NCBI RefSeq assembly: GCF_029626265.1
Contig: NZ_JARUBN010000001.1
Location: 3,782,001 to 3,846,000 of the forward strand
Direction of reading: 5' to 3'
DNA: 64,000 nt
From: Micromonospora sp. WMMD1102
GTDB taxonomy: Bacteria > Actinomycetota > Actinomycetes > Mycobacteriales > Micromonosporaceae
Position 1 is the first letter of the stretch; each line of letters opens with the position of its first letter. A program made the translations under genes and the position numbers. Of the stretch, positions 1 to 64,000 are shown piece by piece. The notes beneath the pieces are model-generated. The model saw only the letters and a program-made list of their open reading frames with translations. It was not told where the DNA came from and searched no databases.

Positions 1-1574
1 CGGTCGGCGAAGAGCCGGACCGCCGGGTACGCCCCGGCGGCCTCGGCGGTCGTGCCGGCCGGTGGCAGGGGCAGTCCGGAGACGGGGCAGAGTGCCTCGC
101 CGGTGAGCCCGAGCGGCTCGCGGCTGGTGGCCAGTACCCGCACCTTCGGGCAGACCCCGAGCAGCCGGGCGACGAGCCGGGCGGCGTCGGCGACCAGGTG
201 TTCACAGTTGTCGAATACCAGCAGCAGGTCGCGGTCGGCGAGCGCGCTCACCAGCCGGTCGGCGGCGTCCCGGGGCCCACCCTGGGCGCGCAGCGCGGCG
301 TCCCGCAGGTTCAGCGCGGCGAGTACCGCGGAGGCGACGTCGGCGCCCGCGGACACCGCCGCCAGCTCGACCAGGAAGACCTCGCCGGGCTGCCGGCCGG
401 CGGCCTCGATCGCCAACCGGGTCTTGCCGGCGCCGCCCGGTCCGTGCAGGGTGACCAACCGCGCCTCGCCGAGCAGCTTGCCGACCCGGCCCAGCTCCTC
501 CTCCCGGCCGACGAAGCTGCTGAGCTGCCCCGGCAGCCCGCCGACCGGCCCGGACACCTCGGCGTCGACCGGACCGGCGGGTGGGCGCGACACGGCATCG
601 GTCGGGCCGGCGGATGGGCGCGGCACGGCACCGGCTCGACCGGCGGACGACGCCGGCACGTCGTCGGCCGGGCCGAGGGGCGGAGCTGGTGTGAGGTTGG
701 CCATCCCGGGAGGCGGAGCTGGTGTGAGGTCGACCATCCCGGGAGGCGGAGCTGGTGTGAGGTCGACCATCCCGGGAGGCGGAGCTGGTGTGAGGTCGAC
801 CGGCCCGGGGTGCGGAGGCAGCAGTGCGGGGTCGTCCCGCAGCACGGCCACGTGCAGCGCGGCCAGCTCCGCGGACGGGTCGGTGCCGAGTTCCTCCGCG
901 AGCAGCCGGCGCCCCTCCTCGTAGGCGGCCAGCGCCTCGGCCCGGCGGCCACCGGCGTGCAGGGCCCGCATCAGCTGGCCGCGCAGGCGCTCCCGCAGCG
1001 GGTACGCCGCCACCAGCTCGCGCAGCTCGGCCACCGAGGGCCCGGCCCCGGCGAGGTCGAGTTCCGCCGCCACCCGGTCCTCGACGGCGGCCAGCCGCAG
1101 CTCGTCGAGGCGGACCGCCTGGGCCCGGGCGAACGGCGCCTCCCGGACGTCGGCCAGCGCCTCCCCGCGCCACAACCCCGACGCGGCGCGCAGCAGCTCG
1201 ATCCCGTGCCGCCGGTCACCGGCGGCCAACGCGCGCTGGCCGTCGGCCACCAGCCGGGTGAACCGGTGCAGGTCGACGTCCTCCGGGTCGACCGCGATCC
1301 GGTAGCCCGCCGGATGGAACTCCACGAGTGGCTCCGGCCGGTCGGCGCCGGAGAGCAGCTGGCGCAGCCGGGAGACCTGGGACTGGAGGGCGTTGCCGGC
1401 CCGGCCCGGCGCCTCGGCGCCGTAGAGTCCGTGGAGCAGCCGGTCCGTCGGGACCATCCGGCCGGCGTCGAGCAGCAGCAGCACCAGCAGGGCGCGCAGG
1501 CGCGGGCCGCCGACGACGAGTGGCCGGCCGTCGTCGGCGTACACCTCGGTCGCGCCCAGGATGCCGAACCGCAT
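1..1574 (-). CDS. SARP-family transcriptional regulator with NB-ARC ATPase domain (partial, C-terminus outside window)
   Basis: The frame is open from an ATG at 1574 to the left edge, so the C-terminus is missing. The N-terminus (MRFGILGATEV) opens an OmpR-like winged-helix DNA-binding domain (about residues 1-95). A BTAD all-helical domain follows (about 100-250), then a Pro-rich linker with an 11-residue repeat, then an NB-ARC domain with Walker A GPGGAGKT and Walker B-like LLVFDNCEH. This is the AfsR/SARP architecture, in which the ATPase part controls DNA binding. The gene is divergent from the iron-sulfur subunit at 1725, with 150 bp between them. The target genes cannot be told from this window. 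Confidence 0.9.
   Translation of the reverse strand, partial: MRFGILGATEVYADDGRPLVVGGPRLRALLVLLLLDAGRMVPTDRLLHGLYGAEAPGRAGNALQSQVSRLRQLLSGADRPEPLVEFHPAGYRIAVDPEDVDLHRFTRLVADGQRALAAGDRRHGIELLRAASGLWRGEALADVREAPFARAQAVRLDELRLAAVEDRVAAELDLAGAGPSVAELRELVAAYPLRERLRGQLMRALHAGGRRAEALAAYEEGRRLLAEELGTDPSAELAALHVAVLRDDPALLPPHPGPVDLTPAPPPGMVDLTPAPPPGMVDLTPAPPPGMANLTPAPPLGPADDVPASSAGRAGAVPRPSAGPTDAVSRPPAGPVDAEVSGPVGGLPGQLSSFVGREEELGRVGKLLGEARLVTLHGPGGAGKTRLAIEAAGRQPGEVFLVELAAVSAGADVASAVLAALNLRDAALRAQGGPRDAADRLVSALADRDLLLVFDNCEHLVADAARLVARLLGVCPKVRVLATSREPLGLTGEALCPVSGLPLPPAGTTAEAAGAYPAVRLFAD
679..810. repeat. 33-bp coding tandem repeat, 4 units
   Basis: Units at 679-711, 712-744, 745-777 and 778-810 are nearly identical. 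Units 2 and 3 are exact copies, and the outer units differ by a few bases. Each 33-bp unit keeps the frame and encodes PGMVDLTPAPP on the minus strand, in the linker between BTAD and NB-ARC of the regulator. It is a likely site of slippage length variation. Confidence 0.9.
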
Positions 1575-1724
1575 GGCGTCGATTGTCGCCCACCGGTCGG
1601 CGACCGCCGCCGGGGGCAGCGGAAGCGGGCTCCGAGGGCTTTGCGTGTTCGACTCCTTTGCTGCGCTGGTATAGCTAGTTTTGGGAGTGTTCGTCCGTGA
1701 CTCGACCGCTGGGAGGCCGCAGGG

Positions 1725-2294
1725 ATGGATGCCGAGGTCAACCTCAGGGTGGACGGGACCGATCACCGGATCACCGTCGACACCCGGACCACCCTGCTGG
1801 ACACGCTGCGGGAGCGGCTGGGCAACACCAGCCCGAAGAAGGGTTGCGACCACGGGCAGTGCGGTGCCTGCACGATCCTGCTGGACGGGCGGCGGGCGAA
1901 CAGCTGTCTCGCCCTCACCGTGGCGCACGACGGGGCCGAGATCGTCACCGCCGCCGGGCTTGCACCGGACGGCCAGCTGCACCCGATGCAGCGCTGCTTC
2001 ATCCAGTACGACGCCTTCCAGTGCGGGTACTGCACGCCGGGGCAGATCGTCTCGGCGGTGGCGATGCTCCGCGAGGCCGAGGCGGGCTGGCCGAGCGCGG
2101 TGACCGTGGACGGTGCCGGTGCCGCTGTCGACGGGGCCGGTGGTGGGGGCGGCGGTGCCGGTGGTGGCGACGGGGGTCGGGGCAGGGCCAGGCTGGACGC
2201 CGACGAGATCCGGGAGCGGATGAGCGGCAACCTCTGCCGCTGCGCCGCGTACGCGAACATGGTGCCGGCGATCCTGGAACTGGCCCGGCGATGA
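1725..2294 (+). CDS. (2Fe-2S)-binding subunit of a xanthine dehydrogenase/PaoABC-type aldehyde oxidoreductase
   Basis: 189-aa protein with the two [2Fe-2S] sites of molybdenum hydroxylases. A plant-ferredoxin-type site uses C41, C46, C49 and C61; the four-helix site uses C100, C103, C171 and C173. It would pass electrons from a molybdopterin subunit to the FAD subunit encoded by the next gene, which starts inside its stop codon (ATGA, 4-bp overlap). The protein resembles PaoA/YagT, but a Gly-rich stretch (about residues 129-154) is inserted between the two cluster domains. Family members usually have only a short linker there. No molybdenum subunit gene follows. Confidence 0.9.
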   Translation: MDAEVNLRVDGTDHRITVDTRTTLLDTLRERLGNTSPKKGCDHGQCGACTILLDGRRANSCLALTVAHDGAEIVTAAGLAPDGQLHPMQRCFIQYDAFQCGYCTPGQIVSAVAMLREAEAGWPSAVTVDGAGAAVDGAGGGGGGAGGGDGGRGRARLDADEIRERMSGNLCRCAAYANMVPAILELARR

Positions 2295-3280
2295 GACCGT
2301 TCCGGTACGCCCGTGCCGACGACGTCACCGGTGCCGTGGCGCTGCTCGCCGAGTCGCCGAACGGCGCCTTCCTCGGCGGCGGAACCAACCTGGTCGACCT
2401 GATGAAGCTCCACGTGGCAACGCCGGACCTGCTGGTGGACGTCCGGCGGCTGACCTCGGACCGGGTGGAGGAGCTACCCGACGGCGGGATCCTGATCGGC
2501 GCCGCCACCCCGAACAGCGACCTGGCGGCGCATCCGCTGGTCCGGCGCCGCTACCCGGTGCTCTCCCAGGCCCTGCTCGCCGGCGCCTCCGGCCAGTTGC
2601 GCAACCTGGCCACCGCCGGCGGCAACCTGCTGCAACGCACCCGCTGCGGGTACTTCCAGGACGTCACCACGCCGTGCAACAAGCGCCGACCCGGCACCGG
2701 CTGTTCGGCGCTGGACGGACACCACCGGGAACTCGCGATCCTCGGCACCTCGCCGGAGTGCGTCGCCACCCATCCGTCGGACTTCGCGGTCGCCCTGGTC
2801 GCGCTGGACGCCGTCGTGCACACCGAGGGTCCGGGCGGCCGGCGGCACATCCCGATCGGCGACCTGCACCGGCTGCCGGGGACCGAACCGAACCGGGACA
2901 CCGTCTTGGAGCACGGTGAACTGATCACCGCGATCGAGGTACCGGCACTGCCGTTCGCCACCCGCTCCCGCTACCGGAAGGTACGCGACCGCGCGTCGTA
3001 CGCCTTCGCGCTGGTCTCGGTGGCGGCGGCGGTCGACGTGGCGGACGGTGCGGTGCGGGACGTCCGGATCGCGCTCGGCGGGGTGGCGCACAAGCCCTGG
3101 CGGGCCAGCCGGGCCGAGGAGCTGCTGCGCGGTGGCCCGGCGCGGGAGGACATCTTCCGGACGGCCGCCGAGGCGGAGTTCGCGCAGGCCAGACCGCTGC
3201 CGGGGAACGCCTTCAAGGTGCCGATGGGCCGCAACACCCTGATCCGGACCCTGTTGGACCTGGTCGACGGACCCGCCTGA
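2291..3280 (+). CDS. FAD-binding subunit of PaoABC-type aldehyde oxidoreductase
   Basis: 329 aa, started at the ATG that overlaps the upstream stop. FAD-binding motifs are GGGTNL (29-34) and ATAGGNL (107-113), followed by the CO-dehydrogenase flavoprotein C-terminal domain. Four cysteines (C119, C129, C138, C157) lie in the insertion that in E. coli PaoB holds an additional [4Fe-4S] cluster, so this is the YagS/PaoB type rather than a plain XdhB. It is translationally coupled to the iron-sulfur subunit. The expected third gene (PaoC/YagR) is absent; an aldo/keto reductase lies 203 bp downstream. Confidence 0.9.
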   Translation: MRPFRYARADDVTGAVALLAESPNGAFLGGGTNLVDLMKLHVATPDLLVDVRRLTSDRVEELPDGGILIGAATPNSDLAAHPLVRRRYPVLSQALLAGASGQLRNLATAGGNLLQRTRCGYFQDVTTPCNKRRPGTGCSALDGHHRELAILGTSPECVATHPSDFAVALVALDAVVHTEGPGGRRHIPIGDLHRLPGTEPNRDTVLEHGELITAIEVPALPFATRSRYRKVRDRASYAFALVSVAAAVDVADGAVRDVRIALGGVAHKPWRASRAEELLRGGPAREDIFRTAAEAEFAQARPLPGNAFKVPMGRNTLIRTLLDLVDGPA

Positions 3281-3483
3281 CCAGGCGGTCGGCTCCGTCA
3301 GGGCGTACGCCGGGCAGGAAGCCGGCCTCTCCGGCCTTGCCGGCCCCGCCGGGCCCTCCGGGCTGCGATCGGGGCGGCCCGGCTGGCCGATCCGGCGGGC
3401 GCGGGTAGGTTGATCTGGAACAACGCGCACCGCATCGGCCCCGGGTACCCGGGCCGGACTGGACCGCAGGAGAGATCAACCAC

Positions 3484-4323
3484 ATGAACGCAGCGCCGAC
3501 AGTGCCGACCCGCCAGCTGGCCAACGGTGCCGAGATCCCGCAGATCGGCTTCGGCACCTGGCCACTGTCCGACGCCGAGGCCGAGCGGGCCGTCGCCGAG
3601 GCGATCGGGGCCGGCTACCGGCTGATCGACACCGCCTACAAGTACGGCAACGAGGTCGGCGTCGGCCGTGGCCTGCGCGCCTCGGGCGTGCCCCGGGAGG
3701 AACTCTTCGTCACCAGCAAGCTCAACGGCGAGTGGCACGGCCGGGAGAGGGTGCGGGAGGCGTTCGAGGACAGCATCGGCAAGCTCGGCATCGACTACCT
3801 TGACCTCTACCTGATCCACTGGCCGATGCCCTGGCGGGACCGGTACGTCGACGCCTTCCTCGGCCTCGCCGACCTGCTCCGGGAGGGCCGGGTGCGGGCC
3901 GTCGGGCTGTCGAACTTCAAACCGGCGCACATCGGCCGGATCCGCGCCGCCACCGACGTGACGCCGGACGTCAACCAGATCCAGTTGGACCCGACGCTGA
4001 CCCGGGACGCCGCCCGGGCGTACCACCGGGAGCACGGCATCGTCACCGAGTCCTGGGGGCCGATCGGGCACGGCGGCGAACTCCTCGCCCATCCCACGGT
4101 GACCGGCCTGGCCGACCGGTACGGCCGCACGCCCGCGCAGGTCGTGCTCCGTTGGCACCTCGAACTGGGGCTGGTCCCGATCCCGAAGACCGCCTCGGCG
4201 GAGCGGATGAAGAGCAACATCGACGTCTTCGACTTCACCCTCTCCCCGGAGGACGTCGCCGCGCTCTCCGCGCTCGACCGGGGCGAGGAGGCGGCCACCG
4301 ACTCCGACACGACCGGGCACTGA
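3484..4323 (+). CDS. aldo/keto reductase (2,5-diketo-gluconate reductase-like)
   Basis: 279-aa TIM-barrel oxidoreductase, NADPH-dependent by family. The catalytic tetrad is visible as D49, Y54, K79 and H112 (RLIDTAYKYGNE, TSKL, LIHWP). The C-terminal IPKTASAERMKSN is the phosphate-binding part of the NADPH site. A GGAGAG ribosome-binding site precedes the ATG. It stands alone on the plus strand, downstream of the aldehyde oxidoreductase subunits. The physiological carbonyl substrate is unknown. Confidence 0.92.
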   Translation: MNAAPTVPTRQLANGAEIPQIGFGTWPLSDAEAERAVAEAIGAGYRLIDTAYKYGNEVGVGRGLRASGVPREELFVTSKLNGEWHGRERVREAFEDSIGKLGIDYLDLYLIHWPMPWRDRYVDAFLGLADLLREGRVRAVGLSNFKPAHIGRIRAATDVTPDVNQIQLDPTLTRDAARAYHREHGIVTESWGPIGHGGELLAHPTVTGLADRYGRTPAQVVLRWHLELGLVPIPKTASAERMKSNIDVFDFTLSPEDVAALSALDRGEEAATDSDTTGH

Positions 4324-4357
4324 CCCGGCGGCGAGCCTGGGCTGCGGCTGCGGCTGC

Positions 4358-4419
4358 GGCAGTCAGCGGCTACGGCAGCGGCAGTCAGGGCAGGCAGGGG
4401 CAGTCAGCGGCTACGGCAG
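4358..4419. repeat. 21-bp direct repeat, two copies
   Basis: An identical 21-bp sequence occurs at 4358-4378 and 4399-4419. Related GGCAG-rich sequence lies between the copies. The second copy covers the last codons of the minus-strand gene ending at 4411. It sits between two convergent genes. Confidence 0.8.
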
Positions 4420-4878
4420 TTCCATCGTTTCCGCGACCGCGATCTCGGACAGGGCGGCGGCCAGGAGGTCGCCGGCCGTCCCACCGGTGACGGCGAGCAG
4501 GTCGGCGACGAGCAGCGGCGCGTGCCGGGCCACCGCCGCCGGCTCGGCCGCGGGCACCCCGTCGGCCAGCTGGTGTACGCCGAGCGCGCCGGTCAGCAGC
4601 AACGCCAGCACCTCCACGTCCAGCTCCGCCAGCCAGCCGGCGTTGCTCCGGGCGCACCTGACGAGTACGGCCTGCACGTCCTCGCCGGCCAGCCCGTCCG
4701 GGTGCGCCTGTTCGAGCAGCAGCCGGAGTACGGTGCCGAGCACCAGCCCGACCTGTTCTGCGGGGAGCGGGGCCAGCTCGCCGGCGGCCTCGTCGAGGGC
4801 GGCCCGGTCCTGTTCGCGTACCGCCGCCACGGCACGGAGGGTGGCCTGCGAGATGGCCCGGGGCACCGGTGTGGTCAT
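4411..4878 (-). CDS. hypothetical Ala/Leu-rich cytosolic protein
   Basis: 155 aa if started at the ATG at 4878 (MTTPVPRAIS). The frame stays open 40 codons further upstream, but that part is Arg-rich and looks non-coding. The sequence is helical, acidic and Ala/Leu-rich, with no signal peptide, membrane segment or motif that I recognise. Codon usage is typical of the neighbourhood. It is convergent with the aldo/keto reductase. No function is assigned. Confidence 0.6.
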   Translation of the reverse strand: MTTPVPRAISQATLRAVAAVREQDRAALDEAAGELAPLPAEQVGLVLGTVLRLLLEQAHPDGLAGEDVQAVLVRCARSNAGWLAELDVEVLALLLTGALGVHQLADGVPAAEPAAVARHAPLLVADLLAVTGGTAGDLLAAALSEIAVAETMELP

Positions 4879-5011
4879 CCGGACATTCAACCGGACGTAC
4901 CCGGGCCGGCCGGCCGCACCCCGGACCGGCGCAGCACCCCGACCGGTCTGCCGCACCCCCGACCGGCCCGCCGCGCTTCGGACCCTGACCCGCCGCACTT
5001 CGGACCGGGGC

Positions 5012-5626
5012 TCAGTCCCCGGTGAGGAGTCGGTCGAAGCTGGTGGTGAGCCGGAACGGGTCGGCGGCCTCCGCCGGTTCGTGCCGGGCGACCTGGTCGG
5101 CGAGTTCCCGGGCGGCCCGGTCGATCCGGCCGCGCAGGGTGCCCTGTGCGCTGCCGCCGGCCCAGTCCTCGGGGGCGGCGAAAACCGAGGTCGGTACGAC
5201 CACCGCGCGCAGATAGCTGAACATCGGCCGGAGCGCGTGTTCGAGCGCGAGGGAGTGCCGGGCGGTGCCGCCGGTCGCGCCGATCAGCACCGGCCGGTCG
5301 ACCAGGGCGTCGTCGCCGAGCACGTCGAAGAACGCCTTGAACAGCCCGCTGTACGAGGCGTTGAAGATCGGCGACACCACGATCAGCCCGTCGGCGGCGG
5401 CGACCGTGTCCAGCGCCCGCTTGAGCGCCGCCGGAGGAAATCCGGCGAGCAGGTGGTTCACGATGTCGTGCCCGTGGTCGCGCAGCTCGACCACCTCGGT
5501 ACGGATCGGCACGTCCCGGCGGTCGAGTTCGGCGACGGTGGCCGCGCCGAGCTGGTCGGCGAGCAGCCGGGTCGAGGAGGGCACCCGCAGCCCGGCCGAG
5601 ACCACCACGAGGGTCCGGGTCGTCAT
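5012..5626 (-). CDS. CE1759-type NADPH-dependent FMN reductase
   Basis: 204-aa flavodoxin-fold reductase. It has the N-terminal phosphate loop region VVSAGLRVPSSTRLL and VSPIFNASYSGLFKAFFD, and it resembles the FMN reductases paired with CE1758-like luciferase-family monooxygenases. It would supply reduced FMN to the oxygenase encoded just upstream. The start ATG at 5626 overlaps the oxygenase stop by 4 bp, so the two are translationally coupled. Confidence 0.88.
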   Translation of the reverse strand: MTTRTLVVVSAGLRVPSSTRLLADQLGAATVAELDRRDVPIRTEVVELRDHGHDIVNHLLAGFPPAALKRALDTVAAADGLIVVSPIFNASYSGLFKAFFDVLGDDALVDRPVLIGATGGTARHSLALEHALRPMFSYLRAVVVPTSVFAAPEDWAGGSAQGTLRGRIDRAARELADQVARHEPAEAADPFRLTTSFDRLLTGD

Positions 5627-6732
5627 CGGGCCCCCGCCTCGGCCTGCGCCCCGGCCGCCGCGTCCCGGGCGGCCTTCATCGAGGCGTGCGTCGGCGCCTC
5701 GGGTACGTGCCCGGGACGCAGTGCGGCGAACTCCCGCCGGAGCACCGGTACGACCTCCTCGCCGAGGATGTCCAGCTGCTCCAGTACGGTCTTCAGCGGC
5801 AGTCCGGCGTGGTCGACCAGGAAGAGCTGCCGCTGGTAGTCGCCGACGTAGTCCCGGAAGGTGAGGGTGCGGTCGATCACCTGCTGCGGACTGCCGACGG
5901 TCAGCGGGGTCTCCCGGGTGAACTCCTCCAGCGACGGGCCGTGCCCGTAGACGGGGGCGTTGTCGAAGTACGGCCGGAACTCGCGTACGGCGTCCTGGGA
6001 GTTGCGGCGCATGAAGACCTGGCCGCCGAGGCCGACGATGGCCCGGTCGGGGTCGCCGTGGCCGTAGTGGGCGAACCGCTGCCGGTAGAGGCCCACCATC
6101 CGCTGGGTGTGCTCCTTCGGCCAGAAGATGTGGTTGGCGAAGAACCCGTCGCCGTAGTACGCGGCCTGCTCGGCGATCTCGGGACTGCGGATGGAGCCGT
6201 GCCAGACGAACGGCGGGATGCCGTCCAGCGGTCGGGGGGTGGAGGTGAAGGACTGCAACGGGGTGCGGAACTTTCCCTGCCAGTCGACGACGTCCTCGCG
6301 CCAGAGCCGGCGCAGCAGGTCGTAGTTGTTGATCGCCAGCGGGATGCCGTTGCGGATGTCCTGCCCGAACCACGGGTAGACCGGTCCGGTGTTGCCGCGC
6401 CCCATCATCAGGTCGACCCGGCCGTCGGCCAGGTGCTGCAACATGGCGTAGTCCTCGGCGATCTTCACCGGGTCGTTGGTGGTGATCAGGGTGGTCGCGG
6501 TGGAGAGCAGCAGCCGGCTGGTCCGGGCCGCGACGTACCCGAGCATGGTGGTGGGTGAGGACGGCACGAACGGCGGGTTGTGGTGCTCGCCGGTGGCGAA
6601 CACGTCGAGACCGGCCTCTTCCGCCTTCAACGCGATGGCGACCATGGCCTTGATCCGCTCCGCCTCGGACGGCTCCCGTCCGTTGGTCGGATCCGGGGTC
6701 ACGTCCCCCACGCTGAAGATCCCGAACTGCAT
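5623..6732 (-). CDS. LLM-class FMN-dependent monooxygenase (CE1758-like)
   Basis: 369-aa bacterial luciferase-family TIM barrel (MQFGIFSVGDV..., ATGEHHNPPF, DLMMGRGNTGPVYPWFG). It is the oxygenase half of a two-component system with the FMN reductase at 5012-5626. The family oxidises small organic substrates with reduced flavin and O2; the substrate here is unknown. The upstream region on the minus strand has a possible -10 (TATGTT, 6787-6782) and a TTGACG box too close to pair with it, so the promoter is uncertain. It is divergent from the sensor kinase at 6928. Confidence 0.9.
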   Translation of the reverse strand: MQFGIFSVGDVTPDPTNGREPSEAERIKAMVAIALKAEEAGLDVFATGEHHNPPFVPSSPTTMLGYVAARTSRLLLSTATTLITTNDPVKIAEDYAMLQHLADGRVDLMMGRGNTGPVYPWFGQDIRNGIPLAINNYDLLRRLWREDVVDWQGKFRTPLQSFTSTPRPLDGIPPFVWHGSIRSPEIAEQAAYYGDGFFANHIFWPKEHTQRMVGLYRQRFAHYGHGDPDRAIVGLGGQVFMRRNSQDAVREFRPYFDNAPVYGHGPSLEEFTRETPLTVGSPQQVIDRTLTFRDYVGDYQRQLFLVDHAGLPLKTVLEQLDILGEEVVPVLRREFAALRPGHVPEAPTHASMKAARDAAAGAQAEAGAR

Positions 6733-6927
6733 CGCCCGCTCCTCACTCGGTCCCGGCGCCAGTCCCCGGGTCGCCCCGCACAACATACTTGCGTCGTCAA
6801 CTATTCCGTGGGCCACCCGGCGCCGGCCGATCCGGCTCCCTGACAGACGTCGGCTACCCTGCGTGATCTCTGCCATGCCGGCGGTTCGGGGGTGCGCGGA
6901 ACCGGGCGGATACGTTATCCATGTCGG

Positions 6928-8304
6928 GTGAAGGCTGGCAGCGCAGGACAGGACGAGGCGGCACCGACCGGCGCACCGCGCACCGAGCCGGCGGCGGGCC
7001 AGTGGGTCCGCCCCGGGCCGACCCCGCAGCAGCGTCGGCGCGACCTCTACCTCGGCCTGTCGATGGCGGCGCTCGGCCTGCTCGGCGTGGTGCTGGCGAA
7101 CAGCATGGGCAGTTTCCCGCTCGGCGACCCGCCGGCCTGGCCCGAGCAGCTCGGCTGGACGGTCGCGGGCAGCCTGCCGCTGATCTGGCGACGCAGCCAT
7201 CCGGAGATCAGCACCAGTGTGATCGCCGCGGTCTTCATCGCCGCCCAGGTACGACACAATCCCGATGTGTTCGTCGCGTCCGCGTCGCTCTTCGTCACCG
7301 TCTACACCCTCGGCGCCTGGGGGCGGGACCGCCGGCTCTCGGCCAGGATCAGGATCGGGATCATCGTCGCGATGTTCACCTGGCTGGTGATCGCAGCCGG
7401 ATTGAGTATCGCCTCGGCGGAGTCGAACTTTCCGGGCGCGGCAGGCCCGATCTCCCCGCTGGTCGCCGCCGCCATCACCACCGTGCTGTTCAACCTCGCC
7501 TTCTTCCTTATCGCCTACCTGCTCGGCAACCGCACCTGGACCTCGGCGTTGCGGCAGCACGAGCTGGAGGTGCAGGCCGAGGAGTTGCGCCGGTCCCGGG
7601 CCGAGAACGCCGAGCGGGCCGTCACCAGGGAACGGGTCAGGATCGCCCGGGAACTGCACGACGTCGTCGCGCACCACGTCTCGGTGATGGGCGTGCAGGC
7701 CAGCGCGAGCCGGCGGGTGATGGACAAGGACCCGGCGAAGGCCAAGATCGCGTTGGCCGCGGTGGAGCAGAGCGCGCGTACCGCCGTGGACGAGTTGCGC
7801 CGGATGCTCGGCGTACTGCGCGACGCGGGTGCCGGCGACGCCGCCCTCGGCTACGGGCTGGACCAGGTCGACAGCCTGTTCCAGGGGGCCAGGGACGCCG
7901 GGCTCGCCGTGGAGTACAGCGTGCACGGCACGCCGGTACCGCTGCCCGAGTCGATCTCGCTGGCCGGGTACCGGGTGGTCCAGGAGGCGGTGACGAACAC
8001 CATCAAGCACGCCCGGGCGAACGCGGTCGACGTACGGGTCCGGTATCTGCGCCGGGAGGTCGAGGTGGAGGTGACCGACGACGGGCGTACCGCACCGGCC
8101 CCGTCACGAGCCCGGTCCGGGGACGGCGGTGGCGGGCTCGGGCTGATCGGGATGCGGGAACGGGTGGCCGCGCACGACGGCAGCCTGGAGGTGGGTGCCC
8201 GGACCGACGGCGGTTTCCGGGTACGGGCCCGCTTCCCGATCGCCGAGGGCGGTGCCGCCGGGGCCGGGATCGACGGCCTGCGGCCAGCCGGGGACCGGGC
8301 GTGA
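6928..8304 (+). CDS. sensor histidine kinase (HisKA_3, NarL-type two-component system)
   Basis: 458 aa from the GTG at 6928. About four or five membrane segments lie between residues 40 and 200. A coiled coil follows, then the dimerisation/phosphoacceptor helix with H244 in ARELHDVVAHHVSVMG, and a HATPase domain ending in GGGLGLIGMRERV. This is the short-loop membrane-sensing type of actinobacteria. There is no clear Shine-Dalgarno sequence; a TACGTT box lies 11 bp before the GTG, which would fit a nearly leaderless message. The response regulator follows within 10 bp, and an ABC exporter is next. Confidence 0.9.
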   Translation: MKAGSAGQDEAAPTGAPRTEPAAGQWVRPGPTPQQRRRDLYLGLSMAALGLLGVVLANSMGSFPLGDPPAWPEQLGWTVAGSLPLIWRRSHPEISTSVIAAVFIAAQVRHNPDVFVASASLFVTVYTLGAWGRDRRLSARIRIGIIVAMFTWLVIAAGLSIASAESNFPGAAGPISPLVAAAITTVLFNLAFFLIAYLLGNRTWTSALRQHELEVQAEELRRSRAENAERAVTRERVRIARELHDVVAHHVSVMGVQASASRRVMDKDPAKAKIALAAVEQSARTAVDELRRMLGVLRDAGAGDAALGYGLDQVDSLFQGARDAGLAVEYSVHGTPVPLPESISLAGYRVVQEAVTNTIKHARANAVDVRVRYLRREVEVEVTDDGRTAPAPSRARSGDGGGGLGLIGMRERVAAHDGSLEVGARTDGGFRVRARFPIAEGGAAGAGIDGLRPAGDRA

Positions 8305-8314
8305 GGGCGTGACC

Positions 8315-9085
8315 GTGCCGAACCCGAACCCGACCGTGCCGAACCCGACCGGGCCGGATCCGAACCCGCCGGTCCGGGTGCTCCTCGCCGACGACCAGCA
8401 CCTGGTCCGGGCCGGGTTGCGGATCATCCTGGAGACGGAGGAGGACTTCGAGGTGGTCGGCGAGGCGGCGGACGGCCGACAGGCGGTCGAGCTCGCCCTG
8501 GCCCAGCGGCCCGACGTCGTGCTGCTGGACGTGGAGATGCCGCACCTGGACGGGCTGGCGGCGACCCGGCAGATCGTGGCGGCCACCGGAGCGGATGGCC
8601 CGGCGGTGCTGATCCTGACCACCTTCGACCGGGACGACTACCTCTTCGCCGCGCTCCAGGCCGGGGCGAGCGGCTTCCTGCTGAAGAACGGCTCACCGGA
8701 GGAGCTGATCGAGGCGGTCCGGATCCTGGCCCGGGGCGACGCGCTGCTCGCCCCGCAGATCACCCGGCGGGTGATCGCGACCTTCGCCGCCCGGGCCGGC
8801 GCGGCTGCCCCGACGCCGGGGCAGCCCGGTCCGGGCGGCGGCGGGCCGGCCGAGCTGGACCGGCGCCGGCTGGCCGAGCTGACCGAGCGGGAACGGGAGG
8901 TACTCGTGCAGCTCGCCGGGGGCGCCTCCAACGCCGAGATCGCCCAGCGGCTGCTGCTCGGCGAGGCGACAGTGAAGACGCACGTCTCCCGGGTACTGAT
9001 GAAGCTCGGACTGCGCGACCGTACCCAGGCGGTCGTCTTCGCGTACGAGCACGGGGTGGTGACCCCGGGCGGTGCCGGCGGCTGA
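8315..9085 (+). CDS. NarL/LuxR-family response regulator
   Basis: About 256 aa. The receiver domain has acidic D26/D27, phosphoacceptor D72 (VLLDVEMP), LTTFD and switch Lys in FLLKNG. It is joined by a Gly/Pro linker to a LuxR-type HTH (LTEREREVLVQLAGGASNAEIAQ, VKTHVSRVLMKL). The GTG at 8315 is preferred because GAGGG lies 7 nt upstream; a GTG at 8309 is also possible. It is the partner of the kinase at 6928-8304. It probably controls the adjacent ABC exporter, as is common for this gene order, but no binding site was identified. Confidence 0.9.
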   Translation: MPNPNPTVPNPTGPDPNPPVRVLLADDQHLVRAGLRIILETEEDFEVVGEAADGRQAVELALAQRPDVVLLDVEMPHLDGLAATRQIVAATGADGPAVLILTTFDRDDYLFAALQAGASGFLLKNGSPEELIEAVRILARGDALLAPQITRRVIATFAARAGAAAPTPGQPGPGGGGPAELDRRRLAELTEREREVLVQLAGGASNAEIAQRLLLGEATVKTHVSRVLMKLGLRDRTQAVVFAYEHGVVTPGGAGG

Positions 9086-9243
9086 CCGGCCCGGCCGCCG
9101 GGTGCGGAGCCGGCTCGCCCGCTCGGGAAGTGGATCATCCCTGCGGTTCCGCCGCGCGACGGACGCCGGCGCAGCCGGGCCGGACTAGCCTCGGCTCCGC
9201 CGGTGCGGGGTGCAGCGGCGGAGATCCTGGCGAAGGAGGCCGG

Positions 9244-10128
9244 ATGCTGCGCGTGGCGTCCGTCGACCGGTCGTTCGGCGGCCGGAGAGTGCTCGACGAC
9301 ATCTCGTTCGTGGTGACCCCGGGTCGGATGACCGGTTTCGTCGGTGCCAACGGTGCCGGCAAGACCACCTCGATGCGGATCATCCTCGGCCTGCTCGCCG
9401 CGGACGCGGGCACGGTCACCTGGAACGGTCGGCCGATCACCCGGGCGGTCCGGCAGCGCTTCGGCTACATGCCCGAGGAGCGCGGCCTCTACCCGAAGAT
9501 GAAGGTACGCGAACAGCTCGTCTACCTCGGCCGGCTCTACGGGTTGACCGCGCCGGCCGCCCGGCGCAGCGTCGACGACCTGCTCGACCGGGTCGGCCTG
9601 ACCGAGCGGGCCGACGACCCGGTGGAGAAGCTCTCCCTCGGCAACCAGCAGCGGGCTCAGATCGCGGCGGCGCTGGTGCACGATCCCGAGGTGCTGATCC
9701 TGGACGAGCCCTTCTCCGGGCTCGACCCGATCGCCGTGGAGGCGATCGCCGGGGTACTCCGGGAGCGGGCCGCCGCGGGCGCGCCGGTGCTCTTCTCCAG
9801 CCACCAGCTCGACGTGGTGGAACGGCTCTGCGACGACCTGGTGATCATCGCCGCCGGTGCGGTACGCGCCGCCGGCAGCCGCACCGACCTGCGCACCCGG
9901 TACGCCACCCCGCGCTACCAGCTGGTGCTCGACGGCGACGCCGGCTGGGTCCGTGACCTGCCCGGCGTCTCCATAGTGGACCTCGACGGCGCCCGGGTGG
10001 TGCTCGAACTCGCCGACCCCGGCGACGACCAGACGGTGCTGCGGGCCGCCCTCGCCCGGGGCCCGGTACGCGCCTTCGGTCCCGTCGTACCCTCGCTCGC
10101 CGAGATCTTCCGGGAGGTAACCCAGTGA
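9244..10128 (+). CDS. ABC transporter ATP-binding protein (NatA-like)
   Basis: 294 aa. Walker A is GANGAGKTT (34-42), the signature region LSLGNQQRAQ, Walker B VLILDEPFSGLDP, and the switch His lies in SSHQLD. The C-terminal DUF4162-like extension is typical of NatA-type exporters. A strong RBS (GAAGGAGG) precedes the ATG. It is coupled by a 4-bp overlap to the permease gene. Together they would form an ABC-2 exporter downstream of a two-component system, a pattern common for drug, peptide or Na+ efflux. Confidence 0.93.
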   Translation: MLRVASVDRSFGGRRVLDDISFVVTPGRMTGFVGANGAGKTTSMRIILGLLAADAGTVTWNGRPITRAVRQRFGYMPEERGLYPKMKVREQLVYLGRLYGLTAPAARRSVDDLLDRVGLTERADDPVEKLSLGNQQRAQIAAALVHDPEVLILDEPFSGLDPIAVEAIAGVLRERAAAGAPVLFSSHQLDVVERLCDDLVIIAAGAVRAAGSRTDLRTRYATPRYQLVLDGDAGWVRDLPGVSIVDLDGARVVLELADPGDDQTVLRAALARGPVRAFGPVVPSLAEIFREVTQ

Positions 10129-11264
10129 CGACGCTCGCCCCGCCGCCCGCCCGGACCGAGGCCGGACCGGTAAGCGGCACCTCGTTGTGGGCCGCGACCA
10201 AGCTGGTCGCCGGCCGGGAGATCGCGGTCAAGATCCGCGACCGGACGTTCCTGATCAGCACCGTCCTCTTCCTGCTGATCGCGGCGGCCAGCACCGTGCT
10301 GCCGGCGATCTTCGCCAACAGCGGCTCGACGGTGGCGGTGGTCGGCTCCGGCGACACCGCCAGCACACTGGACCGGGCCGGCATGGAGGTGGTGTCCGCC
10401 ACCGACGTGGCGGCGGCCGAGCGGCTGATCCGGGACGGCGACGTGGACGCCGCGGTGGTGCCGGACGACGGCGGCGGGGTCCGGGTGCTGGCGATGGACC
10501 GTACCCCGGACTCGGTGGTCCGGGCGCTGAGCAGCGCTCCCCCGGTGCAGCTGCTCGACCCGGACACGGTCGACCCGATGCTGGCCTTCCTGGTGCCGGT
10601 GTCCTTTTCGATGGTCTTCTTCTTCCTCTCCATCAGCTTCGGCGTGCAGATCGCACAGAGCGTCACCGAGGAGAAGCAGACCCGGATCGTGGAGATCCTG
10701 GTGACGGCGGTGCCGGTCCGGGCCCTGCTCGCCGGCAAGGTACTCGGCAACGGCGCGCTCGCGTTCGGCCAGGTGATGCTGATCGCGCTGGTCGCGGTGG
10801 TCTCCATGCAGGCGGTCGGCGGCGACACCGCGCTGCTGGGACAGCTCGGCCCGGCGATCGCCTGGTTCATCCCGTTCTTCGTCGTCGGTTTCGTACTGCT
10901 CGCCTCGCTCTGGGCGGTCACCGGGGCGCTGGTCAGCCGGCAGGAGGACATCAGCGGGGCGTCCGGGCCGATCCAGTTGCTGATCATGGTGCCGTTCTTC
11001 CTGGTGATCTTCTTCAACAGCAACCCGACGGCGATGACGGCGCTCTCCTACGTGCCGTTCTCCGCGCCGACCGCGATGCCGCTGCGGCTCTTCTTCGGCG
11101 ACGCCGCCACCTGGGAGCCGGTGCTGGCCCTACTGATCCTGCTCGCCGCCGCCGCGCTCTGCATCGCGCTCGCCGCGCGGCTCTACGAGGGGTCGCTGCT
11201 GCGCACCAACGGCAAGACCTCGCTGCGGGCCGCTTGGCAGGAGCGGGAGACCCGGGTCTCCTGA
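10125..11264 (+). CDS. ABC-2 type permease (NatB-like)
   Basis: 379 aa from the GTG overlapping the natA-like stop. One N-terminal membrane helix (about 40-60) is followed by an extracytoplasmic domain (about 65-155), then five membrane helices from about residue 160 to the C-terminus. The motif EEKQTRIVEILVTAV is characteristic of NatB/YhaP permeases. It is the membrane partner of the preceding ATPase. The exported substrate cannot be inferred. Confidence 0.9.
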   Translation: MTTLAPPPARTEAGPVSGTSLWAATKLVAGREIAVKIRDRTFLISTVLFLLIAAASTVLPAIFANSGSTVAVVGSGDTASTLDRAGMEVVSATDVAAAERLIRDGDVDAAVVPDDGGGVRVLAMDRTPDSVVRALSSAPPVQLLDPDTVDPMLAFLVPVSFSMVFFFLSISFGVQIAQSVTEEKQTRIVEILVTAVPVRALLAGKVLGNGALAFGQVMLIALVAVVSMQAVGGDTALLGQLGPAIAWFIPFFVVGFVLLASLWAVTGALVSRQEDISGASGPIQLLIMVPFFLVIFFNSNPTAMTALSYVPFSAPTAMPLRLFFGDAATWEPVLALLILLAAAALCIALAARLYEGSLLRTNGKTSLRAAWQERETRVS

Positions 11265-11298
11265 CCCACCCGGGCCGCCGGGGCCGGGAGCCGGGGGC

Positions 11299-12399
11299 TC
11301 AGGATCGTCGGGCGGCGAGGCCGGAACAGCGCCTCGCCGCCGCGATCCGGTCCTCGATGCGTTCCCGGGCCGTTCCGGAGACGGGTACCGGCTGACCGGT
11401 CCGGGAGACGGTGGCCGGCAGGAACTCGTTCCGGACCACCGTACGGCCCCGGACGGTCAGCCGGAGCACTCCCGAGTCGGTGCTCTTCGAGTCGCCGTAC
11501 CAGAGGAAGTTGCCGAGCCCGTAGTGCACGTACGTCCGGCCCAGCCAGCCGTCGGCGAGCAGGGTGTGCGCGTGCGTACCGAGCACGATGTCGGCGCCGC
11601 CCCGGGACATCCGGGCGGCGAAGCTCTTCATCTCGCTACTCGGGCAGGAGTTCCCCTCGATCCCCCAGTGCAGGAAGACGACCACCAGGTCGGCCCGCTG
11701 CCGGGCGGCCCGGACGGCGGCGTCGGCCCGCGCCGTGTCGAAGGCCATCGCCACGCCGGGCCGGGTGGCGGTCGCCTTCCACGGCGCGGCCAGCTCGTGC
11801 ACCTGCGACATGCCGAGTACGGCGATCCGCACCCCGCGCACCGTGACCAGCCAGGGTGCGTACGCCGCATCGGCGTTCCGCCCCGCGCCGAAGACCGGGA
11901 ACTCCGCCTCCGCCGCCGCGTCCAGGGTGTCCCGCAGCCCGACCTGCCCGTAGTCGAGCACGTGGTTGTTGGCGACCGAAGCAGCGTCCACCCCGGCGGC
12001 GCGCAGCGCGGCGTAGGCGCTCTCCGGCGCCCGGAAGTGGAACCGCTTCGGCTGCGGGGTGCCCCGGTCGGTCACCGCCGTCTCCAGGTTCAACAGGGTC
12101 AGGTCGGCGTCCCGCAGCGTCGGGGCGATCCGGCCGAACGCCGTCGCCGGCTCGTCGAGCAGCCGCAGCGTACGTCCGGTGAAGTGGACGTCCCCGGCGA
12201 ACGCCAGCCGCAGTTCGACCGGCGCGGCCGGGGTGGACGCCGTCGGCGCGCCGCTCGGGGTGGCCGGGGTCGACGCGCCGGCCGGGGACTCCGGGGACGG
12301 CGATTCGGCCCCCGGTTGGTCGGAGCAGCCGAGCAGCACGGCCCCGGCCGTGATCCCGGCCAACGCCGCCCGCCACGCCCGCACCACCCCGCGCTTCAT
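11299..12399 (-). CDS. CapA-family (PgsA-like) metallophosphatase-fold lipoprotein
   Basis: 366 aa from the ATG at 12399. The lipobox LLGC has the lipidated cysteine at position 25. A Pro/Ser/Thr-rich spacer follows, then a CapA domain with the metal-ligand motifs FAGDVHF, NLETA, VANNHVLDYG, HWGIE and GTHAHTL. CapA/PgsA proteins take part in poly-gamma-glutamate or capsule-related processes at the cell surface, but most actinobacterial members are uncharacterised. It is a single gene, convergent with the ABC permease. Confidence 0.88.
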   Translation of the reverse strand: MKRGVVRAWRAALAGITAGAVLLGCSDQPGAESPSPESPAGASTPATPSGAPTASTPAAPVELRLAFAGDVHFTGRTLRLLDEPATAFGRIAPTLRDADLTLLNLETAVTDRGTPQPKRFHFRAPESAYAALRAAGVDAASVANNHVLDYGQVGLRDTLDAAAEAEFPVFGAGRNADAAYAPWLVTVRGVRIAVLGMSQVHELAAPWKATATRPGVAMAFDTARADAAVRAARQRADLVVVFLHWGIEGNSCPSSEMKSFAARMSRGGADIVLGTHAHTLLADGWLGRTYVHYGLGNFLWYGDSKSTDSGVLRLTVRGRTVVRNEFLPATVSRTGQPVPVSGTARERIEDRIAAARRCSGLAARRS

Positions 12400-12510
12400 T
12401 CGCCGAGGGTACGCAACCATCCGCCGCTGGCGCCGCCCGCCGCACCGCCACAGTGTCGCGGTGTCGCGGTGGCCCGGTGACGCGGCGGCCCGTGGGCGGT
12501 GGTGGCCGGG

Positions 12511-13137
12511 TCAGCTGCGGAGGAGGCGGCCGAGCAGGTCGAGCTGGCGGGGGTCCTGCAACGCGGAGCCGACCGCCACCACCCGGGCGCCGGCCGCGAG
12601 GAAGTCGGCGGCGTTCGCCGCGTCCACCCCGCCGGTGGCCACGAACTTCACCGTCGGGAACGGGCCGCGCTGGGCGCGCAGCCAGCCCGTGCCTAGTTCG
12701 CTGGCCGGGAACGCCTTGAGCCAGTCGTGCCCGGTGCGCAGCGCCTGGTTGACCTCCGAGGAGGTGGCCACCCCGGGCAGGTGGGGCAGGCCGAGCCGGG
12801 CACACTCGGCGGCCACCTCCGGGTCGTAGCCGGGGGCGACGGTGAAGGCGACGCCGGCCTCGTACACCGTGGCGACCTGTTCCGGGGTGGTCACCGTGCC
12901 GGCGCCGACCGGCCGGTCCCGCTCCCGCCCGGCCGCGATGGCGGCATGCAGCGAGGGCAGCGCGTCCAGGCTCTGCACGGGCACCTCGACCACGTCGATG
13001 CCGGCGTCCCAGGCCCGCCGGCAGAGTTCGACCGTCCGGTCCGGGGCGAAGCCGCGCAGGATCGCCATCACCGGCTGGTCGGCGAAGAGGGTGTCGAAGT
13101 AGCTCGTCGACGGGTTGGGCACGGTCGCTCCGTTCAT
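12511..13137 (-). CDS. eda: 2-dehydro-3-deoxyphosphogluconate (KDPG) aldolase
   Basis: 208-aa class I aldolase. The Schiff-base lysine is K141 in LKAFPAS, and the general base region is VVEVPVQ (E51). It cleaves KDPG to pyruvate and glyceraldehyde 3-phosphate. It is the last gene of a three-gene operon, overlapping the IclR gene by 4 bp, with the KDG kinase at the head. The set converts 2-keto-3-deoxygluconate, for example from pectin or uronate breakdown, into central metabolism. Confidence 0.92.
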   Translation of the reverse strand: MNGATVPNPSTSYFDTLFADQPVMAILRGFAPDRTVELCRRAWDAGIDVVEVPVQSLDALPSLHAAIAAGRERDRPVGAGTVTTPEQVATVYEAGVAFTVAPGYDPEVAAECARLGLPHLPGVATSSEVNQALRTGHDWLKAFPASELGTGWLRAQRGPFPTVKFVATGGVDAANAADFLAAGARVVAVGSALQDPRQLDLLGRLLRS

Positions 13138-13886
13138 TGTCGGTGTTCCCCGGTCCAGCCGAGGTCCCGGGATATCGCGGCACAGGTCGCGGTCAGCTCC
13201 GGCAGGTGTTCGCGGAGCCGCTCCAGCGGGGCCAGCGCGCGCAGCGCGGTGACGGACACCGCGCCCGCCACCCGACCCCGGGCGTCCCGGACCGGCACGG
13301 CGACGCAGGTGACGAAGTCCTCGAACTCGCCGTCGTCCTCGGCCCAGCCGCGCTCGGCGATCCGGGCCAGCTCCGCCCGGAACCGCGCCGGGTCGGTGAT
13401 CGAGGTGTCGGTGTGCCGGGGGTACGTCAGCCGGGCCAGGAAGCGTTCCCGGGCCGGCTCGTCGAGGTGGGCCAGGATCACCTTGCCGACCCCCGAGGTG
13501 TGCGGGTCGACGGGCTGGCCGACCCGGGACCGCATCCGCAGCGCTCCGCGACCGTCCACTTTGGCCACGTAGACGATCTCGTCGTCGACGAGTTGGGCGA
13601 GGTGCACGGTGTGGCCGTACCGGTCGCCGAGCTGGACCAGGTGCGGGTGGGCGACCGGATGCAGGTCGAGCTGCTCGACCGCGTGCTGGGCGATCGCCAC
13701 CATCCGGAATCCGATGGTGTGTCGGCCGTCGACCGGGCGGGCGAACCCGGCGCGTTCGAGGGTCTGCACCAGCCGTGAGGCGGTCGACTTGTGCACCCCG
13801 AGGTCGTCGGCGATCTCGCCGAGCGAGCGGGGCCGCTCGGCGAAGAGTTCGATGATGCGCAGCGCGCGTTCTACGGTCTGGGACAT
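13134..13886 (-). CDS. IclR-family transcriptional regulator (KdgR-like)
   Basis: 250 aa from the ATG at 13886, preceded by GGAGG. An N-terminal winged helix (LGEIADDLGVHKSTASRLVQTLERAG, about 18-45) is joined to a C-terminal IclR effector domain (TSGVGKVILAHL, AGAVSVTAL). It lies between the KDG kinase, with a 16-bp overlap, and the KDPG aldolase, with a 4-bp overlap. It is therefore inferred to be the pathway repressor responding to KDG or a related keto-sugar acid. The palindrome at 14996-15014 is its probable operator. Confidence 0.88.
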   Translation of the reverse strand: MSQTVERALRIIELFAERPRSLGEIADDLGVHKSTASRLVQTLERAGFARPVDGRHTIGFRMVAIAQHAVEQLDLHPVAHPHLVQLGDRYGHTVHLAQLVDDEIVYVAKVDGRGALRMRSRVGQPVDPHTSGVGKVILAHLDEPARERFLARLTYPRHTDTSITDPARFRAELARIAERGWAEDDGEFEDFVTCVAVPVRDARGRVAGAVSVTALRALAPLERLREHLPELTATCAAISRDLGWTGEHRQ

Positions 13887-14983
13887 CCTCCGGCCTCCCC
13901 GCTCAGTGCCGCCGGACCGGCGGACCGATCCGGATCGACGGACCGGACCGGATCGACGGGTGACCGGTGTGTTTCGTCCGGGATCTGTTGCCGGTCCTCT
14001 GCGGTCTGCTGCCAGTCGTCCGGGGTGATGCCGAGCGCCGCGCAGATCGTCTGCACCGGCGGCAGTGCGGCGAAGTCCGAGACGGAGCCGAGCGCGGCAC
14101 CGGCAACCAGGTGCCCGAGCCGCAGCCGGGCGGCCGGATGGAGACCGCGCAGCGCACCGGAGAGCCAACCGGCGGCGAACGCGTCACCGGCACCGACCGG
14201 CTCCACCACCTCGACCGGACGGGCCGGCTCGACGGTGACCCGACCGGCGGAGAAGGCCACCGCGTCCACCGAGCCGTTCTTCACCACCAGGGTGCCGGGC
14301 CGGTCGACGAGCGCCCGGACCTGCTCCGGCTCCTCGACCTTCCAGAGCCGCGCCGCCTCGTCCAGCCCGACGAAGACCACGTCGGCGGCCTGGGCCAGCC
14401 GGAGCAGCTCGGTGGCGGCGGTGGACCGGTCGGGCCAGAGGGCGGGCCGGTGGTTGACGTCGAAGGAGACCAGCCGCCGTCCCGGCGGTCGGGTGGTGAT
14501 CAGGTGCTCGACCAGCGCCCGGCAGCTCTCCGAGAGCGCCGGCGTCACCCCGCTCAGGTGCAGTACGGCCGCCGGGACCGCCCCGACCCTGGCCGCGTAC
14601 CCGGAATCCATGCCGGCGGCGGCGGATCCGTTCCGGTAGTAGTAGACCCTGGTGCCGTCCGGGCCGGGGTCCTTGAGGTAGACGGCGGTCGGCCGGTCCG
14701 GATCGACCTCGACCAGCGAGGTGTCCACCCCGGCCGCCCGGATCTGCCCGACGACCAGCTCACCGAGTGGGTCGGCCCCGACCCGGCTCGCCCAGCCGGC
14801 CCGGTGGCCCAGCGCGGCGAGGAACATCGCGACGTTGGACTCGGCACCGCCGGCCCGCAGCACGAATGTCGACTCGGCGTCCAGCCGCCCACCCGGGGTC
14901 GGCGTCACCATCGCCATCGTCTCGCCGACACAGACCGCGTCGAGCGGTGTCGAGCGGCCGTCGAGCGGAGCGACCTGAGGCAT
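13871..14983 (-). CDS. 2-keto-3-deoxygluconate kinase (PfkB family)
   Basis: 370-aa ribokinase-fold sugar kinase. An N-terminal GGAESNVAMFLAALG sugar-site region and the C-terminal GAGDAFAAGW signature with the catalytic Asp are visible. It is the first gene of the kinase-IclR-aldolase operon; the aldolase partner makes KDG the most likely substrate. The RBS GGAG lies just before the ATG. The C-terminus has an unusual polar tail (about residues 325-370, rich in D, R, P and S) that overlaps the next gene start. Confidence 0.88.
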   Translation of the reverse strand: MPQVAPLDGRSTPLDAVCVGETMAMVTPTPGGRLDAESTFVLRAGGAESNVAMFLAALGHRAGWASRVGADPLGELVVGQIRAAGVDTSLVEVDPDRPTAVYLKDPGPDGTRVYYYRNGSAAAGMDSGYAARVGAVPAAVLHLSGVTPALSESCRALVEHLITTRPPGRRLVSFDVNHRPALWPDRSTAATELLRLAQAADVVFVGLDEAARLWKVEEPEQVRALVDRPGTLVVKNGSVDAVAFSAGRVTVEPARPVEVVEPVGAGDAFAAGWLSGALRGLHPAARLRLGHLVAGAALGSVSDFAALPPVQTICAALGITPDDWQQTAEDRQQIPDETHRSPVDPVRSVDPDRSAGPAALSGEAGGCPRP

Positions 14984-15657
14984 CGCACTCCAATCTGATG
15001 CAGATGTTGCATCAACAACGCGATATCTGCACCACCTGCCGGAACCCAACCCTAGACCAGCCCGCGGCACGGCCGGCCCCGGGGTGGGTGGGCCGGGTGA
15101 GTCTCCGCCGAGCTACTTGCCGTTCGGCACGGTCGTAGCCGGACTCGGGGTTGTCGACCAGGTAGCGGCCGGTGGCCACGACAACTCCGGCGACGGCGAA
15201 GGCGTCGCGTTAAAGGTCGATTTCATGGTCCAGAGGTTCATCTGAACCGACCCCGCCCTCGCGACGGCGCATCAGAAGGTGCGAATACCCGACAGTAGAC
15301 GGGGTCGAAAAGTGTTGTATCCATCGATAGTCTTTCACCCAGATGTCCGGGGGCGATGGGAGGGGACACGGGGGCCCGGTCGATCTGAGGGCCGATGATC
15401 GCGACACTAATTCCGACCACTGCGGATTCGGGCGCTTCGGCGCCGATAAGACGATCATTTCGCTCTCCCGACCGCAGCATTCGGCCGCAGTGCCTGCTGT
15501 TCACCGCACATTCTTCGCCATGCGCTGATCTGGCATGTCTCGAATTCGTAGTGTGCCGAGTTTTCGGGCACTGATCCTGTCATGCCCTGATCGCTTCCTG
15601 GTGACCGATCTGGCCGGTCGATACGGCCAGGACATTCTGACGAAGGGTACGGGTGGC
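14984..15657. other. 674-bp intergenic region between the KDG operon and the RHS gene
   Basis: Besides the operator at 14996-15014 there is no convincing full gene. About 15100-15190 reads on the minus strand as a protein-like fragment (VVVATGRYLVDNPESGYDRA) without start or continuation, possibly a gene remnant. 15200-15560 is clearly lower in GC than the rest of the window and has only short open frames of up to about 88 codons that lack an RBS and look accidental. The region may carry the RHS promoter, but I cannot define it. Confidence 0.5.
14996..15014. promoter_or_regulatory. palindromic operator candidate for the KDG operon
   Basis: Perfect inverted repeat TGATGCA-N5-TGCATCA, 12 bp upstream of the kinase ATG and just before its RBS. 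Size and position fit an IclR-family operator acting as an autorepressor site. The IclR gene is in the operon it would control. Confidence 0.6.
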
Positions 15658-16809
15658 GTGGCGCGTTTCAGACGATTCATCAGCTTCGGATTGTTGCCCA
15701 CCCTGGTGCTGGCCCTGGCGGCCATCCCAGCGACACCGGTCGCCAGGGCGGCACCCCCCGCCGAGACACGGCCGGACGGTCAACCCCGCTCTGACGGTCC
15801 CCGGCCGGCGGTCGCGTCGTGTCCGGCGCCGACCCGTTCACCGGCGACGACCGCCAGCCGGCAGGCCCCGGCTCCCCGGCCGCTGCGCGCGACCGCGCTC
15901 CAGATCGAGGGCGCTTACTCGGCGCCTGACGCGCCGCGCCGAATGATTCCCTCCGACGAGTACCCGATCCAGGTGACCGTGCGGAACACCACCGCTGGCA
16001 CCCTGCCGAAGAGCAGCTATGCGCTGTCGTACCGCTGGTACAGCGCGGACGGCCGGGACCGGACCACAGGGTCGAACCGGCTGGAGACCGTGCTACCGGC
16101 GGACCTGGCGCCCGGGGCTTCGGTGCTGGTGGAGGCGAAGGTCAAGGCCCCGAGCGAGAGCCTGCTCGGGCAGGATCGCGAGCGGTACGTCCTTGCCTGG
16201 GACCTGCGGGACCGGGATCGCCGCCGCTGGCTCTCCGAGACCGCCGGCGTGGCGCCGCTGCGCCAGGACGTCACCGTCGAGCACCCCACCTCCGACCAAC
16301 TCGGTCTGGAAAGCTTCTACCAGTACGCCGGCACCGCGATCGGGGCCGGCGCCGGTCTCTCGGTCAACGCCTTTTCCGGCAACGCCGTCCTCGACTACAG
16401 CCCGATCGCCAACCCCAGTCGGGGGCCGGTCACCTTTGTCCGGCTCGCCTACAACAGCCAGGACGGCTCGACCTCCTCGCTCGGCCCCGGCTGGTCGCTG
16501 GCCACTTCCACGCTGACCCGGCTCGGCTCGCCGCTGGAGTTCCAGGGTGGCCTGCTCGGTGACCCGGAGCGGGTGACGCTGGTCGACGGGGACGGCACCG
16601 GCCACCACTTCGATCTGAACCGCCACGCAGCCTCGACCGGGCGAAGTGGACCTACGACAGCCCGGCCGGCGTGCACCTGCTGTTGCAGCGGACCGGGGAT
16701 GACGACGACGCGCGCCGCTGGTCGATCACCGGCCCGGACCGGACCCGGATGTACTTCGACGAGCGCGGCTACCAGACCGCGACGGTCGACCGCAACGGCA
16801 ACGAGCTGA
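15658..16809 (+). pseudogene. RHS toxin, N-terminal fragment (frameshifted after about 16640)
   Basis: A GTG at 15658 with GAAGGG upstream gives a clear Sec signal peptide (basic start, hydrophobic LLPTLVLALAAIPA, ARA-type cleavage). A beta-rich N-terminal domain follows, then the usual entry into RHS proteins (GAGLSVNAFSGNAVLDYSP, LGPGWSL, DGTGHHFDLN). At about 16639-16641 the conserved reading switches from this frame to the frame used at 16671-19424, which fits loss of one base near a short G run. Codons after about 16640 in this frame are non-homologous. The start at 15535 suggested by the longer open frame would bury the signal peptide. Confidence 0.8.
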
Positions 16810-19424
16810 TCTTCGAATACGCGCAGGCCAGTATCGGCAACCGGCACACGGGTTTGCTCACCGGGCTGGTCGACGCCACCGGGCGGCGCACCCTCACCCT
16901 CGACTACCACCAGCCTGGTGACGACTACGCCTACTTCGACGGGACGGTCAAGCGGCTGGCGCGGAACCTGGCCAACGCCAACATCGTGCACCAGCTCCGC
17001 TCGATCACCGACGTCTCCGGCCGCACGCTGACCTTCACCTACAACGAGGACGGGGACCTCCAGGAGATCGTCGACGGCGTCGGCACCCCGCAGGCGCGGG
17101 CCTTCGGCTTCCACTACGACGACGGCCGGCTGGTCCGGGCGGTCGACCCGAACGGCAACCACACCGACATCGGATACCACGACAGCGGCGCCGGGTCGCT
17201 GCTGCGGGGTCGGGTCGCCGAACTCACCGACCGCCGGGGGCACGGCACCGACTTCGGGTACGCCGACGCCGACGGCGCAAACGGCTCGAAGCTGACCGCC
17301 ACGGTGACGGACGCCAACGGTCACCCGACCGAGTTCCTGCTCGACGGCTACGGCCGGGTGGAGCGGCTGACCAACGCCAAGGGCGAGGCCACCCATCTCG
17401 TCTGGGACGCCGACAACAACGTGGTCCGGCTGCGCGAGCACAACGATGCGCTGAGCACCTGGGTCTACGACCAGAAGACCGGTTACCCGCTGGAGATCCG
17501 GGACGCGGAGGCGAACGCGCACGACCACCCGCCGACCCGGCTCGGCTACCGGTTCGCGCTGGACGGGCACGTCGCCGACCTGACCGAGAAGACCTCCCCG
17601 GAGGGCCGGCGCTGGCAGTTCGTCTACGACGACCGGGGCAACCTGGTCGCGGTCACCGACCCGAAGGGGACGGCTACCGAAGCCGACGGCGACTACACCA
17701 GCCGGTACGTCTACGACGAGTTCGGCCACCTGATCACCACCACGGACGCGAACGGCAACCCGACCACGTACGCCGACTACGACGCGAACGGCTACCCGCG
17801 GCGGATCACCGACGCGCTCGGCTGCTCCAGCTTCTTCAGCTACGACGCGACCGGCAACGTGGTGTCGACCGTCGACGCCAGGCAGAAGACCCGCATCTTC
17901 ACCTACGACATCCTCAATCGCCCCCTGACCACGCGGATCCCGAAGGACGCGGCGGCGGGCGAGTTCATCGTCACGCCCGGCCCGAAGTACGACGCGAACG
18001 ACAACATGATCCAGCTGACCGCCGCCAACCGGGCGGTGACCACTGCGGCGTACGACGAGAACGACCAGTTGGTGGCGTTGACCGCACCCCGGGAGTCGAC
18101 CGGGGAGCCGGAGAAGACCAGCACACTGCGGTACGACCCGGTCGGGAACCTGCTGGCGGAGACCCGCCCCAAGGGGACCCTGACCCGCGACGACCCGGAC
18201 GACTTCGTCACCCGCTACACCTACGACGAGCTGAACCGGCGATTGACCGTCACCGACGCGCTCGGCCAGCGCAGCACGGCGGTGTACGACACGGTCGGGA
18301 ACCTGGTGACCGAGGTCGACCCGAAGAAGAGCCAGACCCCGGACCCGGACGACTACGCCACGAAGTACGAGTACGACCTGAACCACCGGGTCACCGCCGT
18401 GATCGATGCGGCCGGGCACCGGGCCAGCGTCCGGTACGACCGGGACGGCAACGTGGTCGAGACCACCGACCAGGAGGGCAACACCAGCCTGACCCGCCTG
18501 GACGAGCGGGCCATGGTCGTCGAGACCCGCACGCCGCACTCCCGCGACGGCGCCGACATCCGCTACTTCACCAGCCGCTACGAGTACGACCAGGTCGGTA
18601 ACCCGACCCGGACCACGATGCCGCGCGGGACGGAGACCGCCGACCCGAACGACTTCGTGCAGACCGTCGTATACGACGAGCTGAACCGGATCAAGGAGAA
18701 GCGCCTTCCGTTCGACCCGGGCGACGAGACGGTCAACGTGCCGGACAAGATCTTCTACGGGTACGACCAGGTCGGCCAGCTGACCGAGGTCAGCGCCCCG
18801 CCGTCGGAGGGGCAGAGCGTCCGCAACGTCACCCGGCAGACCTACTACGACAACGGCTGGCTGCGCAGCTCAATCGATCCGTTCGGCATCCGCACCAACT
18901 ACGACTACAACGCGGTCGGGGCGCAGACCTCCCGCACCTTCCTCAGCGCGGGTGGCGGTTCCAGCCGCACCATGAGTTGGGAGTACTTCCTCAACGGCAA
19001 GCTGAAGTCCCGCTCCGACGACGGGGTGCCGGTCGGCCAACACGTCGTGCTGGTGGACAACTCCGACGCCAACCACACCGAGCTGGCCGGCGGCTGGCAG
19101 GCGGTCGAGGGCAACGGCGCCGACCACGAGGGATACGACTACCGGGTCGCCACCGCGACCGAGGGCAGTTTCACCTGGAAGGCCGACATCCCGGCCAGCG
19201 GCACCTACGAGGTCGCCGTCCGGTTCCCGCGCGGCGCCGCGACCGCCGCCCGCTACACCGTCGAGCACAACGGCGGCAGCACCACCCGCACCGTCGACCA
19301 GACCCAGAACGCCGGCGAGTGGGTCAGCCTCGGCCGTTTCGCCTTCACCGAGGACAACCTGCGCAACATCACCCTCTCCGGCAGGGTCATTGCGTTCTGG
19401 GGTAGCTGCTGGTCATTGCAGTGA
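16671..19424 (+). pseudogene. RHS toxin, YD-repeat fragment (interrupted by IS)
   Basis: The real coding in this frame begins at about 16641 (KWTYDSPAGVHLLLQ) and runs to the IS edge at 19381. It consists of many YD/RHS repeats (xxYDxxGNLxxxxDxxG), which form the large beta-cocoon shell of RHS toxins. Near the end comes a CBM-like beta-sandwich module (GTYEVAVRFPRG, EWVSLGRFAF). The last codons after 19381 are IS sequence. Without the IS the protein continues LRNITLSG-DADNPVVADAVRL in the fragment at 20776. Confidence 0.85.
19372..19381. repeat. target-site duplication, left copy
   Basis: CCCTCTCCGG immediately before the IS left end. It is identical to 20750-20759. A 10-bp duplication fits the 8-10 bp range known for the ISAs1 family. 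Confidence 0.93.
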
Positions 19425-20749
19425 TGAGGTCGTGCGGGCGACGGTCGGCGCGTCTGGTGGCGCGGGCGATGTTGGTATCGCCGTTGGTGCGGTGGTAACT
19501 GGCCGCGGTGTTACGTAGCGTCGCCATGATTGCGGGGCCGGTGCCGGTTCTGGCTTGGTGGAGGTCTTCACGGAACGTGACGTCGCGGACATGATGGACC
19601 TGATTCTCGATCAGCCACTCGTTTCGGGCCCAGGACTGCAGGTCCGCGGGTTGGGCGTGCTCGGCGGGGAGGGAGATGGTGTAGTAGGCGGTTTCCCTGG
19701 TGGTCTTGCCCTTGAGGGTGCGGGTGCGGGTGATCCGGACGGCCTGCTCGGCGTGAGGGAACAGCAGACCGCCGGGGGTGGCTACGGTGAGCGCCTTGAC
19801 CGTGCGGGTCTCCCGCCGGCCGTGACCGGTTTCGCGGCGTCGGTCACCCACCGGGACCTGGGCCCAGGGCAAGGCCTTGAGCTGGGCAAACACGGTCGGC
19901 TGGTTACCTTTGACCGGGATGAGCAGGTCGGCGCCGCGAGCGGCGACCTCGGTCGCGTGGCTGGTCTGTGTATGGAGGGCGTCGGCCACGAAGATGAGGC
20001 CGTCCAGGCTACCCAGAACCTGTTCGACCGCGTCCAGCAGTGGGGTGAACGCGGGGATTTCGTTGCTTTTCGCGGCCACGGTGACCTGAGCGAGCACGAT
20101 GCCGGTGCTGGTGTCCAGCGCGGACAGCAGGTGGACCCGGCTGCCATCGGCGCGGCGGGCGCCGCGCATGGTCTTGCCGTCGATGGCGATGACGATCCGG
20201 TACCGCCGAGGTCGGGGCGTGACCGGAGGCGGGACGCGGGTACGCAGCCAGTCGGCGAGCACGGTGGCCAGCAGGTCAGCGTCCAACCTGGTCAGCAGCC
20301 GCCAGATCGTGGTCGCGGCCGGGACGGCGCGGATGAACCCGAGCCGGGCCCTGGCGAGGTCATCGAGGTCGTGCAGCCAGTCCGCGATGGCCGCGAACGA
20401 TGATGCGCCGGCGGTCACGGCGCACACCGCGACGGTCAGTAGCCCGACGAGCGGGTAACGCGCCCCACGCGGGGACCGGGGGTCCGCGATGGTGGCCAAC
20501 GAGTGCTGGAGCCCAGCTTCTTCACCCTCGGTGACAAGGCGCGGTGGCGAGTCGGTGGGGGTGCGAACTGCGGACAGTACCTGAATCGGGCATGCTGACA
20601 TCGCGGGTGAGGTCCTCAAGGTGTCCGGGAGCGTCGAGAACTCCATGATCACCTACAGGCCTCACCCGCCTTCCTCAACCCCGCAAGGGTCCGCCCACCC
20701 CGGGAATCCCCAGTTCAACGGCCACTCGACCAAACACGCAATAGCCCTG
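19382..20749 (-). mobile_element. ISAs1-family insertion sequence inside the RHS gene
   Basis: 1368-bp element with imperfect terminal inverted repeats. The left end reads CAGGGTCATTGCGTTCTGGG and the right end, on the minus strand, CAGGGCTATTGCGTGTTTGG. It is flanked by the 10-bp duplication CCCTCTCCGG and carries one intact transposase gene. Element plus one duplication copy is 1378 bp, which shifts the RHS frame by one base; excision of that length rejoins the two RHS frames exactly. Confidence 0.95.
19387..20652 (-). CDS. ISAs1-family transposase
   Basis: 421 aa. It has the N-terminal DDE_Tnp_1-associated domain (LATIADPRSPRGARYPLVGLL, ASSFAAIADWL) and a DDE catalytic core with IAIDGKTMRGA, FVADALHTQ and PVKGNQP. 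The C-terminal NEWLIENQVHHVRDVTFRED carries the catalytic Glu region. Its stop lies only 5 bp inside the IS left end. All catalytic motifs appear intact and the gene is full length, so the element may be active. The start could also be the ATG at 20646. Confidence 0.93.
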   Translation of the reverse strand: MIMEFSTLPDTLRTSPAMSACPIQVLSAVRTPTDSPPRLVTEGEEAGLQHSLATIADPRSPRGARYPLVGLLTVAVCAVTAGASSFAAIADWLHDLDDLARARLGFIRAVPAATTIWRLLTRLDADLLATVLADWLRTRVPPPVTPRPRRYRIVIAIDGKTMRGARRADGSRVHLLSALDTSTGIVLAQVTVAAKSNEIPAFTPLLDAVEQVLGSLDGLIFVADALHTQTSHATEVAARGADLLIPVKGNQPTVFAQLKALPWAQVPVGDRRRETGHGRRETRTVKALTVATPGGLLFPHAEQAVRITRTRTLKGKTTRETAYYTISLPAEHAQPADLQSWARNEWLIENQVHHVRDVTFREDLHQARTGTGPAIMATLRNTAASYHRTNGDTNIARATRRADRRPHDLITAMTSSYPRTQ

Positions 20750-20759
20750 CCCTCTCCGG
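20750..20759. repeat. target-site duplication, right copy
   Basis: CCCTCTCCGG directly after the IS right end. It is identical to 19372-19381 with no mismatch, which suggests a recent insertion. Confidence 0.93.
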
Positions 20760-20775
20760 CGACGCCGACAACCCC

Positions 20776-23505
20776 GTGGTGGCCGACGCGGTCCGGCTGG
20801 TCCGGGACAACAGCGGCGACGTCGACACCGAGCGGAAGACCTTCAACCACCGGTACGACGTCAACGACAACCTCATCCAGATCACCGACGCCAGTTCCGG
20901 AGCCCGGACCGACGAGTACACCATCGGGTACGACGCGCTGGACCGGGCAGCCTCGATCGAGGAGCGCAAGGACGGCGCGCTGCGCAACACCACCCGCTAC
21001 GACTACGACCCGAACGGCAACATCGAGCAGTGGCGGCACGACGACCAGACCGCCAGCTTCGGCTACGACGCCCGGGACCTGGTGGCGCGGGTCACCAACC
21101 GGGCCTCCGGCGAGGGCGCCGAGGACAAGGTCACCACGTTCAGCTACACCGCCCGGTCCCACGTGCGACAGCAGGTCAAGCCGAACGGCAACACCGTCGA
21201 CTTCGAGTACTACCTCGACGGGCTGCTGCGGCACCAGGTGGAGAAGAAGTCCGGCGGGACGGTGGTCAACGAGCACACGCTCGAATACAACGCCAACTCG
21301 CACAAGACCAAGGACACCGCCCGACGGCAGAACGCCGACGACCACAGCGCGTACCTGAACGACGTATTCAGCTACGAGTACGACCCGCGTGACCGGATCC
21401 GCAAGGTGACCAAGTCCGGCACCGACGGCGCCGAGAAGTCCACCGAGACCTACCGGCACGACGCCAACAACAACGTCATCGAGCAGAAAATCAAGGACGA
21501 CACCACCACCTTCCGGTACGACCGCAACCGGCTGGCCTCGTCCACCGTCGACGCCACCACCTTCGTCTACGGCTACGACCCCTTCGGCCGGCTCAGCCGG
21601 ATCAGCATCGGCGGCGCGCAGACCGAGCGCTACGTCTACGACGGCTTCGACCGCACCGTCGAATACCGCCGGGGCACCGGAGCGGTCGCCAGCAGCACCC
21701 GGTACGCGTACGACCCGCTGGACCGGACGGTGAGCCGGACCGCGAAGGCAGGCGGCGACGACGCGAAGACCACCACGCTGGACTACCTGGGGCTGACCCA
21801 GCAGGTGCTCACCGAGCGGGTTGGCGGCGAACTGCGCAAGTCCTACCAATACTCCCCCTTCGGGGAGCTGCTCGGGCAGCTCAGCGTGCCGAAGGACGGC
21901 GAGCGGGAGCAGTCGTTCCACGGTTACAACGCGCATGCCGACGTGGAGAGCCTGACCGACGAGGACGGGAACAACCGGGCCACCTACGGCTACACCGCGT
22001 ACGGCGGCGACGACACCGACTCCTTCACCGGTGCCGACAAGCCCGACGCCGGCAACCCGGACGCCGAGCCGGAGAATGTCTACCGGTTCAACACCGCCCG
22101 TTGGGACTCGACCTCCGGCAACTACGACATGGGCCTGCGGGACTACAGCCCCGGGGAGAACCGGTTCCTCTCCCTCGACCTCTACAACGGCGCACTGTCG
22201 GATCTGTCACTGTCGACGAACCCGTTCACGATGAACCGGTACTCGTTCGGCGGCGGCAACCCGATCAGCATGATCGACCTGACCGGGCACTGGCCGTCGT
22301 GGAGCGACATCGGCCACGCCGCGCTCGACGTGGTCGGGCTGGTGCCGGTGGTCGGCGAGGTCGCCGACATCGCCAACGGCATCTGGTACGCCGCCGAGGG
22401 CAATTACGTCGACGCGGCGCTCTCGTTCACCTCGGCGATCCCGCTCGCGGGATACGCGGCGACGGCGGTGAAGGCCGGCAAGTACGGCAAGGCCGGCGTC
22501 GACGCGGTACAGGCCGGTTCCAAAGGCGCCGACGAGGTCGCCGCGGGCGCCAAGGGGACACCTACGGCGAAGACCGGTGGCGACGCACCACCCGCTCCCC
22601 CGGCCAAGGGCGGCGGCGACACGCCACCCGCCGGCAACGCGCCGGCCGGTGGGAACACGCCAGCCGCACCGGCCAAGCCCCCGCCGCCACCCCAGGCGCC
22701 GCCGGCACCGCCGGCCGCACCGAAGCCGCCGGGCTGCCGCAACAGCTTCGCGCCGGGAACCGGCGTGGTGCTGGCCGACGGCACCAGCAAGCCGATCGAG
22801 GACGTCCGGGTCGGCGACCAGGTACTGGCGACCGACCCGGTCACCGGGCTGACCGAGTCCCGCCCAGTTGTCGCGCTGATCGTCGGCGAGGGCGCAAAGG
22901 ACCTGGTCGAGGTCACCGTCGACACCGACGGAGCCCGGGGCGACGCCACCGGCACGGTCATCGCCACCGCCGAACACCCATTCTGGCTGGCAGCCGAGGA
23001 GCGCTGGGCGGACGCCGACGACCTGGCGACCGACGACTGGCTCCGTGCGGACGACCGGGAACTGGTCCGGGTCCTCTCCGTACGGGCCTGGAGCCAGCAG
23101 CAACGGGTGCACAACCTGACCGTGTCCGACATCCATACGTACTATGTGATCGCTGGCAACACCCCGGTGTTGGTCCACAACGAGGATGGCGGCGGGCCGT
23201 ACAGCAGGCGCGGACATTACGGCCGGACCCCGTCCAGAGCCGATCGTCGGGCATTCGGGGCCGGACCCGGGCAGGTCGTCGACCATAATCCGCCGCTCGT
23301 GCAGCGATACTACGAAGGTGATCCGAGCATTGGGGAGAAGCCGGGGATTGAAATGACGGAGGCCGAGCTCCGAGCGAGCGCGAAGGACCGGTCCAGAATG
23401 GCGCTCCAGAATCGCACAGAATCGGATCGACAGGGGCGCCAGATGCAACAGTACTCGATGGACATGCGCGAGGAGTTCTTCGGAGGTGAGGTTTGTGAGT
23501 TTTGA
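20776..23505 (+). pseudogene. RHS toxin, C-terminal fragment with RHS core, pretoxin-HINT and nuclease-like tip
   Basis: RHS coding resumes at 20750 (SGDADNPVVADAVRLVRDNSGD) and runs to 23505. In order: YD repeats; the RHS-associated core (YSPFGELL, YRFNTARWDSTSGNYDMGLRDY, NRYSFGGGNPISMIDLTGHW); a pretoxin hydrophobic segment (about 22320-22470); a Pro/Gly-rich linker (about 22560-22730); a HINT autoprotease-like domain; and a roughly 108-aa toxin tip. The intact ancestor would have been about 2,150 aa. A GTG at 20776 could in principle start an independent fragment, but there is no good RBS or signal peptide. Confidence 0.85.
22735..23502 (+). other. pretoxin-HINT domain plus HNH-like toxin domain
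   Basis: The HINT domain begins at the Cys codon 22735 (CRNSFAPGTGVVLADG) and ends with HTYYVIAGNTPVLVHN near 23180, the usual form of releasing domains in polymorphic toxins. The tip after it has a VVDHNPPLVQRYYEGD motif (Asp-His at 23281-23286) and MALQNRTESDRQGR, a layout resembling HNH/endonuclease VII folds. Nuclease activity is inferred from this pattern only; the exact toxin family is not recognised. Confidence 0.6.
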
Positions 23506-24034
23506 GCAGTGCGCGAAGGCGCATTTCGTTGATCACTGGAAGGCCACGCCTCAGCCGCGTCGACTCAGCACCGGGCGGTTCCGCGAACTGCCGTCCTGGT
23601 TCAGCGTGCTGGAATTCCAGCGCAAACGGACCTGGTGCTACGCCACTGTCGGCATGAGCGGCGGTGACCCAGACGGCATCGAAACCTTCATAGTCACACC
23701 GGAGCAGAACCTGCGGGCAGTGGAGTTTCTCTATTCGCTGGCCCACTTCCACCTGACCGGAGCGCGCTTGGAGCTCGGGCACACGGTCAACTTCGGCAAG
23801 GAGCTCTGGGACGGGTCGAGTCTGGATCATGGTTTCCTCTCGTTCCCCTACGTGGAGTCGGTCGGGTTCGATTCATTCGACTGCGACAATGGGAGCACGA
23901 CCGTTGCCTGGCTGATCCCTATCACGTCGGGCGAGCGGGACTACAAGAAGGAGAATGGCGTCGAAGCTCTCGAAACGCTGTTTGAGAGTCGCAGTCTCGA
24001 CTATTTGAACCCGTCGCGCGCCAGCCTCGTTTGA
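23495..24034 (+). CDS. SUFU-domain immunity protein for the RHS toxin
   Basis: 179 aa from the GTG at 23495, chosen because GGAGG at 23482-23486 lies 8 nt upstream; the GTG at 23486 lies inside that RBS. The sequence resembles suppressor-of-fused-like immunity proteins (WCYATVGMS, ETFIVTPEQN, WLIPITSGERDY). These neutralise nuclease toxins in the cytoplasm. It overlaps the toxin gene end by 11 bp, the standard toxin-immunity order, and appears intact although the toxin gene is broken. GC is lower than in neighbouring genes. Confidence 0.75.
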   Translation: MSFEQCAKAHFVDHWKATPQPRRLSTGRFRELPSWFSVLEFQRKRTWCYATVGMSGGDPDGIETFIVTPEQNLRAVEFLYSLAHFHLTGARLELGHTVNFGKELWDGSSLDHGFLSFPYVESVGFDSFDCDNGSTTVAWLIPITSGERDYKKENGVEALETLFESRSLDYLNPSRASLV

Positions 24035-24130
24035 GTTCTTCGGTTGACCCGCTGGTTCCGACATGGCGGGACGTGGGAGCTGCATGAAGCACGACGCACA
24101 TCTGTCGATGACGGAAAGAGGAGTGACGGG

Positions 24131-25168
24131 ATGCGAAGATTCCCTCTCAGGGCCATAGCGGGGTCGGCGGTCGCGGCGATGGTGATAGCCGCCACCGGGG
24201 CACCCGCCCAGGCCGACGACAACCGGCTACCGCTGCCGAACTACGGAGACATCGTGGTCGACGACGTCCACGACCGGGTGTTCGTCAGCGGCGGCCCGAC
24301 CACCAACGGCATCGTGGTGACCGACTTCTCCGGGCGGGTGAAGAAGACCATCACCGGCCAGTCCGGGGCGACCGGCCTGGCGCTGAGCGCCGACAGCACC
24401 ACCCTCTACGCCGCGCTGGCCAGCGGCGACGCCATCTCGGCGATTGACACCACGACCTACGCCGAGACGGCCCGCTACCCGGTCGGGTCGCAGACCTGCC
24501 CGACGCACCTGGCCCGGACCGGCACCACGATCTGGTTCGGGTACGGCTGCGAGACCGACTGGACCGGAAAGATCGGCGCGCTGGACACCGCCGCGACCCC
24601 GCCGGCCATCACGCTCGACCGGCAGGGCGGCGCCATCTTCCAGCGGGCGCCGTTGCTCGGCGCGGTGTCCGCCGACGCTGGACCGCTGGTCGCCGGGCAG
24701 CTCTCGCTGAGCCTGTCGACGGTACGGGTCTTCTCGGTGGCCGGCGTCGAGCTTACCGAGGGCGCGACCGGCGACGTGGTCGGCAGCAGCCTCGCCGACC
24801 TGGCCCTGAGCCCGGACGGGGCCACCCTGTTCACCGCCTCCGGATCGCGGGACCACGCCGAGGCGTTCGCCCCGGCCGATCTCGCCCGGCGCGGGGCGTA
24901 CGCCACCGGGTTCCGGCCGAACTCGGTGACCGTCTCAGCGGACAGCCGGTACCTCGCCGTCGGCCGCAACACCAGTGGCCGGGAGGACGTTCTGGTCTAC
25001 GAGGTGGGCGGCATCCTGCCGGAGAGGAAGGTCGACCTGGACAGCGGCGAGGTGGCGGCCACCCGCGGCCTGGCCTGGTCCGCCGACCTGAGGTACCTGT
25101 TCGTGGTGACCCAGCAGGCGACCAGCAGCGTCCCGGCACTGGAGGTGGTCTCCCGGCCGACCCACTGA
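24131..25168 (+). CDS. secreted beta-propeller protein (YVTN/YncE-like)
   Basis: 345 aa from the ATG at 24131, with AGAGGAG upstream. A signal peptide (MRRFPLRAIAGSAVAAMVIAATGAPAQA) is followed by repeated blades of the type GLALSADSTTLYAAL, DLALSPDGATLFTA and SVTVSADSRYLAVG, which predict a beta-propeller. In related actinomycetes such proteins occur near secreted RHS proteins. It lies 97 bp after the immunity gene and may be in the same transcript. The ligand or role is unknown. Confidence 0.82.
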   Translation: MRRFPLRAIAGSAVAAMVIAATGAPAQADDNRLPLPNYGDIVVDDVHDRVFVSGGPTTNGIVVTDFSGRVKKTITGQSGATGLALSADSTTLYAALASGDAISAIDTTTYAETARYPVGSQTCPTHLARTGTTIWFGYGCETDWTGKIGALDTAATPPAITLDRQGGAIFQRAPLLGAVSADAGPLVAGQLSLSLSTVRVFSVAGVELTEGATGDVVGSSLADLALSPDGATLFTASGSRDHAEAFAPADLARRGAYATGFRPNSVTVSADSRYLAVGRNTSGREDVLVYEVGGILPERKVDLDSGEVAATRGLAWSADLRYLFVVTQQATSSVPALEVVSRPTH

Positions 25169-25397
25169 GCCGAGGTCGGCGGGCCCGGCCGAATGCCGCC
25201 GTCGGCGCACCGGCCGGCCCGTCGGCGTCCGGGGTCAGGGAACGACCACTACCCTGCTCCGGACGGCGCGGTCGTAGGCAGTTGGTTCGCCGGTTCGTCC
25301 ACACCATTCGTCAGGCTCACGTACCTGCTCAGACTCTGGTCGGGAGCACCGGATGATCGCCAGGAACCTGTGCGTACTCCTCCCGACAGGTCCGGAC

Positions 25398-25760
25398 TCA
25401 GTCGTGGTCCGGGGCGCCGGTGAGGTGATGGTCGGCGGCGTACAGCACCTCGGCGACCAGCCGCCGGACGTGGCCGCCGCGCGCCCGGTAGACGGCCCGC
25501 CGCCCGTCCCGGCGGACCCCGACCAGGCCGGCGAGGAGCAGCTTCGCCAGGTGCTGGGAGACCGCCGGCCGGGCGGCACCGACGGCCAGCGCCAGGCTGC
25601 CGACGTCGTACTCCCCGTCGCGCAGCAGCCACAGCAGGCGGAGCCGGGTCGGCTCGGCGAGCATCCGCAGCGCGGTCACCGCCGTCTCGATCTGGGCCTC
25701 GGTCGGCAACTCCGGCTCGTTGGCGGCAGCTGGCGCTTCGTCGGGTGCGTACACGAGCAC
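25398..25760 (-). CDS. ArsR-family HTH regulator
   Basis: 120 aa, GTG start at 25760 sharing one base with the stop of the upstream gene. Winged helix: MLAEPTRLRLLWLLRDGEYDVGSLALAVGAARPAVSQHLAKL. The C-terminal helix ends ADHHLTGAPDHD, a His/Asp-rich patch at the place where alpha-5 metal sites occur in NmtR/CzrA-type sensors. Metal sensing is thus possible but not shown. It is co-transcribed behind the DUF2332 gene. Confidence 0.85.
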   Translation of the reverse strand: MLVYAPDEAPAAANEPELPTEAQIETAVTALRMLAEPTRLRLLWLLRDGEYDVGSLALAVGAARPAVSQHLAKLLLAGLVGVRRDGRRAVYRARGGHVRRLVAEVLYAADHHLTGAPDHD

Positions 25761-26857
25761 TAGTCTGCTGCCGCGACCCCGGACCCGTCCACGGGTCGGC
25801 CCGGCGGTTCCAGCGGGCCCAGCCAGCGCAGGTGGCCGTCGACCCGGAGCAGCGGCAGGACCACGCCGTCCGGGCCGTGCATCGCCAACTCGGCACGCGC
25901 GTCGGCGAGCTGCCCGCCGTGCGGCGCCGACGGCGGCTCCTGCCAGACGTGGTAGAGCGGGCCGCCGTCGCCGATCGAGTCGATGGCCCGGTCGAAGGCG
26001 GACCGCTGCTCGGCCGGTACGTGCATCCGGGTCGCCGCGTGGAACACCACCCTCGGCTCACCGGGCGGCAGCGCCCGGCCCACCTCCGGGCAGACCTCCA
26101 CCGCGTCACCCGCGACGACGGCCGGCGGGTCGGCCGCGACCACGTCGAGGGCCGCCTCGAGCAGCGTCGCCGCGTCCCGGTTCTCCGGCCAGACCAGCGC
26201 CCGCAGCCAGCGTCGCGCGGTCTCGTCGGTGACGTCCACCGGATTCAGGTCGACCCCGGTACGGCTGGCGATCGGCGGTACGTCGTCCAGGTCCGGCGGC
26301 GGCGTCCGGCCCAGCCACCGGCTGTCCAGACTGACCACGGCATCGGCGGGACCGAACGCCCGACCGCCGACCAGATAGCGGTAGCGGTCCACGTGCAGGT
26401 GCACACCCGCGCTCGACCCGACCTCCACCAGGTGCACCGGCCCGGCGCAGTGCTGCCCGACGATCCGGAGCGCGTAGCGCAGCGCGACCGCCCGGCGTAC
26501 CACGTTGGTCTGCACCAGCCGGGTGCGGATCAGCTCACCGAGGTCGGCCCGGTAGCGGCGGCAGAAGTCCAGCAGTACCGGTCCGGCATCCGCCGGCCGG
26601 GCGGCGGCCGGGCCGACCAGCGACGGGTAGAAGTCGCGCAGCGGATGCCGTACCCCGGCCAGCAGCAGGTAGTGTGCCGCCCCGAAGAACAGGTACGACG
26701 CCTGCTGCCCCGGCCGCCGGCCGGTCAGCAGTTCGAGGGTCGGCCGGTCTTCCGCCACCACCGGGCAGAGCGCCCGGTAGAGCGGGGAGGTGGTGAAGGT
26801 CGCCGGTGCGGCGGCGAAATGCCCCGCCAGTTGGTCGATCTCCCGCCCCGCCGCCAT
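25760..26857 (-). CDS. DUF2332 family protein
   Basis: 365 aa, matching the conserved actinobacterial DUF2332 layout: an N-terminal helical part with SYLFFGAAHYLLLAG and LRDFYPSL, then VHLVEVGSSAGVHLHVDRY, which looks like a Rossmann glycine motif as in SAM-binding proteins, then VVFHAATRMHVP near the C-terminus. An enzymatic (methyltransferase-like) role is only an inference from that motif. It is followed directly by the ArsR regulator. Confidence 0.82.
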   Translation of the reverse strand: MAAGREIDQLAGHFAAAPATFTTSPLYRALCPVVAEDRPTLELLTGRRPGQQASYLFFGAAHYLLLAGVRHPLRDFYPSLVGPAAARPADAGPVLLDFCRRYRADLGELIRTRLVQTNVVRRAVALRYALRIVGQHCAGPVHLVEVGSSAGVHLHVDRYRYLVGGRAFGPADAVVSLDSRWLGRTPPPDLDDVPPIASRTGVDLNPVDVTDETARRWLRALVWPENRDAATLLEAALDVVAADPPAVVAGDAVEVCPEVGRALPPGEPRVVFHAATRMHVPAEQRSAFDRAIDSIGDGGPLYHVWQEPPSAPHGGQLADARAELAMHGPDGVVLPLLRVDGHLRWLGPLEPPGRPVDGSGVAAAD

Positions 26858-27069
26858 GTCCCCCCGTCCCTGGTCCCGCCTGTGGTCCCCGACGCTGGGT
26901 CGCCGTCGGGCCGGGACGTCGTACCAGTATCGGGCGGCGCCGGTCCGGCGGCTGTGAACTGGAGCACCTGTTGATCAGGCGGGAATGCCCGAGAGCGCCA
27001 GTGGTTGGAGGCAGGTGTGATCTTCGCAGTCCGCGTCCAGACGTACGTCGAGCAGCCGGGAAAGACCTC

Positions 27070-28356
27070 ATGACCACCACCGCCGCGCCGGTCGAGGCGC
27101 CCGTGCCGCCGCCCGCCACGCCCGGCGACCTGATGACCGGGCGGGAACGGCTGCGGCTCGTCCTGGTGCTCGGTTCGCTGATCGCGATCGGGCCGCTGAC
27201 CATCGACATGTACCTGCCGGCGCTGCCGGCGATCACCGCCGACCTCGCCACCGCCGAGGCCGCGGTCCAGCTGACCCTCACCGGTACCCTGGCCGGCCTG
27301 GCCCTCGGCCAGCTCGTGATCGGCCCGTTCTCCGACGCGGTCGGCCGGCGGGTCCCGCTGCTCGCCGGGCTGGTGCTGCACGTGGTCGCCTCCGCGCTCT
27401 GCGTCGTCGCCCCGAACGTCGGGGTGCTCGGCGTACTGCGGGTGTTGCAGGGGCTCGGCACCGCCGCCGCCGCGGTGGTGGCGATGGCCGTGGTCCGGGA
27501 CCTGTTCAGCGGAACCGCGTTCGCCCGGATCTTCTCCCGGCTGATGCTGGTGATGGGCGCCGCACCGGTGCTGGCACCCACGCTGGGCAGCGCGGTGCTG
27601 CGCTGGACGGACTGGCGGGGCGTCTTCGTCGCGCTCGGCGTCTTCGGGATCGTGCTGGTCACCCTCGCCGCGGTCAAGCTCCCCGAGACACTGCCGGTGC
27701 ACCGTCGGCGCAGTGGCGGCGTACGCGGCACCGCCCGAGTCTACCGCTCGCTGCTGCGGGACCGTACGTTCGTCGGCCTCGTCGCGGTCGCCGGGCTGTC
27801 GATGGCGGCACTGTTCGCGTACGTCTCCGGGTCGTCCTTCGTCTTCCAGGAGCAGTACGGCCTCGACGAGCAGCAGTTCGGGATCGTCTTCGGGGCTGGT
27901 GCGGTGGGGCTGATCGGCGCCTCCCAGTTCAACGTCCGGCTGCTGCGCCGGTACGCCCCGCAGCGGATCCTGGTCTCCGCGTTGGCCGTCGGCACGCTGG
28001 CCGGGTTCACGTTGCTCGCCTTCGCCTCGACCGGGCTCGGCGGGCTGCCCGCCGTACTCGTCTCGCTCTGGGTGGTGCTCGCCGCCGCGGGTTTGGCCAT
28101 GCCGAACGCCCCGGCGCTGGCGTTGAGCCGGCACGGCGAGGCGGCCGGCACGGCGGCGGCGCTGCTCGGTGCGGTGCAGTTCGGCATCGGCGCGCTGCTG
28201 GCGCCCCTGGTCGGCGTACTCGGCAACGGCAGTGTCGGGATGGGCCTGGTGATCGCCGCCGGGATGCTCGCCGCGCTGGCCGTGCTCTTCCTGGTGGTCC
28301 GCCCCGCCCAGCTCACCACCGCCACCCCCGACGTCGCCCCCGCCACCGCGCACTGA
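27070..28356 (+). CDS. Bcr/CflA-family MFS drug efflux transporter
   Basis: 428 aa with 12 predicted membrane helices. Motifs: PLTIDMYLPALPAITADL in helix 1, GQLVIGPFSDAVGRRVPLL (motif A), LRVLQGLGTAAAAVVAMAVVRDLF, and LMLVMGAAPVLAPTLG, all typical of the Bcr/CflA group of proton-driven multidrug exporters. The ATG at 27070 is used; upstream frame extension is non-coding in character. A strong hairpin follows 10 bp after the stop. Confidence 0.92.
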   Translation: MTTTAAPVEAPVPPPATPGDLMTGRERLRLVLVLGSLIAIGPLTIDMYLPALPAITADLATAEAAVQLTLTGTLAGLALGQLVIGPFSDAVGRRVPLLAGLVLHVVASALCVVAPNVGVLGVLRVLQGLGTAAAAVVAMAVVRDLFSGTAFARIFSRLMLVMGAAPVLAPTLGSAVLRWTDWRGVFVALGVFGIVLVTLAAVKLPETLPVHRRRSGGVRGTARVYRSLLRDRTFVGLVAVAGLSMAALFAYVSGSSFVFQEQYGLDEQQFGIVFGAGAVGLIGASQFNVRLLRRYAPQRILVSALAVGTLAGFTLLAFASTGLGGLPAVLVSLWVVLAAAGLAMPNAPALALSRHGEAAGTAAALLGAVQFGIGALLAPLVGVLGNGSVGMGLVIAAGMLAALAVLFLVVRPAQLTTATPDVAPATAH

Positions 28357-28366
28357 GCAGCTTTCA

Positions 28367-28416
28367 TGATCAGGGAGCGTCCGGCTCGTCCTGACCGGCC
28401 GGACGCTCCCTGATCA
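28367..28416. terminator. bidirectional hairpin terminator with 19-bp perfect arms
   Basis: Arms 28367-28385 and 28398-28416 are perfectly complementary (TGATCAGGGAGCGTCCGGC on the left) around a 12-nt loop. It lies between the convergent MFS gene and pentapeptide gene and overlaps the latter's stop codon (TGATCA). There is no U-tract, as usual in high-GC actinomycetes. Confidence 0.85.
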
Positions 28417-29334
28417 CTTGGTTCGGCGGGGGTGGGGGCGGCGGGCGGCGGTGGGTGGAGCGGGCCAGTGTGCGGGGCGGCGTAGCGCTCGCGGCAGGGC
28501 CGTTCGCGGGTCTCCCTTTGCCGCGTCGAGCTGCGCCTGGGTGAGGAAGATGCTCCGGCGCAGGTCAGCGCCGCGCAGGTCGGCTCCGCGCAGGTCCGCA
28601 CCGGTCAGGTCGGCCAGGGTCAGGTCGACGCCGCGCAGGTCGGCCCCGATCAGAAGCGCCCCGCGCAGGTTCGCCCCGACCAGACCGCTCCGGCGCAGGT
28701 CGGCCCCGATCAACTCGGCCCCCCGCCGATCGACGCCCCGCCCGGCACGGTCGGCCCGGGCGCGGATCTGCTCGCTGGCCCGCCGCAGCAGCTCGTTGAC
28801 GGCCCGCCGGTGGGTTGCCACGTCGAGTACGACGAGCGAGGCCGGATCGCCGTCGGCGAGCAGCTCGGTCGCGACGCGGGCGGCGGCCAGCTCGGCGTGC
28901 AGCGGCTCGGCCGGACGCAGCGCCAGCGCCTCGGTCAGATACCAGAGCAGTTCGTGGAGCTGTCGCATGACCGGGAACACCTCGAACATCCCGGCCGCGA
29001 CCTCCGGGTCGGTCCGCCAGTCACGCCCCCGGTAGGTGACCTGGGCGACCTGCTGGCCGGCGCCGAAGCAGTCGAAGACCGTACATCCGGCGAAGCCGCG
29101 CTGTCGCAGGTCACGGTGGATGCCGCAGCGGTGGTCGGAGCGCAGGTTGGGGCAGGCCCGGCCGGCGGGCTTGTCGATGGCGAAGTCCGAGGAGGCGGCG
29201 AAGGCCGGCACCACGCAGCAGAGCCCGAAGCAGCGTGCGCAGTCGGCCCGCAGCTCCCGCCGCCGTCCAGCCGGCGCCGCCTGCAGGTCGGTCGTGGCGT
29301 TCGGCGGGGCTGCGGACTCGGGGGTGCCGGACAC
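28414..29334 (-). CDS. Cys-rich domain plus pentapeptide-repeat protein
   Basis: 306 aa. The N-terminal 90 residues have many cysteines ([33 protein letters not shown]), resembling the YkgJ-type zinc or iron cluster-binding family. A helical middle part follows. Then about 14 pentapeptide repeats of the A(D/N)LRG type (about residues 185-265) are predicted to form a right-handed quadrilateral beta-helix. Pentapeptide proteins include gyrase-protecting DNA mimics, but the fused Cys-rich head points to another, unknown role. Confidence 0.82.
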
Positions 29335-29471
29335 GACAGTGGATCTCCTAGCAGCGGGTGCACCAGCCGGTCCCCGGGTCGTCGACGCCGGGCAGGTCTG
29401 GTCTGGTGGTCGAGCTGGCTAAAGGGTACCTATCGGACCGGCGCCGCCAACCCGACCAGCCGGCGGCCGGG

Positions 29472-30290
29472 TCAGCCGGCGACCGGGGCGGCCGGTTCCG
29501 GTTCGGCCTGCGGCAGCGGCTCGCCGGTCTCCAGCAGCGTCTTGAGGCTGGAGAGCAGTTCCGCCCAGCCCTCGCTCACGCTCTCCAGCAGGGCGCCGCC
29601 GGGCGCGAAACCCTGGTGTACGACGGTCAGCCGCACCGCCGCACCCCGAGGCTCGATCTCGAAAGTCACCCTGCTGCGCGGCTCGGCGGCGAACTTCGCC
29701 ACCTCGGCCGGATCCATCTCGTACGCCTCGGCGAACTCCGGCCCGAAGTCGTGCCAGGCGTACGACAGCCGCCGGTAGGGCTCCGCCGCCAGCACGACCT
29801 GCTCCGGCCCGGCGACCCGTACGCCGTTGTGCACCCAGACCATCTCCGAGCCGACCTGCCAGTCCGTCTCGAAGGTGACCCCCCAGTAGCGACTGGTGAA
29901 GGCGGGATCGGTGAGCGCCTGCCAGAGGCGTTCCGGAGTGGTGTTGATGTAGCTGGTGTAGACGAACTCGCGCTCGCTCATGGGTTCCTGCTCCAACGCG
30001 CTCTTGAGCTCGGCGAGCGCTCGCACCCGCCCCCGGTCGTACTGCTGGATCCAGCGGTCCGCGATGGCGTTGATCGGCTCGGCGTTGAGGTAGTGCAGCT
30101 TCTCCCGGCCCCGCCACAGCGTGCTGACGAGGTTCGCCGCCACCAGCACCGCGAGGTGCTTGCTGACGGACTGCCGGGTCATCGCCAGCCCCGCCCAGAG
30201 TTCCCGCAGGCTCTGCCCGTTGCGGACGTTGAGGCTGTCCAGCAGCCGGCGGCGACTGCTGTCGGCCAGCGCCCTGAACACCTCATCCAT
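29472..30290 (-). CDS. ArsR HTH fused to SRPBCC (AHSA1-like) domain
   Basis: 272 aa from the ATG at 30290. Residues 1-95 are an ArsR winged helix (MDEVFRALADSSRRRLLDSL, MTRQSVSKHLAVL). Residues 105-260 are an Aha1/START-like fold (YTSYINTTPERLWQALTDPAFTSRYWG, VTFEIEPRGAAVRLTVVHQGF). In actinobacteria the two functions are usually adjacent genes; here they are one polypeptide, so ligand binding in the SRPBCC cavity may directly control DNA binding. Two palindromes just upstream (30312-30358) are probable autoregulatory operators. Confidence 0.85.
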   Translation of the reverse strand: MDEVFRALADSSRRRLLDSLNVRNGQSLRELWAGLAMTRQSVSKHLAVLVAANLVSTLWRGREKLHYLNAEPINAIADRWIQQYDRGRVRALAELKSALEQEPMSEREFVYTSYINTTPERLWQALTDPAFTSRYWGVTFETDWQVGSEMVWVHNGVRVAGPEQVVLAAEPYRRLSYAWHDFGPEFAEAYEMDPAEVAKFAAEPRSRVTFEIEPRGAAVRLTVVHQGFAPGGALLESVSEGWAELLSSLKTLLETGEPLPQAEPEPAAPVAG

Positions 30291-30311
30291 CCCCGTCACC
30301 CCACGAGAAAC

Positions 30312-30358
30312 ATGCAGCCATCTGGTTGCCTGAAGCATATGCAGCCAGCCGGCTGCAT
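30312..30358. promoter_or_regulatory. double operator candidate upstream of the ArsR-AHSA1 gene
   Basis: A perfect palindrome ATGCAGCC-N4-GGCTGCAT lies at 30339-30358. A degenerate copy starting with the same half-site ATGCAGCC lies at 30312-30331. The spacing of 27 bp between half-site starts and the position 22-68 bp upstream of the ATG fit ArsR-dimer autoregulation. Confidence 0.6.
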
Positions 30359-30465
30359 GTCAACTCGATCGAAGATCACAAAGCTTGTCCCCCGGGATCG
30401 TGGGTTTCCGATTCGGGCTTCCGGGTAGCACTTCCAGCCATAAGCGACTCGGACAGGAGGGACAG

Positions 30466-30690
30466 ATGACCGCGCGGACGCAGTACCACGTCGTGCCCGA
30501 GGGCAACGGCTGGAAGGTGGAGCACGGCTCCACGGTGGACGGTCACTACGACACCAAGGAGAGCGCGCTCGGCGCCGGTCGCGAGGCGGCCAAGGCGGAC
30601 CCGCCGAGCCAGCTCGTCGTGCACAAGCAGGACGGCCAGGTCGAGACCGAGTACACCTACCGCGACGACCCGTTCCCGCCCGCAGGCTGA
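30466..30690 (+). CDS. DUF2188 domain protein
   Basis: 74-aa small protein starting at the ATG 30466 after a good RBS (GGAGG). The sequence YHVVPEGNGWKVEHG...DTKESALGAGREAAK...QLVVHKQDGQVETEYTY matches the DUF2188 pattern, a small alpha/beta domain of unknown function common in bacteria. It is divergent from the ArsR-AHSA1 gene and stands alone. Confidence 0.88.
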   Translation: MTARTQYHVVPEGNGWKVEHGSTVDGHYDTKESALGAGREAAKADPPSQLVVHKQDGQVETEYTYRDDPFPPAG

Positions 30691-31296
30691 GAGCAGCCGC
30701 CGGAGGCACCGGCACCCGGTGCTCTCCTCCCCCGCACAGCGGCCCACGCCAGCATCCGCAGGCGTGGGCCGATCCGTGCCCCGGCCTCGCCCGGCGGCCC
30801 CCGGTTCCCTGCCGGACGGGCGCCCCGGTCTCGCAGGACGGACCCCCCGGGTCCCGCCGGACGGACGCCCCGGTCCCGCGGTCCCGGTAGTTCCGGACCG
30901 TTCATCGCGTGGATCCGGGGCTCTCATCGCGATCAGCGACCGGCCAGGGGTCCCCGGACGGGGACTGTCGAGCTGCCCCGCCTGCGCGCCCAACAGGTCC
31001 GCGACCATGCCCGGAATGTCGCGCCCCGCCTGTGCACCCAGCTCGACAGTCGCGCACGCGAGGTATGGCCCGGCAGGCGGGCAAGCAGGCACGCGTGCAC
31101 GCAGGCGGGCAGGCGTGCACGCAGGCGGGCAGGCAGGGTCAGCACGCAGGCAGGGTGAGCACGCAGGCGGGCAGGCGGCAACGCGGCCCGAGGCCGCCGG
31201 TACCGCGCTAGCCGGGTTCTGGGCGGTTCACCCGACGGCGCGGGTGACGGTCGGACGGACCCGGCCGACCGGGCGCGGCGGCCGACCCGGTGCCGG
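30691..31296. other. 606-bp gene-free region with GCAGGC-rich repeats
   Basis: No credible gene. 31075-31185 is a low-complexity stretch of CAGGCGGG/CACGCAGG words. It includes an exact 20-bp tandem duplication, GTGCACGCAGGCGGGCAGGC at 31095-31114 and 31115-31134, followed by degenerate copies. It lies just beyond the end of the PTS operon and could act in transcription termination, but no clean hairpin was seen. Confidence 0.6.
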
Positions 31297-32949
31297 TCAG
31301 GTGACCGCCTTGCGGGCCTGCTCGGGGTCGTCGGCGTCCAGGGCGAGCCGGGCCAGCCGTACGCAGTCGGCGTACGTGCGCTGCGCCAGCGCCGCCCGTA
31401 CCGGGCCCAGCGACCGGCCGGACATCGAGAGGCTGGCCATGCCGAGGCCGACCAGGACCGGGGCGAGCAGCGGATCGGCCGCCGCCTCGCCGCATACCCC
31501 GACCGGCTTGCCGGCGGCCCGTCCGGCCGCGCCGACCTCGGCGACCAGCCGCAGCAGGGCCGGCTGCCACGGGTCCAGCAGCTCGGCCAGCAGTCCGGAC
31601 TGCCGGTCGGCGGCGAAGGCGTACTGGCTGAGGTCGTTGGTGCCGATGCTGAGGAAGTCGACGACCTCCAGCAACTGGGCGGCGCGCAGTGCCGCCGCCG
31701 GCACCTCGACCATCACCCCGGCCTTCGGCAGCCCCGCGGCGTGCACCGCGTCGGCGAAGCCGGCCGCCTCGGCCCGGGTGGCGACCATCGGCGCCATCAC
31801 CCAGACCTCCGCCCCGGTCTGCCCGGCCGCGCGGGCGATCGCCGCCAACTGGCGGTGCAGCAGCTCGGGACGCTGCCGGGCCAGCCGCAGGCCGCGTACC
31901 CCGAGGGCCGGGTTCGGCTCGTCTGCCTGGCCGAGGAACGGCAGTGGCTTGTCCGCGCCCGCGTCCAGGGTGCGGATCACCACCCGGCGCCCGTCGAGCG
32001 CCGCGAAGACCTCCCGGTACGCCTCGGCCTGCTCGTCCACCGACGGCTCCCGGGCACGGTCCAGGAAGAGCAGTTCGGTGCGGAACAGCCCGACCCCCTC
32101 GGCACCGTCGGCCGCCGCCACATCCCGGACCGAGCCGACGTTGCCGAGCAGCGCCACCGGGTGCCCGTCGGCGGTCCGCCCCGGGCCGGAGACCGCGGCC
32201 ACCGCCGCCCGCCGTTCCCGGTCGGCGTGCTCGGCGGCGGTCACCTCGGCGGGGTCGACATCGAGCCGGACCACTCCGCTGGCGCCGTCGACGAGTACCG
32301 TCGTGCCGTCGGCGAGGTCGCGGATCCCGGGGCAGGCGACCACGGCGGGCAGCCCGAGCGCGCGGGCCAGGATCGCGGTGTGGCTGGTCGGGCCGCCGGA
32401 CTCGGTGACCAGCGCGACCACCTGCTCCGGGTCCAGGTCGACGGTGTCGGCCGGGGCCAGGTCCCAGGCGGCGAGCACGTACCGGTGCCCCGGGGCGGGC
32501 ACTCCGGGCATCGGCCGGCCGAGGCAGACCGCCACCGCCCGGTCGCGCAGGTCGTCCAGGTCGGCGACCCGCTCGGCGAGGTATCCGCCGGCCGCCTCGA
32601 ACGCCGCCCGGTGGGTGGCGAAGGCCGCGTCGATGGCGTGCGGCCCGTCGGAACCGGCCAGCACCTTCTCGCGTACGGCGTCGAGCAGCACCGGGTCCTC
32701 GGCCATCATCGCCTGGGCCCGGAGTACGTCGACAAGGGTCTTCTCCCCCGAGCGGTCGGCTCGGCGGGTCAACTCGGCGACCACCTCACGCAGTGCCGCC
32801 ACCGCCCGGTCCGCCTCGGCCGCCGGATCGGTCACCGGCACAGGCGCGGGCAGCGCCGGCACCCCGGCGACCCGCAGCACCGGTCCACCGGCCAGCCCCG
32901 GGCTGACCCCGATGCCGCGCAGCTCCGCCGGGGCGGCGGGCTCAGGCAT
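31297..32949 (-). CDS. ptsI: PTS enzyme I (phosphoenolpyruvate-protein phosphotransferase)
   Basis: 550 aa. The phosphohistidine is H190 in GGPTSHTAILAR. The PEP-binding domain has DGRRVVIRTLDAGADKP, MVEVPAA, STIGTNDLSQY-like SIGTNDLSQYAFAADR and GVCGEAAADP with the catalytic Cys. It transfers phosphate from PEP to HPr, encoded immediately upstream with an 8-bp overlap. It is the last gene of an eight-gene minus-strand PTS operon. Confidence 0.95.
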   Translation of the reverse strand: MPEPAAPAELRGIGVSPGLAGGPVLRVAGVPALPAPVPVTDPAAEADRAVAALREVVAELTRRADRSGEKTLVDVLRAQAMMAEDPVLLDAVREKVLAGSDGPHAIDAAFATHRAAFEAAGGYLAERVADLDDLRDRAVAVCLGRPMPGVPAPGHRYVLAAWDLAPADTVDLDPEQVVALVTESGGPTSHTAILARALGLPAVVACPGIRDLADGTTVLVDGASGVVRLDVDPAEVTAAEHADRERRAAVAAVSGPGRTADGHPVALLGNVGSVRDVAAADGAEGVGLFRTELLFLDRAREPSVDEQAEAYREVFAALDGRRVVIRTLDAGADKPLPFLGQADEPNPALGVRGLRLARQRPELLHRQLAAIARAAGQTGAEVWVMAPMVATRAEAAGFADAVHAAGLPKAGVMVEVPAAALRAAQLLEVVDFLSIGTNDLSQYAFAADRQSGLLAELLDPWQPALLRLVAEVGAAGRAAGKPVGVCGEAAADPLLAPVLVGLGMASLSMSGRSLGPVRAALAQRTYADCVRLARLALDADDPEQARKAVT

Positions 32950-33226
32950 CGGCCGGCTCCTCGGCGTCCAGGTCCCGGGCCAGCAGCTCGGCGAGACCGT
33001 GCAGGGCCGCCTCGGCGCCCTCGCCGTCGGCCTCCAGCACCACCTCGGTACCCTGCTTGGCTCCGAGGGCGAGCACCGAGAGCATGCTGTTCGCGGGTAC
33101 CGGGCGCCGCTCACCGGTCCGGATGGTCACCGGCACCGGTGCCGCGCCGGCCGCCGCGACGAAGAGCGCCGCCGGGCGGGCGTGCAGACCGCTGGCGGAA
33201 CCGACAGTCACCGTACGGGTAGCCAT
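32942..33226 (-). CDS. ptsH: HPr phosphocarrier protein
   Basis: 94 aa. Active-site H15 lies in ASGLHARPAA. The region NSMLSVLALGAKQGTEV corresponds to the regulatory-serine helix of HPr. It receives phosphate from enzyme I and passes it to EIIA. It lies 31 bp downstream of the dehydrogenase gene in the operon and overlaps the enzyme I gene. Confidence 0.95.
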   Translation of the reverse strand: MATRTVTVGSASGLHARPAALFVAAAGAAPVPVTIRTGERRPVPANSMLSVLALGAKQGTEVVLEADGEGAEAALHGLAELLARDLDAEEPADA

Positions 33227-33257
33227 GCTGGCCTCCCTCTCTCGCAGGTTCGATCTG

Positions 33258-34298
33258 TCAGGGTTCGATGGTGACCTTGATGGCCTCGCCCCGGGCGACC
33301 ACGCCGAAGGCGTCGATGGCCTGCTCCAGCGGAAGCCGGTGGGTGATCAGATCGGCCACCGGGACCGCGCCGGTGGCGATCAGCCGCAGCGCCTCGGCGT
33401 TCTGCGCCGGGCTGGAACCGTTGGCGCCGACGATCGTCAGCTCGCGGTAGTGCACCAGGTTCGAGTCGAGCGAGATCACCGGGTCGTCCTTTGGCAGGCC
33501 GCCGAAGAAGCTGATCCGGCCCTGCCGGGCGGCCATCTGCACCGCCTGCTCCTGGGCCGCGCCGGAGGCCGCCGCCGTGATGATCACGTCCGCGCCGCGC
33601 CCGTCGGTCAGCTTCAGCACCTCGTCGACCGGGTCCACCTCGGCGCCGCAGATCGCCGCGTCCGGCCGGACCAGTCCGGCCGCCAGCTCCAGCCGTTCCC
33701 GGTTCAGGTCGACCAGGAAGACCCGACCGGCGCCCCGGGCCCGGGCCAGCCGGACGTGCAGGCAGCCGATCGGCCCGGAGCCGACCACCACTACGTCGTC
33801 ACCGGCGCCGACCCCGGCCAACTCCTGCCCGTTGAGTACGCAGGCCAGCGGCTCGGCCACCGACGCCTCGGCGTACCCGACCCCGTCCGGGATCCGGTTC
33901 AGCCCGTCGACCGCCAGCACCTTCGCCGGGACCACCAGGTACTGCGCGAAGCCGCCCTCGTAGTGGTAGCCCATCGACTCCTGGTTCGGGCAGACGGTCA
34001 GCCGGCCGCCGCGGCACTCGGCGCAGGTGCCGCACGGGATCGCCGCGATCACCTGCACCCGGTCGCCGGCCGCCCAGCCGGTCACCCCGGCACCGGTCTG
34101 CACCACCTCGCCGGCGATCTCGTGCCCCATCACCCGGGGCGGGTGGATGTGGTGGTGCCCGAACTTCGAGATCTTCACGTCGGTGCCGCAGGTCGAGCAG
34201 TTGCGTACCCGGATCTTCACGTCGCCGGGGCCCGGGGTGGGCTCGGGGACGTCCTCGATGCGTACGTCGCCGGGGGCGTGGAATCGAACGGCCTTCAT
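33258..34298 (-). CDS. zinc-dependent medium-chain dehydrogenase (polyol/polyol-phosphate type)
   Basis: 346-aa MDR protein. Catalytic zinc ligands lie in NCSTCGTD and MGHEIAGEV (GHE); structural zinc cysteines in CGTCAECRGGRLTVC; the NAD-binding motif is VVGSGPIGCLHV. Placed inside a mannitol-family PTS operon, it probably oxidises the hexitol phosphate produced on uptake. This replaces the usual MtlD, similar in principle to galactitol-1-phosphate dehydrogenase. The exact substrate is not known. It overlaps the EIIA stop by 4 bp. Confidence 0.88.
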   Translation of the reverse strand: MKAVRFHAPGDVRIEDVPEPTPGPGDVKIRVRNCSTCGTDVKISKFGHHHIHPPRVMGHEIAGEVVQTGAGVTGWAAGDRVQVIAAIPCGTCAECRGGRLTVCPNQESMGYHYEGGFAQYLVVPAKVLAVDGLNRIPDGVGYAEASVAEPLACVLNGQELAGVGAGDDVVVVGSGPIGCLHVRLARARGAGRVFLVDLNRERLELAAGLVRPDAAICGAEVDPVDEVLKLTDGRGADVIITAAASGAAQEQAVQMAARQGRISFFGGLPKDDPVISLDSNLVHYRELTIVGANGSSPAQNAEALRLIATGAVPVADLITHRLPLEQAIDAFGVVARGEAIKVTIEP

Positions 34299-34753
34299 CG
34301 GTTGCTGTCCTCCGGTGCCGGCGTGAGCAGGGCCAGCACGTCTTCGGGATCGGTGGCCTCGCGCAGCGCGCGGGCCCGGTCGGTGTCGAGCAGGATCTCG
34401 GCGAGGCTGGCCAGCAGCTCGACGTGGCCGTCGCCGCGGGCGGCTATCGCCACGCAGACGGTGACCGGCTGGCCGCCCCAGTCCACGCGAGCCGGAAACC
34501 GGAGCACCGCCAGCGCGTCCCGGTGCACCAGGTCCTTGCCGGCGAGCGTGCCGTGCGGGATCGCCACCCCCTCGCCGACGTACGTCGAGACCGAGCGTTC
34601 CCGGTCGAGCATGCTCCGCACGTACTCCGGATGCACCGCGTCGATCTCGACCAGGGCCTCGCCGCAGCGCCGGATCGCGTCGTCGCGGTCGGCGGCGGTC
34701 TCGGTCAGCAGGATCGCCCGCCGGTCGAGCAGGTCGCCGGTCAGCTCAGCCAC
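34295..34753 (-). CDS. PTS EIIA component (fructose/mannitol family)
   Basis: 152 aa if started at the GTG 34753 (MAELTGDLLDRRAILL), which fits the family N-terminus. A GTG at 34762 would add three residues. The phosphohistidine is H67 in GVAIPHGT. It takes phosphate from HPr and gives it to EIIB. It overlaps the EIIB gene end by 8 bp. Confidence 0.9.
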   Translation of the reverse strand: MAELTGDLLDRRAILLTETAADRDDAIRRCGEALVEIDAVHPEYVRSMLDRERSVSTYVGEGVAIPHGTLAGKDLVHRDALAVLRFPARVDWGGQPVTVCVAIAARGDGHVELLASLAEILLDTDRARALREATDPEDVLALLTPAPEDSNR

Positions 34754-35054
34754 TGACCTCACCGCCGGACTCGATCGCCTTGACCACCGCGGTCACCGCC
34801 GGGTCGCCGAGGAAGACCTGGAACGGCACGACGATCTTGCCCGGGGCGGCGGCCCGGGCGCGGGCGGCCAGCCCGTTGTGTGTGATCACCACGTCGGCGT
34901 CACCCGGGATCGAGTTGACCGGGGTGTGCTCCACCGCGACCGAGTACTTCTTCAGCTGCTTGCGGAGCTGGCTGGCGAGCATGACGCTGCTGCCCATCCC
35001 GGCGTCGCAGGCGACGACGACCTTGTGGATGTCCCTACCGTTGATGCTGCCCAT
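34746..35054 (-). CDS. PTS EIIB component (mannitol type)
   Basis: 102 aa. Phosphocysteine C16 lies in VVACDAGMGSSVMLA, the hallmark of mannitol-family EIIB. In E. coli MtlA it is fused to EIIC and EIIA; here it is a separate protein between the EIIC and EIIA genes. Confidence 0.93.
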   Translation of the reverse strand: MGSINGRDIHKVVVACDAGMGSSVMLASQLRKQLKKYSVAVEHTPVNSIPGDADVVITHNGLAARARAAAPGKIVVPFQVFLGDPAVTAVVKAIESGGEVSG

Positions 35055-35123
35055 GGCGTTACCCCTTCCGTTCGTACGCTGGTCCGGTCGGCTTCCGGCC
35101 GGTCGCGGCGCTCACCTTCCGGT

Positions 35124-36338
35124 TCAGCTCTCGGCGGTGGCCGAGCGCGCCACCGCCGGGCTGCTCTCGCGGTCCCCGGCCGCGGTGCCGGCGGAGGCCG
35201 GCGCACCGGCCCGGACGGTCCCGTCTGCGGTGGCCTCGTCGGCGTCGGCAGCCCGGCCGGTCCCGTCGGCGTCGGCGGTCTCCGGTTCGCCGTTGAGCCG
35301 GCCGAAGCCGAGCAGCGCCGAGGCGACCACGAAGGAGACGGCGGTGGCGATCAGGACGCCGAGCACCATGCCGAACCAGCCGCCGCGCGGGGTGACCGCC
35401 GCGTAGGCGAAGATGCTGCCCGGCGAGGGGGTGGCGACCAGCCCGGCACCGGTGGCCATGAAGGTGGCGACCCCGGCGGCGCCACCGGCGATGGTGGCGA
35501 GGATCAGCCGCGGCTTCATCAGCACGTACGGGAAGTAGATCTCGTGGATGCCGCCGAGGAAGTGGATGATGCCGGCCGCCGGCACGCTCGGGCGCAGCGA
35601 ACGCGGCCCGAAGAGGAAGAACGCGAGCAGCAGGCCGAGGCCCGGGCCGGGGTTCGACTCGATCATGAACAGGATCGACTTGCCGGTCTCCTGCGCCTGC
35701 GCCACGGCCAGCGGCGAGAGTACGCCGTGGTTGATCGCGTTGTTCAGGAAGAGCACCTTGGCCGGTTCGACGAGTACGGAGGCGACCGGCAGCAGGTTCT
35801 GTCCGATCAGCCAGTCCACCCCGGCACCGGCCCAGTCGCTGAGCCGGGCCACCACCGGGCCGATCAGCCAGACCCCGAGCAGCGCCATCCCGCCGCCGAC
35901 GATGCCGGCGGAGAAGTTGTCGACGAGCATCTCGAAGCCGGGGCGGATCCGGTTCCGGACCAGCCCGTCGAAGAGCTTGACCAGGTACGCGGCGGCGGGA
36001 CCCATGATCATCGCGCCGAGGAACATCGGGATGTCCGCCCCGACGATCATGCCTACCGTGGCGACCGCGCCGACCACCGCACCGCGCTGGCCGTGCACGA
36101 TCCGGCCGCCGGTGTAGCCGATCAGGATCGGCAGCAGGCTGAAGATCATCGGGTCGACCAGCTTGGCCAGGTCCTCGTTGGGCAGCCAGCCGGTCGGGAT
36201 GAAGAGCGCGGTGATCAGGCCCCAGGCGATGAATGCCCCGATGTTGGGCATCACCATCCCGGCCAGGTGCCCGCCGATCCGCTGGACCCGGGCTTTGAAG
36301 CCGGTGCCCTGGACCTCCGGGGTGTACGACATGGCCAT
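35124..36338 (-). CDS. PTS EIIC component (mannitol family)
   Basis: 404-aa membrane permease. The sequence GGHLAGMVMPNIGAFIAWGLITALFIPTGW and LNNAINHGVLSPL...FMIESNPGPGLG and GGIHEIYFPYVLMKP are conserved EIIC-mannitol motifs, with the substrate-binding Glu in GGIHEIYFPY. The last 60 residues are a disordered Ala/Asp/Thr-rich cytoplasmic tail instead of a fused EIIB. It carries out uptake and phosphorylation of a hexitol, probably mannitol-like. Confidence 0.92.
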   Translation of the reverse strand: MAMSYTPEVQGTGFKARVQRIGGHLAGMVMPNIGAFIAWGLITALFIPTGWLPNEDLAKLVDPMIFSLLPILIGYTGGRIVHGQRGAVVGAVATVGMIVGADIPMFLGAMIMGPAAAYLVKLFDGLVRNRIRPGFEMLVDNFSAGIVGGGMALLGVWLIGPVVARLSDWAGAGVDWLIGQNLLPVASVLVEPAKVLFLNNAINHGVLSPLAVAQAQETGKSILFMIESNPGPGLGLLLAFFLFGPRSLRPSVPAAGIIHFLGGIHEIYFPYVLMKPRLILATIAGGAAGVATFMATGAGLVATPSPGSIFAYAAVTPRGGWFGMVLGVLIATAVSFVVASALLGFGRLNGEPETADADGTGRAADADEATADGTVRAGAPASAGTAAGDRESSPAVARSATAES

Positions 36339-36365
36339 TGGGGGACTCCTTCGCAGAGGTATGGC

Positions 36366-36383
36366 CCGCGTTACCGAACGCGG
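36366..36383. promoter_or_regulatory. inverted repeat in the fruK-like/EIIC gap
   Basis: CCGCGTT-N4-AACGCGG, a perfect 7-bp-arm hairpin, lies in the 123-bp spacer between the kinase gene and the EIIC gene. It could be an operator for an internal promoter or an RNA hairpin that sets relative expression. Confidence 0.4.
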
Positions 36384-36461
36384 CCGGGTTCGGATGTCGT
36401 GCCGCCGGCCCGGATCGGCCGGGACCGGCGGTTTCCTGGTTGCGTCGCTGGGCTCACCGGT

Positions 36462-37406
36462 TCACCCCTGCGGCAGCAGCGGCCGGACCAGGTCCGGCCG
36501 GGGATGGAGTCGGACGGCGTTCCGGACCAGGTCGGCGGGGCCGGGCATCCGGCTGCCGGGCAGGCTGACCGCCGCCGCCCCCCAGGCGAGCCCCTCGGCG
36601 AGGGCGTCCGGGCCGTCGGCTCCGGCGGCCAGGAAGCCGGCCAGCAGCGCGTCCCCGGCCCCGACCGTGCTCCTCGGCTGTGCCACCGGCGACTCGCCGG
36701 TCAGCACGCCGGTCGGGTCGACCAGCACCGCGCCGTCGGCGCCGAGGCTGGCCAGTACGCTGCCGGCACCCCAACTCCGGAGCCGGGCGGCGGCGTCGAC
36801 CACGTCACCGAGGGACCGGAGCGGGGCGCCGACCGCCTCGGCCAGTTCCTCGCGGTTCGGCTTGACCAGCGCCACCCCGGCTTCCGCGGCGGCCCGCAGC
36901 GCCGGCCCGCTGGTGTCGACCGCGAGCCGGACCCCGGCGTCGACCAGCCGGGCGCAGAGGTCGCCGAAGGCCGCCACCGGCAGTCCCGGCGGCACGCTGC
37001 CGCAGGCCACCACCCAGTCGGCCGAGTCGGCCGCCGCCAGCACCGCCCTGGTGATCTCGGCGAACTCCGGTCCGGCCAGGACCGGGCCGGACTCGTTGAT
37101 CTTCGTTACCGTGCCGTCCGGCTCGGCGAGGGTGATGTTCGACCGGGTACGCCCGGCGATCGGCACCACCAGCGGCTCGACGCCCTCGCTCTCCAGCAGC
37201 CGGACGAGCTGGGCGCCCTCCTCGCCGCCGACCGGGAGCACGGCCCGGGAGGGCATCCCGTTGGCCAGCAGCGCCCGGGAGACGTTGACGCCCTTGCCGC
37301 CCGGGTCCAGCCGGGTGGAGGCGGCCCGGATCACCGCACCCCGCTCCAGCCGGTCGATCTCCATCGCCCGGTCCAGACTGGGGTTGAGCGTGACGGTGAG
37401 GATCAT
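36462..37406 (-). CDS. 1-phosphofructokinase-family hexose-phosphate kinase
   Basis: 314-aa PfkB protein starting MILTVTLNPSLDRAMEID, the typical FruK/LacC start, with GGKGVNVSRAL near the N-terminus and the catalytic STVGAGDALLAGF near the C-terminus. It phosphorylates fructose 1-phosphate or tagatose 6-phosphate-type substrates. In this operon it would act after PTS uptake and dehydrogenation. It starts inside the DeoR gene stop (4-bp overlap). Confidence 0.88.
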   Translation of the reverse strand: MILTVTLNPSLDRAMEIDRLERGAVIRAASTRLDPGGKGVNVSRALLANGMPSRAVLPVGGEEGAQLVRLLESEGVEPLVVPIAGRTRSNITLAEPDGTVTKINESGPVLAGPEFAEITRAVLAAADSADWVVACGSVPPGLPVAAFGDLCARLVDAGVRLAVDTSGPALRAAAEAGVALVKPNREELAEAVGAPLRSLGDVVDAAARLRSWGAGSVLASLGADGAVLVDPTGVLTGESPVAQPRSTVGAGDALLAGFLAAGADGPDALAEGLAWGAAAVSLPGSRMPGPADLVRNAVRLHPRPDLVRPLLPQG

Positions 37407-38164
37407 GCCCGGACCACCCGTACGCCGGCCGCCTCCACCTCGTCGGCGAGTTCCTGGTCGAGCCCGTTGTCGGTGATCAGCAGGTCGAGGTCGGCCAGGG
37501 TGCCGAACCGGGCCAGGTAGTCGTTCCCGATCTTGGTGTGGTCGGCGAGCAGTACCACCCGGCGGGCGGCACCGATCATCGCCCGCTTCACCGCCGCCTC
37601 GGCCGGGTCCGGGGTGGTCATCCCGCGCTCGACCGAGCAGCCGTTGGTGCCCATGAAGGCGACGTCGACATAGAGCTCGGCCAGCGGTCGCAGTGCCCAG
37701 TCGTCCACTGTGGCCAGTGTCTTGCCGCGCAACCGGCCGCCGAGCAGCAGCACCGTCAGGTTGGGCTTCAGGCCGAGCGCGGAGGCCAGCACCGGCGAGT
37801 TGACCACCACGGTCAGCTCGCGGTCGAGGGGCAGCAGGTGCGCCAGCCGGGCGGTGGTGGTGCCGGCGTCCAGGATGACCGCACCCTCGTCGGGAAGTTC
37901 GGCGAGTGCCGCCTTGGCGATCCGCTCCTTCTCGCTGATGAGCACGGCGTCCCGGGCGGCGAGGGCGGGCTCGAAGCCGATCCGCTCGACCGGGATCGCC
38001 CCGCCGTGCACCCGGCGGAGCACCCCGGCCCGCTCCAGCACGGTCAGGTCGCGACGGATCGTCTCCGCGGTCACGTTCAGGCCCTCGGCCAGCGTCACCA
38101 CGTCGACCCGGCCTGCCTCGCGGGCCAGGCGCAGGATCTCCTGCTGACGTTCCTCGGCGTACAT
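37403..38164 (-). CDS. DeoR/GlpR-family regulator of the PTS operon
   Basis: 253 aa. N-terminal HTH: MYAEERQQEILRLAREAGRVDVVTLAEGLNVTAETIRRDLTVLERAGVLRRVHGGA, the DeoR signature. The C-terminal DeoRC sugar-phosphate sensor domain has LDAGTTTARLA, LLLGGRLR and MGTNGCS. As first gene of the operon it is expected to be an autoregulated repressor released by a sugar phosphate such as fructose 1-phosphate. Confidence 0.92.
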   Translation of the reverse strand: MYAEERQQEILRLAREAGRVDVVTLAEGLNVTAETIRRDLTVLERAGVLRRVHGGAIPVERIGFEPALAARDAVLISEKERIAKAALAELPDEGAVILDAGTTTARLAHLLPLDRELTVVVNSPVLASALGLKPNLTVLLLGGRLRGKTLATVDDWALRPLAELYVDVAFMGTNGCSVERGMTTPDPAEAAVKRAMIGAARRVVLLADHTKIGNDYLARFGTLADLDLLITDNGLDQELADEVEAAGVRVVRA

Positions 38165-38202
38165 CCGGAAAATCTCCCGCCCGATTGCTTTTGATTCTCT
38201 TC

Positions 38203-38231
38203 TGTTTACGCCCGTTGCTGTGGTGAGTCAA
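38203..38231 (-). promoter_or_regulatory. candidate promoter of the PTS operon
   Basis: On the minus strand, -35 TTGACT (38231-38226), a 17-bp spacer, and TAAACA (38208-38203) as -10. It lies about 40 bp before the DeoR gene start. The local AT-richness contrasts with the surroundings. The -10 is only moderately conserved. Confidence 0.45.
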
Positions 38232-38398
38232 CATCCAGACGTAACAGTCTGGTCATCCCGACGACGCAGTTGGGCATGATCCGGTGCAATACGACCAGGT
38301 GAAGAGGTGCACCCTCGCCGAACACGGTGAGCCTGCGGCTCGTCACCGAGCCAGACCCAAACCGACAACGATGTCCGTTCGTGTCGGGTGGGGAGTCA

Positions 38399-38935
38399 AT
38401 GACACACCCGCCGCCTACCATCCGGGCCGTGCATGACGACCGTTTCCAGCTCCCGGCCGACGCCGACGAGCGGACCCTGCTGACCTGCTTCCTCGACTGG
38501 CACCGGAAGGCGCTGGTCCGCACCTGCGCCGGACTTCCCGACGAGCAACTCCGTCGACGGGCGGTCCCCACCTCCAACCTCACCCTGCTCGGCCTGGTGC
38601 GGCACCTGGCCGGCGTCGAGCGGTGGTATTTCCAGGGCGGGATCGCCGAGAACTATCCCGGCAGCCTCTACACGGCCACCGGCAAGCTTGGGGAGGACTT
38701 CGACGACCTCGACTCCGCCACCGGCGAGGCGTCCTTCGCGATCTGGCGAGCCGAGGTCGAGACGTCCCGCCGGATCACCGCCGAGCGTCCGCTGGAGGCG
38801 CTCAGCACCCACGTGATCACCGGACAGTCCCTCTCGCTCCGCTGGGTGCTCAACCACATGATCGACGAGTACGCCCGGCACAACGGGCACGCCGACCTGA
38901 TCAGGGAGGCGATCGACGGCCAGGTCGGCGAGTAG
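38399..38935 (+). CDS. DinB-family protein (DUF664)
   Basis: 178 aa from the ATG at 38399, with GGGGAG upstream. Four-helix-bundle metal-binding protein: the conserved histidines appear in DWHRKAL, VRHLAGVERWYF and the C-terminal MIDEYARHNGHADLIREAIDG. The DUF664 branch is related to mycothiol-dependent enzymes of actinobacteria, so thiol chemistry is possible. It is a single gene, convergent with the SDR gene. Confidence 0.9.
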   Translation: MTHPPPTIRAVHDDRFQLPADADERTLLTCFLDWHRKALVRTCAGLPDEQLRRRAVPTSNLTLLGLVRHLAGVERWYFQGGIAENYPGSLYTATGKLGEDFDDLDSATGEASFAIWRAEVETSRRITAERPLEALSTHVITGQSLSLRWVLNHMIDEYARHNGHADLIREAIDGQVGE

Positions 38936-38950
38936 CGGCAACCCGGCGGT

Positions 38951-39751
38951 TCAGTCTCCGGCGGGCCGTTCGAGGTCGCGCTGCACCTGGTTCATGCCTC
39001 GCAGCCAGCGGTCCGGGTCGGCGGCCCGGCGGCGGTAGTACGTCGCCACCTCCGGGTGCGGCAGCACCAGGAAGCGGTCGTCGGCCAGCGCCGCCAGCAC
39101 CGCCTCGGCGACCTGCTCCGGGTCGACCGCCCCGGCGGCGAGCAGGGCCGCCCCGGGTCCCTCGCCCCGCTCCAGCATCGGGGTGCGAACCCCCTGTGGA
39201 CAGAGCGCCTGCACCACGACGCCCCGATGGGCGTAGCTCGCCCGCAGCCACTCGGCGAACGCCACCGCCGCGTGCTTGGTCACCGAGTACGGGGCGGCGC
39301 CGAGCAGGGTGAGCAGACCGGCCGCCGAGGCGGTGACGAGGAGCCGGCCGCGCCCGGCGGCCAGCCAGTCGGGCAGCAGCTCGCGGGCGGCGTACACCGG
39401 GGACATCGCGTTGACCCGCCAGGCGTGTTCCCAGGTCTGGTCGGCGGCGTCCAGCCCGCCGGTGCCCGGCACCCCCGCGTTGGCGCAGAACAGGTCGATC
39501 CGGCCGAACCGCTGCCGGGCGTACCGGACCAGCGCGGCCACTGCCGCCGGGTCCGCCGCGTCGGCCGGGAAGACCTCGCCGCCGATCCGGGCCGCGACCG
39601 ACCGGGCCGCGTCCGCGTCGAGGTCGTTGACAAGCACCCGGGCGCCCTCGGTGGCGAACCGGGTGGCCAGCGCCGCACCGATGCCGGACCCGGCCCCGGT
39701 CACCACCACGGCCGCGCCGGGCAGGGCGAGTCCCGAGTTTTCCGCAGGCAC
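38951..39751 (-). CDS. SDR-family oxidoreductase
   Basis: 266 aa from the GTG at 39751. Rossmann motif TGAGSGIG, CANAGVPG (NNAG equivalent), catalytic Ser in LLVTASAAGLL and YSVTK (Tyr/Lys pair) show a classical short-chain dehydrogenase. The C-terminal part (ATYYRRRAADPDRWLRGMNQ) is typical of actinobacterial SDRs of unknown substrate. The open frame extends upstream, but no good start or RBS is found there. Confidence 0.88.
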   Translation of the reverse strand: MPAENSGLALPGAAVVVTGAGSGIGAALATRFATEGARVLVNDLDADAARSVAARIGGEVFPADAADPAAVAALVRYARQRFGRIDLFCANAGVPGTGGLDAADQTWEHAWRVNAMSPVYAARELLPDWLAAGRGRLLVTASAAGLLTLLGAAPYSVTKHAAVAFAEWLRASYAHRGVVVQALCPQGVRTPMLERGEGPGAALLAAGAVDPEQVAEAVLAALADDRFLVLPHPEVATYYRRRAADPDRWLRGMNQVQRDLERPAGD

Positions 39752-40035
39752 GACGCAGACGGTATCGCCGAACCCGCCCTGCCGGGTAGCGCCGCCCGCA
39801 CCCGACCGGGCCGGGGTGGGCAGCAGGCCGGCTGAATCGCGCGGCACGGCGCCCGGGGTGCGGGCTAACGTGCCGGGGGTGTCCGTCGACCTCGCGGCCT
39901 CGCTGGCCGGAACCACCACGACGCAGGTGACCACGGCCACAGTGGCCCAGCCGGACCCGGTCGGCGGGCGGGGCCCGGGGCCCGGATCGCCGGTCGCCGC
40001 AACGCCCGGTCGGGCGTGGTGAAAAGCTGTTGGGC

Positions 40036-41787
40036 ATGAGTTCCGACAGCGCACCGCCCGCTCCGCCGGTCAGCACGAGCCCGAACGACCCCGACGAGGA
40101 CTCCGGCACCTTCGCCGACCTCGGGCTGCGGACCGAACTCCTGGACGCGCTCGGCACGCTGGGCTACGAGGAGCCGACCGCCATCCAGCGGGCCGCCATC
40201 CCGCCCCTGCTGGCCGGCCAGGACCTGCTCGGCCAGGCCGCGACCGGGACCGGCAAGACCGCCGCCTTCGCACTGCCGCTGCTGCACCGGCTGCCGGCCG
40301 ACCGGCGCTCCGGGGCACCGGCGGCGCTGATCCTGGTGCCGACCCGGGAGCTGGCCGTGCAGGTCTCCGAGGCGATCCACCGGTACGGCCGCGACCTCGG
40401 GGTACGGGTGCTGCCGATCTACGGGGGCCAGCCGATCGCCCGGCAGTTGCGGGCGCTGGACGGCGGGGTCGACGTGGTGGTGGCCACCCCGGGGCGGGCG
40501 CTGGACCACATCGCCCGGGACACCCTGCGGCTGGACGGCCTCGGCACGGTGGTGCTGGACGAGGCCGACGAGATGCTCGACATGGGATTCGCCGAGGACA
40601 TCGAGGCGATCCTGCAACACGTACCCGAGCAGCGGCAGACGGTGCTCTTCTCCGCCACGATGCCGGCCCGGATCGACGGGATGGCCCGGCAGTACCTGCG
40701 GGACCCGGCCCGGATCGAGATCGGCCGGCAGCCGTCGCCCACCGGCACCGCCCCGCTGGTCCGGCAGACCGGTTACGTCGTCGCCCGCGCGCACAAGCCG
40801 GCCGCGCTGGGCCGGATCCTCGACGTCGAGGCGCCGACCGCGGCGATCGTCTTCTGCCGGAGCCGGGAGGAGGTCGACCGGCTCACCGAGACGATGAACG
40901 GGCGCGGCTACCGGGCCGAGGCGCTGCACGGCGGGATGACCCAGGAACAGCGGGACCGGGTGATGGGGCGGCTGCGGGCCGGCACCGCCGACCTGCTGGT
41001 GGCCACCGACGTGGCCGCCCGGGGACTGGACATCGAGCAGCTCACCCACGTGGTGAACTACGACGTGCCGTCGGCTCCGGAGTCGTACGTGCACCGGATC
41101 GGGCGGGTCGGCCGGGCCGGCCGGCAGGGGGTGGCGATCACCCTGGCCGAGCCCCGTGAGCACCGGATGCTCAAGACGATCGAGCGGACCACCGGGCAGC
41201 GGATCTCGATCGGCCGGATCCCGACCGTGGCCGACCTGCGGGCCCGGCGACTGGAGATGACCCGGGCGGCGCTGCACGAGAGCCTGCTGGAGGACGACCT
41301 CGACCCGTACCGGGTGATCGTGGAGACGCTCACCGACGAGTTCGACGTGATGGAGGTGGCGCTCGCGGCGGTGAAGCTGGCCCACGAGTCGGCGGGTGGC
41401 CCGGTCGACGAGGAGGAGGACATCCCGCAGCTGGCGTTCCGGGCCGACCGGGACGGCCGTACCCGGCGCGACGGCGGACGGGACGGCGGTCGGGACGACC
41501 GGCGCGGCGCCCGGCCCCGCTCCGGCGACATGGCCTGCCTCTTCATCGGGGTCGGCCGGCGGGCCGGCATCCGCCCGCAGGACCTGGTCGGCGCGATCAC
41601 CGGCGAGACCCAGGTCAGCGGTCGGGAGATCGGCTCGATCGAGATCGCCGACCGGTTCTCCCTGGTGGAGGTGCCGAGGTCCGCGGCGAACGAGGTGATC
41701 ACCCGGCTGCGGCAGAGCACCATCAAGGGCCGCAAGGCGACGGTACGCCGGGACCGCGAACCCGGCCCCGGGCAGCACGACCGCTGA
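40036..41787 (+). CDS. DEAD-box ATP-dependent RNA helicase
   Basis: 583 aa. Q motif (GYEEPTAIQ), Walker A ATGTGKTAAF, DEAD as VVLDEADEMLDMGF, SATMP, TDVAARGLDI and HRIGRVGRAG are all present. The C-terminal 75 residues (MACLFIGVGRRAGIRPQDLVGAI...) form a DbpA-like RNA-binding domain after an Arg/Gly-rich linker. It is a CsdA/DeaD-type helicase acting in ribosome assembly or cold-induced RNA remodelling. A TTG at 40030 is an alternative start. Confidence 0.93.
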   Translation: MSSDSAPPAPPVSTSPNDPDEDSGTFADLGLRTELLDALGTLGYEEPTAIQRAAIPPLLAGQDLLGQAATGTGKTAAFALPLLHRLPADRRSGAPAALILVPTRELAVQVSEAIHRYGRDLGVRVLPIYGGQPIARQLRALDGGVDVVVATPGRALDHIARDTLRLDGLGTVVLDEADEMLDMGFAEDIEAILQHVPEQRQTVLFSATMPARIDGMARQYLRDPARIEIGRQPSPTGTAPLVRQTGYVVARAHKPAALGRILDVEAPTAAIVFCRSREEVDRLTETMNGRGYRAEALHGGMTQEQRDRVMGRLRAGTADLLVATDVAARGLDIEQLTHVVNYDVPSAPESYVHRIGRVGRAGRQGVAITLAEPREHRMLKTIERTTGQRISIGRIPTVADLRARRLEMTRAALHESLLEDDLDPYRVIVETLTDEFDVMEVALAAVKLAHESAGGPVDEEEDIPQLAFRADRDGRTRRDGGRDGGRDDRRGARPRSGDMACLFIGVGRRAGIRPQDLVGAITGETQVSGREIGSIEIADRFSLVEVPRSAANEVITRLRQSTIKGRKATVRRDREPGPGQHDR

Positions 41788-41807
41788 GCGGGCGCCTGCG
41801 CCTGGGC

Positions 41808-42248
41808 TCAGTTCTGCTGGCGGAGCAGGTTGCGCAGTTCCCGGGCGAACTCCGCGATGGAGAGTGCGGCGGTGAACGGCGGCAGCACGATCACCGCGAT
41901 GTTGCGGGGGTCGAGCGCCTGCTCGGTCAGTACCAGGCCGAAGACGATCTGGGTGATCGTGCCGATGCCGACCAGGATCCAGGGGTAGACCCGGGACGTC
42001 CGCCTCGGGTCGATGGTGGCCGCGACGAGTCCGAGACTGCCGACGATCACCAGGCCGACCACCACCACCGGATAGAGCCAGGCCGGCGAGTCGGAGACCT
42101 CGACGTTCAACCCGCCCGCGGCCCGGTAGGAGACGGCCAGGCCGGCCAGGTAGATGACGAACACCCCGACCGCGCTGAGCACGCCGAGGAACCGGGCCAC
42201 CGCGGCGGCCCGGGGCGGCTGGGTAGTGCCTTCCCACTGCTTCGTCAT
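41808..42248 (-). CDS. small four-helix membrane protein, function unknown
   Basis: 146 aa from the ATG at 42248 (a GTG at 42257 is possible). Four hydrophobic segments (about residues 20-42, 58-78, 90-108 and 115-133) are joined by short loops, with a charged C-terminal end (EFARELRNLLRQQN). No family recognised. It is convergent with the DEAD-box helicase gene. Confidence 0.7.
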   Translation of the reverse strand: MTKQWEGTTQPPRAAAVARFLGVLSAVGVFVIYLAGLAVSYRAAGGLNVEVSDSPAWLYPVVVVGLVIVGSLGLVAATIDPRRTSRVYPWILVGIGTITQIVFGLVLTEQALDPRNIAVIVLPPFTAALSIAEFARELRNLLRQQN

Positions 42249-42596
42249 CGTCGCCACCCTGGGGTCCGCCGGCTCTTGCCGCCATCATTCCCGGGTACGG
42301 CAGCCGGCTCGTCGTACGCTCGGATCGTCCTGCGCGTCTTCCGTGCGCGGGCCGGAGCCGATCGAGCGGCCTGCTCACCGGCCGTCCGGCGTGCCCCGAG
42401 CCCGACCGTCCGGTATGGACTCGCCGGCGGCCCGGGCATCCGCCGTCGACCCGCCGGCCGCCCCGACCGGACGACCCCCGGCGCCCTCGCCGACCGGGCT
42501 GACGGAGCGCCGCGCGAGGCGGCTCCGGAGAGGTACTATCTATTCACGTTCATCGATTACTGTCCCTGGACGGCCGGATCTCGCGGGGTGAGTGGA
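42249..42596. other. 348-bp divergent intergenic region
   Basis: No gene seen. The last 70 bp before the cellulase are AT-richer and contain TACTAT (42534-42539), a possible -10 for the cellulase gene, but no matching -35 at proper distance. No CebR-like 14-bp palindrome was found. Confidence 0.4.
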
Positions 42597-44012
42597 ATGA
42601 CGTTACGGCTACCCGTGCCCGGGTCGGCGGGAGCACGTCGTGCCCGGACCACGACGACCGCGCTGACCCTGCTCGCCCTGCTGGCCGGGCCGGTCGTCGC
42701 GCCGGGCCGGGCCGCCGCCGGAAGCGACCCGACCGGCGCACCGGCGGCGGGCCGGGACGCGGACGGCACCCGGCAGTCGATCCGGGTCGCCAACCCCTAC
42801 CTCGGCACCCGGGCGTACGTGAATCCGGAGTGGTCCGCCCGAGCTGCCGCCGAACCGGGCGGGGCGGCCGTCGCCAACCAGCCGACCGCGGTGTGGCTGG
42901 ACCAGATCGCCGCCATCGCCGGCACGCCGGACCGGATGGGGCTGGACGCCCACCTGGGCGCGGCCCTGGACCAGGGCGCCGGCCTGGTGCAGCTGACCCT
43001 CTACAACCTGCCGGGACGGGACTGCGAACGCCGGGTGAGCTTCGGCGAACTGGCCGTCGACGAGGTCGACCGGTACCGGACCGAGTTCGTCGACCCGATC
43101 GTCGAGATCCTCGCCGACCCGCGCTACCAGAACCTGCGGATCGTCGTCGTCGTGGAGCCGAACTCGCTGCCTAACCTGGTCACCCACACCTCGCCCCGAC
43201 CCGCCGCGACCGCTGGCTGCGACCAGGCCAAGGCCCGGGGCAGCTACCTCACCGCCATCGGGTACGCGCTGGCCCGGCTGGCCACCGTGCCGAACGTCTA
43301 CGCCTACCTGGACGCCAGCCACCACGGCCAGCTCGGCTGGTCCACTGACGGCGCCGCCGCCGCCTCGCTGCTCCACCAGGCGGCAAACACCGCCGGCAGC
43401 ACCCAGTGGGCCGTACAGGGCTTCACCGTCAACGTCGCCAACTACTCCGTGCTGCGCGAGCCCTACCTCGACGTCGACGACGTGGTCGACGGCCAGCCGG
43501 TCCGGGACACCTCCTGGATCGCCGGCAACGGCTACGTCGACGAGCTGCCGTACGCCCAGCGGTTGCGGCAGCTGCTGGTCGCCGCCGGCTTCTCCTCCCG
43601 GGTCGGCATGGTCGTCGACACCTCCCGCAACGGCTGGGGCGGCCCGGACCGGCCCACCGGCCCCGGACCGTCGACAACCGCCGAGGAGTACGTCGAGGCG
43701 GGCCGGACCGACCGGCGCGGCTACCTCGGCAACTGGTGCAACCAGGTGGGCGCCGGGCTCGGCGAGCGCCCGGTCGCGGCACCGGCGCCCGGTGTCCACG
43801 CGTACGCCTGGATCAAGCCGCCGGGCGAGTCCGACGGGGGCAGCAGCGTACTCAACCCCGACCGCCGGTACGAGCCGATGTGCGACCCGACCTACCGCCC
43901 GGCCCCGTTCCCCACGGTGACCAGCGGGGCGATGCCGAACGCCCCGATGTTCGGCGAGTGGTTCCCGCCGCACTTCCGGCAGTTGCTGCAGAACGCCTGG
44001 CCGCCGCTGTAG
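42597..44012 (+). CDS. secreted glycoside hydrolase family 6 (cellobiohydrolase-like)
   Basis: 471 aa. A signal peptide (about residues 1-41) is followed by one GH6 domain and no carbohydrate-binding module. Motifs: TAVWLDQIAAIAG, YNLPGRDCERRVSFGEL (the RDC aspartate is the family acid catalyst), YLDASHHGQLGW, VANYS, GNWCNQVGAG and WIKPPGESDGGS. Long loops as in exo-acting Cel6B enzymes suggest cellobiohydrolase action on cellulose. The second GH6 signature reads VVEPNSLPNL, with Asn in place of the usual Asp of EPDSL, so activity may be changed. Confidence 0.9.
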   Translation: MTLRLPVPGSAGARRARTTTTALTLLALLAGPVVAPGRAAAGSDPTGAPAAGRDADGTRQSIRVANPYLGTRAYVNPEWSARAAAEPGGAAVANQPTAVWLDQIAAIAGTPDRMGLDAHLGAALDQGAGLVQLTLYNLPGRDCERRVSFGELAVDEVDRYRTEFVDPIVEILADPRYQNLRIVVVVEPNSLPNLVTHTSPRPAATAGCDQAKARGSYLTAIGYALARLATVPNVYAYLDASHHGQLGWSTDGAAAASLLHQAANTAGSTQWAVQGFTVNVANYSVLREPYLDVDDVVDGQPVRDTSWIAGNGYVDELPYAQRLRQLLVAAGFSSRVGMVVDTSRNGWGGPDRPTGPGPSTTAEEYVEAGRTDRRGYLGNWCNQVGAGLGERPVAAPAPGVHAYAWIKPPGESDGGSSVLNPDRRYEPMCDPTYRPAPFPTVTSGAMPNAPMFGEWFPPHFRQLLQNAWPPL

Positions 44013-44080
44013 AGAACCCGTCGGTCGTCGGGTCCCGACAGCTGCGGCAGCGCCTCCGCACAGGCGGAGACGAACGTCGG

Positions 44081-44539
44081 TCAGTAGTAGTCGCGCATCA
44101 GCTCGTCCGCCCAGCTCGGCTGCACCACCGGGGTACGGGGGGCGAACTCCCGCAGGTAGGGCTTGATGTCGAGCACCGGTGTGCCGTCCAGGGCGTCCAG
44201 GTCGGCGACGTGCAGATCCCGCCCGTCGACCCGGATCAGCCGGCAGCGGGAGACGGCGAGCCGGTTCGGCCGGTTCGGGCCTCGGGAGGCGAAGATGCCC
44301 AGCACCGGGAACCGGGAGTCGGCGCGCGGGTGCCGGGCCGCCGGGTTCACCCGCTCGGGAGCGATCCGGTCGAACAGGAACACCACCTCCAGGTGGGAGA
44401 AGTCGGCCAGCCCGAGCGCCGCGTCGGCGGGCAGGTGCCCGCCGATCCGGATCACGGACCGGACGTCCTGCCAGTTGTCCTCGAACGCCTCGCCCCGGCC
44501 GCCGACCACCCGGGCCACGGGTTCCACCTGATAGCTCAT
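44081..44539 (-). CDS. TsaA/TrmO-like tRNA methyltransferase
   Basis: 152 aa from the ATG at 44539, with GGTGGAG upstream. The fold signature of the TrmO family is visible: VEPVARVVGG, LGLADFSHLEVVFLFD, GIFASRGPNRPNRLAVSRCRL and LDALDGTPVLDIKPYL. TrmO methylates N6-threonylcarbamoyladenosine 37 in certain tRNAs using SAM; plain homologues may have other substrates. Confidence 0.9.
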   Translation of the reverse strand: MSYQVEPVARVVGGRGEAFEDNWQDVRSVIRIGGHLPADAALGLADFSHLEVVFLFDRIAPERVNPAARHPRADSRFPVLGIFASRGPNRPNRLAVSRCRLIRVDGRDLHVADLDALDGTPVLDIKPYLREFAPRTPVVQPSWADELMRDYY

Positions 44540-44758
44540 CTCCACCTTCCCCGGCTCCGCACTGCCGCACCATTCTCCGAGGAGCCACCGCCGGGCTCGT
44601 GGCGAGGGTTCCACAGTGCCGCCCGAGGAGCCGTCCAGGACAGCGCCGACCGGTGCGGCAACGCCGTCGCACTCGGTAATCCAGGCCGGTTCCAGAAACC
44701 GCGGTACGCCGGTTGCTACCGTTTACCGGCCCGTGGAAAAGGGGGGTGACCAGGCACA

Positions 44759-45871
44759 TTGTCTCCACTCGACCACACCGTCGACCCGCGACCGGCGCGG
44801 GTGTCGGTAATCGTCCCGAACTACAACAAGGAGAAGACCCTCCGGGCCTGTCTCGCCGCGATCTACGCGCAGAGCTTCCCGCCGGCCGAGGTGATCGTCG
44901 TCGACGACGCGAGCACCGACCGTTCGCCGCGGATCGCCGCCGAGTTCCCCTGCACCCTGCTGGCGTTCCCGGTGAACCGGGGCGTCTCGGCGGCCCGGAA
45001 CGCCGGAGCGGCCCGGGCCGGCGGGGACGTGCTCTTCTTCGTCGACTCGGACATCGCGCTCGCCCCCGACGCACTGGCCGAAGCCCTCGCGGAACTGCGG
45101 GCCCATCCGGAATGCGGCGTGGTGCAGGGGATCTACGAGATGACCCCGCTCTTCGCCGACGGGCCGGTGGAGTCCTACAAGACGCTCTTCGAGCACTTCT
45201 GGCGGCGCCGTGACGTCGGGGTCACCGCGACCACGATGTTCGCGCTGACCGCACTCCCCCGCCCCGTGTTCGAGCTGGTCGGGGGCTTCGACGAAGGGCT
45301 GCGCGACGCCGAGGACATCGAGTTCGGCACCCGGCTGCCGACGGCGTACGAGATCCGTACCAGCGACCGGGTGCTGGGCCGGCACGACGACGTGGACCGG
45401 TTGGGGCCGTACCTGTCGGAGCACTTCCGCCGGGCCCGCACGTACGCCGGGGCGGTCGTCGCGGCGCGCTGGGTCCCGGGACCGTCGGCCGGCACCCCGG
45501 GGTCGACGGTCGGCGCCCCGGGCCGCGCCAACAGCGGTCGGCGGGCGCCGCACCGGATCGACGTCGGTTCGGTGGTCGGGCTGCTGGGCAGCGCGGTCGC
45601 GGTCGCCGGGCTGCCGCTGACCGCCCGGTCGCCGTGGCTGCTGGCGGTGCCGCTGGCTGGGCTGGTCGGCTTCCTCGGGGCGGACCGGGCGCTGCTCGGG
45701 TTCGCGTTCCGGCAACGCGGGCCGGGCTTCCTGCTCTTCGCCGTCGGGATGCGGTTCCTGACCCACCTGAGCGAGTTCGCCGGGCTGGCGCTCGGGCTGA
45801 CCCGGGCGCTGCTCCGGCGCCCCCGGCCCGGCCGGGTCGCCCCGCTGACCCCGGGATCGACCCGGTGGTGA
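44759..45871 (+). CDS. membrane-anchored family 2 glycosyltransferase
   Basis: 370 aa from a TTG at 44759, behind GGGGGGTGA. GT-A fold: VSVIVPNYNKEKTLRACL, VIVVDDASTD and FFVDSDIA (DSD nucleotide-sugar/metal motif). The C-terminal 90 residues form about three membrane helices containing RQRGPGFLLFAVGMRFLTH. This C-terminal layout is shared with the GT2 proteins at 49419, 54032 and 55042. It is coupled to the UPF0104 gene by TGATG. Confidence 0.88.
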   Translation: MSPLDHTVDPRPARVSVIVPNYNKEKTLRACLAAIYAQSFPPAEVIVVDDASTDRSPRIAAEFPCTLLAFPVNRGVSAARNAGAARAGGDVLFFVDSDIALAPDALAEALAELRAHPECGVVQGIYEMTPLFADGPVESYKTLFEHFWRRRDVGVTATTMFALTALPRPVFELVGGFDEGLRDAEDIEFGTRLPTAYEIRTSDRVLGRHDDVDRLGPYLSEHFRRARTYAGAVVAARWVPGPSAGTPGSTVGAPGRANSGRRAPHRIDVGSVVGLLGSAVAVAGLPLTARSPWLLAVPLAGLVGFLGADRALLGFAFRQRGPGFLLFAVGMRFLTHLSEFAGLALGLTRALLRRPRPGRVAPLTPGSTRW

Positions 45872-46893
45872 TGCCGCGGTGGGCCGGCGCGGCGGTCGAG
45901 GCGGTGCGGGCGGCGGTGCGGCGGCGGCCCGGCTGGTGGCGGCGGGCCAACCAACTGCTCGTGGTGGTCTTCGTGGCGGCACTGGCCGTCGGCCTGACGC
46001 TGTTCCTGCGGGACCAGGACTGGGCGCCGGTCCGCGAACTGGCCCGACGGCTCGACCCGGTCCAGGTCGGGCTGGTGGTCGGCGGTGCGCTGCTGGTCAA
46101 CTCGGTCGGGCTGCTGCTCGGATACCACTCCTGGCAGGCGCTCTTCATCGACCTCGGCGCGGCGGTGAACCGGTGGACCGCCGCCCGGCTCTTCTTCGTC
46201 GGGTTCCTCGCCAAGTTCGTGCCGGGCCGGTTCGTGGCGCTGCCAGTGCTGCTGCGGATGGGCCGGGAGATCGACGTCGGGGCCGTCCGGCTGGCCGGTG
46301 TCTTCCTGCTCAGCTGGGTGGTGGTGGCGCTGACCGGGATGACCGTCGGTCTCGCGGCCGGCCCGGCGGTGCTCGGTGGCGCGACCGGGTGGATGCTGCT
46401 CGCCGTACTGCCGCTGGTGGCGCTCTTCGTCCGTCCGGACCTGCTCAACCGGGGGCTCGCCGTTACGGCGCGTCTGCTGCGTCGGCCACCGCCACAGGTC
46501 GCCGCCTCCCGGGCCGGGGTACGCCGGGCGATCACCGCCCAGTCGCTGTCCTGGGTGGTGTCCGGCCACCACCTCTGGCTGCTCGCGGTGACCGCCGGTG
46601 CCCCGCCGGCCCGCTCCTACCTGGTCTGTGTGGCCGGCTTCGCCGCCGCGACCGTGGCCGGCCTGCTGGTGATGGTCGTGCCGGACGGGCTCGGTGTCCG
46701 GGAAGCCGTGCTGATGGTCGGGCTGGCCACCGTGCTACCGGTCCCGGTCGCCGCTCCGGTGGTGCTGACCAGCCGGCTGGTCTGCGCACTGAGCGAGGTG
46801 GCGGTCGGTGCCGGCGGCCTGCTGCTCGCCCAGTACCTGCACCGACGGCGGCCCGGCCCCCACCGGAACGCCGACCCCGCGCTGACCGGCTGA
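45871..46893 (+). CDS. UPF0104/lysylphosphatidylglycerol-synthase-TM-like membrane protein
   Basis: 340 aa from the ATG at 45871 overlapping the glycosyltransferase stop. About eight membrane helices and the conserved motif FFVGFLAKFVPGRFVALPVLLRMGREI of the UPF0104 family, which is related to the flippase part of MprF. It is inferred to move a lipid-linked product across the membrane for the adjoining glycosyltransferases. Confidence 0.85.
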   Translation: MPRWAGAAVEAVRAAVRRRPGWWRRANQLLVVVFVAALAVGLTLFLRDQDWAPVRELARRLDPVQVGLVVGGALLVNSVGLLLGYHSWQALFIDLGAAVNRWTAARLFFVGFLAKFVPGRFVALPVLLRMGREIDVGAVRLAGVFLLSWVVVALTGMTVGLAAGPAVLGGATGWMLLAVLPLVALFVRPDLLNRGLAVTARLLRRPPPQVAASRAGVRRAITAQSLSWVVSGHHLWLLAVTAGAPPARSYLVCVAGFAAATVAGLLVMVVPDGLGVREAVLMVGLATVLPVPVAAPVVLTSRLVCALSEVAVGAGGLLLAQYLHRRRPGPHRNADPALTG

Positions 46894-46975
46894 CCCGGGC
46901 CCGATCGCCACACAGCGCCGGAACGGCGCCGCACAGCTCCGATCCTGTCCCTAGTCGAAGAATGTCGGTGACAGC

Positions 46976-47830
46976 ATGTCGAGTTCGTTCGTCCGTACCT
47001 CGGTGGCACGGCTGATCCGATTTCCCGTCCGGGTGCTGGTCCGGTCCAACAGGCGGATCAACACGGCCTGGTGGAACGCGCAGTACGCGTTGGGGTTCTG
47101 GCGCTATCTCGACGACATGTCCGACGGGGAGCTGCCGCTGTCGTTGATCGAGACCTGGGCGCCCCGGCCGACGATCCTGGACCTGGGCTGCGGCACGAGT
47201 GCCAACCTGCCGCTGGTGCCGGGCCGCTACCGCCACTACCACGGGGTGGACCTGAGTTCCCGGGCGATCGAGGCGGCCCGCGCGCTCGGCAGGCCGGACA
47301 CGTCGTTCGAGGTGGCCGACATCCGCGGCTTCCACACCGACCGGCGGTACGACGCGATCCTGCTCCGCGAGGTGGTCTACTACCTGAGCCCGGCCGAGGC
47401 CGCCGACCTGCTCCGTCGGCTGCCGGCGATGCTGACACCGCGGGGCCGGATCGTGGTGCAGATCTACGCCGAGACCCCGGCCGAGGAGTTCGCCAGGGTG
47501 GTCCGCGACTGTGGACTCTCCGTCGCCGAGGAGGCCCCCGCGCGCCTCGGGGACGGTGTTGCCGGTGGCGCCTTCTTCGTCCTCACCGGCCGGCCGGGGA
47601 CCGGGCGGGCCGGGAGCCGCTCGGGCCGGTCGACGACCGGGACGACCGGTGGCGCCGAGAGCCGGGTGCGCGGCGGATCCGCCGGGATGGATCCCACCGA
47701 GCAGGCCCAGGGCCGTGTCGCGCCAGGGACCGGGCCGGTTCACACCACGCCGGCTGTCCCGCCGGGTCGCGTCGAACCGGGCGCCGGGGTCAGACCGGGA
47801 CCCGCCGCTCCCACCACGGCCGCACGCTGA
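46976..47830 (+). CDS. class I SAM-dependent methyltransferase
   Basis: 284 aa. SAM-binding motif I is ILDLGCGTSANLP, followed by YHGVDLSSRAIEAA and ILLREVVYYLSP. The last 75 residues are a disordered G/P/T/R-rich tail with no homology. The final 41 bp overlap the convergent SARP gene. Its target could be the sugar or lipid intermediate of the cluster. Confidence 0.85.
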   Translation: MSSSFVRTSVARLIRFPVRVLVRSNRRINTAWWNAQYALGFWRYLDDMSDGELPLSLIETWAPRPTILDLGCGTSANLPLVPGRYRHYHGVDLSSRAIEAARALGRPDTSFEVADIRGFHTDRRYDAILLREVVYYLSPAEAADLLRRLPAMLTPRGRIVVQIYAETPAEEFARVVRDCGLSVAEEAPARLGDGVAGGAFFVLTGRPGTGRAGSRSGRSTTGTTGGAESRVRGGSAGMDPTEQAQGRVAPGTGPVHTTPAVPPGRVEPGAGVRPGPAAPTTAAR

Positions 47831-48596
47831 CCGGTTCGCTGCGCAGCAACCGCCGGTGCAGGTCCTGGAGCCGGTGCCCCGGCTCCACCCCGAGCCGGTC
47901 GGCCAGGGTTATCCGGGCGTCCTCGAAGGCGGTGAGCGCCTCGGCCCGCCGCGAGGTCTGGCCGAGGACGACAAGCAGCAACTCCCAGAGACGTTCCCGC
48001 ATCGGCTGCTCGGCGAGCATGCAGCGCAGCTCGGAGACGAGGTTCTCCACGTCGCCGAGGAGCAGCCGTACCCCGGTGGCCTCCTCCACCGCGTCCTGAC
48101 GCAGCTCGGTGAGGCGGATCCGTTCCGCCTCGGCGAGCGGTCCGGCCGCCTCCTGGAGCGCCAGCCCGGACCAGCGGGCCAGCGCCTGCTGGAAGAGGCC
48201 GAGCGCCCGGGAGAGTTCGCCCTGCGCCCGCGCCGACCGGGCCACCCTGACGTCGTGCTCGAACAGGGTGACGTCGACCGCGACCGGCGGGATGTCGAGG
48301 GTGTACCCCGGCCGGGTGGAGCGGAGCACCCGGGCCAGCGCCGGCGGCCGGCCCGGATGTTCCAGCACCCGGCGCAGCCGGCCGATGTAGGTGTGCACCA
48401 TGTTCTCCACCGAGTCGGGCCGGCGCCCGTTCCAGATCGCGTCGACGATCTGCGGTACCGACATCACCATCCCGCAGCGCAGCGCCAGTACGGCGAGCAC
48501 CTCCCGCTGCCGGGGAGTACCCAGGTAGAGGTTGGTGTCGCCCCGCTCGGCCCGGATCGGGCCGAGCAGCAGGATTTTCAGCTCGTCTTCCGACAT
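47790..48596 (-). CDS. SARP/BTAD transcriptional regulator
   Basis: 268 aa, the small-SARP size. OmpR-like winged helix (residues 8-95: LLGPIRAERGDTNLYLGTPRQREVLAVLAL, VHTYIGRLRRVLE) followed by a BTAD domain (FEHDVRVARSARAQGELSRAL ... LGVEPGHRLQDLHRRLL). There is no ATPase domain. It lies at the end of the minus-strand arm (GT2, deacetylase, SARP) and is the probable cluster-situated activator. Confidence 0.92.
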   Translation of the reverse strand: MSEDELKILLLGPIRAERGDTNLYLGTPRQREVLAVLALRCGMVMSVPQIVDAIWNGRRPDSVENMVHTYIGRLRRVLEHPGRPPALARVLRSTRPGYTLDIPPVAVDVTLFEHDVRVARSARAQGELSRALGLFQQALARWSGLALQEAAGPLAEAERIRLTELRQDAVEEATGVRLLLGDVENLVSELRCMLAEQPMRERLWELLLVVLGQTSRRAEALTAFEDARITLADRLGVEPGHRLQDLHRRLLRSEPVSVRPWWERRVPV

Positions 48597-48690
48597 CTTC
48601 GCTTCCCCCTAGACAGGCATCGCAGCTTCCCCCCGCACGGCCGGGCGGCACTGCCCGGCGTCGTCGTACGACAACACGGCACGTCGTCAC

Positions 48691-49422
48691 CTACCGGTCG
48701 GCACCGGGTACGACGAACCGCAGCCCCCGGTCGAGCAACCGGGGAAGTACGGTTTCCAGGGCAGCCACGGTCTGCGACCGGTCGCCGCCGCCGTCGTGGC
48801 AGAGCAGGACGTGCCCGGCCCGGCTCCGGGAGAGCCGCCGGACGATCCGGTCCACTCCCGGGCGACGCCAGTCGCTCGGGTTGACCGTCCAGTCCACCGG
48901 CAGCAGGCCGAGGTCGGCGGTGGTCCGCAGCACCGTCGGCGACCAGTTGCCGCCGGGCGCCCGGAACAGCCGGGGTGCGCAGCCGACGGCGTCGGAGATC
49001 CGCCGCTGCGCCGCCTCGATCTCGGTACGCAGCCGCGCGGCCGGCAACGCCGCGAACGGCTGTGGATGCGACATCGAGTGGTTGCCGATCAGGTGTCCGG
49101 CGTCGCGGATCCGACGGGCCAGCTCGGGATGCTCGGCGACCCGGGCGCCGATCAGGAAGAACGTGGCCCGCACCCGGTGCCGGTCCAGCAGGTCGAGCAT
49201 CCGGGGCGTCCACTCGGGGTGCGGGCCGTCATCGATGGTCAGCGCCACGCTGTGCCCGGCCACCCCGAAGACCGGCCGGTGCCCGTCGCCGAGCATCGGC
49301 CGGCGGGCCCGGAACTGCTGGGCGCGGAGTGCGAACAGCAGGTAGTGCAGCGCCTGGGCTGACAGGTACGGCAGCCGGATCCGCCCGGAGTACCGGACTC
49401 GCGGAGGGACCGGGCCGGTCAT
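48691..49422 (-). CDS. NodB-family polysaccharide deacetylase
   Basis: 243 aa. Motifs: ALTIDDGPHP (TxDD), HSMSHP (metal-binding HxxxH region), RAPGGNWSP and HVLLCHDGGG. It removes acetyl groups from N-acetylated sugars. There is no signal peptide; the N-terminal 30 residues are only weakly hydrophobic, so it may act on an intracellular lipid-linked sugar. It is coupled to the upstream GT2 by a 4-bp overlap. Confidence 0.92.
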   Translation of the reverse strand: MTGPVPPRVRYSGRIRLPYLSAQALHYLLFALRAQQFRARRPMLGDGHRPVFGVAGHSVALTIDDGPHPEWTPRMLDLLDRHRVRATFFLIGARVAEHPELARRIRDAGHLIGNHSMSHPQPFAALPAARLRTEIEAAQRRISDAVGCAPRLFRAPGGNWSPTVLRTTADLGLLPVDWTVNPSDWRRPGVDRIVRRLSRSRAGHVLLCHDGGGDRSQTVAALETVLPRLLDRGLRFVVPGADR

Positions 49423-50420
49423 CGCGGCGATTTCGCGGTGGCCGGCCCGGCCGGCCCGAAGTTCCGGTCCACCAGGTGCCGCAGTCCGCCGACGACGGCA
49501 CCGGCCACGACGGTCAGCTGGACGAGCAGGTGGACCGCGTAGAAGAAGGCGGTGAAGCCGGGGCCGCGCCGACGCAGTACGAAGCGCAGCAGTCCGGGGT
49601 CGGCGGCGACGAAGAGCACGAGTGCGGCGAGTGGGACGGTCAGCAGCCCGGGTGTGTACAGGGCGAGCGGCAGGGTCAGCGGCACCAGGGCGGCGCCGAG
49701 CAGCCCGGCCGGGGTGTTGGCCCGGATGCCGGCCGGTCCGCGTTCGGTCCTGGCGACCGGGACGAGCAGCTGGGAACGGCTGAACTGCTTGCGCAGCAGC
49801 CGGCCCAGGTGGTCGTCGTCGTCGTGCCGGCAGACCACGGTGTCGGTGAGCACGATGCCGTACCGGTCCCCCATCCGGTCACCGAGTTCGACGTCCTCGG
49901 AGGCGCGCAGCCGCTCGTCGAATCCGCCGACGTCGGCGAAGACCGACCGGCGGATCAGGCAGACCGCGAAGAGGGTGGTGCGGACCCGACCGACGTGGCG
50001 CAGCCGCCACCAGTGCCCGTGCAGCAGCCGGTACGCCTCGACCGGCCCGTCGTCGAAGAGCGGTCGGAGCGCGTAGATCCCGTGCACGCAGGCGACGTCC
50101 GGCTGCGCGGCGAGGATCGCCAGGGCGTTGCCGAGAGCGTCCGGCTCGGGCGCGCAGTCGGAGTCGACGAAGAGGAGCAGCTCGCCGCTGCTGGCCCGGA
50201 TGCCCCGGTTCCGGGCGGCGGCCGGCCCGGTGTTGCGGTCGGTGACAAGCAGCCGGCACGGGAACTCGGCGGCGATCCGGCGGGTGTCGTCGGTGCTGGC
50301 GTCGTCGACGACGATCACCTCGGTGACCGGGCGTCGCTGCGCGTAGACGGCCGTCAGGCACGCGCGGAGGGTCTTCGACCCGTTGTGTACGGGGATGATG
50401 ACCGACACCGTCGGCGACAT
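49419..50420 (-). CDS. membrane-anchored family 2 glycosyltransferase
   Basis: 333 aa from the ATG at 50420, with GAGGTGGGTGA upstream. GT-A motifs are VSVIIPVHNGSKTLRACL, VIVVDDASTDDT and LFVDSDCA. The C-terminal membrane helices contain RRRGPGFTAFFYAVHLLVQL, as in the other GT2s of the cluster. It heads the minus-strand arm and is divergent from the aminotransferase gene. Confidence 0.88.
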   Translation of the reverse strand: MSPTVSVIIPVHNGSKTLRACLTAVYAQRRPVTEVIVVDDASTDDTRRIAAEFPCRLLVTDRNTGPAAARNRGIRASSGELLLFVDSDCAPEPDALGNALAILAAQPDVACVHGIYALRPLFDDGPVEAYRLLHGHWWRLRHVGRVRTTLFAVCLIRRSVFADVGGFDERLRASEDVELGDRMGDRYGIVLTDTVVCRHDDDDHLGRLLRKQFSRSQLLVPVARTERGPAGIRANTPAGLLGAALVPLTLPLALYTPGLLTVPLAALVLFVAADPGLLRFVLRRRGPGFTAFFYAVHLLVQLTVVAGAVVGGLRHLVDRNFGPAGPATAKSPR

Positions 50421-50493
50421 GTTCACCCACCTCAGCGGGATCAACGTGCGGGACATTGACATTCCGAGATCTACTCCGTCGCGACCAAGCTAT

Positions 50494-50518
50494 CCAGTCG
50501 CTTGTCGACTGGCAAGCG
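50494..50518. promoter_or_regulatory. overlapping inverted repeats in the divergent promoter region
   Basis: CCAGTCG-N5-CGACTGG (50494-50512) overlaps CGCTTG-N8-CAAGCG (50499-50518). Both are perfect and are mutually exclusive as hairpins. They lie midway in the 171-bp gap between the divergent GT2 and aminotransferase genes. A cluster regulator operator is plausible, though SARPs usually bind direct repeats. Confidence 0.5.
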
Positions 50519-50591
50519 TTGCCTTACGTAGTCAAGGTTGCGTACAGCACCGATCCAGAGAAGATCCCGTACCAATCGATAGCGTTCCGAC

Positions 50592-52001
50592 ATGCCCAAT
50601 CTGGTCAGCCTGTCCGATTGCGAGCGGCTCACCGTTCGCGAGGTGCACGACCTCTATCGCCGTTACGTCAACGCGAGCCAGGTCAACCTGATGACCTCGT
50701 TCGGGTTCGGCCGGGAATTGGTCGACCACGCCGAAGGCGCACACCTGGTGCTCCGCGACGGCCGCCGCGTCCTCGACCTCACCGGAGGCGTGGGCGTACT
50801 CAACCACGGGCACAACCATCCGCGCATCCTGGCCGCCCGGCAACGGTTCGCGTCCGAGCGGCGGATGGAGGTGCACAAGACGTACTTCTCGCCGTACCTG
50901 GCGGCGCTGGGACACAACCTGGCCCAACTCCTCCCCGGTGACCTGCGAATGTCCTTCCTGCCCAACTCGGGTGCCGAGGCGGTCGAGGGGGCGGTGAAGC
51001 TGGCCTACAAGTACCACGGTGGCCGGCGGGGGACGATCCTGCGGGCCGACTGCGGGTTCCACGGGAAGCTGCTCGGATCGGGCGGGCTGACCGGACAACC
51101 GTCGTTCAGCTTTCCCACCATTCCCGGCATAGTTCCATTTACCTATGGGAATCTGGATTCCGTCCGGCAGGCCGTCGAGGCGCACCCCGGCGATGTCTAC
51201 GCTCTTGTCGTGGAGCCGTTCAGCGCCTCCACCGTGACATGGTGCGACGAAGACTTCCTCCGCGGGATTCGCGAGCTGTGCGACCGGCACGACATCGTGC
51301 TCATCTTCGACGAGATCTACACCGGCTGGGGTAAGACCGGCAGCCTCTTCTACTTCATGCGGTATCCGGGCCTGGTGCCGGACGTCCTTACCACATCGAA
51401 GTCATTCGGCGGGGGGAAGTCATCGATTTCTGCATTCGTCGCCCGGGAAAAGGTGTTCCGGAAGGCGTACGACAACCTCACCGACGCGCTGCTGCAGAGC
51501 ACCAGCACCACGTACTACGGCATGGGCGAGGAGTGCGTCACCGCGCTGGAGGCGCTCAACATCGTCGTCGAGGACGACTATCCGGCCCGGGCCCGCGAGC
51601 TGGAACGGGTACTCGAACCGGCGCTGAACCGGCTGGCTAAGGAGTACCCGGAGGCGGTCGGCCGGGTCGCCGGGGCGGGCGCGCTCTGGGGGGTGCAGAT
51701 CGACGGCGGCCCGAAGATCCTCGACCTGGTGGCCCGGCTCGCCCCCGCCGGGATGGCCCGGGACCCGAGGTTCAAGGCGAAGCTCGTGACCTGCGCGGTG
51801 ATCCAGGCGCTCTACCGGGACCACGACATCTTCACCTACTACACCCTCAACGGCCGCAACCCGCTGATCCTCGGGCCGTCCCTGGTGACCGACCCGGCCG
51901 ACGTGCAGCGGGCCGCCGACGCGCTCGGCGAGGTGCTGGAGCAGGGCCTGGCCAGGCTGGTCACCCGGTTCGTCGCGCAGAAGGTCGGTTCGCTGTGGTG
52001 A
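50592..52001 (+). CDS. class III PLP-dependent aminotransferase
   Basis: 469 aa, class III fold: VLDLTGGVGVLNHGHNHPRI, MSFLPNSGAEAVEGAVKLA, LIFDEIYTGWGKTGSLF, and the PLP lysine in TTSKSFGGGKSS. Substrate unknown; family members use omega-amino acids or amino sugars. No Shine-Dalgarno sequence is visible before the ATG, and AT-rich TAGCGT lies just upstream, so the mRNA may be nearly leaderless. It is the first gene of a six-gene plus-strand operon. Confidence 0.88.
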   Translation: MPNLVSLSDCERLTVREVHDLYRRYVNASQVNLMTSFGFGRELVDHAEGAHLVLRDGRRVLDLTGGVGVLNHGHNHPRILAARQRFASERRMEVHKTYFSPYLAALGHNLAQLLPGDLRMSFLPNSGAEAVEGAVKLAYKYHGGRRGTILRADCGFHGKLLGSGGLTGQPSFSFPTIPGIVPFTYGNLDSVRQAVEAHPGDVYALVVEPFSASTVTWCDEDFLRGIRELCDRHDIVLIFDEIYTGWGKTGSLFYFMRYPGLVPDVLTTSKSFGGGKSSISAFVAREKVFRKAYDNLTDALLQSTSTTYYGMGEECVTALEALNIVVEDDYPARARELERVLEPALNRLAKEYPEAVGRVAGAGALWGVQIDGGPKILDLVARLAPAGMARDPRFKAKLVTCAVIQALYRDHDIFTYYTLNGRNPLILGPSLVTDPADVQRAADALGEVLEQGLARLVTRFVAQKVGSLW

Positions 52002-53014
52002 TCACGGTGACCGGCGCGGCCGGGATGCTCGGCTCCCGGCTGGTCGAGCGGCTGGCCGCCGACGGGCACCAGGTGTGCGGGGTGGACCTGCGGGCCGGGC
52101 CCGGGGTGGAGGTGGTCGGTGACGTCCGGGACCGGCGGGTGATGGACCGGGCCACCGACGGCGCGACGGCGGTGCTGCACTGCGCGGCGGCGCTGCCCAG
52201 CTATCCGGCCGCCGAGATCCGCTCGATAATCGCCGACGGCACCGAGAACGTGCTCCGGGCCGCCCGACAGGCCGGGGTACGCCGGGTGCTGCACGTCTCG
52301 TCGACCGCCGTGTACGGGCTGCCCCGTCAGGTGCCGACGCCGGAGGAGCACCCCCGGGAGCCGGTCGACACGTACAGCGCGGCGAAGGTGGCGGCCGAGG
52401 AGATCGCCGAACGGTACCGGGCCGGTGGCCTGCCGGTGGCGATCCTGCGGCCGAAGACCTTCCTCGGGCCGGGCCGGATGGGGCTGTTCGCGATGCTCTT
52501 CGAGTGGGCCGAGGAGGGCCGGAACTTCCCGGTGCTCGGCTCCGGCGACGTGCGGATCCAGATGTTCGCCGTGGACGACCTGGTCGAGGCGGTGCTCACC
52601 GTACTTGCCGCGCCGGACGAGCTGGCGAACGACACCTACAACCTCGCCGCCGAGCGGTTCCGCACCCTGCGGGAGGACTTCCAGGCGGTGCTGGACGCCG
52701 CCGGACACGGCAGGCGGGTGGTCGGGATCCCCGCCCGGCCCGCACTGTTCGCCCTGGAACTGCTGGAACGGACCGGCCTCTCCCCGGTGTACGGGCGGCT
52801 GCTGCACAAACTCCGGCACGACTCGTACGTGAGCATCGACAAGGCCGTCGAGCGGCTCGGCTTCAGCCCCAAGCTCTCCAACGAGGACGCGATCCTGCGC
52901 ACCTACGAGTGGTGGCGGGGGCAACGCCACCTGGCGCGCCCGTCCCGGGACGGGCGGACCAGCCGCGACCCGTGGCGGCAGGGCGCGCTCTCCCTCGCGA
53001 AGATCTTGTTCTGA
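51998..53014 (+). CDS. NAD-dependent epimerase/dehydratase (extended SDR)
   Basis: 338 aa from the GTG at 51998 overlapping the previous stop by 4 bp (a GTG at 51995 is possible). VTGAAGMLGSRL is the NAD(P) glycine motif; HVSSTAVYG and YSAAK hold the catalytic Ser, Tyr and Lys; LRPKTFLGPGR follows. It is a nucleotide-sugar-modifying or related oxidoreductase, coupled to the aminotransferase, so an amino sugar or polar head group may be made. Confidence 0.88.
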   Translation: MITVTGAAGMLGSRLVERLAADGHQVCGVDLRAGPGVEVVGDVRDRRVMDRATDGATAVLHCAAALPSYPAAEIRSIIADGTENVLRAARQAGVRRVLHVSSTAVYGLPRQVPTPEEHPREPVDTYSAAKVAAEEIAERYRAGGLPVAILRPKTFLGPGRMGLFAMLFEWAEEGRNFPVLGSGDVRIQMFAVDDLVEAVLTVLAAPDELANDTYNLAAERFRTLREDFQAVLDAAGHGRRVVGIPARPALFALELLERTGLSPVYGRLLHKLRHDSYVSIDKAVERLGFSPKLSNEDAILRTYEWWRGQRHLARPSRDGRTSRDPWRQGALSLAKILF

Positions 53015-53051
53015 TCGGAGTCGACGTGTTCCCACCCCAGCGGAGTCGACG

Positions 53052-54035
53052 GTGACCGCCGTCGAGACCGCCATCGAAGCCGCCGTACCGGCCGCACCGG
53101 CCGCCGTGCCGGGCCGTGGCAGCCTCCGGGTGCCCCGGCTCGCCCGGCACCTGCTGGTGCTGACCCGGCCCGGCCACGCGGTCAAGAATCTGCTGGCCGT
53201 ACCGCTGGCGCTGCTCGACACACCACTGTGGACCATGGCGGCGCTGCTGCGTACCGGCTGGGCGGTGCTGGTCTTCACGGTCGCCGCGTCGAGCATCTAC
53301 GTCGTCAACGACATCGTCGACCGGCGGCTGGACCGTACCCATCCGGTCAAGCGGGACCGCCCGGTCGCCGCCGGCCTGGTGCCGGTGCCGCTGGCCTGGC
53401 TGCTCGCGGCCGGGCTGGCCGGGCTGCTGCTCGGGATGGTCGTCGCCGGCCCCGCCCTGCCGTGGTGGCCGCTGGCCGGCTACCTCTGCCTCAGCGTCGC
53501 CTACAGCAGGTGGCTCAAGCACCTGCCGATGCTGGACATCTGCGTCGTCGCCGCCGGCTTCGTGCTGCGGGTCCTCCAGGGGTACGCCGCCACCGGGGCG
53601 GCACCGTCCGGGCTGCTGCTCACCGCCGTCTTCGCCGGCTGCCTGGTGCTGATCCTCGGCAAGCGCCGGCACGAACTGGCCGCCGCCGGCCCGGCGCACC
53701 GGCCGGCGCTGGCCGGCTACAACGTGCTGCTCGCCGACCACCTGCTCGGGCTGAACACCGCGCTGGCCGCCACCACCTTCCTGCTCTACCTGAACACCGA
53801 CGCCCCGCTCGGGCCGTGGCGCCCGGTCACCCTCGCCGTGGTGGTGCCGCTCGGCCTGCTCGCCGCGTTCCGCTACCTCCAGGCGGTACTGGTCCGGCAG
53901 TCCGGCGGGGACCCGATCCGGGCCCTGCTGCGGGACCGGATGATCGTGGCCAGCGCCGTCCTGATCGGCACCACGCTGACCCTGGCGGAACTCGGTGCCC
54001 GCTATCCCAACCTGCTGAACTGGATGGAACAATGA
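53052..54035 (+). CDS. UbiA-family prenyltransferase, DPPR-synthase-like
   Basis: 327 aa, GTG start, about eight membrane helices. The first Asp-rich motif reads NDIVDRRLDRTHPVKRDRP, close to the pattern of decaprenyl-phosphate 5-phosphoribosyltransferase (Rv3806c type) rather than aromatic prenyltransferases. The second motif region is LCLSVAYSRWLKHLPMLDI. It would attach a phosphoribosyl-like unit to polyprenyl phosphate, giving the lipid-linked donor used by the glycosyltransferases next to it. Assignment to this substrate is inference. Confidence 0.85.
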   Translation: MTAVETAIEAAVPAAPAAVPGRGSLRVPRLARHLLVLTRPGHAVKNLLAVPLALLDTPLWTMAALLRTGWAVLVFTVAASSIYVVNDIVDRRLDRTHPVKRDRPVAAGLVPVPLAWLLAAGLAGLLLGMVVAGPALPWWPLAGYLCLSVAYSRWLKHLPMLDICVVAAGFVLRVLQGYAATGAAPSGLLLTAVFAGCLVLILGKRRHELAAAGPAHRPALAGYNVLLADHLLGLNTALAATTFLLYLNTDAPLGPWRPVTLAVVVPLGLLAAFRYLQAVLVRQSGGDPIRALLRDRMIVASAVLIGTTLTLAELGARYPNLLNWMEQ

Positions 54036-55045
54036 ACACACCGCTCGTCTCGGTCATCGTGCCGAACTACAACTACGCCGGGGCACTCGGGCTCTGCCTC
54101 GGGGCGCTGCGGGCGCAGAGCTATCCGAACCTGGAACTGATCGTGGTGGACGACTGCTCCACCGACGACTCGGTCGCGGTCGCCCAGGCGTACGGGGCGC
54201 GCGTGCTGCGTACCCCGGTCAACTCCGGACCGGCGGCGGCCCGCAACCTCGGCGCGGCGAACGCGCACGGCGAGATCCTGTTCTTCGTCGACTCGGACGT
54301 GGCCGCCAAGCCGGACGCGGTGGCGAACGCCGTCGAACTGCTCACCGCCGACCCGGAGATCGGGGCGATCTGCGGCAACTACGACCCGGTGCCGCTGGTC
54401 CGGGACAGCCTGCTGGAGGAGTACCGCTGCCTCCAGCAGTCGTACTGGCTGATCGCCGACGAGGGACGGATCTTCACCCTCTACACGGCGCTGCTGGCGA
54501 TCCCGGCCCGGGTCTTCGCCGAGATCGGGCCGTTCAACCCCCGGCTGCGGGAGACCGAGAACGCCGACTACGGGATGCGGCTCGCCCAGCGGTACCAGAT
54601 CTGGCTCTCCCCCCGGGTGCGCGGCGTGCACGACCACGACGCCGACCTGGGGGTACTGGTCCGCAAGGTCTTCACCCGCACCGCCCTGCACATCCCGATG
54701 TACGCCCGCAAGCCGGAGTTCCCCGGCGGGCTGAGCAGCGGCCCGCGCGCCTGGGTGAGCGTGGCCGCGCTGCTGACCGTGCTGACGTGCGCGCTGCCGG
54801 CCCTCCTCGGCCCGGCGTTCCTGGCGGTGCCGCTGGCCGCGCTCGCCGCCTGCCTCGCCGGTGACCTGCCGATGTACCGGTTCGTGCACCGGGAACGCGG
54901 CCCGCTCTTCCTCGGCTACTTCGTCGCGATGCACTTCCTGCTGAACCTGGTGATCGCGGTCGCGGCGCTGGCCGGCGCGACCGCCTGGCTCGTCTCGGGC
55001 CGGTTCCGCGGCCTCTACGACCGGCCGGAGGTGGCCACCCGATGA
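54032..55045 (+). CDS. membrane-anchored family 2 glycosyltransferase
   Basis: 337 aa, 4-bp ATGA overlap with the UbiA-like gene. GT-A motifs: VSVIVPNYNYAGALGLCL, LIVVDDCSTDDS and FFVDSDVA. The C-terminal membrane part contains RERGPLFLGYFVAMHFLLNL. Very similar in layout to the next gene; the pair probably arose by duplication. Confidence 0.9.
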   Translation: MNTPLVSVIVPNYNYAGALGLCLGALRAQSYPNLELIVVDDCSTDDSVAVAQAYGARVLRTPVNSGPAAARNLGAANAHGEILFFVDSDVAAKPDAVANAVELLTADPEIGAICGNYDPVPLVRDSLLEEYRCLQQSYWLIADEGRIFTLYTALLAIPARVFAEIGPFNPRLRETENADYGMRLAQRYQIWLSPRVRGVHDHDADLGVLVRKVFTRTALHIPMYARKPEFPGGLSSGPRAWVSVAALLTVLTCALPALLGPAFLAVPLAALAACLAGDLPMYRFVHRERGPLFLGYFVAMHFLLNLVIAVAALAGATAWLVSGRFRGLYDRPEVATR

Positions 55046-56100
55046 CGGTGCACGGTGTGCCGCCGGGCGACGGCCCGCTGGTCTCGGTGATCGTGCCGAA
55101 CTACAACTACGCCGAGTCGCTGGACCTCTGCCTGCGGTCGATCCTGGACCAGACGTACCCGGACATCGAGATCCTGCTCGTCGACGACTGCTCGACCGAC
55201 CACTCGGTGGCGGTGGCCGAGGCACTCGGCGTCCGGGTGGTGAGCACCGGGCGCAACGGCGGCTGCGGCCGGGCCCGCAACATCGGCGCCGCGCACAGCA
55301 GCGGCGAGCTGATCTGCTACGTCGACTCGGACCTGGTACTGGCCCCGGACGCGGTCGCGAACGCCGTCCGGCTGCTCCTCGGCAACCCCCGGATCGGTGC
55401 GGTCTGCGGGATCGAGGACCCCGAGCCGCTGCTGCACGACACGGCGGTGGCCCGGTACCGTGGCCTGCAATATCACTACTGGTCGATCAGCTCGGAAGGT
55501 GACGTGTCGTTCCTCTTCCCCGCCGTCTGCGTGCTGCGCCGGCACGTCTTCGAGGAGATCGGCCCGTTCAACCCCGGGCTGCGGCACACCGAGGAGGTCG
55601 ACTACGGCTACCGGTTGAGCCGCCGCTACCGGCTGGTGCTCACCTCGCTGGTCCGGGGCCGGCACGACCACGACCACGAACTGCGCGGGCTGCTCCGCAA
55701 GCTGTTCCACCGGGGCCGGCTACGCATCCCGCTCTACGCCCGGGCACGCCGCTTCGGGCAGGGCTTCGAGACCGCCGCCCGGGCCTGGGGCAGCCTGGCC
55801 GCGTTCGGCGTACTGCCGGCGCTGGCGGTGCCGCTGCTGCTCGGCCCGTGGGGGCTGGTGGTCCCGGCCGGGCTGCTGGCCGCCTCGCTCGGCTGCGACG
55901 CCGGCATGTACGGCTTCGTCCGGCGCCGGCACGGCGTACCCTTCCTGGTCTTCTTCGCCGGCATGCACTTCCTGGTCAACGTGACCATCACCGCCGGGGT
56001 GGCCACCGGTGCGGTGCAGTGGCTCGCCTCCGGCACCTTCCGGCGGCTCTACGACGCCTCGTTCCCGGTCGACCCGACCCCGCTGCGAGGCCCGGCGTGA
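55042..56100 (+). CDS. membrane-anchored family 2 glycosyltransferase
   Basis: 352 aa, 4-bp overlap with the upstream paralogue. GT-A motifs: VSVIVPNYNYAESLDLCL, ILLVDDCSTDHS and CYVDSDLV. The C-terminal membrane part has RRHGVPFLVFFAGMHFLVNV. Both tandem GT2s share ARxFGQ/ARKPEF-like sequence after an RKLFHR/RKVFTR motif, suggesting successive or heteromeric action on the same acceptor. Confidence 0.9.
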   Translation: MTVHGVPPGDGPLVSVIVPNYNYAESLDLCLRSILDQTYPDIEILLVDDCSTDHSVAVAEALGVRVVSTGRNGGCGRARNIGAAHSSGELICYVDSDLVLAPDAVANAVRLLLGNPRIGAVCGIEDPEPLLHDTAVARYRGLQYHYWSISSEGDVSFLFPAVCVLRRHVFEEIGPFNPGLRHTEEVDYGYRLSRRYRLVLTSLVRGRHDHDHELRGLLRKLFHRGRLRIPLYARARRFGQGFETAARAWGSLAAFGVLPALAVPLLLGPWGLVVPAGLLAASLGCDAGMYGFVRRRHGVPFLVFFAGMHFLVNVTITAGVATGAVQWLASGTFRRLYDASFPVDPTPLRGPA

Positions 56101-57230
56101 CCGTCGCCGTTTCCGCTGCACGGCCGGGCACCGACGCGGAGCCGTCGGACGGTCCGCGGAGGGCTCGGGGGCGGCGTGGGTGGCGGTGGTGGCTCTACAC
56201 CGGGCTGGTCGGCGCGGCGGCGGTCTGGCTGGCCTTCACCGTGGCGCATCTGGTGGTCAGCGGCCGGTGGTGGTTCTGGCTGGCCGTCGACGCCGTGCCG
56301 CCGCCGGCCTTCCTCGGCGTACCGCTGCTGCTGGCCGCCGCCGCCGCGCCGTGCCGCCGGTCGCGCCGGCCGGTGGCGCTGCTGGCCGCCGCCGCGCTGC
56401 TCCTCGGCGGCCCGCTGGCGGGGCTGAACCTGCGCGGCCTGGCCGGCGGCGACGGCCCGCCGCCGGCCGACGCCGTCCGGGTCTTCAGCTGGAACACCGG
56501 GTACTGGGACGAGGGCGGCCAGACCGACCAGATGTACGCCCTCCTCCGGGCCGCGGACGCGGACGTCTACCTGCTCCAGGAATACTGGTACGAGCACTCG
56601 GCCGGGCCGGGCGAGGCGGAGCTGGCCCGACTGCGTGCCGAGTTCCCGGGCTTCCAGGTCGCGGTGGCCGGCGAGCTGGTGACGCTCTCCCGCCATCCCG
56701 TGCTGCGCGCCCTGCCGCTGGACGCCCCGGACATGCCGCCGCCCCGGTGGGGCAGCCCGGACCACTGGCGGTACAAGGTGCTGCGTACCGATCTCGACCT
56801 CGGGTCGGGACGCGTGCTGTCGGTCTACAACCTGCACCTGCCGGTCCAGTTGGTGCCGGACCACAGCCCGCTGGGCGGCGAGTTCTACCGGGTCGTCCGC
56901 GAGCAGCACGCGCAGCGTGAGCCGCAGTGGCGGGCGCTGGACCGGGACGTGGCGGCCAATCCGCACCCGGTCCTGGTCGCCGGTGACCTGAACACCAGCC
57001 CGGCGATGGGCGACCTGGCGAAGGTGCCCGAGCGCCTGCGGGACGCCGGCTACGCCTCCTCGGCGCGCTATCCGGCAACCTGGTCGGACGCGCCCGGCTG
57101 GCCGCGCTGGTGGCGGCTGGACTGGGCCTTCGTCTCGGCCGGGGTCCGGGTGCACTCCTACCGGTTCGGCGGCCCGACGAACGGCGTCTCGGATCACCGC
57201 CCGCAACAACTGCTGCTCTCGCTGCGATGA
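56097..57230 (+). CDS. membrane-anchored endonuclease/exonuclease/phosphatase-family protein
   Basis: 377 aa from the GTG overlapping the previous stop. Three N-terminal membrane helices (about residues 30-115) precede an EEP domain with FSWNTGYW, LLQEYWYE (metal-binding Glu), VAGDLNTSP and SDHRPQ (catalytic Asp-His). Being membrane-bound in a glycan operon, a phosphatase or phosphodiesterase acting on a lipid-linked intermediate is more likely than a nuclease. It is the last gene of the plus-strand operon. Confidence 0.85.
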   Translation: MTVAVSAARPGTDAEPSDGPRRARGRRGWRWWLYTGLVGAAAVWLAFTVAHLVVSGRWWFWLAVDAVPPPAFLGVPLLLAAAAAPCRRSRRPVALLAAAALLLGGPLAGLNLRGLAGGDGPPPADAVRVFSWNTGYWDEGGQTDQMYALLRAADADVYLLQEYWYEHSAGPGEAELARLRAEFPGFQVAVAGELVTLSRHPVLRALPLDAPDMPPPRWGSPDHWRYKVLRTDLDLGSGRVLSVYNLHLPVQLVPDHSPLGGEFYRVVREQHAQREPQWRALDRDVAANPHPVLVAGDLNTSPAMGDLAKVPERLRDAGYASSARYPATWSDAPGWPRWWRLDWAFVSAGVRVHSYRFGGPTNGVSDHRPQQLLLSLR

Positions 57231-57231
57231 C

Positions 57232-58041
57232 TCAGCGTTCGGGGGTCGAGGCGTCACCCTGGTCGGGCGCGCCGGTCGTTCCGGTCCCGTCGGGCGTCTC
57301 GGGCGTCTCGGCCGTTGCGGTCGGGTTGGGCGGCGCGTCGGTCGGGTTGGCCGTTTCGGGCGCGTCGACGTACCGGACGCCGAGCTGGGCCAGCAGCGGG
57401 CGGAGCTGGTACATGTCCAGCCCGAGTACGCCGTCGGCGAGCAGCCGGCGCTTCTCCTCCTCGGCGGCCTCGCGTTCGACCCCGGCCGCCGCGACCTCCC
57501 GGGCCCGCTCGCGCGGCACCACCACTACCCCGTCGTCGTCGGCCACCACCACGTCGCCGGGCCGCAGGTAGGCGCCGCCGAGCACGACCGGCACGTTCAC
57601 CGATCCCGGGCTGGCCTTCACCGTGCCCTGCGCGCAGACCGCCCGGGACCAGACCGGAAACCCCATCCGGGTCAGCGCGGCGACGTCGCGGCAGCCGGCG
57701 TCGATGACCAGGCCGAGGACGCCACGGGCCCGCAGCGAGGTGGCCAGCAGTTCACCGAAGGCCCCGTCCGTGCTGGGCGAGGTGAAACCGACCACGAGTA
57801 CGTCGCCGGGCCGGGTCTGCTCGACCGCCGCGTGGATCATCAGGTTGTCGCCGGGCTGGGCCGAGACGGTGACCGCCCGGCCGGCGATCCGGGCGCCCGG
57901 GTAGATCGGCCGGAGCAGGTGCCCGAGCAGACCGGTCCGGCCCTGTGCCTCGTGCACCGTCGACACGCCCTGCCGGGCGAGCAGCGCCACGGCGTCGGCG
58001 GGTGGCCCGACGTCGGTCCGGACGATGACGTGGCCGGTCAC
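57232..58041 (-). CDS. galC: 4-carboxy-4-hydroxy-2-oxoadipate aldolase (RraA-like, GalC)
   Basis: 269 aa from the GTG at 58041. RraA/HMG-CHA aldolase fold: STVHEAQGRTGLL, GDNLMIHAAVEQTRPGDVLVV, LVIDAGCRDVAAL (metal site Asp-Arg) and GDVVVADDDGVVVVP. It cleaves CHA to pyruvate and oxaloacetate, the last step of gallate and protocatechuate 4,5-cleavage pathways. The C-terminal 40 residues are an extra disordered P/T/A-rich tail. It is coupled to galB by a 4-bp overlap. Confidence 0.85.
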   Translation of the reverse strand: MTGHVIVRTDVGPPADAVALLARQGVSTVHEAQGRTGLLGHLLRPIYPGARIAGRAVTVSAQPGDNLMIHAAVEQTRPGDVLVVGFTSPSTDGAFGELLATSLRARGVLGLVIDAGCRDVAALTRMGFPVWSRAVCAQGTVKASPGSVNVPVVLGGAYLRPGDVVVADDDGVVVVPRERAREVAAAGVEREAAEEEKRRLLADGVLGLDMYQLRPLLAQLGVRYVDAPETANPTDAPPNPTATAETPETPDGTGTTGAPDQGDASTPER

Positions 58042-58772
58042 AGCAACTCTCCGCCGACCACCGGAAAGACCCGCTGGTACGCCTCGGCGTGCGTGATCGA
58101 CCGGTCGCCGCCGTTGCGCACCGCCTGCACCCCGCGCCGTACGCCGAGATCCGTGTAGTACCCGACCAGGTGCCCCTGGGCTCCCATGATCCGCATCGCC
58201 TCGACCTTGCGGTCGAAGACCGGGCTGACGTCCAGCAGCAGGTTCGGCACGAAGCCGCACTGCTCGGGCTGGTGCGGCTCGAACTGCAACACGTTCGGCG
58301 CCCCGATCGGCGGGTTCTGCGGATCGTGCCCGGCGGCCTCGGCGACCATTCGGGCCCGCAACACGATCTCGTGGGTCAGCGAGTGGTCCAGGTTGTACGG
58401 GTCCCTCGCCGGATGGGTGAGGATCACTGCCGGATCGATCCGGCGGATGGTCGCGACCACCCGGTCGTGCAGTTCGTCGGTGGCCCGCAGCGGATAGTCC
58501 CCCGCGTCGAGGAACTCGATCTCGGCGCCGAGCACCTTCGCCGCCCGGCCCGCCTCGTCGCATCTGGCCTCCTTGACCCGTTCCAGGGTCATCCCGGGCT
58601 GCTTCCAGAGCCCCTGCGACTCGCCCTTCTCGCCGAAGGTCAGGCACAGCACGTGCACCTGCTGGCCCCGGGAGGCACCCAGGGCGATGGCGCCACCGGC
58701 CCGCCAGACGAAGTCGGCGGCATGGGCGCTCACCACGAGGATCGGGCCACGACCGACCGGAGACGCTGTCAT
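58038..58772 (-). CDS. galB: 4-oxalmesaconate hydratase (PIG-L family, GalB)
   Basis: 244 aa from the ATG at 58772. SAHAADFVWRAGGAIAL, LTFGEKGES, MTLERVKEAR, FEPHQPEQCGFVPN and RRGVQAVRNGG match the GalB branch of the PIG-L family, distinct from mycothiol deacetylases. The metal-binding His in SAHAADFVW and AHA.D region are present. It hydrates oxalmesaconate to CHA, the substrate of the adjacent aldolase. The ring-cleavage dioxygenase is not in the window. Confidence 0.88.
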   Translation of the reverse strand: MTASPVGRGPILVVSAHAADFVWRAGGAIALGASRGQQVHVLCLTFGEKGESQGLWKQPGMTLERVKEARCDEAGRAAKVLGAEIEFLDAGDYPLRATDELHDRVVATIRRIDPAVILTHPARDPYNLDHSLTHEIVLRARMVAEAAGHDPQNPPIGAPNVLQFEPHQPEQCGFVPNLLLDVSPVFDRKVEAMRIMGAQGHLVGYYTDLGVRRGVQAVRNGGDRSITHAEAYQRVFPVVGGELL

Positions 58773-58851
58773 CGACAATCCTTTCCGGGCGGTTCCGCGA
58801 GTGCGTCCGTACGTCCCGGCGGAGGCCGCCATGCTCGTCGAAGGCAGACCG

Positions 58852-58897
58852 ATCATAGGTGTGCACCAATGTGATTGCCAATAACATTGTCAACAAT
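58852..58897 (-). promoter_or_regulatory. galBC promoter with palindromic operator candidate
   Basis: On the minus strand, TTGGCA (58881-58876), an 18-bp spacer, and TATGAT (58857-58852) form a good promoter. The perfect palindrome ATTGT-N2-ACAAT lies at 58886-58897, immediately upstream of the -35. Its form resembles operators of FCD-type GntR regulators; no such regulator gene is adjacent. Confidence 0.6.
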
Positions 58898-58953
58898 CTC
58901 GATGCGCCCGCGGGCACCGCCACCGGGACGACGCTCGGTACCACCAACGGCGG

Positions 58954-59012
58954 GTGGCTGCCTCCCCCGGCTGGCGGACGGCGGGCGGCGCCTCCGCCCG
59001 GCTGGCAGCCAC
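58954..59012. repeat. large inverted repeat between galB promoter and RidA gene
   Basis: Outer arms GTGGCTGCC (58954-58962) and GGCAGCCAC (59004-59012) enclose an inner GGGCGG/CCGCCC hairpin. It lies just downstream of the RidA-like gene stop, so it is a plausible terminator for that gene. Confidence 0.5.
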
Positions 59013-59068
59013 GACCCGTCGGCAACGACGGCGCTCAGCTCACACCGACGCTGGGCGCCGTTGCCGGG

Positions 59069-59473
59069 TCACGCCGGCAGGGCTGCCGTGACGTCGAGTT
59101 CGACCAACTGGCCCGGGAAGCCGAGCTGGGCAACTCCGAGCAGGGTGCTGGCAGTGGTGAACGCCGGGGCGAGCGGGGACTCCAGGAAACGCCGCCACAC
59201 GCTGGCGAGCACGCCCCGGTCCGCGCTGACGACGTAAATCACCGTCCGGACCACGTGCTCGGGATCCGCGCCTACCGAGCCGAGCGCGATCACGGGGTTC
59301 GCGGCAACCCGGTCCACCTGCGCGTCGAAGTCCCCCGGGCCGACCAGGACACCTTCGGCGTCCAACGGACACTGCCCGGCAATATAGGCCGTCCGCCCGG
59401 CGGAGACCACCGTGACGTGGTGGTAGCCCGGGGTGACATGCAGGTCGTCCGGACTGCTGCGGGAGATCATCAT
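59069..59473 (-). CDS. RidA/YjgF-family protein
   Basis: 134 aa from the ATG at 59473. The family core is visible: HHVTVVSAGRTAYIAGQCPLD, FDAQVDRVAANPVIAL, VVRTVIYVV and FPGQLVELDVTA. In archetypal RidA the last motif carries a catalytic Arg (PARSxVxV); here it reads PGQLVEL, so this protein probably belongs to a non-deaminase subgroup. It is on the same strand as galBC but about 300 bp upstream with a terminator-like hairpin in between. Confidence 0.88.
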   Translation of the reverse strand: MMISRSSPDDLHVTPGYHHVTVVSAGRTAYIAGQCPLDAEGVLVGPGDFDAQVDRVAANPVIALGSVGADPEHVVRTVIYVVSADRGVLASVWRRFLESPLAPAFTTASTLLGVAQLGFPGQLVELDVTAALPA

Positions 59474-59626
59474 GGCTCCGATTCTCCGGACGAGGCGACC
59501 CGATCGGCACCGGGTAGGCCGCTGTGCGTGATCTAGCGGGGCCGTGTACAGTTGTCCCCCGTGCGGCGCCACGAGCGGCCGACGGGCGAGTAATCGTCCT
59601 CGGCCGAAGGTGGCGACGTAATGCAG

Positions 59627-59710
59627 GTCCGGGTGGCGGAATGGCAGACGCGCTAGCTTGAGGTGCTAGTGCCCGTATAGGGCGTGGGGGTTCAAGTCCC
59701 CCCTCGGACA
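59627..59710 (+). tRNA. tRNA-Leu (anticodon GAG)
   Basis: Acceptor GTCCGGG pairs with CTCGGAC. The anticodon stem CTAGC/GCTAG holds the loop TTGAGGT, anticodon GAG. A long class II variable arm (GCCC...GGGC) is followed by T-arm GGGGG-TTCAAGT-CCCCC. The discriminator is A and CCA is not encoded. It reads CUC/CUU codons. It is followed by an accessory region with two tyrosine recombinases, a usual integration setting. Confidence 0.95.
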
Positions 59711-59742
59711 CAGATTTTACGCATCGGTGCGCAATCCTCGTG

Positions 59743-59770
59743 TGGGTGTTCAAGTCCCCTTGAACACCCA
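59743..59770 (+). terminator. hairpin downstream of tRNA-Leu that repeats the T-arm sequence
   Basis: Perfect 12-bp arms TGGGTGTTCAAG/CTTGAACACCCA around a 4-nt loop, 33 bp after the tRNA: a strong transcription terminator candidate. Its left part contains GTTCAAGTCCCC (59748-59759), identical to 12 nt of the tRNA T-arm (59690-59701). Confidence 0.65.
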
Positions 59771-59826
59771 GTTCACTGCATTTCATCACTGTCGGTAACC
59801 GCCGCGCAGGGGCGAAGGTGGTCGCG

Positions 59827-60300
59827 ATGACCACGTCCGTGCCGCCGGTGCTTCCCAAATCGATTCCCCGAGGTGCTACTGCCGACCCGGAGACACCGGG
59901 CCGCACTCGACAGCCACTTCCCGTGCCAGCCTCGGATGCCCAGTTCACACGAGCGACCGACACCGTCTACGCCTTGAGCGCGGTCGACAAGCGCGGTCGG
60001 ATCGGTGATCGCAGCATCGTCCAGGTACTTGGTTGGGCGCCGGGAACTCGCCTGGACATTCGCGAACGGGCCGGGATCATCATGGTCCGCGCGGCCCTCG
60101 ACGGCGTCCACCGCATCGACATTCGCGGCTACCTGGTCCTGCCGTTGGCGGTGCGTCGGTGGTGCCGGCTCACGGCCAGGGACCGGGTTCTGCTTGCCGC
60201 CGACCCCATCAACAGTGTGTTGGCGGCGCATCCCCTGGCGACGCTTGACCGGCTGCTGGCGGGCGCACACGAAGCCGTGGCAGGGGGTGAGGGGGCGTGA
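59827..60300 (+). CDS. AbrB-like double swapped-hairpin protein (recombinase partner 1)
   Basis: 157 aa from the ATG at 59827, with GAAGGTGG upstream. After a disordered 45-residue start there are two similar hairpin units: VYALSAVDKRGRIG...LDIRERAGIIMV (48-90) and HRIDIRGYLVLPLAVRRWCRLTARDRVLLAAD (95-127). The pattern resembles AbrB/MazE-type DNA-binding hairpins. It is coupled by a 4-bp overlap to a tyrosine recombinase. A homologous pair lies inverted at 61422-63109. A DNA-binding accessory factor or regulator of the recombinase is inferred. Confidence 0.75.
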   Translation: MTTSVPPVLPKSIPRGATADPETPGRTRQPLPVPASDAQFTRATDTVYALSAVDKRGRIGDRSIVQVLGWAPGTRLDIRERAGIIMVRAALDGVHRIDIRGYLVLPLAVRRWCRLTARDRVLLAADPINSVLAAHPLATLDRLLAGAHEAVAGGEGA

Positions 60301-61325
60301 GTCAGAGCATCGCCGGCCGGCCCGAGTTGGAGGCCGCCCGGCTGCTGCTTGAGCGGATGGGCATCTCCCCCGCCGATCTGCTGGAGGTACGGCCGGCCCG
60401 TCCGCCGGCTCCGACGTTCGCCGAGTACGTGCCGGTCGTCGCCGCCGCGGTGTCGCCCGGCACCCGCCGGGCGTACGGCACCTACTGGAAGAAGGTGGTG
60501 CAGGCATGGGGTGACCGCCGCATCGACGAACCTCTCCCTTCCGAGATCGAGCAATTACGCGCCCAGGTGCAGGCCAACGTGGTGGCGCGACGCAACAACC
60601 GGGGCGGGCGATCCGCGGCGGAGCACGTGGTGGCCGCGCTGCGCTGCCTGTACCGGCGGGCGGTGGCGGACGGGTATCTGGACGCGGCCGACAACCCGGC
60701 GTTGAAGGTGAGCAAGCCGCGCCGCCTGCCCAGTACACGGCGGGCGATCGGCGATGCCCGCCTGGCGGAAATCAACGAGGTGGCGATCCGCACGGGTGAT
60801 GACCCGGGGCTGGACAGTTTGCTGATCCGGCTGCACACCGAGACCGCCTGCCGCCGCGCCGGGGCGCTGGCGCTGCGCCCACGGGACCTGGACACCGACG
60901 AGTGTCTGATCTTCCTACGGGAGAAGGGCGGCACGTCCCGGTGGCAGCCGGTCTCACCGACGCTGACGCGGCACCTGCTGGCGCACCACGCGGAACGAGG
61001 TGACGGCAACCGGGACGGCAGCCTGCTGCGCTACCGCGATGGTCGGCCGCTGACCTACCGGCGGTACGACTCTCTCTGGGCGCGGATCGGGCAGCATCTG
61101 CGGTGGGTGCACACCCAGCAAATCAGTACACACTGGCTGCGGCACACCACGCTGACGTGGGTGGAGCGCACGTACGGTCATGCCGTGGCCCGCGCCTACG
61201 CGGGCCACACCGACGGCGGCGGAAGCGGCGCGACGGCCACTTATGTACGGGCGACGTTGCAGGAGGTCGCGATCGCGTTGGCTGGGTTGACCGGCGAGGA
61301 CCATCCGCTCGCCACAGAAGCGTAG
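60297..61325 (+). CDS. tyrosine recombinase/integrase (module 1)
   Basis: 342 aa, GTG start. A SAM-like core-binding domain occupies residues 40-140 (AAAVSPGTRRAYGTYWKKVV). The catalytic domain has R186 (TACRRAGALAL), K210 (REKGGTSRW), H279-x-x-R282 (THWLRHTTLTW), H304 (AYAGHTD) and nucleophile Y316 (TATYVRAT); all active-site residues are present. It lies 0.6 kb from tRNA-Leu, suggesting integration there. It is clearly homologous to the convergent recombinase at 61422. Confidence 0.9.
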   Translation: MSQSIAGRPELEAARLLLERMGISPADLLEVRPARPPAPTFAEYVPVVAAAVSPGTRRAYGTYWKKVVQAWGDRRIDEPLPSEIEQLRAQVQANVVARRNNRGGRSAAEHVVAALRCLYRRAVADGYLDAADNPALKVSKPRRLPSTRRAIGDARLAEINEVAIRTGDDPGLDSLLIRLHTETACRRAGALALRPRDLDTDECLIFLREKGGTSRWQPVSPTLTRHLLAHHAERGDGNRDGSLLRYRDGRPLTYRRYDSLWARIGQHLRWVHTQQISTHWLRHTTLTWVERTYGHAVARAYAGHTDGGGSGATATYVRATLQEVAIALAGLTGEDHPLATEA

Positions 61326-61421
61326 ATCCTCCGGTGGCCTCCCTCGATCGCACGAGGGAGGCCACCCGCTCGTCGTGAGGAACCGGCACCGCTGCAAGCC
61401 GCCAGCGAGCCGTGCGAATGG

Positions 61422-62498
61422 TCAAACGGAAGCGGAGCCGTCCGTGGCTCGACGATCGTGTGCGCTGCCCTCGGATCCGGCCAGAGGATGCGGCTCGCCG
61501 CTGAGCTGGGCCAGAGCAGCGGCAATGTCCTGGACCTCGGCGCGCACGTAGGTCATGGTCGTGCCGATATCGTTCCTGCCGCTGTGGCCGGCGTAGGCGC
61601 GGGCCACAGCGTAGCTGCAGGCGCGTTCGACCCAGGTCAGAGTGGTGTGGCGCAGCCAGTGGGTGCTGACCTGCTGTGCCGCTACCCAGGGCAGATGGGT
61701 ACCGATGCGGTGCCACAGGTGGTCGTAGCGGCGGGAGGTCAGCGGCCGGCCGTTGCGGTAGCGCAGCAAGCTGCCGTTGCGGTCGCCGTCGCCCCGCTCG
61801 GCGTGGTGGGCCCGCAGGTGCCGCATCAGGGTCGGTGAGACCGGCTGCCAGCGGGAAGTACCACCCTTCTCCTGTAGATAGATCAGGCATTGGTCTGGAT
61901 CCAGATCTCGTGGACGCAGCGCCAACGCCCCACCGCGGCGGCAGGCGGTCTCCAGGTGCAGCCGGATCAGCAGGCTGTCCAGGTGTGGGTCGTTGCCGGT
62001 GGTTGCCGCGATGTGGATGATCGCGGCCAGTTGCGCCTCTGGGATGGCGCGTCGGGTGCTGGCCAGGCGGCGGGGCTTGGCGACCTTGGCCGCAGGGTTA
62101 TCGACCTCTCGGATCAGTCCATCCATGACCGCGTGCCGGTAGAGGCAGCGCATAGCGGCTATCAGGTGTTCGGCGGCGGTACGGCCACCGCGGGCGTTGC
62201 GGCGCACGACCACCCCGCTGCGGATCTCCTCGGCGAGCCGCTTGATCTCCAACGGCGTCGGCTCGGTAATCCGCCGGGCGCCCCAGTGCTGACAGATCCG
62301 TTGCCAGTACGAGTGGTATACCCGACGGGTACCGGGCGAGACCGCCTCGGCGACCTGCCATACGTACTCGTCGAACGTCGGCACCGCCACGGGCGCTGCC
62401 GTCGTTTCGGCGAGCAGTTGTTCAGGGGTGATACCAAGCTGCTTCAGCAGGCTGCGTAGCGTCTTCAGCGCGGCGCGCAGTTCCATTGGCCCGGTCAT
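61422..62498 (-). CDS. tyrosine recombinase/integrase (module 2)
   Basis: 358 aa from the ATG at 62498, overlapping the AbrB-like gene stop by 4 bp. It has the same layout as module 1, with R187, K211, H280, R283, H305 and Y317, and shares long identical blocks (SLLIRLH, STHWLRHTTLTWVER, AHHAERGDG). The C-terminus has 20 extra residues (GSEGSAHDRRATDGSASV). It faces recombinase 1 tail to tail with 96 bp between them. Confidence 0.9.
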   Translation of the reverse strand: MTGPMELRAALKTLRSLLKQLGITPEQLLAETTAAPVAVPTFDEYVWQVAEAVSPGTRRVYHSYWQRICQHWGARRITEPTPLEIKRLAEEIRSGVVVRRNARGGRTAAEHLIAAMRCLYRHAVMDGLIREVDNPAAKVAKPRRLASTRRAIPEAQLAAIIHIAATTGNDPHLDSLLIRLHLETACRRGGALALRPRDLDPDQCLIYLQEKGGTSRWQPVSPTLMRHLRAHHAERGDGDRNGSLLRYRNGRPLTSRRYDHLWHRIGTHLPWVAAQQVSTHWLRHTTLTWVERACSYAVARAYAGHSGRNDIGTTMTYVRAEVQDIAAALAQLSGEPHPLAGSEGSAHDRRATDGSASV

Positions 62499-63109
62499 CG
62501 GCTGGCCCGGCTGTCGTCTAGCTGGCGGTAGCGGACGACCATGTCGTGCACGGCGGCCATCGGAACTACCAGCAGCTCGTCTCGTCGCGGGTTCGCGAAT
62601 AGGAGCACCCGATCTTTGGCGGCGATGCGACACGCGCGCCGTACCGTCAGGGAAAGCCGTAAATGGCCACGCGGGTTAATGCGGACTGTACGACCGGTGC
62701 GGGCCACCACAATCGAGCCGTTCGGGCCAGGCTCAATCGCCAACTCGACCGGATGTCCGGCAGCCCAACCCATAAACCTGAGCGCTGATCGATCGGCCAG
62801 CCTCCCATCGCGGTCGACGGGCGTGACCACGCAGCGGATTCCAGCGCTGTCCGCGGCGCCTGGCGGCTCGGGGATCGGCAGTCCCAGCATGGCCCGCATT
62901 CCCGGGCCCGTGCCCGGCTGCCGCAGGGAGGTCGGCCTGATGCCTTCGAACGATACGTCCCCGACATCGCGCCAAACGGTGGTCCTGTCTCTTGCCGGAG
63001 CGGTAGGGCCGAGGCCCGGGATCTGTGCTGGGTCGCTGCCGTGGCCGCAGCGGGGGACGGCACGCCGTGACCCGCCGCTCCCGACCTGTCGTGAGTCTCG
63101 GTCGGTCAT
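62495..63109 (-). CDS. AbrB-like double swapped-hairpin protein (recombinase partner 2)
   Basis: 204 aa from the ATG at 63109, with GGGAGG upstream; the open frame further upstream is not protein-like. The N-terminal 90 residues are low-complexity. The C-terminal half has two hairpin units, CVVTPVDRDGRLADRSALRF (93-112 and on) and VRINPRGHLRLSLTVRRACRIAAKDRVLLF (142-171), matching the module 1 protein. It is coupled to recombinase 2. About 260 bp upstream lies the CCAACA iteron array. Confidence 0.72.
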   Translation of the reverse strand: MTDRDSRQVGSGGSRRAVPRCGHGSDPAQIPGLGPTAPARDRTTVWRDVGDVSFEGIRPTSLRQPGTGPGMRAMLGLPIPEPPGAADSAGIRCVVTPVDRDGRLADRSALRFMGWAAGHPVELAIEPGPNGSIVVARTGRTVRINPRGHLRLSLTVRRACRIAAKDRVLLFANPRRDELLVVPMAAVHDMVVRYRQLDDSRASR

Positions 63110-63545
63110 GATGACCTCCCGGGGCTCTGCGGGCGGTCGATGTGGCAGACCCGTTCGAGCCGCCAGACGGCGATCGGGACGTCGACACCGACGAGAATGG
63201 CGTTGTCGTGCTGTCGTGCCTCGTGGTGAAACGGGTTCGGACGGGCCACGCCGTTCGGCGTGGAGCGGGGTTTTGCAGTCATGTGCGGGTGGCTCCCGCC
63301 TGACTGGCCGTGTTCGCATCTACGAATGGCCCTGCCAGCCCGGCACAGACCCCCTGTTCACGTCGCCGCTGACCCAACAGCGCCCAACACTGCGGGGTTT
63401 GTTGGGGCGCTGCCTGCCCACCCAACAGATCACGCAGACGCCCAACAGCCAGGCGGCGTCGCCCAGCACCGCGGCTGTTGGCCAGCAGTATTATTCGTTG
63501 CCAACAGCGAAAGCCTCCGCGCCGTTGACTAGCCAACGGCGGACA
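63110..63545. repeat. gene-free region with CCAACA iteron array
   Basis: Seven CCAACA motifs lie between 63373 and 63507: direct at 63374, 63384, 63422, 63442 and 63501, and inverted (TGTTGG) near 63400 and 63475. Most extend to CCCAACAG. Spacings of 10 and 20 bp occur. The inner part (63380-63411) forms an imperfect AGCGCC-CAACA inverted repeat. Such arrays are typical of binding sites for integrase arms, Rep proteins or regulators. Variants (CCAACGG, CCAACAA) recur at 63533 and at the window end. Confidence 0.7.
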
Positions 63546-63898
63546 ATGAGCGGCCAGACAGCGAGACCAGGGCAGCAATGTGGAGCCGCTCGCCGCAGGG
63601 CCCGTAAGGCCCGTGACACGGACTCCGATGCTCAACTCTTCCGCGCCGACGCGACTGGTCCGATCGCGCCCGCCGAGCCGTGGGACCACCGTGACCTGGT
63701 GCTGGCATGGGCGGGCGTGGCCGATGGCCTCGAGGCGGACGAGGCGAATCTCATCGCCACCACACGGTTGGAAGGCGTCAGCCTCGCCCTGGCGGCGCAA
63801 CGCCTTGGTATCACCGCCAGCATGGCCTCGTCTCGTCATGGCGGCTAGAGGCCGCTGGATGCGATTCACGGGGCGACCTGGCGCTCGTGTCGTTGTGA
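63546..63898 (+). pseudogene. sigma-factor region 4-like gene, frameshifted near the C-terminus
   Basis: The first frame (63546-63848) reads EPWDHRDLVLAWAGVADGLEADEANLIATTRLEGVSLALAAQRLGITASMA, resembling the sigma-70 region-4-like HTH proteins found in actinobacterial integrative elements. It then stops early. Another frame continues SSWRLEAAGCDSRGDLALVSL to a stop at 63898, as expected for the end of that family. A small indel around 63825-63840 is the likely cause. The alternative is a real short 100-aa protein. Confidence 0.5.
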
Positions 63899-64000
63899 TG
63901 TCGCCAGCACCGCCGCAGCGGTGGCGCGTTCCGGCAGCGAGAGTCGCCGCGACTCAGCAACGCGCCGCCCTAACCAACGGAAGGTGCGGCGGTCCAACAA

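Follow-up and report, generated by a model that had tools for sequence, protein, structure and literature searches.

Paired AbrB-recombinase modules at the left end of an 84-kb tRNA-Leu(GAG) island, probably a decayed member of a T4SS-type two-recombinase island family

In the window (the whole 64,000-nucleotide stretch that was analysed, G000:C1:3782001-3846000), two two-gene modules, AbrB1-Int1 (59818-61325, +) and Int2-AbrB2 (61422-63109, -), lie tail to tail beside a tRNA-Leu(GAG) gene. The genes of each module overlap by 4 bp, read directly as GTGA for AbrB1/Int1 (60297-60300) and as ATGA for Int2/AbrB2 (62498-62495). The features are as follows, in window coordinates unless stated otherwise:

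59627..59711, + strand: tRNA-Leu (GAG), the attachment gene
59684..59711, + strand: attL core, the 28-nt 3' end of the tRNA
59718..59733, + strand: P site TACGCATCGGTGCGCA, 6 nt after the attL core
59744..59769, + strand: arm A palindrome GGGTGTTCAA-6-TTGAACACCC, upstream of AbrB1
59818..60300, + strand: AbrB1, predicted double-hairpin MraZ-like protein
60297..61325, + strand: Int1, tyrosine recombinase of clade T1
61326..61421, no strand: 96-bp gap between the gene ends, with the inverted repeat GGTGGCCTCCCTCG, read directly
61422..62498, - strand: Int2, tyrosine recombinase of clade T2
62495..63109, - strand: AbrB2, the AbrB-like protein paired with Int2 (of uncertain start; the reading frame continues open upstream)
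63106..63282, - strand: fused remainder of the 283-aa gene found next to T2 in relatives (by eye; absent from the tblastn matches)
63374..63506, both strands: CCAACA(G) repeats, with further copies beyond the window
63615..63833, + strand: what is left of the conjugation block's TQQ-repeat helix-turn-helix gene (67% over residues 158-230)
G000:C1:3925635-3925662, outside the window: attR core, a 27/28 copy of the attL core

AbrB1 starts with GTG, and an ATG is also present at 59827. The inverted repeat in the gap is likely a two-way terminator, judging from its sequence. A repeat of the tRNA T-arm (17/18) was also seen at 59742-59759, 58 nt behind the first copy and inside the arm A palindrome. 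Positions 63106-64000 are occupied by CCAACA repeats and broken conjugation genes.

Both recombinases match Phage_integrase (E 1e-9 for Int1 and 4e-14 for Int2) and carry R-K-H-R-H-Y, which identifies them as tyrosine recombinases; these active-site residues (Arg, Lys, His, Arg, His, Tyr) are invariant in 47 aligned T1 and T2 proteins. XerC was the nearest NCBIfam profile for each, with 49 and 59 bits vs a XerC cut-off of 335, so that neither the XerC nor the XerD cut-off was reached, and a joint Int profile matches XerC-like and XerD structures. No match was found when Int2 was searched on plasmids or Int1 on phages. The structure model of Int1 has a pLDDT of 84.8 and a pTM of 0.61. Int1 and Int2 are identical at 223/333 amino acids (67%). 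In a tree of 81 recombinases, which leaves out ten short or broken rows and holds three partly mis-framed ones (L017, which is T1 by profile, L022 and L067_6333), T1 (49 rows) is separated from T2 with support of 92/95. The sequence-only reading of this DNA had described mirror-image AbrB-Int modules with 4-bp overlaps and a full active site, not recently duplicated and both kept. The coordinates, overlaps and 47-protein alignment confirm the arrangement, the two clades are distinct, and both copies have been kept intact.

AbrB1 and AbrB2 are identical at 49/142 amino acids. Neither had a match in a single-sequence Pfam search, AbrB1 giving a sub-threshold AbrB match only (E 0.003). A profile of the AbrB-like family matches AbrB and SpoVT structures (E 0.004 to 0.04), its best structure match being a hypothetical protein (E 2e-4), and 37 of the 76 family members match MazE_antitoxin at E 0.1 or better. 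The predicted structure contains two beta-alpha-beta-beta hairpin repeats, as in the AbrB/MraZ swapped hairpin, in line with the double hairpin that had been read from the letters. On this model the protein has a MraZ-like fold, and AbrB families missing from the VIA list may also fit. Identity to MraZ (PDB 9r4j, 9sz7, 1n0e) is 12%, and a Foldseek search with AbrB1 gave nothing at E 0.001 or better. Whereas MraZ represses the division gene cluster, the AbrB-like partner is coupled to a recombinase. An AbrB-like ORF lies directly upstream in 76 of 81 Int homologues (a set whose 50 rows labelled T1 include a few near-equal-class members) and overlaps Int by 4 bp in 60 of those 76, so the coupling exceeds chance.

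The direct repeat that had been envisaged to the right of the window is present. A scan at up to 6 mismatches in 26 found no attR within 78 kb of the tRNA, and a genus search with the tRNA and its flanks located a copy of the tRNA 3' end at C1:3925634-3925662, whose core is the 27/28 attR listed above. From attR on, 985 bp are 96% identical to the sequence that continues from an intact tRNA-Leu in the sister genome G078. The attR copy and this empty site together define an island of ~84 kb (3841712-3925662), which, with a direct repeat at both ends and an empty site in a sister genome, is a tRNA-integrated genomic island; by these sequence comparisons, we take the 3.9-kb pair of modules to be its attL end. 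Separate att sites, which the sequence-only reading had raised as a mark of two unrelated elements, were not seen: neither the stretch between the modules nor the following 78 kb contained a second 26-nt att core. Based on 19 of the 63 ORFs called on the island stretch and its edges, the cargo includes lanthipeptide dehydratases, a ThiF protein, Wadjet JetABCD, pPIWI-RE proteins and five transposases.

Several islands have, upstream of T2, a 283-aa gene, a helix-turn-helix gene with terminal TQQ repeats and TrbL-, PrgI- and VirB4-like genes. Within the flanks fetched, 8 of 31 T2 loci have VirB4, PrgI and TrbL genes next to T2. VirB4 lies in the island or beside T2 in 7 of the 16 T1/T2 genomes tested: G120, G021, G257, G167 and G031 have it within the island, G052 has it on a single contig in the interval from T1 to T2, and G229 has it next to T2. 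It is elsewhere or lacking in the other 9, including G000, and it is absent from the islands of all five T1-only genomes (G232, G206, G285, G224, G179) and of G115; the contrast of 7/16 vs 0/5 is too small to prove a rule. No TrwC relaxase (PF08751) was found in the six VirB4-bearing islands searched, the only PF08751 matches in islands among 14 genomes being those of G244 and G277, both without VirB4 in the island, and no PF03432 relaxase was found in an island in 7 genomes. In G000 the single VirB4 match lies outside the island, at C1:6789492, which places the island outside the T4SS-type ICEs as it stands. Of the block it retains only the broken helix-turn-helix fragment at 63615-63833 and, past the window, TrbL fragments spread over three frames. 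A decayed ICE-type island is therefore the most likely reading of the window. The tRNA-Leu site of the earlier view stands, as tRNA-Leu(GAG), with these corrections: the pair is the end of an 84-kb island, T2 goes with a T4SS-type conjugation block in relatives, and remnants of that block lie in the window. The CCAACA repeats were also considered as a universal T2 att or iteron array, and this was ruled out because clusters of them occur at a subset of T2 loci only and part of them code for TQQ repeats, some falling within the TQQ-rich gene end of relatives.

An Int2 relative is present in 155 of 300 family genomes. Clade profiles were applied to 123 places, which are the best seven candidates per genome among the matches listed and omit most near-equal rows (about 50-55% identity) and some fragments, and gave 65 T1, 43 T2, 11 near-equal and 4 matched by one profile only. 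G061 was assigned to T1 by hand (score +19), as its mis-framed row falls within T1 in the tree and its profile is also T1. Among the matches listed, 58 of the 300 genomes have T1, 39 have T2 and 31 have both; T1 is found in 31/39 T2 genomes vs 27/261 others (Fisher p 5e-19), while 27/58 T1 genomes are without T2 and 8/39 T2 genomes without T1.

Layouts were counted by eye, pairing every T2 with the T1 found on the same stretch and leaving unpaired a lone T2 of G120 (C1:1670940) that lies 710 kb from T1. Among the matches listed, the family sample has 13 tail-to-tail pairs. Eleven are T1/T2 (G000, G167, G120, G021, G098, G197, G022, G056, G154, G061, G080), a twelfth (G059) has its partner cut by the contig end, and one (G115) is T1+T1. 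There are 14 head-to-tail pairs among the matches listed (G031, G052, G064, G080, G121, G214, G227, G231, G237, G244, G252, G257, G277, G281), with T1 upstream of T2 in all 14 and a spacing of 0.5 to >200 kb. No back-to-back T1/T2 partners were seen inside one island among the matches listed. Across element boundaries there are two back-to-back cases: in G080, the T1 and T2 of neighbouring pairs are separated by 257 kb that include an att core, and in G167, T1 faces away from a fragment of a broken Int at C23:8239, which is not part of the island. Across 397 genomes of the order, we found further tail-to-tail (G512, G609, G341, G319) and head-to-tail (G477, G392, G615, G538) pairs, as well as one in G311 (L190) that is tail to tail and has a broken T2. 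Profile classification covered four of these tail-to-tail cases: G341 and G311 (broken T2) are clean T1/T2 pairs, and G512 and G609 have one member classified each; Nocardia carnea locus L019 is a further tail-to-tail pair whose T1-side member is near-equal by profile. Homologues are therefore not always single modules, considering that T1/T2 pairs recur in the 300 family genomes and in other families. The inverted pairing likewise recurs, at 11-12 family loci, but it is only one of two common layouts. For 18 of the 31 genomes with both (19 were listed, of which G154 was dropped for a broken rpoB, and G229 has T1 and T2 on different contigs), T1 and T2 distances show a modest correlation (Mantel r 0.31, p 0.004) that remains after rpoB (partial Mantel r 0.30, p 0.005); neither T1 nor T2 distances significantly tracked rpoB (p 0.09 and 0.28).

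The island ends share a further pair of repeats. An inverted partner of P, P', lies 2 nt from the attR core and is 11/16 identical to P in the G000 island, so the order is core, 6 nt, P at attL and, read outward, core, 2 nt, P' at attR. A position within the core's C-run is roughly equidistant from P and P', and the variable attR cores suggest crossover there. Across 22 elements (an earlier comparison covered 13), P and P' agree at 12.7/16 positions within vs 8.1 between elements (p 2e-5), with the attR register of G281b and G031 shifted one base closer because their cores lack one base. The P centre agrees at 2.9/4 vs 1.4 (p 2e-5), and compared as direct repeats P and P' agree less (9.5 within vs 7.5 between). 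In most listed relatives, both halves of the arm A palindrome vary jointly, by eye. G167 and G257 have arm A and T1 at attR and the opposite arm at the tRNA; these islands (144 and 157 kb, compared with 84 kb in G000) are turned round. The G167 arms were assigned by comparison with relatives (arm A, 81% over 1532 bp against that of the window; arm B, 90% over 48 bp against that of G120), and those of G257 by eye; G125 and L016 also have arm-B-like sequence at the tRNA, by eye. The orientation difference is known across species only (G000 vs G167 and G257). Linker length remains 6 nt on the tRNA side and 2 nt on the attR side while the arms swap, which places the breakpoint inside P, and exchange inside P is the simplest explanation of the turned-round islands. 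Tandem elements at tRNA-Leu were found in G281, G031, G236 and G080, the G281 element being 9.6 kb, and the T1-only G179 island (68 kb) keeps both att sites, P and P'.

The usual description of an integrative element gives it a single integrase and a small Xis. XerC and XerD resemble the present pair as two related tyrosine recombinases kept together, but Int1 and Int2 score far below the XerC and XerD cut-offs and lie on mobile islands with a tRNA att site. Mesorhizobium tripartite ICEs have three integrases, inversions and att sites in separate genes; T1/T2 islands resemble them in having several tyrosine recombinases per element and inversions, and differ in having a single tRNA core and terminal inverted repeats. 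The T4SS-type ICEs of actinobacteria, as treated by Ghinet et al. (2011, PMC3218068), are defined by a MOBF relaxase, whereas none was found by PF08751 in six VirB4-bearing T1/T2 islands. In that account they are, like T1/T2 islands, chromosomal, with an integrase and VirB4-like conjugation genes, and one has a lantibiotic dehydratase-like gene, as does the G000 island; its section on T4SS-type ICEs mentions no paired integrases, AbrB/MraZ-like partner or turning round. The same paper describes Fcci3390, an AICE with two tyrosine integrases and separate att pairs, only one of which was seen excising; its integrases belong to different subfamilies, whereas T1 and T2 are related clades and no second att core was seen. 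Two-integrase elements, T4SS ICEs and AbrB/MraZ folds are therefore each already known alone. Our literature search found no description of a two-clade integrase island with coupled MraZ-like partners, nor of its turned-round forms, consistent with the earlier impression that this form had not been described.

We observed, for the two-module family, att sites, an empty site, two clades, their co-occurrence, a signal of shared inheritance, T4SS neighbours in part of the islands, and P repeats at both ends. The window probably holds the left end of an 84-kb tRNA-Leu(GAG) island that is a decayed member of this T4SS-type family. Each module would pair a MraZ/AbrB-like DNA-binding protein with its own tyrosine recombinase, T1 (AbrB1-Int1) being seated at arm A by the att core and T2 (Int2-AbrB2) presumably travelling with the conjugation block. 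Int1 may insert and excise the island at the tRNA 3' end, considering its position and the T1-only G179 island with both att sites. The AbrB-like proteins may bind palindromes near att and set expression or direction, and Int2 could serve a second step, either excision before transfer or the P exchange that turns the island round.

How the two enzymes divide this work can be read in several ways. The pair may be an inversion system, in which one recombinase exchanges strands at the inverted P sites, inverting the whole island and so placing either Int1 or arm B behind the tRNA; we regard this as possible, though less than an even bet. The two turned-round islands, with T1 and arm A at attR and a breakpoint that the constant linkers place within an inverted repeat, favour inversion by one recombinase or another, and the closer agreement of P and P' within elements (12.7 vs 8.1 of 16) fits. 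However, among the islands for which both ends were seen there are just two turned-round cases, no individual strain showed both orientations, related elements are not independent (the P sites of G244 and G277 are identical), the T1-only G179 also has P and P', and the agreement could mean recognition by one protein with no exchange. A more specific division of labor, in which one recombinase inserts and the other inverts the whole island at the P sites so that the tRNA promoter reads into AbrB1-Int1 or the other arm as a mobility switch, seems doubtful.

A XerCD-like heteromer, with Int1 and Int2 acting jointly and each on one att half-site, would suit the co-occurrence and shared inheritance of T1 and T2, the proximity to XerC in NCBIfam and the structure matches to XerC-like and XerD proteins. 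It is unlikely, given that the XerC and XerD cut-offs are missed and that T1 and T2 can be >100 kb apart; the T1-only G179 island with attL and attR (68 kb) argues against an obligate heteromer. Least of all do we expect that the T2 module is a remnant of another element sharing the tRNA, which appears quite improbable. Tandem elements do occur at this tRNA (G281, G031, G236, G080), so some T1/T2 pairs could be accretion, and Fcci3390 as described in PMC3218068 is an actinobacterial element with two integrases of different subfamilies. Against accretion here, the stretches scanned showed no second core, either between the modules or behind them, 11 (12 with G059) of the 13 tail-to-tail pairs among the matches listed join T1 with T2, T1 is always upstream of T2 in the 14 head-to-tail pairs among the matches listed, and tail-to-tail pairs are not expected from tandem integrations.

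The recurring, old T1/T2 pair points to islands that use two enzymes, not one, to move or to turn around. A widespread two-integrase family with MraZ-like partners raises the question of why two are needed and what controls direction, and the 9.6-kb G281 element with its matching P sites makes this question testable on plasmids. As the islands (G000, G281) carry antiphage systems and biosynthetic genes, the answer bears on the spread of both among actinobacteria.

The smallest element with both the T1 (AbrB1-Int1) and T2 (Int2-AbrB2) recombinase modules among those seen here is that of genome G281, at 9.6 kb, whose cargo is a single protein of 904 aa that contains a helicase domain of the Schlafen type. 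An 18-kb element of genome G252 (L131) has T1 and T2 arranged head to tail and encodes a 2320-aa protein that, judged by eye, reads like an RHS/polymorphic-toxin type. The Micromonospora island itself (G000) carries defence genes near attR, namely a set of Wadjet JetABCD genes (matched by type 2 models) and one of pPIWI-RE genes.

L116 5115-14784: 9.6-kb element of G281; besides T1, T2 and the cargo protein it has both att cores and a transposase-like gene
G000:C1:3904565-3912871 and 3916334-3923151, beyond the window's right edge: Wadjet JetABCD and pPIWI-RE sets
Window 63374-63506 and L003 4995-5297, both strands: dense CCAACA(G) repeats, close to conjugation remnants

Module and site were also met apart. 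A second T2 module of genome G120 (G120:C1:1670940, L074) stands alone and distant from tRNA-Leu; it shares 94% identity with the paired T2 across 1450 bp, and the similarity of the two loci is limited to the AbrB2-Int2 unit. In genome G058 (L080), AGATTTTACGCATCGGTGCGCA follows tRNA-Leu and is itself succeeded by different DNA, and neither T1 nor T2 was among the matches listed for a T1 and T2 profile search of the genome; this is a P site (the repeat just inside the att core) lacking its module.

The CCAACA(G) repeats are possibly a transfer origin or an operator. A TrwC relaxase lies within the islands of two genomes (G244:C1:299159 and G277:C1:4996328), and VirB4 was not found inside these islands; they are possibly mobilizable members.
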